Shown here: piece by piece, positions 1 through 44,845 of the stretch | Numbering within the stretch: the first letter of the stretch is position 1 | Layout of the letters: each line of letters starts with the position of its first letter | Assembly (NCBI GenBank): GCA_023259135.1 | Contig: JAHFQX010000023.1 | Location: 1-44,845 of the forward strand | Direction: 5' to 3' | DNA: 44,845 bases | Source of the DNA: Betaproteobacteria bacterium | GTDB taxonomy: Bacteria > Pseudomonadota > Gammaproteobacteria > Burkholderiales > JAHFQX01 | The notes under the pieces: generated by a model | The model's input: the letters and a program-made list of their open reading frames with translations, nothing else | What the model was told of the DNA's origin: nothing | The model's database searches: none | Program-made: the position numbers and the translations under genes

Positions 1-189
1 AACGTTGGGCAGCCAAAGGGCCACCCGGTCTCCGCGGCCAATCCCCAATTGCTCCAACCCCGTGGCCAGGCGGCGGCTTTCATTCGCGAGTTGTCCGTAG
101 GAGACCGGACGTTCCCGGTCGATGAAGGCGGGCGCTGCCGGCTGCCGGGCCGCTAGCCCGTCCAATAGGGCCGATAAGGTGCTGGGCAT
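1..189 (-). CDS. AMP-forming acyl-CoA synthetase, N-terminal part (runs off the left edge)
   Basis: The 63 visible codons start MPSTLSALLDGLAARQP and continue through PVSYGQLANESRRLATGL to GRGDRVALWLPNV. This is the N-terminal pattern of AMP-binding (ANL) ligases: a short helix, a 'Y-x-x-L' segment, then 'G-x-x-x-G-D-x-V-a-x-x-x-P-N'. Such enzymes activate carboxylic acids to acyl-CoA through an acyl-AMP. The gene lies 55 nt downstream of a substrate-binding protein on the same strand and is probably the next gene of that operon. The catalytic motifs lie outside the window, so the substrate cannot be inferred. Confidence 0.8.
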   Translation of the reverse strand, partial: MPSTLSALLDGLAARQPAAPAFIDRERPVSYGQLANESRRLATGLEQLGIGRGDRVALWLPNV

Positions 190-244
190 GGTGATTCTCC
201 TCGGTACGCTAGCGCAGTAACTCCGCCCCGCTGCCGGAGGGAAA

Positions 245-1465
245 TTACTGCTTCTTAACCAACGGACACGTGCTCTTGGACAACGGAATGAAGGCCTCAT
301 TGCCGGGAATGGTCCGCCGCACATGGTAGTAGTCCCAGGGGTACTTGGACTCCTCGGGCTTCTTCACCTGCATCAGATACATGTCATGCACCATGCGCCC
401 GTCTTCCCGGAGCTTGCCGTTCTTGGCGAACATGTCGTTCACCGGCATGGCCTTCATTTTGGCCATCACCGCCCCGGTCTCGTCGGTGCCGGCAGCCTGC
501 ACCGCCTTCAGGTAATGGGTGATGGAGGAATAGATTCCGGCCTGGATCATATTCGGCATGCGTTTCATCTTCTCGAAGAAACGCCTCGACCAGGCCCGGG
601 TCTCGTTATTCATATCCCAATAAAATGCCTCGGTAACATACATCCCCTGGGTTGCCTTGAGGCCCAAGGTATGGATGTCGGAGATGGGGACCACTAGCCC
701 GGCGAAGCGCTGCTTGGGGGTGATGCCGAACTCGCTGGCCTGCTTGATGGCGTTGATGGCATCGGGGCCGGCGGTGGCGAGCCCGATCACTTTCGCCCCG
801 GAAGCCTGGGCCTGCAGCAGAGATGACGAGAAATCGGTGTTGGGGAAAGGGTTCCGGACCGAACCCAGCACCTTGCCCCCGGACCCCTTCACCACGTCGG
901 CGGCATCCTTCTCCAGGGAATGTCCGAAAGTATAGTCGGCCGTAATGAAGAACCAGCTATCTCCTCCTTCTTTCACCACAGCCCGGGCAGTTCCCGCCGC
1001 CATCGAATAAGTATCGTAAGTCCAGTGGGCAGTGATGGGAGTGCAGTCCTCGTTAGTGATGCGGGTGGCGCCGGGCCCCGACAACAACACGATCTTGTTC
1101 TTCTCTTTGGCGATCTTTATCGCCGCCAGGGAGGTAGCCGAAGCCGCAACCTCCCCCAAAATGTCCACCTTGCCCTTGTCGAACCATTCCCGAGCTTTGC
1201 TGGAAGCGATATCCGCCTTGTTCTGGTGATCGATGGACAGCAATTCGATGGGTTTGCCCAGCACCTTGCCGCCGAAATCGTTGATCGCCATCTGAGCCGC
1301 ATGGACGGAATAAAGCCCGCCGACATCGCCATAGGGTCCCAGATCGTTCATTACCCCGATGCGGACCACCCCGTCGGAAATCTTCTCCCCAGCCGCAGCC
1401 GCAGGACCCGTGAAAGCCGCCAGAACAGCGGCGCAGACGCCCAGCATGATCGGTACGCTTTTCAT
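245..1465 (-). CDS. Type I periplasmic substrate-binding protein (LivJ-like), copy 1
   Basis: A 406-aa ABC-transporter solute-binding protein of the branched-chain-amino-acid/aromatic-acid type (Peripla_BP_6). The start is the ATG after AAGGAGG at 1465. Residues 1-24 form a signal peptide ending in a PAAAAGEK segment, so the protein should be periplasmic. The first strand reads RIGVMNDLGPYGDVGG. Compared with copy 2 it lacks one residue of the usual DLSGPYA loop and carries several other changes at probable ligand-facing positions. The last 110 or so residues are identical to copy 2. No permease or ATPase gene is visible, so these would have to lie beyond the left edge or elsewhere. The ligand is unknown. 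Confidence 0.93.
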   Translation of the reverse strand: MKSVPIMLGVCAAVLAAFTGPAAAAGEKISDGVVRIGVMNDLGPYGDVGGLYSVHAAQMAINDFGGKVLGKPIELLSIDHQNKADIASSKAREWFDKGKVDILGEVAASATSLAAIKIAKEKNKIVLLSGPGATRITNEDCTPITAHWTYDTYSMAAGTARAVVKEGGDSWFFITADYTFGHSLEKDAADVVKGSGGKVLGSVRNPFPNTDFSSSLLQAQASGAKVIGLATAGPDAINAIKQASEFGITPKQRFAGLVVPISDIHTLGLKATQGMYVTEAFYWDMNNETRAWSRRFFEKMKRMPNMIQAGIYSSITHYLKAVQAAGTDETGAVMAKMKAMPVNDMFAKNGKLREDGRMVHDMYLMQVKKPEESKYPWDYYHVRRTIPGNEAFIPLSKSTCPLVKKQ

Positions 1466-1519
1466 TGCTCGCCTCCTTAAATCGTTTAATAAAAACTGCA
1501 ACCGTTCCCCGATGGGGGA

Positions 1520-1537
1520 TTACACCTGAATTTCCTT
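1520..1537 (-). pseudogene. 18-bp fossil of the CoA-transferase beta gene 3' end
   Basis: On the minus strand this reads AAGGAAATTCAGGTGTAA, encoding KEIQV-stop. It equals the last codons of the CoA-transferase gene at 2872-2889. It lies at the matching distance upstream of copy 1 and marks how far the tandem duplication extended into the upstream gene. Confidence 0.85.
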
Positions 1538-1560
1538 GAATGGCCCGGGAGCGGATCGGG

Positions 1561-2889
1561 CAGTAACTCCGCCCCGCTGCCGGAGGGAAATTACTGCTTC
1601 TTAACCAACGGACACGTGCTCTTGGACAACGGAATGAAGGCCTCATTGCCGGGAATGGTCCGCCGCACATGGTAGTAGTCCCAGGGGTACTTGGACTCCT
1701 CGGGCTTCTTCACCTGCATCAGATACATGTCATGCACCATGCGCCCGTCTTCCCGGAGCTTGCCGTTCTTGGCGAACATGTCGTTCACCGGCATGGCCTT
1801 CATTTTGGCCATCACCGCCCCGGTCTCGTCGGTGCCGGCAGCCTGCACCGCCTTCAGGTAATGGGTGATGGAGGAATAGATTCCGGCCTGGACCATATTC
1901 GGCATGCGTTTCATCTTGTCGAAGAAACGCCTCGACCAGGCGCGGGTCTCGTTATTCATATCCCAATAAAACGCCTCGGTGAGATACATGCCCTGGGTCG
2001 CCTTGAGGCCCATGGCATGGACGTCATTGACAAAAAACAGCAATGCCGCCAAGGATTGCTTGGGGGTAATGCCGAACTCGCTGGCCTGCTTGATGGCGTT
2101 GATGGCATCGGTCCCGCCGTTGGCGAGCCCGATCACTTTCGCCCCGGAAGCCTGGGCCTGCAGCAAAAACGACGAGAAGTCGGCGCTGGGGAAAGGGTGG
2201 CGGATCGAACCCAGCACCTTCCCCCCGGCTCCCTTCACCACGTCGGCGGCATCCTTCTCCAGGGAATGTCCGAAAGTATAGTCGGCCGTAATGAAGAACC
2301 AGCTATCCCCTCCTTCTTTCACCACAGCCCGGGCAGTTCCCGTCGCCAGGGAATAAGTATCGTAGGTCCAGTGGGCGGTGATGGGGGTGCAGTCCTCATT
2401 GGTGATGCGAGTAGGGGCAGGCCCGGACAGCAGCACGATCTTGTTCTTCTCTTTGGCGATCTTTATCGCCGCCAGGGCGGTGGCGCCAGCGGCGACTTCC
2501 CCCAAAATGTCCACCTTGTTCTTGTCGAACCATTCCCGAGCCTTGTTGGAAGCGATATCCGCCTTGTTCTGGTGATCGATGGACAGCAATTCGATGGGTT
2601 TGCCCAATACCTTGCCACCGAAATCGTCGATGGCCATTTGAGCGGCATAAACCGAGTGCGGTCCGCCGACATAGGCATAGGGTCCGGACAGATCATTCAT
2701 TACTCCAATGCGGACTACCCCGTCGGAAATCTTCTCCCCGACCGCAGCTGCAGGATCAGCGAAAGCCGCCAGAACAGCGGCGCAGACGCCCAGCATGATG
2801 GGTACGCTTTTGTGTTTCATTGTTCTCCTCCTTGACGTTTGATAAAAACCGCAACCGCTCCTCCTGAGGGGTTACACCTGAATTTCCTT
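1561..2889. repeat. Tandem duplication, copy 2 (substrate-binding protein unit)
   Basis: This is the partner of 215-1537 and is probably the parental arrangement, because its right end is the intact 3' end of the CoA-transferase gene rather than a detached fragment. It is slightly longer than copy 1, with three extra codons inside the gene. Confidence 0.92.
1591..2820 (-). CDS. Type I periplasmic substrate-binding protein (LivJ-like), copy 2
   Basis: This 409-aa paralogue of the neighbouring binding protein starts at 2820 after GGAGGAGAACA. A signal peptide (MKHKSVPIMLGVCAAVLAAF, then ADPAAA) precedes the mature protein. The ligand loop is canonical (NDLSGPYAYVGG), as are the GLANGGTDAIN and AALLFFVNDVHAMG segments that differ from copy 1. 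The role is to capture a small carboxylate or amino acid in the periplasm for an ABC importer. It lies 51 nt downstream of the CoA-transferase beta gene, which suggests co-transcription of uptake with CoA activation. The specificity is unknown. Confidence 0.93.
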   Translation of the reverse strand: MKHKSVPIMLGVCAAVLAAFADPAAAVGEKISDGVVRIGVMNDLSGPYAYVGGPHSVYAAQMAIDDFGGKVLGKPIELLSIDHQNKADIASNKAREWFDKNKVDILGEVAAGATALAAIKIAKEKNKIVLLSGPAPTRITNEDCTPITAHWTYDTYSLATGTARAVVKEGGDSWFFITADYTFGHSLEKDAADVVKGAGGKVLGSIRHPFPSADFSSFLLQAQASGAKVIGLANGGTDAINAIKQASEFGITPKQSLAALLFFVNDVHAMGLKATQGMYLTEAFYWDMNNETRAWSRRFFDKMKRMPNMVQAGIYSSITHYLKAVQAAGTDETGAVMAKMKAMPVNDMFAKNGKLREDGRMVHDMYLMQVKKPEESKYPWDYYHVRRTIPGNEAFIPLSKSTCPLVKKQ

Positions 2890-3543
2890 AAGATTCGAAT
2901 CCAGCACCAGCCGAGGCTCGGTCAGGGCCTGCACTTCTTCCGCAGTCCAACCCGGGGCAACCTCCTTCAATAACAATCCATCGGCACCCACTTCGATCAC
3001 CGCCAGATCCGAGACGATCAGATCGACGCAGGCTTTCGCGGTCAGAGGATATTTGCAATGTCTGACGATTTTCGGCTTGCCCTGCTTGGTGACATGCTCC
3101 ATGGCGATGATCACCCGCTTGGCTCCCACCGCCAAATCCATGCTGCCGCCGATGCCGCCTGATTCCGGAACGCCGAAAGTCCAATTGGCCAGATCTCCCG
3201 CTCCGGAAACCTCCACCGCTCCGAGGATGGTGGCATCCAAGTGACGCCCCCGAATCATGTCGAAGGACTGGCCCATGTCGCAGAACGCCATGCCCGGCCG
3301 AGGCCGGAAAAAGCGCAACCCCGCATCCACATAATCGAAATCGGCTCTTCCCCATTCCGACTCCGGGAGCAGCGGCCCATAGCCCAACACCCCATGCTCG
3401 GCATGGAACGCCACCTGTATCCCGGCGGGCAAATGGGACGCGCACAGATTGGGAATACCCACTCCGAGATTGACGTAGTCTCCGTCTTTCAATTCCAAGG
3501 CGGCCCGTGCCGCCACTTGCTCGGGGAGCAGACGCGGCTTCAT
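2872..3543 (-). CDS. 3-oxoacid CoA-transferase, subunit B (AtoA/ScoB type)
   Basis: A 223-aa beta subunit of a family I CoA-transferase, which moves CoA between an acyl-CoA and a free acid through a glutamyl-CoA intermediate. The expected 'NLGVGIPN' segment is present near residues 25-32. The catalytic glutamate is E49 in HAEHGVLG, where the family usually has S-E-N-G-x-x-G. GGIGGSMDLAVGAKRVI and a C-terminal LTEPRLVL are also family-like. The start ATG overlaps the subunit A stop by 4 nt (ATGA), so the two subunits are translationally coupled in a 1:1 complex. The substrate could be acetoacetate or another 3-oxoacid. Confidence 0.9.
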   Translation of the reverse strand: MKPRLLPEQVAARAALELKDGDYVNLGVGIPNLCASHLPAGIQVAFHAEHGVLGYGPLLPESEWGRADFDYVDAGLRFFRPRPGMAFCDMGQSFDMIRGRHLDATILGAVEVSGAGDLANWTFGVPESGGIGGSMDLAVGAKRVIIAMEHVTKQGKPKIVRHCKYPLTAKACVDLIVSDLAVIEVGADGLLLKEVAPGWTAEEVQALTEPRLVLDSNLKEIQV

Positions 3544-4307
3544 GATTTTTTCCCCTGGGCTTGAAAGCGGGCCAGCAACTCTTTCCGGTTCCGGGCACTC
3601 CCCAAGCCCGCTTCGGGCACCCGCACCAACCGATCCACGTAGATCCCCGGAGTGATAATCGCGTCGGGGTCCAACTCCCCCACCTCGACAATCTCGTCCA
3701 CTTCCGCAACCACCGTCCGGCAGGCGGTCGCCATCACCGGATTGCAGCCCCGGCCTCCTCCCCGATACACCAAATTTCCCAGCTTGTCCGCCCGGTGCGC
3801 CCGGATGAAGCCGAAATCGGCGGTCAGCGGTTTCTCCAGCAAATATTCCCGCCCGTCATCCAGCAACCGCTTCTCCTTGCCCTGTTCCACCAGGGTCCCG
3901 ATTCCCACCGGAGAATAAAAACCGCCGATACCGGCGCCTCCCGCCCGGATGCGTTCCGCCAGGATCCCGTGGCTCACCAACTCCAATGCGGTCTTACCCT
4001 CCCGAATCCGCCGCTCCATGGGAGATTCCATCCCCAGATAGGACATTCCGGGCCAAGCGGTGATGAGCTTCTTCACTTGGTCCGCCATCATGAAGGGAGT
4101 CACTACATCCCATAGCACGGTCTTGCCGACGAAGGCCGGCATGACGTTGTGAGTGATCAGCGTCAGATCCTGGGTCCCCTTGTTTCTCAGGGCCTGGAGC
4201 AGATTTTGCGGGGTTCCCGAAACACCCCAACAGAACACCATGAGGGAAGCGCCGTCGGGAAAGTCCTCGATCGCCTCTTCAAAGGTCGTGCAGATGCGGG
4301 TTTTCAT
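3540..4307 (-). CDS. 3-oxoacid CoA-transferase, subunit A (AtoD/ScoA type)
   Basis: A 255-aa alpha subunit that forms the heteromeric enzyme with the next gene. The N-terminus (residues 8-30) has the family fold FEEAIEDFPDGASLMVFCWG. The usual G-G-F-G-x-x-G-x-P loop is here GVSGTPQNLLQAL, a mild deviation. GFYSPVGIGTLVEQGKEKR and the FGFIRAHRADKLGNLVYRG stretch are typical. The start is ATG at 4307, preceded by GGGAGAAAGGAA. The gene overlaps the fossil ligase tail upstream, which suggests it once followed an intact ligase gene directly. The substrate cannot be read from sequence. Confidence 0.88.
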   Translation of the reverse strand: MKTRICTTFEEAIEDFPDGASLMVFCWGVSGTPQNLLQALRNKGTQDLTLITHNVMPAFVGKTVLWDVVTPFMMADQVKKLITAWPGMSYLGMESPMERRIREGKTALELVSHGILAERIRAGGAGIGGFYSPVGIGTLVEQGKEKRLLDDGREYLLEKPLTADFGFIRAHRADKLGNLVYRGGGRGCNPVMATACRTVVAEVDEIVEVGELDPDAIITPGIYVDRLVRVPEAGLGSARNRKELLARFQAQGKKS

Positions 4308-4449
4308 TTCCTTTCTCCCTGACGGGGACCCCAGAGATTTTTTTGGCCCGTTCCCGTAACTGGAATTTCTGGATCTTCCCGGTGGAAGTCTTGGGCAAGG
4401 GGTTCACCTGGATCATCGCATTTTCTTCCATCACTCCCGAATCAAACTT
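4279..4449 (-). pseudogene. Remnant of the C-terminus of an acyl-CoA ligase
   Basis: Immediately after the TGA of the synthetase at 4450, the same frame stays open for 56 codons and contains NPLPKTSTGKIQKFQLRERA. This is the A10 lysine motif that ends AMP-forming acyl-CoA ligases (PK-T-x-TGKIQKF). The synthetase upstream already has its own A10 segment (LPKTRNMKIMRR), so this is the tail of a second, deleted ligase. The frame ends at 4279, inside the start of the CoA-transferase subunit A gene. No ribosome-binding site or full domain is present. Confidence 0.82.
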
Positions 4450-6420
4450 TCAGCCCGCGGCGATTTTCTGCCGCAACTCGTTGACCGCTTCCGGATTCAC
4501 CAGGGCAGACAGGTCCCCGGGGCTATCCCCGCGGAACACCGCCCGCACCACCCGGCGCATGATCTTCATGTTGCGCGTCTTGGGCAACTCATTGACGAAT
4601 ACCACTTGCTTGGGCCGGTATGACGTTCCCATTCCGGCCACCACCGCCTTGGACAGGATGTCCTCCAGACTCTTGTCCGGCGCCACTCCCGGCATCGGCA
4701 CGCAAACGCAAACGATGGCCGACCCTTTGACCGGATCCGGAACCCCGATCACCGCCACTTCCGATAGCTTGGCGGTCTCCATCAAAAGCCCCTCGATCTC
4801 CGAGGGCCCGGTCCGCTTGCCGGAAACCTTGATGGTATCGTCGGAACGCCCCAGGATGTAATACAGTCCGTCCTCGTCCCGCATGGCGAAATCGCCATGC
4901 ACCCAAATGCCCGGAATGGTATTCCAGTAACTGTCCAAATATCGGGCATCGTCCTTCCACAGGCTCTTGGTCATGCCGATGGAAGCCTGCCTGAGCACCA
5001 GTTCCCCCACCTGACCGGCGGGCACGGGCTTGCCGCTATCGTCCACGATGTCCGCCCCCATGCCTAGGCCGGGGCCGGCAAAGGAGCTGGGCTTCATGGG
5101 ATGATGAGGAGTGCTGGTGAAAATGCAGCCCCCCACCTCCGTGCCTCCGGAAATGTTCATGATGGGAATCTTTTCCTTGCATACGTGCTTGAAGAACCAC
5201 AGCCACGGCGTCTCGGTCCACGCCTCCCCACCGGAGCAGGTGATGCGCAGCGACGACAAATCGTAGCGCTCCACTGCTTCGTCGCCGTAGCGCATCAGGC
5301 CCCGGATCAGGGTCGGCGCGACTCCCACATAGGTCACCTTATGATCCTGGATCAGCCTCCAGAACCGGCCGGTATCGGGGTAATCCGGGGTTCCTTCCAC
5401 CACCAGCAGGCTTCCGCCCATCATGCTGGGAACGCAGGCGCACATGGCCCCCACCATCCACCCCATGTCGCTCATGAAGAAGAATCGGTCGGTGGACTTA
5501 AAATCACAGCAAATGTGCATATCGCGGGTGACCATCGACCCCAGAAAGCTAACATGGGTCCACACGCAACCCTTGGGCTTGCCGGTGGTTCCAGAGGTGT
5601 ACAGCAAGATGGCCGGCGCCTCGGCATCCATTTCCTCGGTGGGAACGTCGTCGGGCTGCCCTGCCACCAAATCGCCCCACCAGTGGTCCCGTCCCGCTCG
5701 CATGGGAGTGTTCAGCTTGTCTCCCATGTGCCGCACCACGATTACTTGCTTCACGCTGGGAACCTCTCCCAGCGCCTCGTCCAGCACCGTTTTCATGTCT
5801 CCCGGGGCACCCCGCCGCCAGGTGCCGTCGGCGGTAATCACCACCTTGGCGCCGCCGTCGTTCAGGCGGGTCACGATGGGCTGGGGACCGAAACCGGAGA
5901 ACAGCGGCATCATGATGGCGCCGATTTTCTGGATGGCGAAAAAGGCGGCGAAAGTCTCCGGCAGATTAGGCATATAAACGGCGACCACGTCGCCTTTGCC
6001 TATACCCAGGAACTTGAGGGCCGCCGCCAACTTGCACACCTCGACATTAAACTCCCCATAGGTGAAGCGCCGCTGCTGCTTCGGATCCTCCCCTTCCCAG
6101 ACCAGGAATTCCTTGTTCCAGGTAGGAGTGCCTTGGTACTTGTCGATGCAGTTCAGCACCACATTGGTCGTTCCACCCACGCACCAACGCGCCCAGGGCA
6201 AGCCCCGGGAAACATCCAGGATTTGGTCATAGGGCTTGTAAAACCGCATGTCGCAGAACTTGAAGACGTGTTCCATCAACCAGCCCGGATCCTGGTCGCC
6301 TTTCTTCTGCAAGGACGCGAAATCCGGCAGGCCCACCCTCTTCAGGAACGCGGTGAGGTTGCTTTGCGCGATGATCTCGGGAGTCGGCTCCCAGTAGAAT
6401 TTCTTGTTGGCAGACGCCAT
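4450..6420 (-). CDS. Acetyl/acetoacetyl-CoA synthetase-like AMP-forming ligase
   Basis: A 656-aa ANL-family ligase with the long N-terminal region (ACAS_N type) of acetyl-, propionyl- and acetoacetyl-CoA synthetases. The A3 core LLYTSGTTGKPKG lies near residue 275, A5 reads NISGGTEVGGC, A7/A8 read WVHGDFAMRDEDGLYYILGR and DDTIKVSGKR, and the C-terminal A10 lysine is in LPKTRNMKIMRR. It forms acyl-AMP from an acid and ATP, then acyl-CoA. The start ATG has GGAGGG 8 nt upstream. It heads the left catabolic operon, followed by the CoA-transferase and binding proteins. The exact acyl substrate is open; the length and N-terminus argue for a short acyl chain. Confidence 0.88.
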   Translation of the reverse strand: MASANKKFYWEPTPEIIAQSNLTAFLKRVGLPDFASLQKKGDQDPGWLMEHVFKFCDMRFYKPYDQILDVSRGLPWARWCVGGTTNVVLNCIDKYQGTPTWNKEFLVWEGEDPKQQRRFTYGEFNVEVCKLAAALKFLGIGKGDVVAVYMPNLPETFAAFFAIQKIGAIMMPLFSGFGPQPIVTRLNDGGAKVVITADGTWRRGAPGDMKTVLDEALGEVPSVKQVIVVRHMGDKLNTPMRAGRDHWWGDLVAGQPDDVPTEEMDAEAPAILLYTSGTTGKPKGCVWTHVSFLGSMVTRDMHICCDFKSTDRFFFMSDMGWMVGAMCACVPSMMGGSLLVVEGTPDYPDTGRFWRLIQDHKVTYVGVAPTLIRGLMRYGDEAVERYDLSSLRITCSGGEAWTETPWLWFFKHVCKEKIPIMNISGGTEVGGCIFTSTPHHPMKPSSFAGPGLGMGADIVDDSGKPVPAGQVGELVLRQASIGMTKSLWKDDARYLDSYWNTIPGIWVHGDFAMRDEDGLYYILGRSDDTIKVSGKRTGPSEIEGLLMETAKLSEVAVIGVPDPVKGSAIVCVCVPMPGVAPDKSLEDILSKAVVAGMGTSYRPKQVVFVNELPKTRNMKIMRRVVRAVFRGDSPGDLSALVNPEAVNELRQKIAAG

Positions 6421-6538
6421 GGATACTGCCCTCCTTCAGGTTTCTGTTGCGATTCTACGGACTCTCCCCGGATTCCACGGGGATCAAAAGTAGGAAGAAC
6501 TCTACCCCTTCGCCCACCCCATTGGCAATCCGACCCGC

Positions 6539-7897
6539 TTAGCCTTCACGCAAGGCGGCAAGCGCCTCATCCACCCGCTCCACGGCCGTCACTTCCATGC
6601 CGGAAATGTTTTGCTTGGGACGATTTCCGGCCGGGATCAGGGCCCGCTGGAACCCCAGTTTGGCGGCCTCCTTCAACCGTTCCTGGCCCCGCTGCACCGG
6701 CCGGATTTCCCCCGCCAGTCCGACCTCGCCGAAAGCCACCAGCTTTTCCGGCAAAGCTCGATTCCTCAGGGACGACACCACCGCCAACAGCACCGCCAGA
6801 TCGGCCGCCGGCTCGAGGATCTTCATACCGCCCACGGCATTGACAAACACATCCTGATCGAAGCACGCCACCCCGGCATGGCGGTGCAGCACCGCCAACA
6901 GCAGCGCCAGCCGGCTGGCGTCCAATCCGACGCACAAGCGGCGCGGATTAGGAGCGTGGGCGGCATCCACCAGGGCCTGGATTTCCACCAGCACCGGGCG
7001 GGTTCCCTCTTGGGCCACCATCACGCAACTGCCGGGCACCCCTGCGCCGCGGCCCGACAAAAACAGCGCCGAAGGGTTGCTCACCCCCTTGAGGCCCCGA
7101 TCCGTCATGGCGAACACTCCCAACTCGTTCACCGCGCCGAAACGGTTCTTGAAGGCCCGCACCATACGGAAGCTGGAGTGGGTGTCACCCTCGAAATAGA
7201 GCACCGTATCCACCATATGCTCCAGCACGCGCGGACCCGCCAAGGCTCCCTCTTTCGTGACATGCCCCACCATCACCACCACGCAGCCGCTGCGCTTGGC
7301 ATAGCGGGTCAGCAACGCGGCGCATTCCCGCACCTGGGCCACCGAGCCGGGCGCCGACTGCAGCGCCGAAGAATACAAAGTCTGGATGGAATCCATCACC
7401 GCCACTTGGGGCCGCTCGGCTTCCAGCACGGCAAGAATGCGCTCCACCTGGATTTCCGTGAGCAGCTTGAGCCGCTTCGGGTCCAGCCCCAGCCGCCGAG
7501 CCCGCAACGCCACTTGCTGGGCGGATTCCTCCCCGCTCACGTACAGGCAGGCCAGTGTTTCCCCCATGGTGGCCAAAGCCTGGAGCAGCAGAGTGGATTT
7601 GCCGATCCCCGGATCCCCGCCCAGCAAGGCCACTCCGCCCCGCACCAGACCGCCCCCCAGTACTCGGTCCAATTCGGCGCTGCCGGTCCCGTAGCGGGGC
7701 GCCTCGGCGGCATCCACCGCCCCCAGCTCCAGCAGGCTACTCCCCTCCTCGGCAATCCCCTGCAAGCCCTCGCCGCGCGATTCGGCCACCGTCTCGACCA
7801 AGGTGTTCCATGCCAGGCAGTGGGGGCACTGGCCTTGCCACTTGATGGCTTGACCGCCGCATTCGGTGCAGGTATGGACGGTTTTGGGCTTGGCCAC
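6539..7897 (-). CDS. radA: DNA repair protein RadA (Sms)
   Basis: A 452-aa RecA-like branch-migration ATPase of recombinational repair. From the GTG start: zinc finger C10-x2-C13 and C24-x2-C27, Walker A GGDPGIGKST near residues 93-102, the RadA-specific KNRFG motif, and a C-terminal Lon-like domain (FGEVGLAGEIRPV). I chose GTG at 7897 because VAKPKTVHTC aligns with the usual RadA N-terminus. A longer reading from 8026 adds 43 unrelated residues and would overlap the divergent gene's promoter. There is no strong Shine-Dalgarno sequence. The length matches the family. Confidence 0.95.
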   Translation of the reverse strand: MAKPKTVHTCTECGGQAIKWQGQCPHCLAWNTLVETVAESRGEGLQGIAEEGSSLLELGAVDAAEAPRYGTGSAELDRVLGGGLVRGGVALLGGDPGIGKSTLLLQALATMGETLACLYVSGEESAQQVALRARRLGLDPKRLKLLTEIQVERILAVLEAERPQVAVMDSIQTLYSSALQSAPGSVAQVRECAALLTRYAKRSGCVVVMVGHVTKEGALAGPRVLEHMVDTVLYFEGDTHSSFRMVRAFKNRFGAVNELGVFAMTDRGLKGVSNPSALFLSGRGAGVPGSCVMVAQEGTRPVLVEIQALVDAAHAPNPRRLCVGLDASRLALLLAVLHRHAGVACFDQDVFVNAVGGMKILEPAADLAVLLAVVSSLRNRALPEKLVAFGEVGLAGEIRPVQRGQERLKEAAKLGFQRALIPAGNRPKQNISGMEVTAVERVDEALAALREG

Positions 7898-7971
7898 GGA
7901 AAATCGCAAAAAGGATAATGGGGTCAGCTTTCCGGGCCGGAGTTTAACATGGTGACCCTGCCAGGCTGGAG

Positions 7972-8000
7972 TTGCCCCAATTCCACCGGTGCGAAATAAT
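7972..8000 (+). promoter_or_regulatory. Putative sigma70 promoter for the phosphodiesterase gene
   Basis: TTGCCC, a 17-nt spacer, then AATAAT. Transcription would begin near 8007, about 22 nt before the ATG at 8029. This position also argues against the upstream in-frame start at 7972. It is a pattern match only. Confidence 0.35.
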
Positions 8001-8028
8001 CCGTTCGGCTCCTGCTGCTCCGACATCG

Positions 8029-9210
8029 ATGAATCTTCCCGCCCCGCCGCCTGCCGCCCTGCCCGATTACCAGGGCGGCAGCCTGCTCAATCTGATGGCG
8101 TCCATCACCGCGGCCTGCGGTGGCGCTCCCCTGCATCCGCCGCTGATCCTGTTGCCTCCCAAGGAGCTCGCGCCGGCTCGCAACATCATCTTGCTGTTGG
8201 TGGATGGCCTGGGCTTCCGCCTGCTCCGGGACTCTCCCCATGCTCCGAACTTCCGGAGATATTTGCGCGGTTCCTTGACCTCGGTGTTTCCCTCCACCAC
8301 CGCCAGCGCCATCGCGACTCTATTCACCGGTCTGGCTCCGAGCCAGCATGGCATCACCGGCTGGTTCACTTATTTGAAGCAGGCCCAAGCCGTCACCGCG
8401 ATATTGCCTTTCGAAACCCGGGGCGATGCCCGCCCCTTGGGCGAATTGGGCATCGCTCCACAAGACGTGTTCATCGGGCCGCCGCTGTTCGATACTCTGG
8501 GCATTGCTTGCTGGGCGCTGCTGCCTCATCGCATCGCCGATTCGGATTTCAGCCGGTTCCACTGCGGCCGGGCCATCCGGGTCGGCTATGGCGGCCGGGC
8601 GGCGCTGTTCCGGCAAGCCCTTCGCATCGTCCGCATCCACCCGGATCGGAAGCTGATTTACGCCTATCTCCCGGATTTGGATGCCCTGGCGCACCAACGC
8701 GGCATCGGCAGCCCCCAGGCCGCCAAACTGTTGGCCGCGCTGGACAAGGAATTCGGTCTGTTTCTCCAGGGCCTGGCCGGGACCGACACCTGCGTCCTCG
8801 TCACCAGCGACCACGGCTTCGTGGATATTCCCCCGGAGGGCCTGCTAAAGCTGGAGGACCACCCCGAGCTCAAACAGGCGCTGGCCCATCCCCTGTCCGG
8901 GGAATCGCGGGTTGCCTACTGCCGGGTCAAGCCGGATCGCCGCGCCGGCTTCGAGGCCTACGCCGCCGATAAGCTGGCTGACCACGCCACGCTGCATCAC
9001 CGGGAAAAACTGCTCGACGAGGGGTGGTTCGGGCCCGGCCCCTACCACCCTGACATCGCGGATCGCCTCGGCGATTACATTCTCGTGATGCGCCCCGGCC
9101 GGGTTACCCGGGATCATGTCCCCGGCGAAACCCGTCCCTCCTTTGTCGGCTACCACGGGGGCGTTACTCCCGATGAAATGGAAATTCCATTGGTGCTCGC
9201 CAAAATCTGA
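8029..9210 (+). CDS. Alkaline-phosphatase-superfamily phosphodiesterase (NPP-like)
   Basis: A 393-aa protein of the type I phosphodiesterase/nucleotide pyrophosphatase family (PF01663). Metal ligands and the nucleophile are visible: D59 in LLLVDGLGF, the Thr in VFPSTTAS (about residues 90-91), the LPDLDALAHQRG segment that supplies Asp and His, TSDHGF, and a C-terminal YHGG with a metal-binding His. It would hydrolyse phosphodiester or phosphate-ester bonds with two metals; the substrate is unknown. No obvious signal peptide or anchor helix is present, so a cytosolic location is likely. It is divergent from radA and followed by a hairpin. Confidence 0.82.
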   Translation: MNLPAPPPAALPDYQGGSLLNLMASITAACGGAPLHPPLILLPPKELAPARNIILLLVDGLGFRLLRDSPHAPNFRRYLRGSLTSVFPSTTASAIATLFTGLAPSQHGITGWFTYLKQAQAVTAILPFETRGDARPLGELGIAPQDVFIGPPLFDTLGIACWALLPHRIADSDFSRFHCGRAIRVGYGGRAALFRQALRIVRIHPDRKLIYAYLPDLDALAHQRGIGSPQAAKLLAALDKEFGLFLQGLAGTDTCVLVTSDHGFVDIPPEGLLKLEDHPELKQALAHPLSGESRVAYCRVKPDRRAGFEAYAADKLADHATLHHREKLLDEGWFGPGPYHPDIADRLGDYILVMRPGRVTRDHVPGETRPSFVGYHGGVTPDEMEIPLVLAKI

Positions 9211-9218
9211 GAGCTCTT

Positions 9219-9236
9219 GATTCCCCTGCGGGAATC
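9219..9236 (+). terminator. Short hairpin after the phosphodiesterase gene
   Basis: GATTCCC and GGGAATC form a perfect 7-bp stem with a 4-nt loop, 8 nt after the stop codon. No U-run follows, so termination here is uncertain. Confidence 0.35.
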
Positions 9237-9244
9237 TCATGGAT

Positions 9245-9274
9245 TTGGAATATCGGGGTCGCTACGCGTAAAAT
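9245..9274 (+). promoter_or_regulatory. Putative sigma70 promoter for homospermidine synthase
   Basis: TTGGAA, an 18-nt spacer, then TAAAAT. The predicted start near 9281 leaves a leader of about 36 nt before the ATG at 9317. Confidence 0.5.
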
Positions 9275-9316
9275 CCGCTTCCTTTGTTCATACAACGCAT
9301 TCGCCCGCAAGAGGAA

Positions 9317-10735
9317 ATGAAGGAATACGCAAAGCACGTTCGGTTCGACGGGAGGCTGTTGATTCTGGGCTTCGGGAGTGTCGGCCAGGGCGTACTGCCC
9401 CTGCTGCTGCGCCATCTCGACATCGCTCCGCGGAACATCGTGATCATCACCGCGGAGCCGCGGGGGCGCGGCGAGGCTGCCCATTACGGCATCTCTTTCC
9501 GCGAGTTTCCCCTGACTCCGGAAAACTACCGGCCCTTCCTTAACGAGACCCTCCGTCCGGGAGATTTCCTGCTCAATGTCTCCGTCAACGTATCCAGCGT
9601 GGCCTTGCTGGAATATTGCCAACAACATGGCATTTTGTATCTGGATACCTGTATCGAGCCCTGGGCGGGCGGTTACGCCGATCCCTCGCTGACTCCATCC
9701 CAACGTTCCAATTATGGCCTCCGGGAATCAGTACTAGCCTTGCGCGGGCGGTTTCCGGACGGGCCCACGGCCATTCCAACCCATGGCGCCAATCCCGGCC
9801 TGGTGTCCCATTTCGTCAAACAGGCATTGCTGGATATTGCTCGAGATGCGGGCCATCGGCTCGAAACGCCCCAGGATCGCCATGCATGGGCGGCCCTGGC
9901 GCAAACCTTGGGGATCAAAGTCATCCATATCGCCGAGCGGGATACCCAGGTCGCCGATCCGCCTAAGCAAATCGGCGAATTCGTCAATACCTGGTCGGTG
10001 GACGGATTCATCGGAGAAGGCATGCAACCCGTCGAGATCGGCTGGGGAAGCCACGAGCGGCATTTTCCGGCAGACGGAGCGCGGCACGATTTCGGCAGTG
10101 GCGCCGCGATTTATCTATGCCGCCCCGGAGCTTCGGTACGGGTTCGTTCCTGGACTCCGCTGGAAGGCCCCTACCAGGGTTTCCTCATCACCCACGCCGA
10201 GTCGATCTCAATTGCCGACTACTTGACCGTCCGCCGCGAAGGACAGGTCCGCTACCGTCCCACCGTGCACTATGCCTATCACCCGTGCGATGCCGCGGTG
10301 CTTTCAGTCCATGAACTGACCGGTAAAAATTGGAAGCCGCAAGAACGCCAACGGGTACTGCTGGAGGATATTTCCGGGGGCATGGACGAATTGGGAGTCC
10401 TGCTTATGGGCCATGCCAAAGGAGGTTATTGGTACGGCTCCCGCCTCACCGTCGAGGCAGCTCGCAAATTGGCCCCTTATAACAATGCCACCAGCCTGCA
10501 AGTGGCGGCGGGAATCATGGCCGCGATGGTATGGGCGATTCGCCACCCCCGGGCCGGGATCGTGGAGCCCGACGAGTTGCCTTTCGACTCGATCCTGGAA
10601 CTGGCCCGCCCCTATCTTGGCAGCTTGATCGGCCAATACGGCCATTGGACCCCGCTGCAGGATCGAGGGCAACCGTTTCCCGAGGTATTGGATACCACCG
10701 ACCCTTGGCAGTTCAAGAATTTCCGGGTGGAATAG
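9317..10735 (+). CDS. hss: Homospermidine synthase
   Basis: A 472-aa NAD-dependent enzyme that makes sym-homospermidine from putrescine (and spermidine). The N-terminal Rossmann fold shows LILGFGSVGQG at residues 15-25. LYLDTCIEPWAGGYAD, PTHGANPGLVSHFVKQAL and WGSHE/GWGSH-type segments match bacterial homospermidine synthases (saccharopine-dehydrogenase fold). The start ATG at 9317 follows AAGAGGAA. An in-frame ATG at 9284 adds 11 residues without a better ribosome site. It stands alone with its own promoter, which implies that homospermidine is made in this organism. Confidence 0.92.
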   Translation: MKEYAKHVRFDGRLLILGFGSVGQGVLPLLLRHLDIAPRNIVIITAEPRGRGEAAHYGISFREFPLTPENYRPFLNETLRPGDFLLNVSVNVSSVALLEYCQQHGILYLDTCIEPWAGGYADPSLTPSQRSNYGLRESVLALRGRFPDGPTAIPTHGANPGLVSHFVKQALLDIARDAGHRLETPQDRHAWAALAQTLGIKVIHIAERDTQVADPPKQIGEFVNTWSVDGFIGEGMQPVEIGWGSHERHFPADGARHDFGSGAAIYLCRPGASVRVRSWTPLEGPYQGFLITHAESISIADYLTVRREGQVRYRPTVHYAYHPCDAAVLSVHELTGKNWKPQERQRVLLEDISGGMDELGVLLMGHAKGGYWYGSRLTVEAARKLAPYNNATSLQVAAGIMAAMVWAIRHPRAGIVEPDELPFDSILELARPYLGSLIGQYGHWTPLQDRGQPFPEVLDTTDPWQFKNFRVE

Positions 10736-10782
10736 CCGGCAACCAACTTCAATCGCCTTCAACTGAGCTTGAATTTATTTTC

Positions 10783-10811
10783 TTGCTTAGCAAAGGCCGT
10801 CGATCTAGTAT
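10783..10811 (+). promoter_or_regulatory. Putative sigma70 promoter before the CTG-start gene
   Basis: TTGCTT, a 17-nt spacer, then TAGTAT. Transcription from about 10818 leaves only 34 nt to the proposed CTG start, with no in-frame ATG, GTG or TTG in between. Confidence 0.5.
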
Positions 10812-10851
10812 TTCCATAAAGTCACAGATCTACAGACGGCAGGAGGAACAA

Positions 10852-11751
10852 CTGCATCTCCGGGCTCTCAGGGTCTCGCGTTTCGGTTCGGTTACCGGAA
10901 TCACGGTAATCTTGCTCGCGGCGCTCTCATTCTCGGCCAAGGCTCAGCAGCCTACGGATGATCCGCGGCGCTTGGTGGCGGAACAAAAAATTCGGCTTAT
11001 GGAAAATCTGCTGGCGGCGCCCATGGCGCATAAAGCTGAGGCAAGCGGTAATCAGGAAATAAGGGCGCTACTTGCCAAGGCGCGTCAACTCTTGGAGGCG
11101 GCACGTAGCGATTTGGCGATCAAAAAGTACGAGCACGCGGCCCGTACCCTGGACGATGCGTTGCGCACCGTCTCATCGGCCTCCTCGGCATTGTCCCGTA
11201 ACGATCCGGGCTTGACCGAAGGCGCCCACCGCGCACGGAATACCGAACTCATCGAGCAGATTCAGACCTACCGCGCCTCCCTGGCGGAAACCGTGGCACA
11301 GACCGGAAGCGAGCAGGCCGTTGCGGCACTCGGGCGCCTCGACAAGATGGCCGCCGAAGCTCAAGAGTTGATGCAACGGGAACATCACGGGGAAGCCAAT
11401 AAGCTTCTCGGCAACGCCTACCGACACGCCGTCATCTCCCTTTCCCGGATCCGCGCCGGACAAACCGTGGTGCTGGAGGTAAAGTTCGACTCCCCGGCCG
11501 ATGAGTTCGCCTACGAGCAAAAGCGCAACCGCAGCCACGAAATGCTGGTGAACATGACCCTGGAGGAACGCCGGGCCAAGGGCCCGCTGCGCGAAACCGT
11601 CGCTCGCCGCGTGGACGAAAGCAAAAAACTGCGGCAGCTCGCCGAAGCACAGGCCGCCGCCGGAGACTACAAGAGCGCCATCAAGACTCTGGAGCTTGCC
11701 ACCGGGGAGTTGGTGCAAGCGCTGCAGGGAATGGGTGTGGCGGCTTTCTAA
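10852..11751 (+). CDS. Exported helical protein of unknown function, probable CTG start
   Basis: A 299-aa protein I do not recognise. The reading frame is open far upstream, but the only well-placed start is CTG at 10852, 5 nt after AGGAGG. It gives an ideal signal peptide: HLRALRVSRFG, a hydrophobic core (VTGITVILLAALSFS), then AKA before QQPTDD. The mature part is almost all charged and alanine-rich helix (ALLAKARQLLEAARSDLAIKK, EEARRAK-type stretches), suggesting a coiled-coil or TPR-like periplasmic protein. It lies 11 nt before the PilJ-domain gene, so the two probably form an operon and may work together. Confidence 0.75.
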   Translation: MHLRALRVSRFGSVTGITVILLAALSFSAKAQQPTDDPRRLVAEQKIRLMENLLAAPMAHKAEASGNQEIRALLAKARQLLEAARSDLAIKKYEHAARTLDDALRTVSSASSALSRNDPGLTEGAHRARNTELIEQIQTYRASLAETVAQTGSEQAVAALGRLDKMAAEAQELMQREHHGEANKLLGNAYRHAVISLSRIRAGQTVVLEVKFDSPADEFAYEQKRNRSHEMLVNMTLEERRAKGPLRETVARRVDESKKLRQLAEAQAAAGDYKSAIKTLELATGELVQALQGMGVAAF

Positions 11752-11762
11752 CCGGATCACGC

Positions 11763-12590
11763 ATGATCGCACGAACATTTCTTTCGGCATTTGAGCCGAT
11801 CATTAGCCCCCTCGCGCCGCGATGGGGCGTTATCCTGTGGATCGCATGTTTCGGTTTCCTCGCCACGGCGGCAGAAAGCGCGGAGCTTTCCCCCGTGGCG
11901 GCTATCAACAAGGCAGGCCGCCAACGTATGCTTTCCCAGCGCATCATCAAGGCTTATTGCCAAGTAGGCCTGGGCGTAGAGCCGCGGCAATCCCGCATTC
12001 AAATCCAGAACGCCGTGGAATTGTTTGATAGCCAACTCAGGCAACTCCAGTCCGGCATTTCGGACAGCAAGGCCCGCCAGGCGCTAAGCCGACTCGCCAG
12101 GCAGTGGCGGCCCGTTAGATCCATCGCCACCGGGCCCGTCAACCGGGCCGGCGCAAAAAAGCTGATGAAGCACGGCGACGCCTTGCTGGCAAGTGCCCAC
12201 CAAGTAACGGACTTGCTTGATGGTGCCCACGGAAAACAAGTTGGGCAGTTGGTAAATCTGGCAGGGCGCCAGCGTATGCTGTCCCAACGTCTGGCGAAAG
12301 CCTACATGCTCAAGCTATGGGGATTCGACAACCCGGCGATGCGGGAGGAAATCGAAGCCGCCGGCCGCGAATTCGCCGACGCACTCACAATCCTGCGGGC
12401 CGCTCCCGAAAATACCCCAGCGCTGAACCAGGAGCTCGATGCGGTAGCCCTGCAGTGGGAGTGGTTCCGCCATGCCCTTATGCTTGAAGGAGCTTATTCC
12501 TACCGCCTGATTGTCGCGGAAGCCAGCGAATCGATCCTACAGAGCATGGAACTGATTACCCGAATGTATGAGGACCTACCGGCCCAATAG
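11763..12590 (+). CDS. Free-standing double PilJ-domain protein
   Basis: A 275-aa protein with an N-terminal hydrophobic segment (VILWIACFGFLATAAESA) that is probably a signal peptide. It has two copies of the type IV pilus methyl-accepting-transducer N-domain (PilJ, PF13675): INKAGRQRMLSQRIIKAY near residues 48-65 and VNLAGRQRMLSQRLAKAY near residues 162-179. In PilJ and NarX-type sensors this domain is the periplasmic sensing bundle. Here no HAMP, kinase or chemotaxis signalling domain follows, so it may act as a soluble periplasmic binding or adaptor protein with its operon partner. The ligand is unknown. Confidence 0.82.
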   Translation: MIARTFLSAFEPIISPLAPRWGVILWIACFGFLATAAESAELSPVAAINKAGRQRMLSQRIIKAYCQVGLGVEPRQSRIQIQNAVELFDSQLRQLQSGISDSKARQALSRLARQWRPVRSIATGPVNRAGAKKLMKHGDALLASAHQVTDLLDGAHGKQVGQLVNLAGRQRMLSQRLAKAYMLKLWGFDNPAMREEIEAAGREFADALTILRAAPENTPALNQELDAVALQWEWFRHALMLEGAYSYRLIVAEASESILQSMELITRMYEDLPAQ

Positions 12591-12618
12591 AGTAGCAGGC
12601 GGGATCCTTGAGCGCGGG

Positions 12619-12683
12619 TACAATGAGAGGGTAAAGTTGGATTTGCCCCTAATTGGGGGGAAACCATTCCGCCCCAATCCAAC
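12619..12683 (+). promoter_or_regulatory. -10-like TACAAT and structured leader before the hot-dog gene
   Basis: TACAAT at 12619-12624 lacks a convincing -35. A start near 12631 would put a stem at the very 5' end: GTTGGATT (12636-12643) pairs perfectly with AATCCAAC (12676-12683), and CCCCTAATTGGGG folds inside it. The stem ends about 8 nt before the Shine-Dalgarno region. A role in mRNA stability or translation control is a guess. Confidence 0.3.
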
Positions 12684-12707
12684 CATCCACAACCGACAGG
12701 AGGATTT

Positions 12708-13178
12708 ATGTCCGAAAACAGCGCTGTCCACCGCTTCACGACCCATCGCCGCACCATCACCGAAACCGATATCGTCACCTTCGTCAATGTGGTGGGGTTG
12801 CACGAACCGTTCTTCATCGACATGGAATACATCAAGGAAAACATGTCGGAGGAGCATCGCGAGCGCTTTGCCCCCGGCCCGATGATCGTGTCCATGGGCA
12901 TGGGACTGGTGGCTCCCATCGTCCTGGGGGTGATCAACAAAGTGCTGGAGGGAGCCGAAGTCGGGCCCTTTGGGGGCATGACCGGAATTGAGGCCCGCAT
13001 CAAGGGCGCCGCCTATCCCGGCGACACCCTCCATGTCGAAGGAGAGGCCCGGGTCAAGGGCAAGACCAGCCGGGGCTATACCCTGGTGGACTTGCGCCAC
13101 GTAGTTAAAAATCAGAAAGACGAAGTCGTCGCGGATTTTACCGAAACCATCCTGTTTCTGCCGCCGAAGAAGCAATAA
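12708..13178 (+). CDS. MaoC-like hot-dog dehydratase-family protein
   Basis: A 156-aa single hot-dog protein related to the MaoC/(R)-specific enoyl-CoA hydratase family. The hydratase-type start TETDIVTFVNVVGLHEPFFID (near residues 18-38) carries the usual Asp/Glu-x-x-x-F segment. PGPMIVSMGMGLVAP, AAYPGDTLHVEGE and a C-terminal strand also fit. It could hydrate or dehydrate an acyl-CoA or act as a thioesterase-like protein. AGGAGG precedes the ATG. It stands apart from the catabolic operons, though the acyl-CoA dehydrogenase/DUF35 operon lacks such a hydratase. Catalytic residues are not certain. Confidence 0.78.
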   Translation: MSENSAVHRFTTHRRTITETDIVTFVNVVGLHEPFFIDMEYIKENMSEEHRERFAPGPMIVSMGMGLVAPIVLGVINKVLEGAEVGPFGGMTGIEARIKGAAYPGDTLHVEGEARVKGKTSRGYTLVDLRHVVKNQKDEVVADFTETILFLPPKKQ

Positions 13179-13179
13179 C

Positions 13180-13746
13180 TCAATCCAGATACTCGAACAC
13201 CCGGACCACTTTCTGCACACCGCCCGTGGTCCGGGCGATTTCGGTGGCTTCATCCGCTTCTTGGCGCTTCACCAGTCCCAGCAGATAAACCGTTCCCCGC
13301 TCGGTAACCACCTTAACGTGGTTGGCCTGGAATTTTTTGGTATCGAGAAACCGGGCCTTAACCTTGGAAGTCAGGTAGGCATCGTTGGCGCGGGCAGCAT
13401 ACGAACTGTTCCCTGCCACCGCCAGCTCGTTCTGTACCCGGCGAACATTGTCCACTTGTTTAACCAAGGCCTCCACTTCCTGCTGAGCCTGCTGATCGGG
13501 CACTTCCCCCGTCAGCAAGACCGTTCGGTTGAAACTGGTGATGTTGACATGAACCTGATCCTTGAATTTTTCTCCGATGCGATTGGAGGATTTCAGTTCG
13601 ATACCCTGGTCTTCAATGAAAATCCCGCTGGTACGCCGGTCTTCGGCCATGACCACCCCTGCGCCCACCCCGGTGGCCACCACCGGAAAGCAGCCGTTCA
13701 ACATCGGCACCAGGCCGGCAAGCATCAACAGAATCGCAATCCGCAT
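13180..13746 (-). CDS. dolP: Outer-membrane lipoprotein DolP (YraP), two BON domains
   Basis: A 188-aa lipoprotein. The signal peptide ends in the lipobox LNGC with C19. Two BON domains follow: FKDQVHVNITSFNRTVLLTGEV (about 60-81) with VDNVRRVQNELAV, and VKARFLDTKKFQANHVKVVTERGTVYLLG (about 120-150) with GGVQKVVRVFEYLD. DolP supports outer-membrane integrity and BAM activity at the division site. It follows diaA by 1 nt, the same order as diaA-yraP in Escherichia coli. The length is normal. Confidence 0.92.
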   Translation of the reverse strand: MRIAILLMLAGLVPMLNGCFPVVATGVGAGVVMAEDRRTSGIFIEDQGIELKSSNRIGEKFKDQVHVNITSFNRTVLLTGEVPDQQAQQEVEALVKQVDNVRRVQNELAVAGNSSYAARANDAYLTSKVKARFLDTKKFQANHVKVVTERGTVYLLGLVKRQEADEATEIARTTGGVQKVVRVFEYLD

Positions 13747-13747
13747 G

Positions 13748-14338
13748 TCATTCTCCTCCGAGCAGCAAACAGTCGATGGCGTCGCACAAACAGTGCAACG
13801 TGAGCAAGTGCACTTCCTGGATGCGAGCGGTGCTGTCGGCCGGCACGCAGATCGACACGTCGCCTTCCCTCAAGCGAGCCAACAACGCCCCTCCTTTCTT
13901 CCCGGTCAAGGCCACCACCGAAATCTGCCGCTCATGGGCAGCATCCACCGCTTCCAGCACGCTTGGAGAGTCGCCGCTGGTGGAAATCGCCAGCAGCACA
14001 TCCTGGCTGTGACCGAGCGCCCGCACCTGCTTGGCGAACACCAGATCATAATGGTAGTCGTTGGCGATGGAAGTCAAGGTCGAGGTATCGGTGGTCAACG
14101 CCAGGGCGGCAAGGCCGGGACGTTCCCGCTCGAAGCGGTTCAGCAATTCGGCGGCAAAGTGCTGAGCGTCGGCAGCCGACCCGCCGTTGCCGCAAGCCAT
14201 GATCTTGCCGTCCGCCAGCAAACTCCGCGCCATGCAATGCGCCGCCCGGGCGATGGGCTGGGCCAGGGCATCGACGGCTTGCAGTTTAAGCCGGGCGCTT
14301 TCCGAAAAATGCCGGTTGATTCTTTCGACTATATCCAT
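13748..14338 (-). CDS. diaA: SIS-domain DnaA initiator-associating protein DiaA (GmhA-like)
   Basis: A 196-aa single SIS domain. The sugar-phosphate-binding loops [19 protein letters not shown] (near 48-66) and [16 protein letters not shown] (near 115-130) are intact, as is the C-terminal [15 protein letters not shown]. The GmhA and DiaA families are hard to tell apart. Position between yraN and dolP, as in E. coli, favours DiaA, which promotes DnaA assembly at oriC. Phosphoheptose isomerase is the alternative. Confidence 0.85.
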
Positions 14339-14371
14339 GGTTCTCCGCGGAACTGAATCGGCACGGGAACG

Positions 14372-14713
14372 TCACTCCCCAAAAGCATCGCGTATCCATT
14401 CGATATCGTGGGAGCCGGTCAGCAGCACCGCATCGAAACGGCAGGGGGGCGGATTGCCGAGACCGGCTAGATAGTGGCGGGCAGCATGGATGATGCGTCT
14501 TTGCTTCGCCGCCGTGATGCTCTCCGCCGCGCCGCCAAAATTCTTGTCATGGCGCATCCGCACTTCGGCAAACACCAAAGCCGTCCCGTCCCGCAACACC
14601 AGATCTATTTCTCCGGACCGGCAACGATAATTGCGCACGATGACGCGCAGACCGTGACGGGTCAGAAACGCCGCAGCCAAATCCTCGGCCCAATCCCCGC
14701 GTTGCTTCGTCAT
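14372..14713 (-). CDS. yraN: YraN family protein (UPF0102, endonuclease-like fold)
   Basis: A 113-aa protein with the restriction-endonuclease-like core of the family: GDWAEDLAAAFLTRHGL, then RSGEIDLVLRDGTALVFAEVR, giving the E-x(n)-D-x(n)-E-V-R catalytic-like pattern near residues 35-56. The function is unproven. The start is ATG at 14713; an in-frame GTG at 14734 would add 7 residues, and neither has a clear ribosome site. It is divergent from rsmI. lpoA, which lies between rsmI and yraN in E. coli, is absent. Confidence 0.88.
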   Translation of the reverse strand: MTKQRGDWAEDLAAAFLTRHGLRVIVRNYRCRSGEIDLVLRDGTALVFAEVRMRHDKNFGGAAESITAAKQRRIIHAARHYLAGLGNPPPCRFDAVLLTGSHDIEWIRDAFGE

Positions 14714-14807
14714 TCGATGGATGACTCCCGCCACCGCCGGGCGGTGGAAAATCCCACATCAAGACCGTATAGTGACGCCCCGGACCACACAATCTTACCG
14801 ACTCTCC

Positions 14808-15707
14808 GTGGCCATCGCCCGCGCCGTCCCCAAACAGCCCGCATTATATGTGGTGGCCACGCCCATTGGAAACTTGGCCGACATCACCTTGCGTGCCCTG
14901 GACATTCTGAAATCGGTGAACTGCGTGGCCGCCGAGGATACCCGAGTCACCGGGAAATTGCTGAGTCATTACGGCATTACGGTTCCGACTCTGGCGCTGC
15001 ACCAGCACAATGAGCGATCCGGCGCCCAAAAAATTCTGGGCCTGTTGGCCAAAGGCGCGTCGGTAGCCCTGGTCTCCGATGCCGGAACGCCGGGCATCAG
15101 CGATCCCGGCGCCCGGCTGGTCAACGCGGTACGCGCCCAAGATTACCCCATCATCCCCATCCCCGGCCCATGCGCCGCGGTAACGGCTGTCTCCGTCTCC
15201 GGATTCGCCGACGCTGGGTTTCTCTTTTTCGGATTCCTCCCGGCTCAGCGCGGCGCCCGTCGCCGAGAACTGGAAACCCTGAAGGAACAATCCTGCGCCA
15301 CGGTGTTCTACGAGGCCCCCCATCGGATCCGCGAAACCCTGGCGGATTTGACGGAACTCTGGGGATCCGAACGGCTGCTGATCATCGCCCGGGAACTCAC
15401 CAAACTATTCGAAACGGTACATCGTTGCGCACTCGGCGAGGCCATCGCCTGGATGGAACAGGACCCCAACCGGCAACGGGGTGAATTCGTGCTGGTGGTG
15501 GAAGGGCTGCCCCCTGAATGGAAAACGTCCCATGACGCCGAAGACCGGGTGCTGGAAACCCTGCTCAAGGAATTGCCGGTCAAGCAGGCGGTACGCCTCT
15601 GCGCCGCCCTGTGCGACGCCCCCAAGAACGCCCTGTACCGCAAGGCCCTGGCCATCAAAGAGCAATCCGCCGCCGCGGATGTTCCGGAGTCATCCCACTC
15701 AACATGA
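14808..15707 (+). CDS. rsmI: 16S rRNA 2'-O-methyltransferase RsmI (C1402)
   Basis: A 299-aa SAM-dependent tetrapyrrole-methylase-fold enzyme that methylates ribose of C1402 in 16S rRNA. Signature segments are LYVVATPIGNLADITLRAL, VAAEDTRVTGKLL, VALVSDAGTPGISDPG and IPIPGPCAAVTA. The start is taken as GTG at 14808; GTG at 14772 would add 12 residues, and neither has a strong ribosome site. Its TGA overlaps the pyrC ATG (ATGA), so the two are coupled. Confidence 0.94.
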   Translation: MAIARAVPKQPALYVVATPIGNLADITLRALDILKSVNCVAAEDTRVTGKLLSHYGITVPTLALHQHNERSGAQKILGLLAKGASVALVSDAGTPGISDPGARLVNAVRAQDYPIIPIPGPCAAVTAVSVSGFADAGFLFFGFLPAQRGARRRELETLKEQSCATVFYEAPHRIRETLADLTELWGSERLLIIARELTKLFETVHRCALGEAIAWMEQDPNRQRGEFVLVVEGLPPEWKTSHDAEDRVLETLLKELPVKQAVRLCAALCDAPKNALYRKALAIKEQSAAADVPESSHST

Positions 15708-16738
15708 CCGATTCCGTCACCCTCACCCGCCCCGACGACTGGCACCTGCACCTGCGGGATGGTCCCGCCATGGCTGCGGTTTTGCCCCACACGGCACGCC
15801 GCTTCGCCCGCGCCATCGTCATGCCCAATCTGCGCCCCCCCATCGTCACCACCGAGCTGGCCCTGGCCTATCGCCGGCGCATTTTGGCGGCCCTGCCGTT
15901 GGAGCTGAGTTTCGAGCCGCTGATGACCCTGTACCTCACCGAAAGCGCCTCTGCCGAGGAAATCCGCCGAGCCAAGGAAAGCAAGCTGATCCAAGCGGTG
16001 AAATGGTATCCGGCCGGGGCCACCACCCATTCCGAAGCCGGCGTCTCCGATATACACCGCTGCCAAGGGGTCTTGGAAGCCATGGAGGAACACGGCATGC
16101 CCCTGCTGGTCCACGGCGAAGTCACCGACCCGGAGGTAGACGTATTCGACCGTGAACAAGTTTTCCTGGACCGCGTCCTCGGGCCGCTGCTGATCCGCTA
16201 TCCGCGCCTGCCGGTGGTACTGGAGCACATCACCACACGGGAGGGCGTGGAATTCGTTCGCTCCGCTCCGGGCCAGGTGGCCGGGACTCTGACCGCCCAC
16301 CATCTGCTGCTCAACCGCAATGCGCTGTTCGCGGGCGGATTGCGCCCCCACCTCTATTGCCTGCCGGTGCTGAAGCGCGAACTCCATCGGCAAGCCCTGC
16401 TGGAAGCGGCCATCAGTGGCAGCCCGAGATTTTTCCTGGGTACCGACAGCGCTCCCCATCCCCGCTCCGGCAAGGAAAGCGCCTGTGGCTGCGCCGGCAT
16501 TTTCACCGCTCACGCCGCCCTGGAGCTTTACGCCGAAGCCTTCGCCGAGGCCGGCGCCCTGCAACGGCTGGAGGCTTTCGCCAGCTTCCATGGCGCCGAT
16601 TTTTACGGCCTGCCGCGCAACCGAGAGCGCATCACCCTGGTTCGGGAGCCCCAGCCCGTCCCCGCCGCCTTCCCCATGGGAGACGAAACCCTGGTGCCGT
16701 TCCGGGCGGGACAATCCACCGCTTGGAGTCTTGCCTGA
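15704..16738 (+). CDS. pyrC: Dihydroorotase (PyrC, class II)
   Basis: A 344-aa zinc amidohydrolase that closes carbamoyl-aspartate to dihydroorotate in pyrimidine synthesis. Metal ligands are visible: H14 and H16 in DWHLHLRDG, the carbamylated K100 in QAVKWYPAG, the His in LLVHGEV, the His in VLEHITT, and the Asp in LGTDSAPH. A flexible-loop GTLTAHHLLLNRN is present. The length matches the E. coli class II enzyme. The ATG overlaps the rsmI stop by 4 nt. Confidence 0.96.
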   Translation: MTDSVTLTRPDDWHLHLRDGPAMAAVLPHTARRFARAIVMPNLRPPIVTTELALAYRRRILAALPLELSFEPLMTLYLTESASAEEIRRAKESKLIQAVKWYPAGATTHSEAGVSDIHRCQGVLEAMEEHGMPLLVHGEVTDPEVDVFDREQVFLDRVLGPLLIRYPRLPVVLEHITTREGVEFVRSAPGQVAGTLTAHHLLLNRNALFAGGLRPHLYCLPVLKRELHRQALLEAAISGSPRFFLGTDSAPHPRSGKESACGCAGIFTAHAALELYAEAFAEAGALQRLEAFASFHGADFYGLPRNRERITLVREPQPVPAAFPMGDETLVPFRAGQSTAWSLA

Positions 16739-16773
16739 ACCCGCGGCTCCGGACCGAGCCCACGGCGCTTCGT

Positions 16774-16780
16774 GCTAGAA
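16774..16780 (+). promoter_or_regulatory. -10-like element before rnpB
   Basis: TAGAAT lies within 16775-16780, about 8 nt before the first base of the RNA. No clear -35 is visible. The position fits transcription beginning at the mature 5' end. Confidence 0.35.
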
Positions 16781-16787
16781 TAGCGCC

Positions 16788-17270
16788 GAAGCTGGCCAGG
16801 CAGCCGCTGTCCGGGGATTCCCGGATAGAGGAAAGTCCGGGCTCCGCAGAGCAGGATGCCGGCTAACAGCCGGAGGCCGCGAGGCCATGGAAAGTATCGC
16901 TACGGCGATTCCCCGGGTGAACCTTCCTGCCGGCGGTTGTTTTCGGTCCTTAGGGGCCGGAGATGACTTGCCGTAGGGTTTTTCTTGGGGGGCAACAGAA
17001 AAATACCGCCGATGGCCGCAGGGGCACAGGCAAGGGTGAAATGGCGCGCCCGCAAGGGCGGTACCGCAACCGAGGTTGCGGACGGGTAAGAGCCCACCGC
17101 GTTTCCGGCAACGGAAACGGCATGGCAAACCCCATCCGGAGCAAGACCAAATAGGGGAGCGATAGCGTGGCTCGCGCTGCTCCCGGGTAGGTCGCTCGAG
17201 CCCCCGGGCAACCGGTGGCCCAGATGAATGGCTGTCCACGACAGAACCCGGCTTATCGGCCAGCTTCACC
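16788..17270 (+). ncRNA. rnpB: RNase P RNA (type A) with a 96-nt insertion
   Basis: The catalytic RNA of RNase P. Conserved parts appear in order: the terminal helix GAAGCTGGCC pairing with GGCCAGCTTC, GAGGAAAGTCCGGGCTCC, CAACAGAAAAATACCGCC, GGCAAGGGTGAAA, GGTAAGAGCCCACCG, GGAGCAAGACCAAATAGGGG, and the 3' end ACAGAACCCGGCTTATCGG. It is about 483 nt, against 377 nt in E. coli. Most of the excess is an inserted block at about 16896-16991, between AAAGT and GCAACAG, two pieces normally joined. The P3 hairpin is short (TCCGGG-GATT-CCCGGA). Confidence 0.97.
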
Positions 17271-17292
17271 CTTATTCTCATAGCGGCCCCGC

Positions 17293-17739
17293 ATGGCGCG
17301 CCCCTTCAAAATCCCTGTTTCCGTGCTGGTGGTGATCCACACCCCGGACTTGCAGGTGCTGTTGCTGGAGCGAGCCGACCATCCCGGCTATTGGCAATCG
17401 GTCACCGGTAGCCAAGCTCCGGGGGAAACGCCATGGCGGACAGCGCTCCGGGAGCTCCAGGAGGAAACCGGACTGACAGCCGCCGACGGCAAGCTGACGG
17501 ACTGGCGGCTGACAGTCCGCTACGAAATTTTTCCCGAGTGGCGCCACCGTTATCCCCCCGGCACCACCCATAACACCGAACACGCTTTCGGGCTCCGGCT
17601 TCCCCAGGCCGTCAGTCCGCGCCTCAACCCCCGGGAGCATCTGGCGTTCCGCTGGCTGCCATGGGAGCGGGCCGCCGAGGAGGTATTCTCCTGGAGCAAC
17701 GCCGCGGCCATTCGGCTGCTCCCTGAAAAAAACCCTTAA
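17293..17739 (+). CDS. nudB: Dihydroneopterin triphosphate diphosphatase NudB
   Basis: A 148-aa Nudix hydrolase of folate synthesis, removing pyrophosphate from dihydroneopterin triphosphate. The Nudix box runs from GSQAPGETPWRTALREL into QEETGL (about residues 39-61). The NudB-type context YWQSVTGS before the box and EWRHRYPPGTTHNTEH after it are present. It starts 22 nt after rnpB. nadA follows on the same strand after 95 nt. Confidence 0.92.
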   Translation: MARPFKIPVSVLVVIHTPDLQVLLLERADHPGYWQSVTGSQAPGETPWRTALRELQEETGLTAADGKLTDWRLTVRYEIFPEWRHRYPPGTTHNTEHAFGLRLPQAVSPRLNPREHLAFRWLPWERAAEEVFSWSNAAAIRLLPEKNP

Positions 17740-17834
17740 CATACCCAAGCTCCACGCAACCCAGAGATGAATTTTCTGTCATAGGCTGGTAATGTTTGCC
17801 ATTTCCCGTTAGTTATCCGGCAAGGAGCCGATCC

Positions 17835-18932
17835 ATGCAAGCCGCCGCCATCGCTTTCGACCGCTTCCAGAAGATGCGTGACGACTCCTGCGAGCCTCGC
17901 ATCCTGGCGGCTAAATCCGCCCTGGGCCAGCGGGCCGTCATCCTCGGGCACCACTACCAGCGGGCCGACGTCTACAAGCACGCCGATCTCACCGGGGATT
18001 CCCTAAAACTGTCACGGCTGGCGTCCCAGACCGATGCCGAGTTCATCGTGTTCTGCGGCGTCCATTTCATGGCCGAAGTGGCCGATATCCTGAGCCGGCC
18101 AGAGCAAACCGCCATCCTGCCCGATCTTTCCGCGGGCTGCTCCATGGCCGACATGGCCAATCTGGCCAAGGTGGAACAAGCCTGGCAGGAACTGACCGAG
18201 GTGCTGGACCCCGATGCCCGGGTCATCCCGGTCACTTACATCAACTCCGCCGCCGATCTCAAGGCTTTTTGCGGAGAGCACGGCGGCATCGTCTGCACCT
18301 CCACCAACGCCCGGAAAATCCTGGAATGGTCCTTTGCCCGCCGGGAAAAAGTGCTGTTCTTTCCTGACCAGCACCTAGGCCGCTGGACCGCCCAGCAGAT
18401 GGGAATTCCCCTGGAGCAGATGGCGGTGTGGGACTTCGATCAACCCCTGGGCGGGCTCACGCCGCGGCAAATCCGCGACGCCAAGATGCTGCTGTGGAAA
18501 GGCCACTGCTCGGTGCACCAGATGTTCCAGGCCCAGCACATCCTGCGTTTTCGCAACCAATATCCCGACGGCTTGGTGATCTCTCATCCGGAATGCAATC
18601 TGGAGGTGTGCCGGCTTTCGGATTATGTCGGTTCCACCGAGTACATTATCCGCACCATCGCCGATGCCCCCGCCAACACCCGTTGGCTGGTCGGCACCGA
18701 ACTCAATCTGGTTAACCGCATCGCCGAGGAATTCAGACCCCAAGGCAAGATCATCCAGTTCATGGCGCCCTTGGTCTGCATGTGCTCCACCATGGCCCGC
18801 ATCGACCCCCAGCACCTTGCCTGGACCTTAGAAAACCTGGCGGCCGGCAAGGTAGTGAACCCCATCAAAGTCCCGCCCCACGAGGCGGCACTGGCCAAAA
18901 TCGCCCTGGAGCGCATGCTCGAAATCTCCTGA
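17835..18932 (+). CDS. nadA: Quinolinate synthase A
   Basis: A 365-aa 4Fe-4S enzyme that condenses iminoaspartate with dihydroxyacetone phosphate to quinolinate for NAD synthesis. VILGHHYQRADVYKHAD, FCGVHFMAE (first cluster Cys), GIVCTSTNARKIL and ISHPECNLEVC (second Cys region), and LVCMCSTMARI (third Cys) are all present. The start ATG at 17835 follows AAGGAG at 7 nt. The length is close to the gammaproteobacterial form. Confidence 0.96.
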   Translation: MQAAAIAFDRFQKMRDDSCEPRILAAKSALGQRAVILGHHYQRADVYKHADLTGDSLKLSRLASQTDAEFIVFCGVHFMAEVADILSRPEQTAILPDLSAGCSMADMANLAKVEQAWQELTEVLDPDARVIPVTYINSAADLKAFCGEHGGIVCTSTNARKILEWSFARREKVLFFPDQHLGRWTAQQMGIPLEQMAVWDFDQPLGGLTPRQIRDAKMLLWKGHCSVHQMFQAQHILRFRNQYPDGLVISHPECNLEVCRLSDYVGSTEYIIRTIADAPANTRWLVGTELNLVNRIAEEFRPQGKIIQFMAPLVCMCSTMARIDPQHLAWTLENLAAGKVVNPIKVPPHEAALAKIALERMLEIS

Positions 18933-19012
18933 GGTCCCCCAAACGCAAGGCGGTCCACTCTGCCGTTCCGCATCGTCTAGAATAGCCGGATTCCCGTTGC
19001 TTCCGGCCTTCC

Positions 19013-19765
19013 ATGAGCAAGTTGCTGCGCGTCGCCAGCTACAACATCCACAAAGGGTTCTCTTCCTTCAACCGCAGGCTGACAGTCCACGAGTTGCGGG
19101 AGAAGCTCCGGGGGCTAGGCGCCGACCTGGTATTTCTGCAAGAAGTGGTGGGGGCGCATCGAGAGCATGCCGTTCGACACCCCCATTGGCCGGAAGGCCC
19201 CCAGCATGAATTTCTCGCCGATTCGGTGTGGAGCGATTACGCCTATGGCAAGAACGCGGTCCATGCCGCCGGTCATCACGGCAACGCCATCTTGAGCCGC
19301 TATCCGATCCTGCGCTGGGACAATCAGGATATTTCCACCCATCGGCTGGAAAGCCGCGGCTTGCTCCACTGCGAAATTGCCGTGCCGGGCTGGGACGAGC
19401 CGGTGCATTGCGTCAACGTCCATCTCGGCCTGCTGGCCCGAGGCCGGCGTCAGCAATTAAGCCTGCTGGCCCACCGCCTCAACCGCCTTGCTCCGCCTGG
19501 AACCCCGCTCATCATTGCCGGGGACTTCAACGATTGGCGTCGGGAAGCCAGCTGGTTGCTGGCCAGGCAATTAGGGGTCAGCGAGGTCTTCGAGCTGACC
19601 GGCGGCCATCCGGCCAGGACGTTCCCCTCGTCCCTTCCCATGCTGAGCCTGGATCGCATCTATGTTCGCCACTTCCGGGTGGAGTGGGCCAAAGCCCACC
19701 ACGGCCGAGCCTGGGCCCGAATCTCCGACCACGCCGCCCTCATTGCCGGACTGCGCGCCCCATGA
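19013..19765 (+). CDS. Endonuclease/exonuclease/phosphatase family protein
   Basis: A 250-aa EEP-superfamily hydrolase. Motifs run RVASYNIHKG (N-terminal Asn), VFLQEVV (catalytic Glu), VNVHLGLLARGRRQQL, IIAGDFNDW (Asp/Asn), LDRIYV and ISDHAALIA (Asp/His). It hydrolyses phosphodiesters or phosphoesters in a metal-dependent way. Its stop overlaps the clsB start by 4 nt. This pairing with a phospholipase-D-type cardiolipin synthase suggests a role in phospholipid metabolism, though that is inference from context. Confidence 0.9.
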   Translation: MSKLLRVASYNIHKGFSSFNRRLTVHELREKLRGLGADLVFLQEVVGAHREHAVRHPHWPEGPQHEFLADSVWSDYAYGKNAVHAAGHHGNAILSRYPILRWDNQDISTHRLESRGLLHCEIAVPGWDEPVHCVNVHLGLLARGRRQQLSLLAHRLNRLAPPGTPLIIAGDFNDWRREASWLLARQLGVSEVFELTGGHPARTFPSSLPMLSLDRIYVRHFRVEWAKAHHGRAWARISDHAALIAGLRAP

Positions 19766-20931
19766 TTTCCTTCGTAGCCGGCAACCTCGCCACCTTGCTG
19801 CGCAACGGAGCCGAATATTTCCCCGCCCTGGAAGCGGCCATCGACGGGGCACTGCGGACAGTATATCTGGAAACCTACATTTTCGAGGACGACACAACCG
19901 GCCGGCGCATCGCCGCGGCCCTGGCCCGGGCAGCCCGGCGCGGGGTCCGGACCCATTTGTTGCTGGACGGTTTCGGCTCCCGCAAGCTCCCGAAACAGGT
20001 TGTCGACGCCCTGCTGGAAGCCGGCGCCATGGTGTTGTGGTACCGCCCGGCCACCCCGCCGTTTCGCCTCAGCCGTCGCAGCCTGCGGCGGCTGCACCGC
20101 AAGCTGGCGGTTATCGACGGCCGGCTGGCCTTTGTCGGCGGCATCAACATCGTCGACGACACCCTTACCTCGGACCCGCGCATGCCCCCCCGCTTCGATT
20201 ACGCGGTGGCCATCGAAGGCCCCTTGGCGACCGACATCCAGGCCGCCGTGCGCCGTCTATGGCTGCAAGTGGCTTGGGTGCATCTGAAGCGGCGTTGGCA
20301 AGACCATCATCCCGCGCCGCCGCGTCCCGAACCCCGCGGCGATCAGCATGCCGCCTTTCTGATCCGCAACAATTTCCGGCACCGCCGGGACATCCAAGAA
20401 GCCTACCTGGAAGCCATTGCCTCCGCCCGCAGCGAAATCGTCATCGCCAACGCCTATTTCTTCCCGGGACGCAGTTTTCGGCACGCCTTGATAGACGCCG
20501 CCCGGCGCGGAGTCCGGGTGGTGCTGCTGCTGCAAGGCCGGGTGGAATATGCCTTGCTCCACTACGGATCCCGCGCGCTCTACGGCAGCTTGCTGGACGC
20601 CGGCATCGAGATTCACGAATATCATCGCAGCTTCCTCCACGCCAAGGTGGCGGTGATCGACCGACGCTGGGCCACGGTGGGCTCGTCCAATATCGACCCG
20701 TTCAGCCTGCTGCTGGCGCAGGAAGCCAACGTGGTGCTGCTGGACCGGAAGTTCGCCGGGGAGTTGCGAAACAGCCTGGAACAAGCCCTCGCCGAAGGGA
20801 CGGCCCGGATCATGCAAGCTCGCTGGAAGCAGCAACCGCTCGGGATCCGAATTCTGAGCTGGCTATGCTACGGCCTGATGCGCCTGTTTACCGGCATCTC
20901 CTACCGACCCGACCGCACCGACCCGCACTGA
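19762..20931 (+). CDS. clsB: Cardiolipin synthase B (phospholipase-D family)
   Basis: A 389-aa PLD-family enzyme with two HKD motifs: HRKLAVIDGRLAFVGGIN (H112, K114, D119) and HAKVAVIDRRWATVGSSN (H293). These mark cardiolipin synthases that condense phosphatidyl groups at the inner membrane. The size and the lack of two N-terminal transmembrane helices point to the ClsB subfamily rather than ClsA. The C-terminal helix ILSWLCYGLMRLFTG may bind the membrane. It is translationally coupled to the EEP gene upstream. Confidence 0.92.
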   Translation: MISFVAGNLATLLRNGAEYFPALEAAIDGALRTVYLETYIFEDDTTGRRIAAALARAARRGVRTHLLLDGFGSRKLPKQVVDALLEAGAMVLWYRPATPPFRLSRRSLRRLHRKLAVIDGRLAFVGGINIVDDTLTSDPRMPPRFDYAVAIEGPLATDIQAAVRRLWLQVAWVHLKRRWQDHHPAPPRPEPRGDQHAAFLIRNNFRHRRDIQEAYLEAIASARSEIVIANAYFFPGRSFRHALIDAARRGVRVVLLLQGRVEYALLHYGSRALYGSLLDAGIEIHEYHRSFLHAKVAVIDRRWATVGSSNIDPFSLLLAQEANVVLLDRKFAGELRNSLEQALAEGTARIMQARWKQQPLGIRILSWLCYGLMRLFTGISYRPDRTDPH

Positions 20932-20960
20932 CGGCGGAACAACACGGCTGTCGAGCTTTG

Positions 20961-21884
20961 CTACGTGGGATAAAGAAACTCCCCCTCCCGGCGCACCGCG
21001 TGGGCGCGCTCCAGTTCGTCCAGCAGCATATGGGCCAATTCAGCAAGGGGAAGCCGGAAGAAGAACCGGTTGTAATCCCGGTAGCAAGGCACCCGCTCCA
21101 TGAACTCGGGAAGCTCTGCCAGCGCCATGCGTCCCCGATCCAGCAGGGAAAACACCAGCATCACTTTGAGTACATGGCGGGCCATGCGCTTTTCATCGGC
21201 GAAGAAGGCATCCACCCGACGTTGCGCCCGCTCCACGGCCGCGGGAACATCGGTAAAGGGCCGGCCGTGGCCGGGGATCAGCAGAGCCACGTCGAGTTCG
21301 GCGATCGCTTCCAGAGTGGCGCGGGCCGCCCGTAGCCGACCGAAATCTCCCGGCGGCTCGGGGAGCACTACCCCAAAGCCGTTTTCCCACAAGGCGTCGC
21401 CGGAAATCAGCAGCTTTTCCTCCGGACAGTAAAACATCAGCGCTTCCATATCGTGACCGGGAGCCGCGACGGCCCGCCACTCGAGTCCACCCAGCCGCAG
21501 AATATCGCCAGGAGCGATGGTGCCATCGAAAACGAAGGGCTCCGCCCGCTGGTCGGCGTAGTCCAGCCAGAGGCCCAAGGTATCCCATTGCTCGATGAGG
21601 GGCGCCTCGCCCACCGGGATAGTGACCCGGCAGCCGTATTCCCGGCGCAATGCGGCATTGCCGCCCATGTGGTCGCTGTGGCAGTGGGTGTTGATAAGCC
21701 AGTGGAGGGGGCGGTCGGCCAGGGCATCGGGAGCCTTGAGCAGGGCCAGGGTCTCGGCCACCTTGCCGCCGTAGCCGCTGTCCACCAGAACATTCCGCTC
21801 CGGCCCCAGAAACAGGATATGGTTGGCGCTCGACCAATCCCGGACGATCACCCGCATCGAGAGCGGCAATGGGTAGTTGTCCAT
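20961..21884 (-). CDS. Metallo-beta-lactamase-fold hydrolase
   Basis: A 307-aa MBL-fold enzyme. The zinc motif HCHSDH lies in INTHCHSDHMGGN. A later His (AAPGHDMEAL), the bridging Asp (LLISGDALWENGFG) and IPGHGRPF complete the metal site. The C-terminal helical region (residues 230-307) with PCYRDYNRFFFRLPL may form a lid. The substrate is unknown; glyoxalase II-like thioesterase or quinolone-hydrolase-like roles are possible. The start at 21884 (MDNYPLPLS) is preferred, as the upstream in-frame extension reads like non-coding DNA. It is divergent from the ABC exporter. Confidence 0.85.
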   Translation of the reverse strand: MDNYPLPLSMRVIVRDWSSANHILFLGPERNVLVDSGYGGKVAETLALLKAPDALADRPLHWLINTHCHSDHMGGNAALRREYGCRVTIPVGEAPLIEQWDTLGLWLDYADQRAEPFVFDGTIAPGDILRLGGLEWRAVAAPGHDMEALMFYCPEEKLLISGDALWENGFGVVLPEPPGDFGRLRAARATLEAIAELDVALLIPGHGRPFTDVPAAVERAQRRVDAFFADEKRMARHVLKVMLVFSLLDRGRMALAELPEFMERVPCYRDYNRFFFRLPLAELAHMLLDELERAHAVRREGEFLYPT

Positions 21885-21950
21885 GCCGCCATTGTGCCGC
21901 AATCCTCCGGCATCCGGAACCCCGACCGGCACGTCACGCTCGGAGTGCCC

Positions 21951-21956
21951 TATAAT
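21951..21956 (+). promoter_or_regulatory. Perfect -10 hexamer before the ABC exporter
   Basis: TATAAT, 22 nt before the ATG at 21979. No good -35 is visible at 16-18 nt, so the promoter may depend on an activator. Confidence 0.45.
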
Positions 21957-21978
21957 CACGGCTCTTCCCGATCCGAAC

Positions 21979-23814
21979 ATGCGTTTCTCCCACACCGGCC
22001 CACCTCCCGCCCGTCGCAGCGATTGGAAAACGCTGCGCACCCTGCTGCCCTACCTGGCCGAGTTCAAGGGCCGGGTGGCCATCGCGCTGGGGCTGCTGGT
22101 GCTGGCCAAGCTATGCAACGTGGCGGTGCCGCTGGTGCTCAAGGAGATTGTCGATCGGTTGAGTCCCCAATCCCTGCCGCTGGCGCTGCCGCTGGCCCTG
22201 TTGTTGGGGTACGGCGCTCTGCGCTTGGGAACCACGCTGTTCGCGGAAATCCGGGACGCGGCGTTCGCCAAGGTGATTCAGCGAGCCACCCGCCGCGCTG
22301 CCCTGAAGGTATTTCGCCATCTCCACAGCCTGAGCCTGCGCTTTCATTTGGAGCGCCAGACCGGGGGCGTCTCTCGGGATATCGAGCGGGGGACCCGGGG
22401 AATCTCCTTCTTGTTGAACTTCATGATCTTCAACATCCTGCCCACCCTGCTGGAAATCGGCTTGGTGGCGACCGTCTTGCTTTCCAAATACGACCTGCGC
22501 TTCGCCGCGGTGACCTTCGCCACCCTGGGAGCCTATGTGCTCTTCACCCTGATCATCACCGAATGGCGCATGGTGTTCCGCCGCACCATGAACCAGATGG
22601 ACTCCAAGGCCAACACCCGCGCCATCGACAGCCTGCTCAACTACGAGACCGTCAAATATTTCTGCAACGAACCTTTCGAGGCGCGCCGCTACGACGAGAA
22701 CCTTCATAGCTGGGAAGACGCGGCGGTACGCAACCAGACCTCGCTGGCCGCTCTCAATGCCGGCCAAAGCGCCATCGTCGCCGCCGGCGTCACCATCCTC
22801 ATGGTGCTGGCAGCCCAGGGCGTGGTGGATGGCGCTCTGACCCTAGGCGATTTGGTGCTGGTCAATGCCTACATGATCCAGCTTTACATGCCGTTGCATT
22901 TTTTAGGCTTCGTCTACCGGGAAATCAAGCACTCCCTGGCCGACATGGAAAAAATGTTCGGGCTGCTGGAAGAGCCGCGGGAGGTGGAGGATCGGCCGGG
23001 AGCTCCCGACCTGGAGCCCAACGGCGGGGCGATCCGTTTCGAAGCCGTGGATTTTTCCTATGAACCGCGGCGCGCCATTCTCCATCAAGTCGGCTTCAGC
23101 ATCCCGGCGGGACGCACCGTGGCCGTAGTCGGCCCCAGCGGCGCGGGCAAATCCACCCTGGCGCGGCTGTTGTTCCGATTTTACGATGTCACCGGAGGTC
23201 GTATCCTGGTGAACGGCCAGGATATCCGGGAAGTCACTCAACACTCGTTGCGGGCCGCCATCGGCATCGTCCCCCAGGACACGGTGCTGTTCAACGACAC
23301 CATCTATTACAACATCCGCTACGGCCGTCCCGACGCCGGGCCGGAAGAAATCATGGAAGCCGCCCGGGCCGCCCATATCCACGATTTTATCGTGGGCCTG
23401 CCCGATGGCTACGATAGCTTGGTGGGGGAACGGGGGCTCAAGCTCTCCGGCGGAGAAAAGCAACGGGTGGCCATCGCCCGAGCCATTCTTAAAAATCCCG
23501 TCATTCTGATTTTCGACGAGGCGACTTCAGCCTTGGACTCCGCCTCGGAGCAAGCCATCCAACGGGAACTGGAACGCATCGCCATCGACCGCACCACCCT
23601 GGTCATCGCCCATCGCTTATCCACCGTGACCCACGCCCATCAAATTCTGGTGATGGACGGCGGCCGCATCGTCGAACAGGGTAATCACGAACAACTATTG
23701 GATCTCAAAGGATTTTACGCCCGGATGTGGGCATTGCAACAGCAGGAAGAGCGGAAAAACACGCCTTTCCCAGGAGTCGCGGATAATAACAAGATAATCA
23801 ATAAGATCAATTAA
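21979..23814 (+). CDS. Atm1/HMT-type ABC exporter
   Basis: A 611-aa half-transporter with the membrane domain fused to the ATPase. Six membrane helices lie within residues 20-330. Walker A GPSGAGKST is near 385-393, the signature LSGGEKQRV near 489, and Walker B ILIFDEATSALD near 510. The EPFEARRYDENLHSWEDAAV stretch and the TETVKYF-like NYETVKYF are hallmarks of the Atm1 group, which exports glutathione-linked sulfur or metal compounds. It works as a homodimer in the inner membrane. It is monocistronic. Confidence 0.92.
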   Translation: MRFSHTGPPPARRSDWKTLRTLLPYLAEFKGRVAIALGLLVLAKLCNVAVPLVLKEIVDRLSPQSLPLALPLALLLGYGALRLGTTLFAEIRDAAFAKVIQRATRRAALKVFRHLHSLSLRFHLERQTGGVSRDIERGTRGISFLLNFMIFNILPTLLEIGLVATVLLSKYDLRFAAVTFATLGAYVLFTLIITEWRMVFRRTMNQMDSKANTRAIDSLLNYETVKYFCNEPFEARRYDENLHSWEDAAVRNQTSLAALNAGQSAIVAAGVTILMVLAAQGVVDGALTLGDLVLVNAYMIQLYMPLHFLGFVYREIKHSLADMEKMFGLLEEPREVEDRPGAPDLEPNGGAIRFEAVDFSYEPRRAILHQVGFSIPAGRTVAVVGPSGAGKSTLARLLFRFYDVTGGRILVNGQDIREVTQHSLRAAIGIVPQDTVLFNDTIYYNIRYGRPDAGPEEIMEAARAAHIHDFIVGLPDGYDSLVGERGLKLSGGEKQRVAIARAILKNPVILIFDEATSALDSASEQAIQRELERIAIDRTTLVIAHRLSTVTHAHQILVMDGGRIVEQGNHEQLLDLKGFYARMWALQQQEERKNTPFPGVADNNKIINKIN

Positions 23815-23839
23815 TTAAAATTTAATTCTAAAGCGCTTG

Positions 23840-23868
23840 TTGATGTTTTGCGGGTTTCCGGATAGCAT
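23840..23868 (+). promoter_or_regulatory. Putative sigma70 promoter for the DD-peptidase gene
   Basis: TTGATG, a 17-nt spacer, then TAGCAT. The surrounding AT-rich stretch differs from the GC-rich genes. The predicted start near 23875 leaves about 31 nt to the ATG at 23906. Confidence 0.45.
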
Positions 23869-23905
23869 GGGTATCGATTTTCGACATGAACCGCAGGAGG
23901 TCAGA

Positions 23906-24907
23906 ATGGATGGATTCAAGAGGAAGTCCCGTCACCCCATTCGATGGACCCCCTTGATCACCATTTTGACCCTTTTCCTCTTCGCTTTCACCGGGATAGG
24001 GATGCCCGGGGAAGCCTGGGCCGTCAAATCGTCTCGGTCCGGCGCCAAGCCCGCTCCCAAGCACGTCAAAAAAGCCAAAGCCAAGCCCAAACGCGTCCGC
24101 AATGCAGCCGCCCAACTACAAGATTCCGTACGCGGCCCGTTGCGCCTGAGTTCCACCTCGGCATTGGTAATGGATCTGGAAGCGTCCCGGGAATTTTACG
24201 CCAAGAACCCCACCGCGATCATGCCCATCGCCTCCATCACCAAGCTGATGACCGCCATGGTGGTATTGGACACCCGGTTACCCCTGGATGAGACGGTTAC
24301 CATCAGTTCGGACGATATGGATGCCCTGCGCCATACCGGATCAAGATTGGCCGTAGGCACCCAGCTCCCCCGCCGGGAACTGTTGCGGCTAGCCCTCATG
24401 TCCTCGGAAAACCGCGCCGCAGCCGCCTTGGGGCGGGTCTATCCGGGGGGAAGCGAGTCCTTCGTAGCCGCCATGAATCAAAAAGCCGCCGCCCTGGGGA
24501 TGCATAACACCCGTTTCGTCGATTCCACCGGATTGCACAACGAAAATCGCTCCACGGCCCAGGACTTGGCCCGCATGGTCAAGGCCGCTTATGAATACCC
24601 CCTGATTCGGGAATTCACCACCACCGCCGCCTACGAAATCGAAATCCCCGGCCACCAACGCACCCTGGTCTATCGCAACTCCAATCTGCTGGTCAAAGAC
24701 AACCGTTGGGACATCGGCCTTTCCAAAACCGGTTATATCATCGAGGCTGGCCGTTGCCTGGTGATGCAGGCCCGCATCGGTGCCCGTCCCGTAGTCATCG
24801 TATTGCTGGATTCCCTCGGGAAATACTCCCGCATCGGGGATGCCAACCGCATCAAACGCTGGTTGGAAACCCGGATGGCCACCGCCGGCCGGACCGTTTC
24901 CGGTTAA
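23906..24907 (+). CDS. pbpG: D-alanyl-D-alanine endopeptidase, PBP7 type
   Basis: A 333-aa low-molecular-mass penicillin-binding protein (S11 family) that cuts peptidoglycan cross-links in the periplasm. The active-site triad is complete: SITK with S110 and K113, SEN in LMSSENRAAAAL, and KTG in LSKTGYIIEAG. A signal peptide (WTPLITILTLFLFAFTG) is followed by a basic linker rich in K-P-A. The start ATG at 23906 follows AGGAGG; an in-frame ATG at 23837 adds 23 residues with no ribosome site. Its stop overlaps the next ATG by 1 nt (TAATG). Confidence 0.93.
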   Translation: MDGFKRKSRHPIRWTPLITILTLFLFAFTGIGMPGEAWAVKSSRSGAKPAPKHVKKAKAKPKRVRNAAAQLQDSVRGPLRLSSTSALVMDLEASREFYAKNPTAIMPIASITKLMTAMVVLDTRLPLDETVTISSDDMDALRHTGSRLAVGTQLPRRELLRLALMSSENRAAAALGRVYPGGSESFVAAMNQKAAALGMHNTRFVDSTGLHNENRSTAQDLARMVKAAYEYPLIREFTTTAAYEIEIPGHQRTLVYRNSNLLVKDNRWDIGLSKTGYIIEAGRCLVMQARIGARPVVIVLLDSLGKYSRIGDANRIKRWLETRMATAGRTVSG

Positions 24908-25152
24908 TGGCCCATCCCGTCGTAGGGAAATTCGGCCAGAAAACCGGCGCCGGCTACTACCGCTATGAACCGGGCACCCGGAGCCCATTACCTGACCCGG
25001 AAATAAAACGAATCATCATTGAATGCGCCCGAGATGCGGGTATCGTGCCCTGCCCCATCGCCGATGAAGAAATCGTCGAGCGCTGCATCTACTCCCTGAT
25101 CAACGAGGGGGCCAAGATACTGGAAGAAGGCATTGCCCACGGCGAACGATAA
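24907..25152 (+). pseudogene. Fragment of a 3-hydroxyacyl-CoA dehydrogenase (FadB/FadJ-like)
   Basis: The 81 codons read VGKFGQKTGAGYYRYEPGTR, then IIIECARDAGIVPCPIADEE and IVERCIYSLINEGAKILEEG. This matches the C-terminal 3HCDH region of FadB-like dehydrogenases (G-R-x-G-Q-K-T-G-x-G-x-Y-x-Y and E-I-x-E-R-x-x-Y-x-L-x-N-E-G). The NAD-binding domain, the first part of the C-terminal domain, and the piece following EEGIA are missing. The frame is fused directly onto the end of the DD-peptidase gene. It may be translated by coupling but cannot be an active dehydrogenase. Confidence 0.85.
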
Positions 25153-25181
25153 ATCCAGGAAAGAAATATCCCTGGATGCCG

Positions 25182-26105
25182 TTAATTTACGGCTTCGGGG
25201 ACTACCAGCGGCTTGGATCTGGCCTCTCGCAGCGTAATATAGACCGCGCTGCAAAAAATGATGATTCCCCCCACCCAGGTCCACAGCGCCGGGATTTCCC
25301 CGAACAACAAATAACCCAGGACCGACGCCCATACCATCCGCGTGAAATCCAACGGCATCAGCGCCGTGGCATCGGCCAGCATGAAGGATTTGGTATAAGC
25401 GAACTGCCCGGCGGTGGCGATAAGAGCCATGAAGACCAGCACCGGAAACACCTGCCAAGAGGGCCACTGCCAAACGAACCAGGCCCCGATGGCTGTCATC
25501 GGAGCCACGATCACCGCCATGTAAGTCACTTGGGTGTGGCTGGATTCGGTCCGCGCCATCATCTTGATGACCAGCGTCGACAGGCCCCACATCAACGCCC
25601 CGAACACCGCCAATAGGGGACCCAGGGTAATTTCGATGATGCCGGGACGCAGCACCACCAGCATCCCGATGAACCCGCACAGAACCGCGAGCCAACGGCT
25701 TAAAGTGGAGCGTTCCTTCAGGATCAAAATGGCCATAATGGTCCCGAACACCGGCGCGATAAAGCTCAAGGCCGTCACTTGCGCCAGGGGAGTGATGCTC
25801 AGGGCCGTGAATAGCGACATCATCGACAACATAACCAGGACGCAACGGATCAAATGCAAATGCAGGCGGGATGTCTTCAGGACTTTCAAGCGGCTCCTAA
25901 CTACGCCGGGCAACAGCAGCAGCAAGGCGAAGAAAAAGCGGAAAAACGTCACCTCGAGAACATGCAACTCCTGGGTTGCGTAACGCACCGAGGTGTGCAG
26001 CAAAGTGAACGAAGCCGCCGCCACCATGGCCAGCAGCATTCCCCGCACCCGCCGCGGAATGCGCAACAGCAAACTGGAAACCCGTATAGCAACAGGATGG
26101 TTCAT
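25182..26105 (-). CDS. EamA/DMT-family permease
   Basis: A 307-aa drug/metabolite transporter with about ten hydrophobic helices in two EamA repeats. The first spans residues 20-150 (MLLAMVAAASFTLLHTSVRYA to FIGMLVVLRPG). The second spans 160-290 (LLAVFGALMWGLSTLVIK to WVGGIIIFCSAVY). Conserved SFIAPVFGTIMAILILKE and TALMPLDFTRMVWASVLGYLLFGE end each repeat. It moves a small metabolite across the inner membrane; the substrate is unknown. It lies between two gene fossils and is oriented with the catabolic operon. Confidence 0.87.
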   Translation of the reverse strand: MNHPVAIRVSSLLLRIPRRVRGMLLAMVAAASFTLLHTSVRYATQELHVLEVTFFRFFFALLLLLPGVVRSRLKVLKTSRLHLHLIRCVLVMLSMMSLFTALSITPLAQVTALSFIAPVFGTIMAILILKERSTLSRWLAVLCGFIGMLVVLRPGIIEITLGPLLAVFGALMWGLSTLVIKMMARTESSHTQVTYMAVIVAPMTAIGAWFVWQWPSWQVFPVLVFMALIATAGQFAYTKSFMLADATALMPLDFTRMVWASVLGYLLFGEIPALWTWVGGIIIFCSAVYITLREARSKPLVVPEAVN

Positions 26106-26177
26106 CGTAAATTTCCCAGCGAGCGCTCAATGGATGCTCTGGTGACAAGCCGGATCTGGCCACGCAACGGAGAGTCC

Positions 26178-26213
26178 CCTTTTCTCGGAGAGGACCGCCT
26201 CCTCCGAAAAAGG
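26178..26213. repeat. Imperfect palindromic hairpin upstream of the EamA gene
   Basis: CCTTTTCTCGGA and CTCCGAAAAAGG pair with single-base bulges, and GAGG/CCTC continues the stem to an ACCG loop. No U-run follows on either strand, so it is not a clear terminator. It lies in the 325-bp gap at 26106-26430, whose other recognisable content is the transposase remnant. Confidence 0.45.
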
Positions 26214-26240
26214 TCTAGTATTGAAACTCATAAATGACGC

Positions 26241-26408
26241 GGCATCCTGGATCGCCCGTGTCTCAACCGGCGCTTGCCTAACCGCGCCACGCTGGTTGCC
26301 GAGGTGGACGCCTGGCAGCAGCGCCGAAACGATGACCGGCGAGGCATCGCGTGGTCGTTTACTCGGCAGGATGCTGATGCGAAAATGGCACGACATTATG
26401 TTTCGTAA
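26241..26408 (+). pseudogene. C-terminal remnant of an IS630-family transposase
   Basis: The plus frame ending in TAA at 26408 reads RRLPNRATLVAEVDAW, QQRRNDDRRGIAWSFTRQDA and then DAKMARHYVS. IS630-type transposases end this way: Arg-Arg-Ile-Pro, 'L-x-x-E-V-x-A-W-x-x-R-R-N', 'W-x-F-T-x-x-D-A-x-x-K-x-x-x-x-Y'. The catalytic DDE core is absent. No inverted repeat or start is visible. It marks an old insertion between the EamA gene and the thiolase operon. Confidence 0.82.
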
Positions 26409-26430
26409 TTAATGGTTCGCGATACTAGGT

Positions 26431-27588
26431 TCAAAGAGTCGCCTCGGTGCCGAGAATGTTGGTGATCTGGCTCGACAGTACCCCGCCGTTACCATGACAT
26501 AGCGCTACCTCGGCGTTTTTCACCTGCCGCTCGCCGCCTTCCCCCCGCAACTGCCGCACCCCTTCCACCAGGGTAAACATGCCGTACATCCCGGGGTGGA
26601 CGCAGGACAACCCGCCGCCGTTGGTGTTTACAGGTAGGCTACCCCCCGGCGCGATGGCGCCGCTGGCGACGAAAGAACCGCCTTCGCCTTTCTTGCAGAA
26701 GCCCAAGTCTTCCAGAAACAGGATGGTATTGATAGTGAAGGCATCGTACAGCTCCACTACATCCACGTCCGAGGGTTTCATTCCGGCCATCTGGAATGCC
26801 CGCTGGCCGGAGTCCTTGGCGGCGGTTTTGGTCAGGTCGGCCATGGCCATGATGTTCATGTGAGTGGTCGCGGCCGCCCCCCCTAACAGATAGACCGGCT
26901 GCTTGGGAAAATCCTTGGCCCGCTTGGCCGATACCATCACCAGCGCGGCGCCGCCGTCGGTCACCAGACAGCAGTCTCGTACCGTAAGGGGGCTGGACAC
27001 CATGCGGGAGTTCAGCACGTCTGCCACCGACAAGGGGCCCCGCATGAAGGCTTCGGGGTTCATGTTGGCCCATTGGCGGGCAGCCACGGCCACACTGGCC
27101 ATCTGTTCCCGAGTCGTGCCGTACAGGTGCATGTGGCGGGAAGCCGCCAGGGCATAGGAAGTCGCCGGGAAAATGGGGTTATAGGGAGCCTCGTAAGGAA
27201 AGGGACGCACCGAGGAAACCAGTTTTCCGGTATTGGAGCGTTGGTTGCTGCCATAAAAAATCAGCGCCGTATCGCACAAGCCCTCCTTGAGGGCCATGGC
27301 GGCCATCAGCGTGTAAGACAGAAATGTGGAGCCGCCGGTGCGGTTATTGTCGGTAAACTTGGGTTGGATCCCCATGATTTCCGCCATCAGCAGGCCGGAC
27401 AACGGGCTGCAATCCCCGGGCAGGGAGCCGAACACGGCATCCACATCCTGAGTGGTGAGCCCCGCCTCGGCCAACGCCTTATAACTGGCTTCAATGGCGA
27501 TATCCTCCGAAGTTCGGCCCGGCGCCTCTCCCAGGCCGGCCAAAGACGCCCCCACGATAGCGGCCGCGCCGCGAATACTGTTCGACAT
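26431..27588 (-). CDS. Thiolase-fold protein of the SCP-x/Ltp lipid-transfer type
   Basis: A 385-aa thiolase-superfamily protein. The fold is clear: NSIRGAAAIVG, TSEDIAIEASYKALAEAGL, VVELYDAFTINTILFLEDLG, and NTNGGGLSCVHPGMYGM with a conserved His. Where thiolases carry the nucleophilic Cys, the sequence is NRTGGSTF (S87-T88), and the second catalytic Cys region reads LCHGNGG. Such Cys-less members paired with DUF35 proteins include the steroid side-chain aldolases (Ltp2 type), so a retro-aldol or carrier role is as likely as thiolysis. AAGGAGG precedes the ATG, 12 nt after the DUF35 gene. Confidence 0.87.
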   Translation of the reverse strand: MSNSIRGAAAIVGASLAGLGEAPGRTSEDIAIEASYKALAEAGLTTQDVDAVFGSLPGDCSPLSGLLMAEIMGIQPKFTDNNRTGGSTFLSYTLMAAMALKEGLCDTALIFYGSNQRSNTGKLVSSVRPFPYEAPYNPIFPATSYALAASRHMHLYGTTREQMASVAVAARQWANMNPEAFMRGPLSVADVLNSRMVSSPLTVRDCCLVTDGGAALVMVSAKRAKDFPKQPVYLLGGAAATTHMNIMAMADLTKTAAKDSGQRAFQMAGMKPSDVDVVELYDAFTINTILFLEDLGFCKKGEGGSFVASGAIAPGGSLPVNTNGGGLSCVHPGMYGMFTLVEGVRQLRGEGGERQVKNAEVALCHGNGGVLSSQITNILGTEATL

Positions 27589-27600
27589 GACATTGCCTCC

Positions 27601-27993
27601 TTATGCAGGCTCGAAAACGACAAAGGGCGCCTTGCCGCTGCTATCGATCTTGGCCTTGACGGCCATGCCGATTTTCACGTCCGCGTTATCCACACCGTCC
27701 ACCCGGCCCATCATGCGGGCGCCTTCCGCCAAATCCACCAGCACCACGTTATACGGCCCGCCCTTTTCGGTTTGGCGGTTCACGATACTCACCGCGTGGA
27801 CGGTGCCCCGCCCGGAAGGCTGCACCCACTCCAGCTTGATGCCGCCGCAACCGGTGCAGGCCAGGCGGGGGTAAAATACCTGCTTGCCGCAGTCGCCGCA
27901 GCGTTGAATACGTAACTCGCCTTTTCCCAAGTATTCCTGATAAACCCTGTCCGGGCCCGGGCCGCTGAACACCGGGGCTTGCGTCGCGCTCAT
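27601..27993 (-). CDS. DUF35 OB-fold, zinc-ribbon acyl-CoA-associated protein
   Basis: A 130-aa protein with a rubredoxin-like zinc ribbon (C32-x2-C35, C46-x2-C49) followed by an OB-fold (about residues 60-125, GRGTVHAVSIVNRQ to KIGMAVKAKI). DUF35 proteins bind acyl-CoA and form complexes with SCP-x-type thiolases and aldolases. Its place directly before the thiolase-fold gene, with a 12-nt gap, strongly suggests that the two products form one enzyme. GGAGGG precedes the start. Confidence 0.92.
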   Translation of the reverse strand: MSATQAPVFSGPGPDRVYQEYLGKGELRIQRCGDCGKQVFYPRLACTGCGGIKLEWVQPSGRGTVHAVSIVNRQTEKGGPYNVVLVDLAEGARMMGRVDGVDNADVKIGMAVKAKIDSSGKAPFVVFEPA

Positions 27994-28041
27994 GGAATCT
28001 TCCCTCCTACAGTGTAATGGTTGATGACGGTAAAAAACGGG

Positions 28042-29175
28042 TCAGCCCGGCAACTCTAGAATCGCCTTGGCGAGAATATTGCGCTGGATTTCGTTGGTGC
28101 CCCCGTAAATGGAGGCGGGACGGGAAGCGAAATAATGGTTGGCGGGATGCACTTGGGCCCCGTCAGCCAGCACCAGCATCTCATCCAGTACAGCGGCTTC
28201 CCCCGTGATCTCGATCATGAGGTCGGTGACCCGCTGATAGGTCTCGGTAATCCAAATCTTCAGCAAGGATACCTCCGGGCCCAACTCTTCGCCCCGCCGC
28301 AACACCTCGGCGAACCGCACGAAGGTCGCATCCAAGTCGGCCACATCCAGCCGCAAGGCATCGTACTGGGCGCGAAACTCCGGGTTCTCCATCAAGCCCC
28401 GCTCCTTGGCGAGCTTGCCGAGAAGCTGCAGCGGATATTTGGCGACCCGCGGGCTGCCGATGGTGATGCGCTCGGAACCCAGCAGCGACTTCGCCATGGT
28501 CCAACCCTGATTGAGTTGGCCGACAATATTCTCTTTCGGGATTTTGACGTTGTCGAAGAAGACTTCGCAAAACTCCGAACTGCCGGTGAGATTCTTGATG
28601 CGCCGTATCGTGATGCCGGGGGCCTTCATATCTCCCAGCAGAAAACTGATGCCCTCCTGTTTCTTCGCTTCCTTGTCGGTCCGCACCAGCATGAAGATCA
28701 TATCCGCCTCATGGGCATAGGAAGTCCAGATCTTCTGGCCATTGACGATGAAGTGATCGCCTTGCAACACCGCGCTGGTGCGCAATCCGGCAAGATCAGA
28801 GCCGGCCCCGGGCTCTGAATAGCCTTGGCACCAACGGATCTCTCCCGACAGAATGCGGGGCAGGTAGTACTGTTTCTGCGCCTCGGTGCCATAACGGATC
28901 AACAACGGCCCTAGCATGGTGACCGCCATGTTGGGGGCGATGTTGATGCCATGAGCGTCGAATGCTTGCTGAAAGCTAATCTGCTGATAGGCCGTCAGCC
29001 CCATGCCCCCGTATTCCTTGGGCCAATTAGGTGCCGACCAGCCTTTCTCGTAAAGCTTGCGTTGCCAAGTCTCGGTCTGCCGCAAACTCAAACGATGCGG
29101 GGGAAACCGCCATTCCTCCGGAAAGTTTTCCTTGATCCACTGCCGCACTTCAAGTCTAAACGCCTGCTCATCCAT
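28042..29175 (-). CDS. Acyl-CoA dehydrogenase, subunit 2
   Basis: A 377-aa FAD-dependent acyl-CoA dehydrogenase. Residues 45-60 read GWSAPNWPKEYGGMGL, then CQGYSEPGAGSDLAGL (FAD/substrate motif, about 112-127), VNGQKIWTSYAHEADM and the C-terminal ASIYGGTNEIQRNILAK that binds FAD across the dimer. The usual catalytic Glu of short-chain enzymes (Y-E-G-T) is Gly here, so the base must lie elsewhere, as in long-chain and alpha2beta2 enzymes. It pairs with the next dehydrogenase gene. The start ATG has a G-run ribosome site. Confidence 0.93.
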   Translation of the reverse strand: MDEQAFRLEVRQWIKENFPEEWRFPPHRLSLRQTETWQRKLYEKGWSAPNWPKEYGGMGLTAYQQISFQQAFDAHGINIAPNMAVTMLGPLLIRYGTEAQKQYYLPRILSGEIRWCQGYSEPGAGSDLAGLRTSAVLQGDHFIVNGQKIWTSYAHEADMIFMLVRTDKEAKKQEGISFLLGDMKAPGITIRRIKNLTGSSEFCEVFFDNVKIPKENIVGQLNQGWTMAKSLLGSERITIGSPRVAKYPLQLLGKLAKERGLMENPEFRAQYDALRLDVADLDATFVRFAEVLRRGEELGPEVSLLKIWITETYQRVTDLMIEITGEAAVLDEMLVLADGAQVHPANHYFASRPASIYGGTNEIQRNILAKAILELPG

Positions 29176-29244
29176 TCCGTCATCCCCCCGGATTCACCGT
29201 CACTTGCAGCCATCCAGACCCAAGCCGATGGCTATCCATGTCTA

Positions 29245-30393
29245 TCAGACCGCCTCGGCAACCAACTCGCCATACCGACGACGATGGTGGGCCGCCGAGC
29301 CCAGCCAGGTAGCGAGCACCATGGATTTTTTAAGGAACAGGCCGATATCGCACTCGTCGGTATACCCGATCCCGCCATGCAGTTGCACACAACCCTTGGC
29401 CACCTTGAGAGCCGCGTCGGAACAACGGGCCTTGGCCTGGCTGGCGGCAACGGCCCGCCGCGCTGGGTCTGGGCTGGCATCGAAAACGGCGGCGCCGTGG
29501 GCCAGCACCGAGCGGGATAACTCAACCAAAATAAACAAATCCACCGCCCGATGTTGCAAGGCCTGGAAACTGCCTATGGGGCGGCCGAATTGTTCCCGCT
29601 GCCGGATATAAGCCACGCTGATTTCCAGGGCGCGGGACATCACTCCCAGCAGTTCGGCGCTCGCCGCCAGCCGTCCCTCGTCCAACACCCGGTCCAAAAC
29701 GGCGCGGCCCATGCCCGGAGAAGCCACGCAACGGCTTGCCGAGACCCGGACTCCGGCAAGCTTCAAGGTTCCGAAGAACCCTCCATCCACCCGCGGATGG
29801 GTTTCAATAACCGTCCCGGCGCTCCCCTTGTCCACCAGAAAGAGAGCGGTTCCCGAGGGCGTGCGAGCAGCCACCACAAAAGCATCCGCGCCTTCGGCGG
29901 CGGGGATAAAGTATTTGCTCCCCGTCAACGCAAATCCACCGCTTTGGGCAACGGCGGTGACACTCGACGATTCGGTTTGTTGCGAGGATTCGGCTTCCTG
30001 CCAAGCCAGGGCCGGCTTCCAGTCCCCCGCCATCAGGCGCGGCAAGCATTCGGCTTTCAAGCCCTCGTTATCGCCGTGAAGAATGGCCCCCCCCGCCATC
30101 AGCGCCGCCGAAATAAGCGGCTCCGGAGCCAGCGCCCGGCCGCCCTGCTCCAACAGCAACGACGCTTCCGCAAAACCCAAGCCCATACCGTCATATTTCT
30201 CGGGCAGCCAAAATCCCAGCCAACCCAGATCGGCCATGGCTTTCCAGACGCTCTGGTCATACCCCGGCGCAATACCACGCCGCTCGCGGATTCTCTTGTA
30301 GTTCCCCGCATCAGAAAAGAAAGAGGCGGCGCTTTCCTGGATCATCCGCTGCTGATCGCTGAAGCGATCAATGCGGGTTTTGAGATCAATCAT
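29245..30393 (-). CDS. Acyl-CoA dehydrogenase, subunit 1
   Basis: This 382-aa acyl-CoA-dehydrogenase-fold protein is first in the operon. The N-terminal helical domain (residues 1-110) includes GWLGFWLPEKYDGMGLGFAE. The middle beta domain and LDEGRLAASAELLGVMSRAL are recognisable. The FAD-contacting S-E-P-x-x-G-S and Y-G-G-T-x-E-I motifs seen in the neighbour are absent; the corresponding segments read WQEAESSQQTESS and IGYTDECDIGLFLK. Such an incomplete partner next to a complete one is typical of heteromeric (alpha2beta2) dehydrogenases acting on bulky acyl-CoAs. Confidence 0.9.
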   Translation of the reverse strand: MIDLKTRIDRFSDQQRMIQESAASFFSDAGNYKRIRERRGIAPGYDQSVWKAMADLGWLGFWLPEKYDGMGLGFAEASLLLEQGGRALAPEPLISAALMAGGAILHGDNEGLKAECLPRLMAGDWKPALAWQEAESSQQTESSSVTAVAQSGGFALTGSKYFIPAAEGADAFVVAARTPSGTALFLVDKGSAGTVIETHPRVDGGFFGTLKLAGVRVSASRCVASPGMGRAVLDRVLDEGRLAASAELLGVMSRALEISVAYIRQREQFGRPIGSFQALQHRAVDLFILVELSRSVLAHGAAVFDASPDPARRAVAASQAKARCSDAALKVAKGCVQLHGGIGYTDECDIGLFLKKSMVLATWLGSAAHHRRRYGELVAEAV

Positions 30394-30439
30394 TGAAACT
30401 TCCCCCTATTGATCTATTGACCGGACCAATGACTTGAAA

Positions 30440-30456
30440 ATTGACTTTAAGTCAAT
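30440..30456. promoter_or_regulatory. Perfect 8+8 palindrome, candidate operator
   Basis: ATTGACTT-T-AAGTCAAT, located 47 nt upstream of the first acyl-CoA dehydrogenase gene. Related TGACTT and TTGACC half-sites lie just beside it (30415-30436). It could bind a TetR- or MerR-type regulator of the operon, but no regulator gene is adjacent. It lies in the 426-bp gap 30394-30819, where I see no gene. Confidence 0.5.
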
Positions 30457-30689
30457 GGCTTGAATAATCAAGCCCTATGATTGGGCTATTTGCAGAGGCT
30501 GCATCGGGCTTGTCCCGCCCACCCAAAAAAACCGCCGGCCCGGCGATTTGCCTCCGGCCGACGAGTGGTCTATTTACCCAATTTTTCAAATTATACTCGG
30601 CAAGCCGGGTTCCGGTAAGAGGGAGGAAATTTTCGCCCCCTGGCCTCAACCGGGCATGCCGACACCCAAACGCTGGGGCCAAAAAACCG

Positions 30690-30719
30690 TTGGCATGATT
30701 ATTGTGCCGGTGTTAAAAT
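30690..30719 (+). promoter_or_regulatory. Putative sigma70 promoter for the small lipoprotein
   Basis: TTGGCA, an 18-nt spacer, then TAAAAT. Transcription from about 30726 gives a leader of some 93 nt before the ATG at 30820, rich in A and T. Confidence 0.5.
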
Positions 30720-30819
30720 AACAACGTTAATCGATGGACTTGCTTTTGCTATCGGTTAAAGCTGTCCGGGATCGTGTAACCATTTTCAAGAATCTTATAG
30801 AATCGGAAAGGAAAACCCC

Positions 30820-31035
30820 ATGAAGAAGTCCCTTCTGCTGGCCGCCGTCCTTGCGGTGTCTCTTGTTGCTTGCGGGAAGAAAGAAGAACCCGCGCCGGCT
30901 CCTGCTCCTGTCCCCGCGCCGGTGCCGGCTCCAGCCCCGGCACCGGCTGATGCCGCGAAACCCGCCGAGGCCGCTCCCGCCGCCCCCGCCGAGGAAGCGA
31001 AACCAGCCGAGGCCGCTCCCGCCGAGAAGAAGTAA
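30820..31035 (+). CDS. Small Pro/Ala-rich lipoprotein
   Basis: A 71-aa predicted lipoprotein. The signal peptide ends in LVAC-G with C18 as the lipidated residue, followed by GKKEEP. The rest is low-complexity: a PAPAPVPAPVPAPAPAPA run, then an A-K-P-A-E-A-A-P segment occurring twice, ending EKK. It has no globular domain and may be a spacer tethered to the outer or inner membrane. Strong flanking signals (promoter, AGGAAAACC ribosome site, perfect terminator) suggest real and perhaps high expression. Confidence 0.85.
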   Translation: MKKSLLLAAVLAVSLVACGKKEEPAPAPAPVPAPVPAPAPAPADAAKPAEAAPAAPAEEAKPAEAAPAEKK

Positions 31036-31050
31036 CCCCCTCTCGGGAGA

Positions 31051-31086
31051 AAGCAAAAAGCCGGCCCGAAGGCCGGCTTTTTGCTT
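31051..31086. terminator. Strong bidirectional rho-independent terminator
   Basis: AAGCAAAAAGCCGGCC pairs perfectly with GGCCGGCTTTTTGCTT across a CGAA loop: 16 bp with the T-run inside the arm. It lies between the lipoprotein (plus) and nlpD (minus) and would serve both. Confidence 0.9.
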
Positions 31087-31096
31087 TTGGCTATTT

Positions 31097-32029
31097 TCAG
31101 GAGGTGGGGGAGCCGGGAAGATATTTGAGTGGATCTACCGGTTTTCCATAACGCCGAATCTGGAAATGCAGCTTCACTTGGTCCGCGTCGGTGTTGCCCA
31201 TCTCGGCAATCTTTTGGCCTTTGGCGACAGTTTGGCCTTCCTTCACCAAGATATCCCGGTTGTGGGCGTAGGCGCTAAGATAGACTGCATTATGCTTCAC
31301 AATGACCAGCTTGCCGTATCCTCGCAAGCCCGTCCCGCTGTACACGACCTTTCCTGCCGCCCCCGCCACCACCGGTTGACCGGGGCTGCCGGCAATATCC
31401 AAGCCCTTCAGTTGCGCTGACTCGCTGTAACCGGCAATCACCCTCCCTCCGGTTGGCCAGATCCAGTCCGGTTCTCCGTCACCTTGAAGTGAGCCATCCG
31501 GGCTTTTGCCCAACTCGGAAGCCGGCTTAGTTTCCGCTTTGGTTTTATCAGGGGTAGGGGCCGACGCCTGCTCGGCGCTCCCTTCCAGAGGTTTCCCCTG
31601 CAGCGCCGGCGTCATCCCCACGGGGGCAGTCGTCACTCCCTGTTGCGGTCCCGCAGCCAGCCTCAGCCGCTGTCCCACCCGTATCCGGTTAGGATCTTCC
31701 AGGCCGTTCCAGGCCGCCAGTTCCCTGTAATCAAGCCCATAGTCGAGGGCAACGGCGTACAAAGTATCCCCCCGCCTGACCGTGTAATACTCCGGACGCC
31801 AATCCCCGCTCCCTAGTGTTTGGCTGCGGGCCGTAGCGGGTACGGGGGTTGCGAGCCGCTCCACCACTGGCGCGGTCCGAGGGGTTGAGGAACAACCGGC
31901 CAGCACCGCTGCGGCAATTAGGATCGGCCACGCGGCAAACACAAGCAACCCAGCACAGGATTGATGAACTTCCTCTGCGTTCTGATTCTCAGCCCACACC
32001 GGGAATGAGGGGGACGAATTTAACTTCAT
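31097..32029 (-). CDS. nlpD: NlpD-type murein hydrolase activator (LysM + M23)
   Basis: A 310-aa lipoprotein. The lipobox LAGC has C46. A LysM domain follows ([19 protein letters not shown] to RVGQRLRL, about residues 79-122), then a C-terminal LytM/M23 domain (about 210-310). The M23 zinc site is degenerate: KGLDIAG lacks the first His, and the end reads KLHFQIR, as in NlpD proteins that activate AmiC rather than cut peptidoglycan. The start at 32029 overlaps the pcm end by 41 nt; GTG at 32000 is the alternative. rpoS, which usually follows nlpD, is absent here. Confidence 0.9.
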
Positions 32030-32618
32030 CGAGAACCATCTCCGAATAACCCTGGGGGGTTCGGTCGATAACGCATAGCACCTGCTCTTCGGCTCCCCTG
32101 GGCAACACCATCCGCCCACCGACGGCCAGTTGGCTGAGCAGGGTCTCCGGCACTTGGAGAGTCGCTGCTGCTAAGATAATCGCATCGAAAGGCGCCACTT
32201 CCAGCAAGCCATTGCGGCCATCGGCGTGCTTGAGCTTGACGTTGCCGACCCGCAACTCCCGCAAGTTTCGCCGAGCCTTGGCCACCAGGCTGGCGATACG
32301 TTCGAGGGTATACACTTCCCGGGCGATGCGGGACAGCACGGCAGCCTGGTAGCCACACCCGGTGCCGATTTCCAGTACCCGCCCCAAACGGCTTCCGGCA
32401 CGGGCTAACTCGGCCATGCGGGCCACCACATAGGGGCTGGATATGGTCTGGCCAAACCCCAGAGGCAGGGACAGATCTTCGTAAGCTCGGCTGGCCAACG
32501 CCTCATCGACAAAAATATGCCGGGGCACCTCTCCCATCGCCGCCAGCACCGTCTCATCGAGAATGCCTTGTCGGCGCAAGCGCGCCACCATGCGGCCACG
32601 GGTCCGCTGGGAAGTCAT
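31989..32618 (-). CDS. pcm: Protein-L-isoaspartate O-methyltransferase
   Basis: A 209-aa SAM-dependent enzyme that repairs isoaspartyl residues. [37 protein letters not shown] and the SAM motif [16 protein letters not shown] (about residues 83-98) are diagnostic. The start [10 protein letters not shown] matches the usual family N-terminus. An in-frame GTG at 32645 overlaps the surE stop (GTGA) and could give a coupled start with 9 extra residues. surE lies directly upstream. Confidence 0.94.
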
Positions 32619-32641
32619 GCCGATACCGTTGAAACGGTTGT

Positions 32642-33382
32642 TCACGGTAACCACTGCCGGATGAGCGCTAACTGAGAAAAATGCGTCAAATCCATTTGCA
32701 ACGGCGTCACCGAAACGGCGCTCTGAGCCACCGCATGGAAATCCGTGCCCTCTCCGGCGTCTTGAGCCGATCCCGCCGCCCCCACCCAATAAGCCGTGTC
32801 CCCTCTGGGGGTAATCGACTTGATCACGGGCTCCGCCTTATGTCGCTTGCCCAGGCGGGTAAGTTGTATTCCCCGCAGCTTTTCATAAGGAACATCGGGA
32901 ACATTGACGTTCAGCAAGACTGGCTCGGCGATAGGCCGCTCGATAAAGCGCTTGACCAAGTCAAGGGCGACCCGAGCCGCGGCATCGTAATTTCCCCCGG
33001 ACTTGGTGGCCAAGGACACGGCCATGGAGGGAATCCCCAGCAAGAACCCTTCCGTGGCGGCGGCAACGGTTCCCGAATAGATGGTATCGTCCCCCATGTT
33101 CGCGCCGTGATTGATCCCGGACACGACCATGTCGGGCAACTCCTCCAACAAGCCGGTGACCGCCAAGTGAACGCAGTCGGTAGGGGTACCGTTCACATAC
33201 GTGAAGCCCATATGGGAGCGACGTACCATGAGGGGACGATCCAGCGTCAGGGAATTGCTGGAGCCGCTGCGATCCCGCTCCGGAGCCACGACCGTCACCT
33301 TGGCCACCGCAGAGAGCGCCTTGGCTAAAGCGCTCAGCCCTGGGGCAAAATAGCCGTCGTCGTTACTGAGGAGAATATGCAT
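32642..33382 (-). CDS. surE: 5'/3'-nucleotidase SurE
   Basis: A 246-aa metal-dependent phosphatase acting on nucleoside monophosphates. The N-terminal metal site [16 protein letters not shown], the active-site segment [39 protein letters not shown] and NVNVP are all conserved. It heads the surE-pcm-nlpD operon. The length is normal. Confidence 0.96.
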
Positions 33383-33483
33383 CTTGCGGATGCGAGAAGC
33401 GGATGAGATGAGGGAACAGAGGTCTTACCAAGACCCGGCACCGGATTTTTCACCACCCGTCGGCGAAAAAAATGGAAATCGCT

Positions 33484-33560
33484 TGGTCGGGGCGACTGGA
33501 TTCGAACCAGCGACCACTTGCACCCCATGCAAGTACGCTACCAGGCTGCGCTACGCCCCG
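33484..33560 (-). tRNA. tRNA-Pro (anticodon GGG)
   Basis: A 77-nt cloverleaf with encoded CCA. The acceptor CGGGGCG pairs with CGCCCCG, the anticodon arm CTTGC-ATGGGGT-GCAAG gives anticodon GGG, and the T-arm loop is GTTCGAATC. It lies between the MerR-type regulator gene and surE, co-oriented with both. Confidence 0.97.
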
Positions 33561-33622
33561 CCAGCGCCAATTATAACAGCAATTCAGCAATCTTAAGGGC
33601 ATCGGAGAAAAAATGCGGGAGC

Positions 33623-33988
33623 TTATTCCCGCAACAACGCGGCAATCTCGATGAGCTCTTTGCGAAATGCCGCCCATTCCGGAACTTCCGAATGCAGCAA
33701 GCCCCCCTCCTGGATCGAGCCGGCTTCGTCCAAACGGTGACGCGCTCCGGAGATGGTAAAGCCTTGGTCATACAACAGTTCCCGGATACGGCGGATCAGC
33801 AGCACCTCATGGTGCTGGTAATACCTTCTGTTGCCACGTCGCTTGACAGGCTTGAGTTGGGTGAATTCTTGCTCCCAATAGCGCAACACATGAGGCTTGA
33901 CGCCACACAACTCGCTGACCTCACCGATGGTAAAGTAGCGCTTGGCGGGGATGGAAGGCAACTCACTCTTGGGAGGCATTTCCGCCAT
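33623..33988 (-). CDS. MerR-family transcriptional regulator
   Basis: A 121-aa protein with an N-terminal winged helix-turn-helix: [20 protein letters not shown] (about residues 17-36), then [20 protein letters not shown], the wing signature of MerR proteins. The C-terminal part is a dimerisation helix without metal-binding cysteines. This gene next to ihfA is conserved in many Gamma- and Betaproteobacteria; its target is unknown. It overlaps ihfA by 26 nt. Confidence 0.92.
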
Positions 33989-34271
33989 GCTTCGCCTCTA
34001 CCACGCCTTTGAGTTTCTGGCTGGCATGGAAAGTCACCACCCGGCGGGCGGAAATTGGAATCTCCTCGCCAGTTTTGGGATTCCGCCCGGGGCGTTGGGG
34101 TTTATCACGCAATTGAAAGTTGCCGAATCCGGAAAGCTTCACGCTTTCGCCTCTTTCCAAGGCCAGCCGAACCTCCTCGAAAAAAGACTCCACCATGTCT
34201 TTGGCTTCCCGCTTATTGAAGCCTACCTGGTCGAACAATATGTCAGCGAGTTCCGCCTTGGTCAACGTCAT
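33963..34271 (-). CDS. ihfA: Integration host factor subunit alpha
   Basis: A 102-aa HU/IHF-family protein. [20 protein letters not shown] starts the body. The DNA-intercalating arm is [20 protein letters not shown] (about residues 53-72), including the RPGRNPKTG signature with its Pro. It forms a heterodimer with IhfB that bends DNA. It is downstream of pheT by 10 nt, the usual gammaproteobacterial order. Confidence 0.96.
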
Positions 34272-34281
34272 GGCCGTCCCC

Positions 34282-36639
34282 TTATGCTCTTAATTTCGCG
34301 CCATGTTGATTTTCGAGCACTGCCGTGAGGCCTCCCACGATGGCATCAACTTCCTCGTCGGTCAGCGTTTTTCGAGTATCTTGCATCACTAGTCGGAATG
34401 CAAGACTTTTTTTAGTATATTCAATACCTTTCCCTCGATATACATCGAATAGGCGGATCTCGCTCACCGACTCCGGAGCATGGGAGCGCAGGGCCTTCAG
34501 CAAGGCTTGGGCCGGAATCGACTCGTCCACCACCACGGCGAAATCGCGTTGTACTACCGGAAATTTAGACGGCTCGGCGAAGCTCGGCATCGCAACTCCC
34601 CGCACCGCTTCCAGGTCCAACTCGAACAATACCGGGGAATGGGATAGTTCATATTTCTGTACCCATTGGGGATGTAGCTCCCCCAGCCAGCCAATGTCCC
34701 GCCCAGCCGACGCAATCCTGGCACAGCGGCCCGGATGGAGGGCCGGGTACGCGGCCGGCTCGAAGCTGACTTGCGCTTGGCGCAGCAATCCGTCCACGTC
34801 GCCCTTCACGTCGTAGAAGTCCGCCGGCCGGGGTGGTGCTCCCCACTGCGCGGGAGCCACCGGACCATAGCATAAACCGGCGATACGCTCCGGTTGCAAG
34901 TAGCCTTCCGGCCCATGGTGGAAACAGCGGCCTATTTCGAACAGCCGCACCCGGGATTGCTGGCGATGGACATTGTGGCGCAAGCACTCCACCAGGCTGC
35001 CCATCAAGCTGCTGCGCATCACGCCCATCTGGGCGGCGATGGGGTTGAGCAGCGCAATGGGAGCATCGTTTCCGGCCAAGTCCCGCTCCCATTGGCGATC
35101 GACGAAACTATAGGTCACGACTTCCTGATAGCCCCGAACCGTCAAAAAATCCCGGACCCAGGCATCGCCCCGTACCCCTTCTGGTTCCGGCAGGATCCGC
35201 AGATCGGCCTTCGGAAAGGTCGCCGGGATCCGATCATAGCCATGGAGGCGGGCCAACTCCTCGATAAAATCTTCCTCGATCTGCAGATCGAAGCGGTGGC
35301 TCGGGGGAGTGACGTGGAATATCCCCGATTCCCGCGCGAACCCGACTTCCAGCCGCCGCAGCAAGTCGGCCGCCTGCTCCTCTTCGAAATCCAACCCCAG
35401 CACTCGGGAGACTCGCGCAAGCCGCAACCGGACCGGCGGCCGGGGCGGCAGGCGCTCTCCCACCTCGCTGATTTCCCCCGGCACCCCGCCGCAAACTTCC
35501 AGCATAAGCTGGGTGGCCCGCTCCAGGGCCAGCCGGGTGGCGGCAAAATCCACTCCCCGCTCGAAGCGATAGGCCGCATCGCTGGCCAATCCCAAACGGC
35601 GGGATTTCCCGGCGATGGCAGAGGGGCTGAAAAAAGCGCTCTCCAGGAAAACATCGCGGGTGCCATCGGCAACACCGGTTGCCGCCCCTCCCATGATGCC
35701 GGCCAAGGCCACTGGGACCGATTCGTCGGCGATCACCAAAAGGTCCGGGGTCAAATCCAGTTCCTGGTTATTGAGCAACGCCAGCCGTTCCCCCGGGAAG
35801 GCGAAGCGCACCCGGATTCCTCCGTGGATTTTAGCCAAATCGAAAGCATGCAAGGGCTGCCCGATTTCGAGCATCACATAATTGGTAATATCCACCACGG
35901 GGTGGATACACCTTAATCCGCTCCGCTCCAGCCGCCGGGCCATCCAAGGGGGCGTCGCGGCATCGGCGCGCAAGCCCCGGATGATCCGGCCGCAATAACG
36001 AGGGCAAGCTTCCGGGGCCTCCACCGCCACTGGCAGCCGGGTCGCACCGCCCGGCACCGGCTCGGGAGGAACCCAGCGCAACGGAGCCTCGGTTAGGGCA
36101 GCCACTTCCCGTGCGACTCCCAGGAGGCTCAGGCAGTCGCCCCGATTGGGAGTCAGCTTCAGGGTCAGGAGCCGGTCGGGCAGATCCCAAACGGTCCGCA
36201 AGCCGGTTCCAGGCCGGGTATCCGCCGGCAACGCCAGCAAACCGTCCCCCTCCGACCCCAAGCCCAATTCGGATGCCGAGCACAGCATCCCCTCCGAGAC
36301 GACGCCGCGTACTTTGGCGGCTTGAATACTGACTCCGCCGGGTAGCCGGGCTCCTACCCTGGCGCAGGGCGCCTTCATCCCTCGGGTAACGTTGGGTGCG
36401 CCGCAAACGATGTGCAGCGGCTCCGCCTCCCCCACGGCCACGCGGCAGACTTGGAGCCGATCCGCATTCGGGTGGGGCTCCGCCTCCAACACTTCCCCGA
36501 CCACCACGCCATCGAACTCCGCACCCAGGGTTTCCACCGCCTCCACTTCTAGGCCGGCCATGGTCAAGGCATGGTCCAAGGCAGCCCCGCCGAAAGGCGG
36601 ATCCACCAGGGTACGCAACCAGTTTTCCGAAAATTTCAT
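34282..36639 (-). CDS. pheT: Phenylalanyl-tRNA synthetase beta subunit
   Basis: A 785-aa beta subunit of the (alpha-beta)2 enzyme. Domains in order: an EMAP-type tRNA-binding domain ([19 protein letters not shown], about 44-62), the B3/B4 editing domain (about 200-400), B5, the catalytic-like domain, and a C-terminal ferredoxin-fold anticodon-binding domain ([18 protein letters not shown] to the end). Editing by B3/B4 clears Tyr-tRNA-Phe. It lies 12 nt after pheS. Confidence 0.97.
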
Positions 36640-36651
36640 GAGATGACGGGC

Positions 36652-38087
<1,436 letters not shown>

Positions 38088-38098
38088 GACCCTCTCCC

Positions 38099-38296
38099 TT
38101 AGGCGTAAGGCAACATCGATCGCACTTGGCGACGATCAACGGCGGACACCAGGGTGGTTCCCCGCAATTGGCGCTTGCGCTTGGTGCTCTTTTTAGTCAG
38201 CAAATGCCGCAGGAACGCCTTGCTGCGCTTAATCCCGCCACCGCCCAGCACTTTCAGGCGCTTGGCGGCACCTTTCTTGGTCTTCATCTTGGGCAT
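38099..38296 (-). CDS. rpmI: Ribosomal protein bL35
   Basis: A 65-aa 50S protein with the family pattern [20 protein letters not shown], then [31 protein letters not shown] precedes the ATG. It is separated from infC by a structured gap of 125 nt. Confidence 0.97.
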
Positions 38297-38421
38297 ATCG
38301 ATGCTCCTTAAAAATATCGATTGTCATGACAGCGGGTGGTTTCCCCTGGGGAAACGCTTGTCCGACCCGGACATCACTTTGTCTTCAGCTTATCGGCCGG
38401 TTCGCCACCCGGCGTTCCAGC
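38297..38421 (-). promoter_or_regulatory. Structured infC-rpmI leader, candidate bL20 operator
   Basis: On the minus strand this 125-nt gap contains GTTTCCCCAGGGGAAAC (8-bp inverted repeat), TGTCC-GGGTC-GGACA and a GC-rich stem near infC. In E. coli bL20 controls rpmI-rplT by binding structured RNA upstream of rpmI. The position fits the same function here, but I did not find the E. coli sequence itself. Confidence 0.4.
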
Positions 38422-38940
38422 CTACTTTTTCTTGGGGCTGAGCACCATCACCAATTGTCGCCCCTCCATCTTGGGAAACTGCTCCACGGCACCATACATC
38501 TCCAAATCGGCCTGCACCCGCTGCAACAGCCGAAAACCGAACTCTTGGTGGGCCATTTCCCTGCCTCGGAAACGCAAAGTCACCTTCGCCTTGTCGCCCT
38601 CCTCCAGAAACTTCATGAGGTTCCGCAACTTGATCTGATAATCCCCCTCATCGGTTCCGGGACGGAATTTGATTTCCTTGACCTGGATTTGCTTCTGCTT
38701 GAGCTTGGCTTCGTGCTTTTTCTTGCTTTCCCGGTACTTGAACTTGCCGAAATCCATCAATCGGCACACCGGCGGCGCAGCCTGGGGGGCGATCTCCACC
38801 AAGTCCACGCTAGCCTCTTCCGCCATGGCATTAGCCGACGCCAAACTCACGATGCCGAGCTGCTCACCCTCGACACCGACCAAACGAACCTCGGGAGCGG
38901 TAATTTCTCCGTTGATCCGCAGATCTTTTTCCTGAGCGAT
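38422..38940 (-). CDS. infC: Translation initiation factor IF-3, ATC start
   Basis: A 172-aa IF-3. The N-domain [20 protein letters not shown] is in frame upstream of any ATG/GTG/TTG, and the first suitable start is ATC at 38940, 8 nt after GGAG. E. coli infC likewise begins with a rare codon (AUU), which lets IF-3 repress its own synthesis. [13 protein letters not shown]-type [20 protein letters not shown] and the C-terminal VMVLSPKKK are canonical. It follows the thrS stop by 2 nt. Confidence 0.94.
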
Positions 38941-38942
38941 AG

Positions 38943-40910
38943 TTATTTCTCCGATTCCATTGATCCACCGCGCCCCGAGAAATCCACCTCCCCGTCCCCC
39001 GGAGCACCCCGTCGCACCACTTCCGTTTGGAGTTTTTGAAGAAACGCCGAAACAGGCAGTTGCCCCAAGTCCATGCCCTTGCGGGCCCGAACCGACACTG
39101 TTTGCCCAGCCACCTCCTTGTCGCCGACGACAACCAAGTATGGCAGCTTTTGCAGACTATGTTCCCGGATTTTATAGGTAATTTTCTCGTTCCTCAAGTC
39201 CGCGAAGGCCCGTAGCCCCTCTTTCTGGAACATTTTCGCCACTTTTTTCGCATAATCCGCCTGGGCTGCCGAAATGTTCAGCACCGCCACCTGCCGCGGC
39301 GCCAGCCACAAGGGGAAAGCTCCGCCATAATGCTCGATGAGGATGCCGATGAAGCGTTCCATGGAGCCCAGAATGGCCCGGTGCAACATGACCGGAACCC
39401 GCCGGGCGTTGTCTTCGGCCACGTACTCCGCGCCCAACCGGGCCGGCAGATTAAAGTCCAACTGGATCGTGCCGCATTGCCAAAGGCGATTCAGACTGTC
39501 CTTCAAGGTGAATTCCACCTTGGGCCCATAAAACGCCCCCTCCCCCGGCTGCACCTCGTAATCCAGCTTGTTTTGCCGTAATGCCGCCGCCAGCCCGTCC
39601 TCGGCCTTGTCCCAAATCTCGTCGGAGCCCACGCGCCGCTCCGGCCGGGTGGACAATTTCACCAGCACCTCGCCGAACCCAAAATCGGCGTACACCTGGT
39701 AAAGCATCACGATGAAATCCGACACCTCGGACTGAATCTGGTCCTCGGTGCAGAAAATATGGGCATCGTCCTGGGTGAAGCCTCGTACCCGCATCAAGCC
39801 GTGCAGCGCGCCGGAAGGCTCATTGCGGTGACAAGAGCCGAACTCGGCCAAGCGCAGCGGCAGGTTGCGATAGCTGTGCAGCCCATGATTGAAGATCTGC
39901 ACATGCCCCGGGCAATTCATCGGCTTCACCGCGTAATCGCGGCTCTCCGAAGCCGTGGTAAACATGTTTTCCGCGTAGTTCTCCCAATGGCCGGAACGCT
40001 CCCATAACGTCCGGTCCATCATCAGGGGGGTGCGGACCTCCTGGTAGCCGCACTCCGCCAGCTTGGCCCGCATATACTGCTCAACCTGCTGCCACAGCAT
40101 CCACCCGTCGGGATGCCAGAACACCATCCCCGGCGCTTCGTCCTGCATGTGGAAGAGATCGAGCTGCTTGCCCAGCTTGCGGTGATCCCGCTTTTCCGCT
40201 TCCTCCAGCAGACGGAGATAGCCATCCAGATCCTCTTTGCGGGTCCAGGCGGTGCCGTAGATGCGCTGCAGCATCTCGTTGCGGGAATCGCCCCGCCAAT
40301 AGGCCCCCGCCACCTTCATCAGCTTGAACACCTTGAGCTTGGCCGTGGAAGGCACATGGGGGCCACGGCACAAATCCACGAAATCCCCTTGCCGATACAG
40401 GGAAATCTCATTTCCCGCGGGAATCCCCGAAATAATCTCCGCCTTGTAGTGCTCCCCCAAACCCCGGAAATATTCCACGGCCTGCTCCCTGGGCATGACT
40501 TGACGATCCACTGGCAGGCCGCGCTTGGCGATCTCCGCCATGCGTTGCTCGATGGCCGCAAGATCCTCGGGGGTAAAAGGACGCTGGTAGGAAAAATCGT
40601 AGTAGAAGCCATTGTCGATGACCGGGCCGATGGTCACCTGGGCATCGGGGAACAACTCCTTGACGGCATGAGCCAGCAGGTGGGCCGTGGAGTGGCGGAT
40701 GATTTCCAGCCCCTCGGGATGCTTGTCGGTGACGATCGCCAACTCGCAGTCGGCGTCAATGACATGGGACAGATCCACCAGCCGGCCGTCCACCCGGGCA
40801 GCCAGCGCCGCGCGCGCCAAGCCCGAACCGATACCCGCCGCCACATCGGCAACCGTCACGGGCGTCTCAAAGCTGCGCGAGGAGCCGTCTGGCAAACGGA
40901 CAACGGGCAC
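38943..40910 (-). CDS. thrS: Threonyl-tRNA synthetase, GTG start
   Basis: A 655-aa class II synthetase. The TGS domain begins [18 protein letters not shown]. The N2 editing domain has [16 protein letters not shown] (HxxxH) and CRGPHVPST. The catalytic core has [10 protein letters not shown] (zinc Cys) and [20 protein letters not shown], then an anticodon-binding domain. GTG at 40910 was chosen because it gives the standard N-terminus and has GGAG 7 nt upstream; an ATG at 40985 would add 25 unrelated residues. Confidence 0.96.
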
Positions 40911-40998
40911 TCCAACTCTCCAGGAAGACCGACGCGGATGAAATGAAAGAATCCGGATAAAGCGGCCCAGCGAAGCAACCCTCACCGCCGGGGGCTTA

Positions 40999-41075
40999 TG
41001 GTAGGCGCGATTGGATTCGAACCAACGACCCCCACCATGTCAAGGTGATGCTCTAACCAACTGAGCTACGCGCCT
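40999..41075 (-). tRNA. tRNA-Val (anticodon GAC)
   Basis: A 77-nt cloverleaf with encoded CCA. The acceptor AGGCGCG pairs with CGCGCCT. TAGCTCAGTTGGTTAGAGC is the D-arm, CACCTTGACATGGTG gives anticodon GAC, and the T-loop reads GTTCGAATC. It lies just upstream of thrS on the same strand and may share its transcript. Confidence 0.97.
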
Positions 41076-41228
41076 AAAGCCAAGCCGGCATTCTATAGAA
41101 ATCCCCGGCTCCCGACAATGGCGCATCAACAGACGCACCCATGGACCCGGCATAAAGGAAACTCCCCCTGGACGGCCGGAGCCGTCCTATCTGATAAAAT
41201 CGAAGCCTTTCGATACCACGGGCCCGCC

Positions 41229-43289
41229 ATGAGCCGCACTCTCCTCGTCACCTCGGCCCTGCCCTACGCCAACGGTAGCATTCATCTGGGCCACTTGGTG
41301 GAATACCTCCAGACCGACATCTGGGTACGCTTTCAAAAGATGCAGGGCCATACCTGCCATTATGTCTGCGCCGACGACACCCACGGCACCCCCGTCATGC
41401 TGCGGGCCGAATCCGAGGGCGTCGCCCCCGACGATCTGATTGGGCGCATGCGCGACGAGCACTTGCGGGACTTCCAAGGCTTCCACGTCGAATTTGACCA
41501 CTATCACTCCACCCACTCTCCGGAAAACCGCGCCTTTTGCGAGGAAATCTACATCCGCCTCCGGGACCGCCGACCCTCGCTCATCGAGCGGCGGCCCATC
41601 GAGCAGTTCTTCGATCCGGTCAAGCACATGTTCCTGCCGGACCGCTTCATCAAGGGCGAATGTCCCAAGTGCCACGCCCAGGACCAGTACGGCGACGCCT
41701 GCGAGGTCTGCGGCTCGGCCTACGCCCCCACCGACCTCATCCATCCCTATTCAGCGGTGTCCGGCGCCACCCCGGTGCGCAGGGAATCGGAGCACTATTT
41801 CTTCAGGCTGGCGGACTGCGCCGAGTTTCTGCGGGGCTGGACCCGTTCCGGCACCCTTCAAGCAGAAGCCGCCAACAAGTTGGAAGAGTGGTTCCGCTCG
41901 GGATTATCCGACTGGGACATCTCCCGCGACGCCCCCTACTTCGGCTTCGAGATCCCCGACGCGCCGGGCAAGTACTTCTACGTCTGGCTGGACGCTCCCA
42001 TCGGCTACATGGCGAGCTTTAAAAACCTGTGCGAGCGCAAGGGCATAAACTTCGACGCTTACTGGCAAAAAGGCTCCAACACTGAGCTGGTCCACTTCAT
42101 CGGCAAGGATATTCTCTATTTCCATGCTTTGTTCTGGCCGGCCATGCTGGAATTCTCCGGCTACCGCACCCCCACCCAAATCTTCGCCCACGGCTTCCTC
42201 ACGGTGAACGGCGAGAAAATGTCCAAGTCCCGCGGCACCTTCATCACCGCCGAGAGCTACCTCGAGCAGGGGCTCGATCCCGAATGGCTGCGGTACTACT
42301 ACGCCGCCAAGCTCAACGGCAGCATGGAGGACATCGACCTCAATCTGGAAGACTTCGTGGCGCGGGTCAATTCGGATTTGGTGGGGAAGTACATCAATAT
42401 CGCCAGCCGGGCGGCGGGGTTCATCAGCAAGCGCTTTGACACAAAAGTGACTCTCAGCGCGAACCCTAATGACGTCGCCTTGCTTAACCATATCCATGCA
42501 ACCACGGGAGAAATTTCTGCCGCCTACGAGAATAGGGAATATGGCAGAGCAATTCGCGAAATCATGCGGGCGGCAGACTTGGCAAACCAGTACGTTGATG
42601 CCAACAAACCATGGGATCTAGCCAAGGACGCAAGCCAAGCGCCGCGCCTCCACGAAGTGTGCAGCACCAGCCTCAACGCTTTCCGCTTGCTCACGCTCTA
42701 TTTGAAGCCGGTGTTGCCAAAGTTGGCAAAAGACGTTGAACAATTCCTGAACATTGCACCGCTTAGCTGGCAAGCTGGATTAACGCTTTTGCCTGAGAAT
42801 CATTCCATTAACCCCTACCGGCATCTCATGACACGGATCGACCCCAAGCAGGTGCAGACCCTGGTGAAGGCCAACCGCCAGACCCTCCGGGCAGCCCAGC
42901 AGCCGGCGCCCCATTCCCCGGTGCGCCATCCGGAAGCCCAGGTGCGCGCCCACCAGCCGCTGGCAGCGCCCATAGGCCTGGAGGAATTCGCCAAGGTGGA
43001 CCTGCGGGTGGCGAAGATCGTGAATGCCGAGCATGTGGAAAGCGCCGACAAGCTGCTCAGGCTGACGCTCGACATCGGCACCGAGACCCGCACCGTGTTC
43101 GCCGGGATCAAGTCCGCCTACGACCCGGAATCCTTGAAGGGACGGCTTACGGTGATGGTGGCCAACCTGGCGCCGCGCAAAATGAAATTCGGCCTTTCCG
43201 AAGGCATGGTGCTGGCGGCCGGCGACGGCGGCGGGCTTTACCTGCTGTCGCCCGACAGCGGCGCCCAGCCGGGCATGCGGATCAAGTAG
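41229..43289 (+). CDS. metG: Methionyl-tRNA synthetase
   Basis: A 686-aa class I synthetase of the long (MetG1-like) type. HIGH-equivalent [14 protein letters not shown] (about residues 14-27), zinc knuckle [22 protein letters not shown] loop [11 protein letters not shown], a helical anticodon-binding domain (about 390-540), and a C-terminal Trbp111-like dimerisation domain starting [20 protein letters not shown]. The stretch 42421-42840 has about 52% GC by my count against some 63-68% in sampled lines on either side. No frameshift is present. Confidence 0.97.
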
Positions 43290-43295
43290 CCGCTT

Positions 43296-43335
43296 ATGCA
43301 GGCCTCCCCTACGGGGTTGCGGCCTTGGCCTGCAT
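43296..43335. terminator. Inverted repeat between convergent metG and hydrogenase-like gene
   Basis: ATGCAGGCC and GGCCTGCAT pair perfectly (9 bp) around a loop containing CCCCTACGGGG. It overlaps the last codons of the minus-strand gene. There is no U-run, so its role as a terminator is uncertain. Confidence 0.4.
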
Positions 43336-43833
43336 GATCGCCGTGAAAATACCTTGCAGCAGAGCGGTGGGAGTCGGCGGGCAACCGGGGACCGCGACAT
43401 CCACCGGGATGACGTTGGCGACCCTGCCGCAACTGGCATAGCTCTCGCCGAAAATACCCCCGGTACAACCGCAATCGCCCACCGCCACCACCAGCTTGGG
43501 ATCCGGGGTGGCTTCATAGGCGCGCTTAAGGGGGAGTTCCATGTTCTTGCTCACCGGGCCGGTGACCAGCAGCAGGTCGGCGTGGCGCGGGCTGGCGGCG
43601 AACTTGATGCTGAACCCCTCCAGATTGTAGTAAGGGTTGCCAAGCGCGTGGATCTCCAGCTCGCAGCCATTGCAGGAGCCCGCGTCCACATGGCGGATGA
43701 CCAAGGCCCGGCCCAGCCGCTGCAGCACTGCCGCCCGCAGCCGCTGGGCGGTGACGCGCAGTTCCTCGTCGGGAAGGGGCGCGGGTTCGGTGACGATGCC
43801 GACCTTGACGATTTGCTTGAGCAACTGATACAT
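43309..43833 (-). CDS. NuoB/HycG-like small subunit of a group-4 hydrogenase-related complex
   Basis: A 174-aa 4Fe-4S protein homologous to complex I subunit NuoB and formate-hydrogenlyase HycG/HyfI. The cluster ligands are visible: C54 and C57 in GSCNGCELEIHAL, C121 in VGDCGCTGGIFGE, and C151 in VPGCPPTPTALL. HADLLLVTGPVSKNM is also typical. It would pass electrons at the junction of peripheral and membrane arms. The start ATG at 43833 has GAGG 8 nt upstream, just outside a palindromic element that separates it from the large-subunit gene. Confidence 0.9.
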   Translation of the reverse strand: MYQLLKQIVKVGIVTEPAPLPDEELRVTAQRLRAAVLQRLGRALVIRHVDAGSCNGCELEIHALGNPYYNLEGFSIKFAASPRHADLLLVTGPVSKNMELPLKRAYEATPDPKLVVAVGDCGCTGGIFGESYASCGRVANVIPVDVAVPGCPPTPTALLQGIFTAIMQAKAATP

Positions 43834-43845
43834 GGCGGATGCCTC

Positions 43846-43991
43846 AGAGCCTGTGAAAAAATTCGGCGCGAGCGCAGGTAAGACAAGGCGCGAGCCAACG
43901 AAACGCGAGACATATCTTGTAGATAGGCGAAGCGTTGAGGCTTGCGAGCAACGCGGTATCGCCAAGCGCAGCAGAATTTTTCATAGGCTCT
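43846..43991. mobile_element. MITE-like palindromic element
   Basis: A 146-nt segment bounded by near-perfect terminal inverted repeats: AGAGCCTGTGAAAAAATTC on the left, and on the right, read inward, AGAGCCTATGAAAAATTC. The interior is rich in GCG/CGC and inverted segments and has no open frame of note. It sits between two genes of one operon. Its right end shares its last base with the large-subunit stop codon. No transposase is present, so it would move in trans. I see only one copy in this window. Confidence 0.65.
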
Positions 43992-44845
43992 CAGAGATCC
44001 TGGCCGCTATAAGACAAATTGAAGGATTTGTTGATGAGGGGAAAATCGGGAACGATGTTGCCCATCACCGCATGCTCCAGGGCCGGCCAGTTCTGCCAGG
44101 AAGGGTCATGGCAGTGGCAGCGGCGGAGGGTGTCCCGAGCGCCGGTTTCCAGGGCCACCAGGATCTCGCCCCGCCACCCCTCGATCCAGCCTACCCCCAA
44201 GGCGCCTGTGGCGGCCGGTGGCACGGCCGCTTGGATTTCGCCTTCGGGCAAGCCACCCGCCATCTCGCGAATCAGGCGCAGCGACTCGAAGGTCTCCTCG
44301 AAACGGACGATCACCCGTGCCGCCACATCGCCGTTACGATGGCCGACCGGCTTGACGCCGAGTCGGTCATACGGCGCGCCGGGAAAATCGACGCGCAAAT
44401 CCCGGCTCTGGCCGCTGGCGCGCCCCGCTGGACCCACCACCCCGAGTTGGGCGGCCAGTTGGGGATCAAGACGGCCGGTGGTAAGAAAGCGATCCTGGAC
44501 CCCGGCATGCTCGTCGTAGATGTCTTTCAGCACCCGGACCTCTGCCTCAATGGCGTCGCACTGGGCCAGCAGCAGTTCCCGTCCCTCGATACCCAGATCG
44601 GAACAGACCCCGCCGGGAACGATCCGGTCCATCAACAAGCGATGCCCCCATAGCCGCTGGTTGAGGCGCAGCCAGTCCTCCTTGAGTCGCATGAACTGGG
44701 AAAAGCCGAAGGAGAACGCCGCATCGTTGCCCAGCGCCCCGAGATCCCCCAGGTGGTTGGCGACCCGCTCCCGCTCCAACATCAGCCCCCGCAGCCATGA
44801 CGCACGGGGCGGCGGCAGGATCTGGGCAGCGGATTCAAGGGCCTG
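43991..44845 (-). CDS. NuoD/HycE-like large subunit, 5' part beyond the window
   Basis: The C-terminal 284 residues of a complex-I 49-kDa / group-4 hydrogenase large-subunit homologue. SWLRGLMLERERVANHLGDL, FMRLKEDWLRLNQRLWGHR, and the end HDPSWQNWPALEHAVMGNIV followed by PDFPLINKSFNLSYSGQDL are recognisable. In true group-4 [NiFe] enzymes the tail carries a Cys-x-x-Cys (D-P-C-x-S-C); here the aligned positions read S-Y-S-G, so nickel cannot be held. This points to an energy-converting hydrogenase-related (Ehr) complex. The start lies beyond the right edge. Confidence 0.9.
   Translation of the reverse strand, partial: QALESAAQILPPPRASWLRGLMLERERVANHLGDLGALGNDAAFSFGFSQFMRLKEDWLRLNQRLWGHRLLMDRIVPGGVCSDLGIEGRELLLAQCDAIEAEVRVLKDIYDEHAGVQDRFLTTGRLDPQLAAQLGVVGPAGRASGQSRDLRVDFPGAPYDRLGVKPVGHRNGDVAARVIVRFEETFESLRLIREMAGGLPEGEIQAAVPPAATGALGVGWIEGWRGEILVALETGARDTLRRCHCHDPSWQNWPALEHAVMGNIVPDFPLINKSFNLSYSGQDL

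Follow-up and report, generated by a model that had tools for sequence, protein, structure and literature searches.

Genes A and B, which encode two LIV-type solute-binding proteins, are a tandem duplication of a unit of about 1.35 kb, and homogenisation of their 3' part by gene conversion is well supported. We regard as likely a history in which the duplication was followed by divergence and later by conversion of the 3' part, with the remaining divergence lying at the loops of the ligand cleft and with two proteins that are probably functional and bind different acids. The window, i.e., the whole stretch of 44,845 nucleotides that was analysed, belongs to a genome assembly of 86 contigs that is 99% complete. 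A and B stand in tandem downstream of CoA-transferase genes (2872-4307) and a ligase gene (4450-6420), and an acyl-CoA ligase gene is found downstream of A, as follows:

1..189, minus strand, acyl-CoA ligase, 5' start only, truncated by the contig end (sequence comparison with the ligase of contig C15)
245..1465, minus strand, gene A, LIV-type solute-binding protein of 406 aa with a signal-peptide-like start (Pfam Peripla_BP_6, E 1.8e-103; model pLDDT 89.3)
1591..2820, minus strand, gene B, LIV-type solute-binding protein of 409 aa (Pfam Peripla_BP_6, E 1.3e-111; model pLDDT 89.6)
2872..3543, minus strand, 3-oxoacid CoA-transferase subunit B (TIGR02428, 249.5 bits, exceeding the cut-off of 243.55)
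3540..4307, minus strand, 3-oxoacid CoA-transferase subunit A (TIGR02429, 216.3 bits, exceeding the cut-off of 128.5)
4450..6420, minus strand, acetyl-CoA-synthetase-like ligase (Pfam AMP-binding; the best NCBIfam model lies under its own cut-off, 560.4 versus 657)

Both A and B passed the Peripla_BP_6 family cut-off of 31.7 (347.3 and 374 bits, respectively), and the NCBIfam models of the urea-binding protein UrtA gave 50.9-59.2 bits, far under their cut-offs of 492.75 and 494.8. The two-lobe periplasmic-binding fold was recognised by comparison of the B model with PDB 3n0w (TM 0.88/0.96, rmsd 1.6). Counts of promoter-like sites (0 found, 1.2 expected) and terminator-like sites (6 found, 4.4 expected) were uninformative.

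The proteins of A and B are 90% identical; their alignment of 409 columns shows 43 differences, including 3 gaps. The first-pass annotation had reported that 215-546 and 1561-1892 are identical including the 3' flank; this exact repeat of 332 bp was found again, extended leftward by one base (214/1560), and it holds approximately the last 100 codons, the stop codon and 31 bp of 3' flank (214-244 on the A side). The same annotation had placed about 40 amino-acid differences in the other two thirds of the gene; 38 are present in residues 31-310, and the divergent part amounts to about three quarters of the gene. Homology between the two copies ends at 214/1560 on the left and at 2889 on the right. 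Since an 18-nt relic upstream of A matches the final 18 nt of the CoA-transferase B gene (2872-2889), it is the right-hand mark of the tandem duplication and sets the unit at about 1.35 kb. The features of the duplication are listed below:

214..546, no strand, identical tract, A copy, 3' quarter and 3' flank (exact match to 1560..1892)
1560..1892, no strand, identical tract, B copy (exact match to 214..546)
1520..1537, minus strand, relic upstream of A, derived from the CoA-transferase B gene (copy of its 3'-terminal 18 nt, 2872-2889)

A second tandem copy was absent from the available DNA of all 109 homolog loci searched, with sequences of the present genome as positive control. These loci comprise 80 named ones, of which 58 exceed 12.5 kb, and 29 order-level loci of only 3.0-4.2 kb, and a tandem copy could escape detection in the latter because they are so short.

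Silent sites divide the A/B alignment into two parts. Silent divergence (Nei-Gojobori) amounts to 0.34 for alignment columns 1-300 and falls to 0 beyond them; when the alignment is split at column 306, synonymous differences drop from 58.8 in 216.5 sites to 0 in 65.5 sites, the latter for the final 103 codon columns (P = 2e-8). None of 20,000 shuffles gave a run of identical silent codons as long as the longest one observed, which excludes chance. Gene conversion was judged by an abrupt fall of silent divergence that includes non-coding flank, and such a fall was found in A/B.

Three further full paralogs are present in the genome, namely sbp1 and sbp2 (both on contig C15) and c16 (contig C16); next to sbp2 lies a 3'-only binding-protein fragment. 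The dispersed pair sbp2/c16, located on separate contigs, has a similar 3' step, from 104.2 differences in 205.5 silent sites to 4.0 in 77.7 (P = 3e-14), for a split at column 285 that was chosen after viewing the divergence profile and at a breakpoint different from that of A/B. The 3' conversion that the first-pass annotation had proposed for A and B is well supported, and this second pair resembles it. In the comparison pair sbp1/sbp2, no fall at silent sites was observed (P = 0.08). Nor did any of 31 paralog pairs, drawn from 10 other genomes in this order, show the step; the comparison has limited power because 30 of these pairs have a 5' silent divergence above that of A/B and nearly all are older. 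This sample started from 34 matches in 12 genomes, with loci obtained for 30; a locus interrupted by a stop codon was removed, and two genomes were single-copy. General 3' conversion across the family is unsupported by these pairs, within that limited power.

Separately from the binding proteins, the contig-end ligase has 14 differences from the C15 ligase among its first 69 bases, and the following 120 bases (bases 1-120) match exactly. It is a third mosaic in the genome and may simply be an assembly-graph break inside a real repeat.

Two explanations of the identical tract that dispense with conversion were considered. Strong purifying selection on the C-terminal part has in its favour that A, B and the three paralogs are conserved above the family trend in residues 311-409 (ranks 102-111 of 113). 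However, the identity extends to every silent site of the tract and to the 31 bp of non-coding flank, which is not an effect of selection at the protein level, so that protein constraint does not explain the tract. This explanation, to which we give hardly any credence, fails at the silent sites as they stand, and only an artefactual tract could rescue it. Such an artefact would mean that the real 3' ends differ and were merged into one consensus by the assembler. Assemblers are known to merge near-identical repeats or paths, and the many contigs of the assembly, as well as the start of the window at a contig end within a 120-bp exact repeat shared with C15, are in keeping with it; contig ends inside exact repeats are a frequent look of breaks in a k-mer graph. 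Merging hits near-identical paths, yet the 5' parts of A and B, with their silent divergence of 0.34, stayed separate. The sbp2/c16 tract, moreover, lies on two contigs and retains 4 silent and 3 replacement differences, and is therefore no merged consensus. We consider an artefact unlikely as the origin of the A/B tract, although its perfect identity may be somewhat overstated, since merging could mask a few differences.

In the binding-protein fold, the loops at the C-terminal ends of the beta-strands line the ligand cleft. Cleft loops were defined as the six residues past the C-terminal end of each of the ten beta-strands in the B model, giving 60 residues within 31-310, and the set is thus drawn from strand ends of a predicted model, not from a ligand-bound structure. 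The models of B and A were predicted with 41 and 29 other sequences in the alignment, respectively. These loops hold 0.21 of the sites in residues 31-310 and 15 of the 38 A/B replacements (0.395). Among 5772 pairs from 108 homologs (6 pairs with fewer than 10 differences were dropped), the cleft-loop fraction has a mean of 0.179 and a maximum of 0.292, and no pair reaches the A/B value; the 31 paralog pairs from other genomes gave a mean of 0.177 and a maximum of 0.265, again with none reaching it. With the loop length set to 5, 7 or 8 residues, A/B stayed above the maximum of 780 homolog pairs. Removal of residues 254-272 left a count of 10 in 27, which is reached by 0 of 5771 pairs. Clustering of the differences at likely cleft loops, as opposed to an even spread, had been claimed from the sequence, and it is supported against the homolog and paralog controls. 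The changes quoted for it are all present: the Ser45 codon missing in A, GLANGGTDA against GLATAGPDA, and LLFFVNDVHAM against LVVPISDIHTL. Two of the loops are located as follows:

1325..1345, minus strand, first cleft loop of A, Ser45 codon missing (alignment; helix 48-51 of the B model is missing in the A model)
2671..2694, minus strand, first cleft loop of B, residues 43-50 (alignment and B model)
755..781, minus strand, loop LATAGPDAI of A (Thr in place of Asn234)
2101..2127, minus strand, loop LANGGTDAI of B (alignment)

At position 45, where A has lost its codon, 35 of 40 homologs have Ser and 4 have Thr; at position 234, where A has Thr, Asn is found in 40 of 40. The short helix 48-51 is present in the B model and absent from the A model. 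Departures from conserved columns number 8 in A and 8 in B (0-18 in homologs). Regions 43-60 (ranks 3 and 2 for A and B) and 100-116 (ranks 2 and 1) are off the family trend only in A and B, not in the other three paralogs. Pairs within the present genome also lie beyond the homolog distribution of cleft-loop fractions (0.310 for sbp2/c16, 0.357 for sbp1/sbp2 and 0.388 for sbp1/c16), and A or B compared with sbp1 or sbp2 is less loop-focused, at 0.245-0.268, in the upper tail that 7 to 51 of the 5772 homolog pairs reach; these pairs have members in common and are not independent. Loop-focused divergence is thus a mark of the closer paralogs of the present genome and not of the paralogs sampled elsewhere.

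Positive selection at the A/B binding site is not shown by the criterion that the first-pass annotation itself had set, because dN/dS is far under 1 in the cleft loops (0.255, compared with 0.168 elsewhere in residues 31-310 and near 0.2 for the pair overall). In the three clusters singled out by the first-pass annotation it is 0.23, 1.14 (residues 228-240, with one silent change only) and 0.40. The ratio of replacement to silent changes (N:S) does not separate cleft from rest (P = 0.28), and silent differences alone gave P = 0.08. That annotation had read the pattern as conversion combined with diversification of the binding site; the conversion and the loop clustering stand, and the step to diversifying selection does not. 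It fits better that the clusters are islands of old or imported divergence, spared by conversion in a partly homogenised gene. Selection that shields pocket differences from overwriting would increase silent and replacement changes alike in the loops, and the observed values point that way.

The most divergent patch covers residues 254-272 in B numbering:

659..715, minus strand, divergent patch of A (61% nucleotide identity to B)
2005..2061, minus strand, divergent patch of B (alignment to A)

DNA identity between A and B is 61.4% in this patch and 88.4% over the whole of residues 31-310. In patch DNA, 70 of the 111 other sequences equal or exceed B in closeness to A, and 59 of 111 equal or exceed A in closeness to B; the same comparison of the patch protein gave 106 and 109 of 111. 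A and B are therefore as distant here as unrelated family members, and the lowest window identity among 55 other pairs that are at least 86% identical overall is 0.70. Silent sites differ at 8 of 14 in the patch and 47 of 183 elsewhere (P = 0.025), and N:S in the patch compared with the rest gave P = 0.049. Since divergence is high at both silent and replacement sites, the simplest reading is an old or imported segment instead of point mutations since the duplication, and intense local change could also have occurred. No clear donor was found when 20-residue windows of A and B were compared with the 111 other sequences, i.e., the three other full paralogs and 108 of the 109 homolog loci (filtered for a hit of more than 340 residues, no stop and no N); the best match, at 251-270, was 0.77 to A and 0.73 to B. 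From column 200 onward sbp2 sides somewhat more with A than with B (25 matches against 10), the strongest lean towards A among 32 sequences compared, and this is insufficient to name sbp2 as donor. An accelerated loop in one copy only was rejected, as A and B are equally off the family trend in 254-272 (residual -0.088 each, ranks 11 and 12 of 113). The paralogs sbp1, sbp2 and c16 are farther off the trend there (ranks 3-5 of 113), by which import is neither proved nor excluded.

Two further explanations concern the divergence itself. If positive selection alone were responsible, A and B would have been equal after a recent duplication and then acquired selected point mutations of the pocket in one or both copies. 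Loop clustering beyond the controls used, the loss in A of Ser45 and Asn234, and the N:S value of the patch agree with this, but with silent divergence at 0.34 for the 5' part and zero for the 3' part the two cannot be of one age, silent changes are likewise raised in the patch, and dN/dS is well under 1, so that we judge it improbable. The same two lost residues would suit relaxed constraint, with A decaying and its pocket changes neutral. Against such decay, departures from conserved columns are equal in A and B, the model confidence of A matches that of B (89.3 and 89.6), and the dN/dS of the pair is near 0.2. The reading frames of both genes are intact with an AGGAGG stretch before the start, which makes A unlike a dying copy, and we find decay very improbable. 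A and B are probably both functional, and they may differ in ligand.

According to our preferred explanation, a LIV-type binding-protein gene was duplicated in tandem, the copied unit reaching from the tail of the CoA-transferase gene to a point shortly after the stop codon of the binding protein. The two genes would then have diverged, and a later conversion, presumably by homologous repair between them, would have replaced the 3' flank and roughly the final 100 codons in one of them; its direction between A and B we can only infer. Divergence is left in the first three quarters, concentrated at the cleft-lining loops, and the patch would be an old or imported segment that survived conversion. 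The two proteins would bind different carboxylic acids, activated by the neighbouring ligases and CoA-transferases, and might deliver them to the single close LivH-type transporter on C15; we infer both the identity of the ligands and the sharing of the transporter.

Genes of CoA-ester metabolism are found near all three binding-protein loci: CoA-transferase and ligases at the A/B locus, a ligase and MmgE/PrpD at the C15 locus, and acetyl-CoA hydrolase/transferase and methylmalonyl-CoA mutase at the C16 locus. These neighbours suggest that A and B take up acids that are converted to CoA esters. Such genes are uncommon beside family homologs (any of the seven tried in 15 of the 58 loci longer than 12.5 kb, CoA-transferase in 4 of 58), so the acid-uptake reading draws on the present genome only, and our confidence in the preferred explanation was slightly lowered by this, to a level at which we still call it likely. 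One or more Liv components at least 40% identical to the C15 genes occur at 36 of the same 58 loci, and homologs often lie inside LivG-LivF-SBP-LivH-LivM clusters. In the LivH search, one close copy was found in the genome, on contig C15, and the six other matches shared no more than 33% identity with it. The C15 LivH-type transporter may therefore receive different carboxylic acids from A, B and c16; it is also possible that transporter genes lie past the contig end or are missing from the assembly. As a wider proposal, which we find rather doubtful, the genome would operate a natural form of pocket swapping: five binding proteins, besides the 3' fragment, would serve one transporter, recurrent conversion would unify the C-terminal part within each close pair, and short divergent cleft-loop segments would be retained or exchanged, so that every protein takes up a different acid.

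Partial conversion sparing a functional site amounts to a natural experiment on where a transporter protein can tolerate variation. Because the 3' step occurs in two pairs of one genome, the divergent loops provide a ready list of residues for tests of ligand choice. Should A and B prove to bind different acids, their locus would show how the diet of a bacterium is widened without an added transporter.

The nearest solved structures in the Foldseek results are PDB 3i09 and 3n0w (56% and 40% identity), which have the same fold as A and B along their whole length. LIV-type relatives are often placed in LivGF-SBP-LivHM clusters, whereas A and B form a tandem pair next to genes for a CoA-transferase and ligases, and the stretch read contains no transporter gene. 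In Escherichia coli, LivJ and LivK are two paralogous binding proteins of different specificity that use one transporter; the present genome, in contrast, has five paralogs, with homogenised 3' ends in two pairs. Conversion between bacterial duplicates has long been known (PMC5485169, PMC6053082). The Salmonella tuf article gives conversion tracts bounded by gene ends and a processivity of about 0.998 per base (PMC5485169), which by our arithmetic corresponds to about 500 bases in one direction, near the A/B tract sizes. Conversion is described there as holding the repeated genes almost identical, whereas in A/B equality is confined to the 3' part and the pockets are different. Excerpts of a study of copepod GOT1 paralogs report islands of divergence that persist against conversion and offer them as a sign of selection for new function (PMC3728101); that is an animal gene, whereas the islands described here lie at the cleft loops of bacterial binding proteins. 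Ongoing concerted evolution was studied over the full gene length in PMC6053082, where neither "transporter" nor "binding protein" occurs. Ligand screening by thermal shift has been applied to binding proteins of R. palustris (PMC3223731). In the open-licence literature, at the level of titles and abstracts, no report was found of partial conversion beside a divergent pocket in binding proteins. A and B are ordinary members of a large family and illustrate a known process well, without constituting a new type of system, and the noteworthy point is the repeated partial conversion next to a divergent pocket.

The window opens, at the contig end, with the start of an acyl-CoA ligase gene that is a mosaic in comparison with the ligase gene of contig C15 of the same genome, with 14 differences in 69 bases followed by identity over 120 bases, reaching the contig end. 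The features described here are as follows.

Window 1-189: acyl-CoA ligase start
Window 26431-30393, all on one strand: genes for two acyl-CoA dehydrogenases and for a protein that carries thiolase C-terminal domains
L090:530-5012 (contig C16): the lone binding-protein paralog c16 and its neighbours
L089:6925-14862 (contig C15): expanded Liv cluster
L089:8765-9067 (contig C15), minus strand: 3'-only binding-protein fragment

The thiolase-domain protein and the dehydrogenase genes point to additional acyl-CoA metabolism on the contig of the window. The paralog c16 adjoins a gene for an acetyl-CoA hydrolase/transferase as well as a methylmalonyl-CoA mutase-like gene.

The C15 fragment, flanked by the stop of the full paralog sbp2 and by the LivH gene, has 75-76% identity to B over about 100 C-terminal residues, and is probably a remnant of an older binding-protein gene in the customary position. 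The gene order of the C15 cluster, LivG-LivF-sbp1-ligase-sbp2-fragment-LivH-LivM, is an expanded version of the order LivG-LivF-SBP-LivH-LivM found in homologs such as L009.
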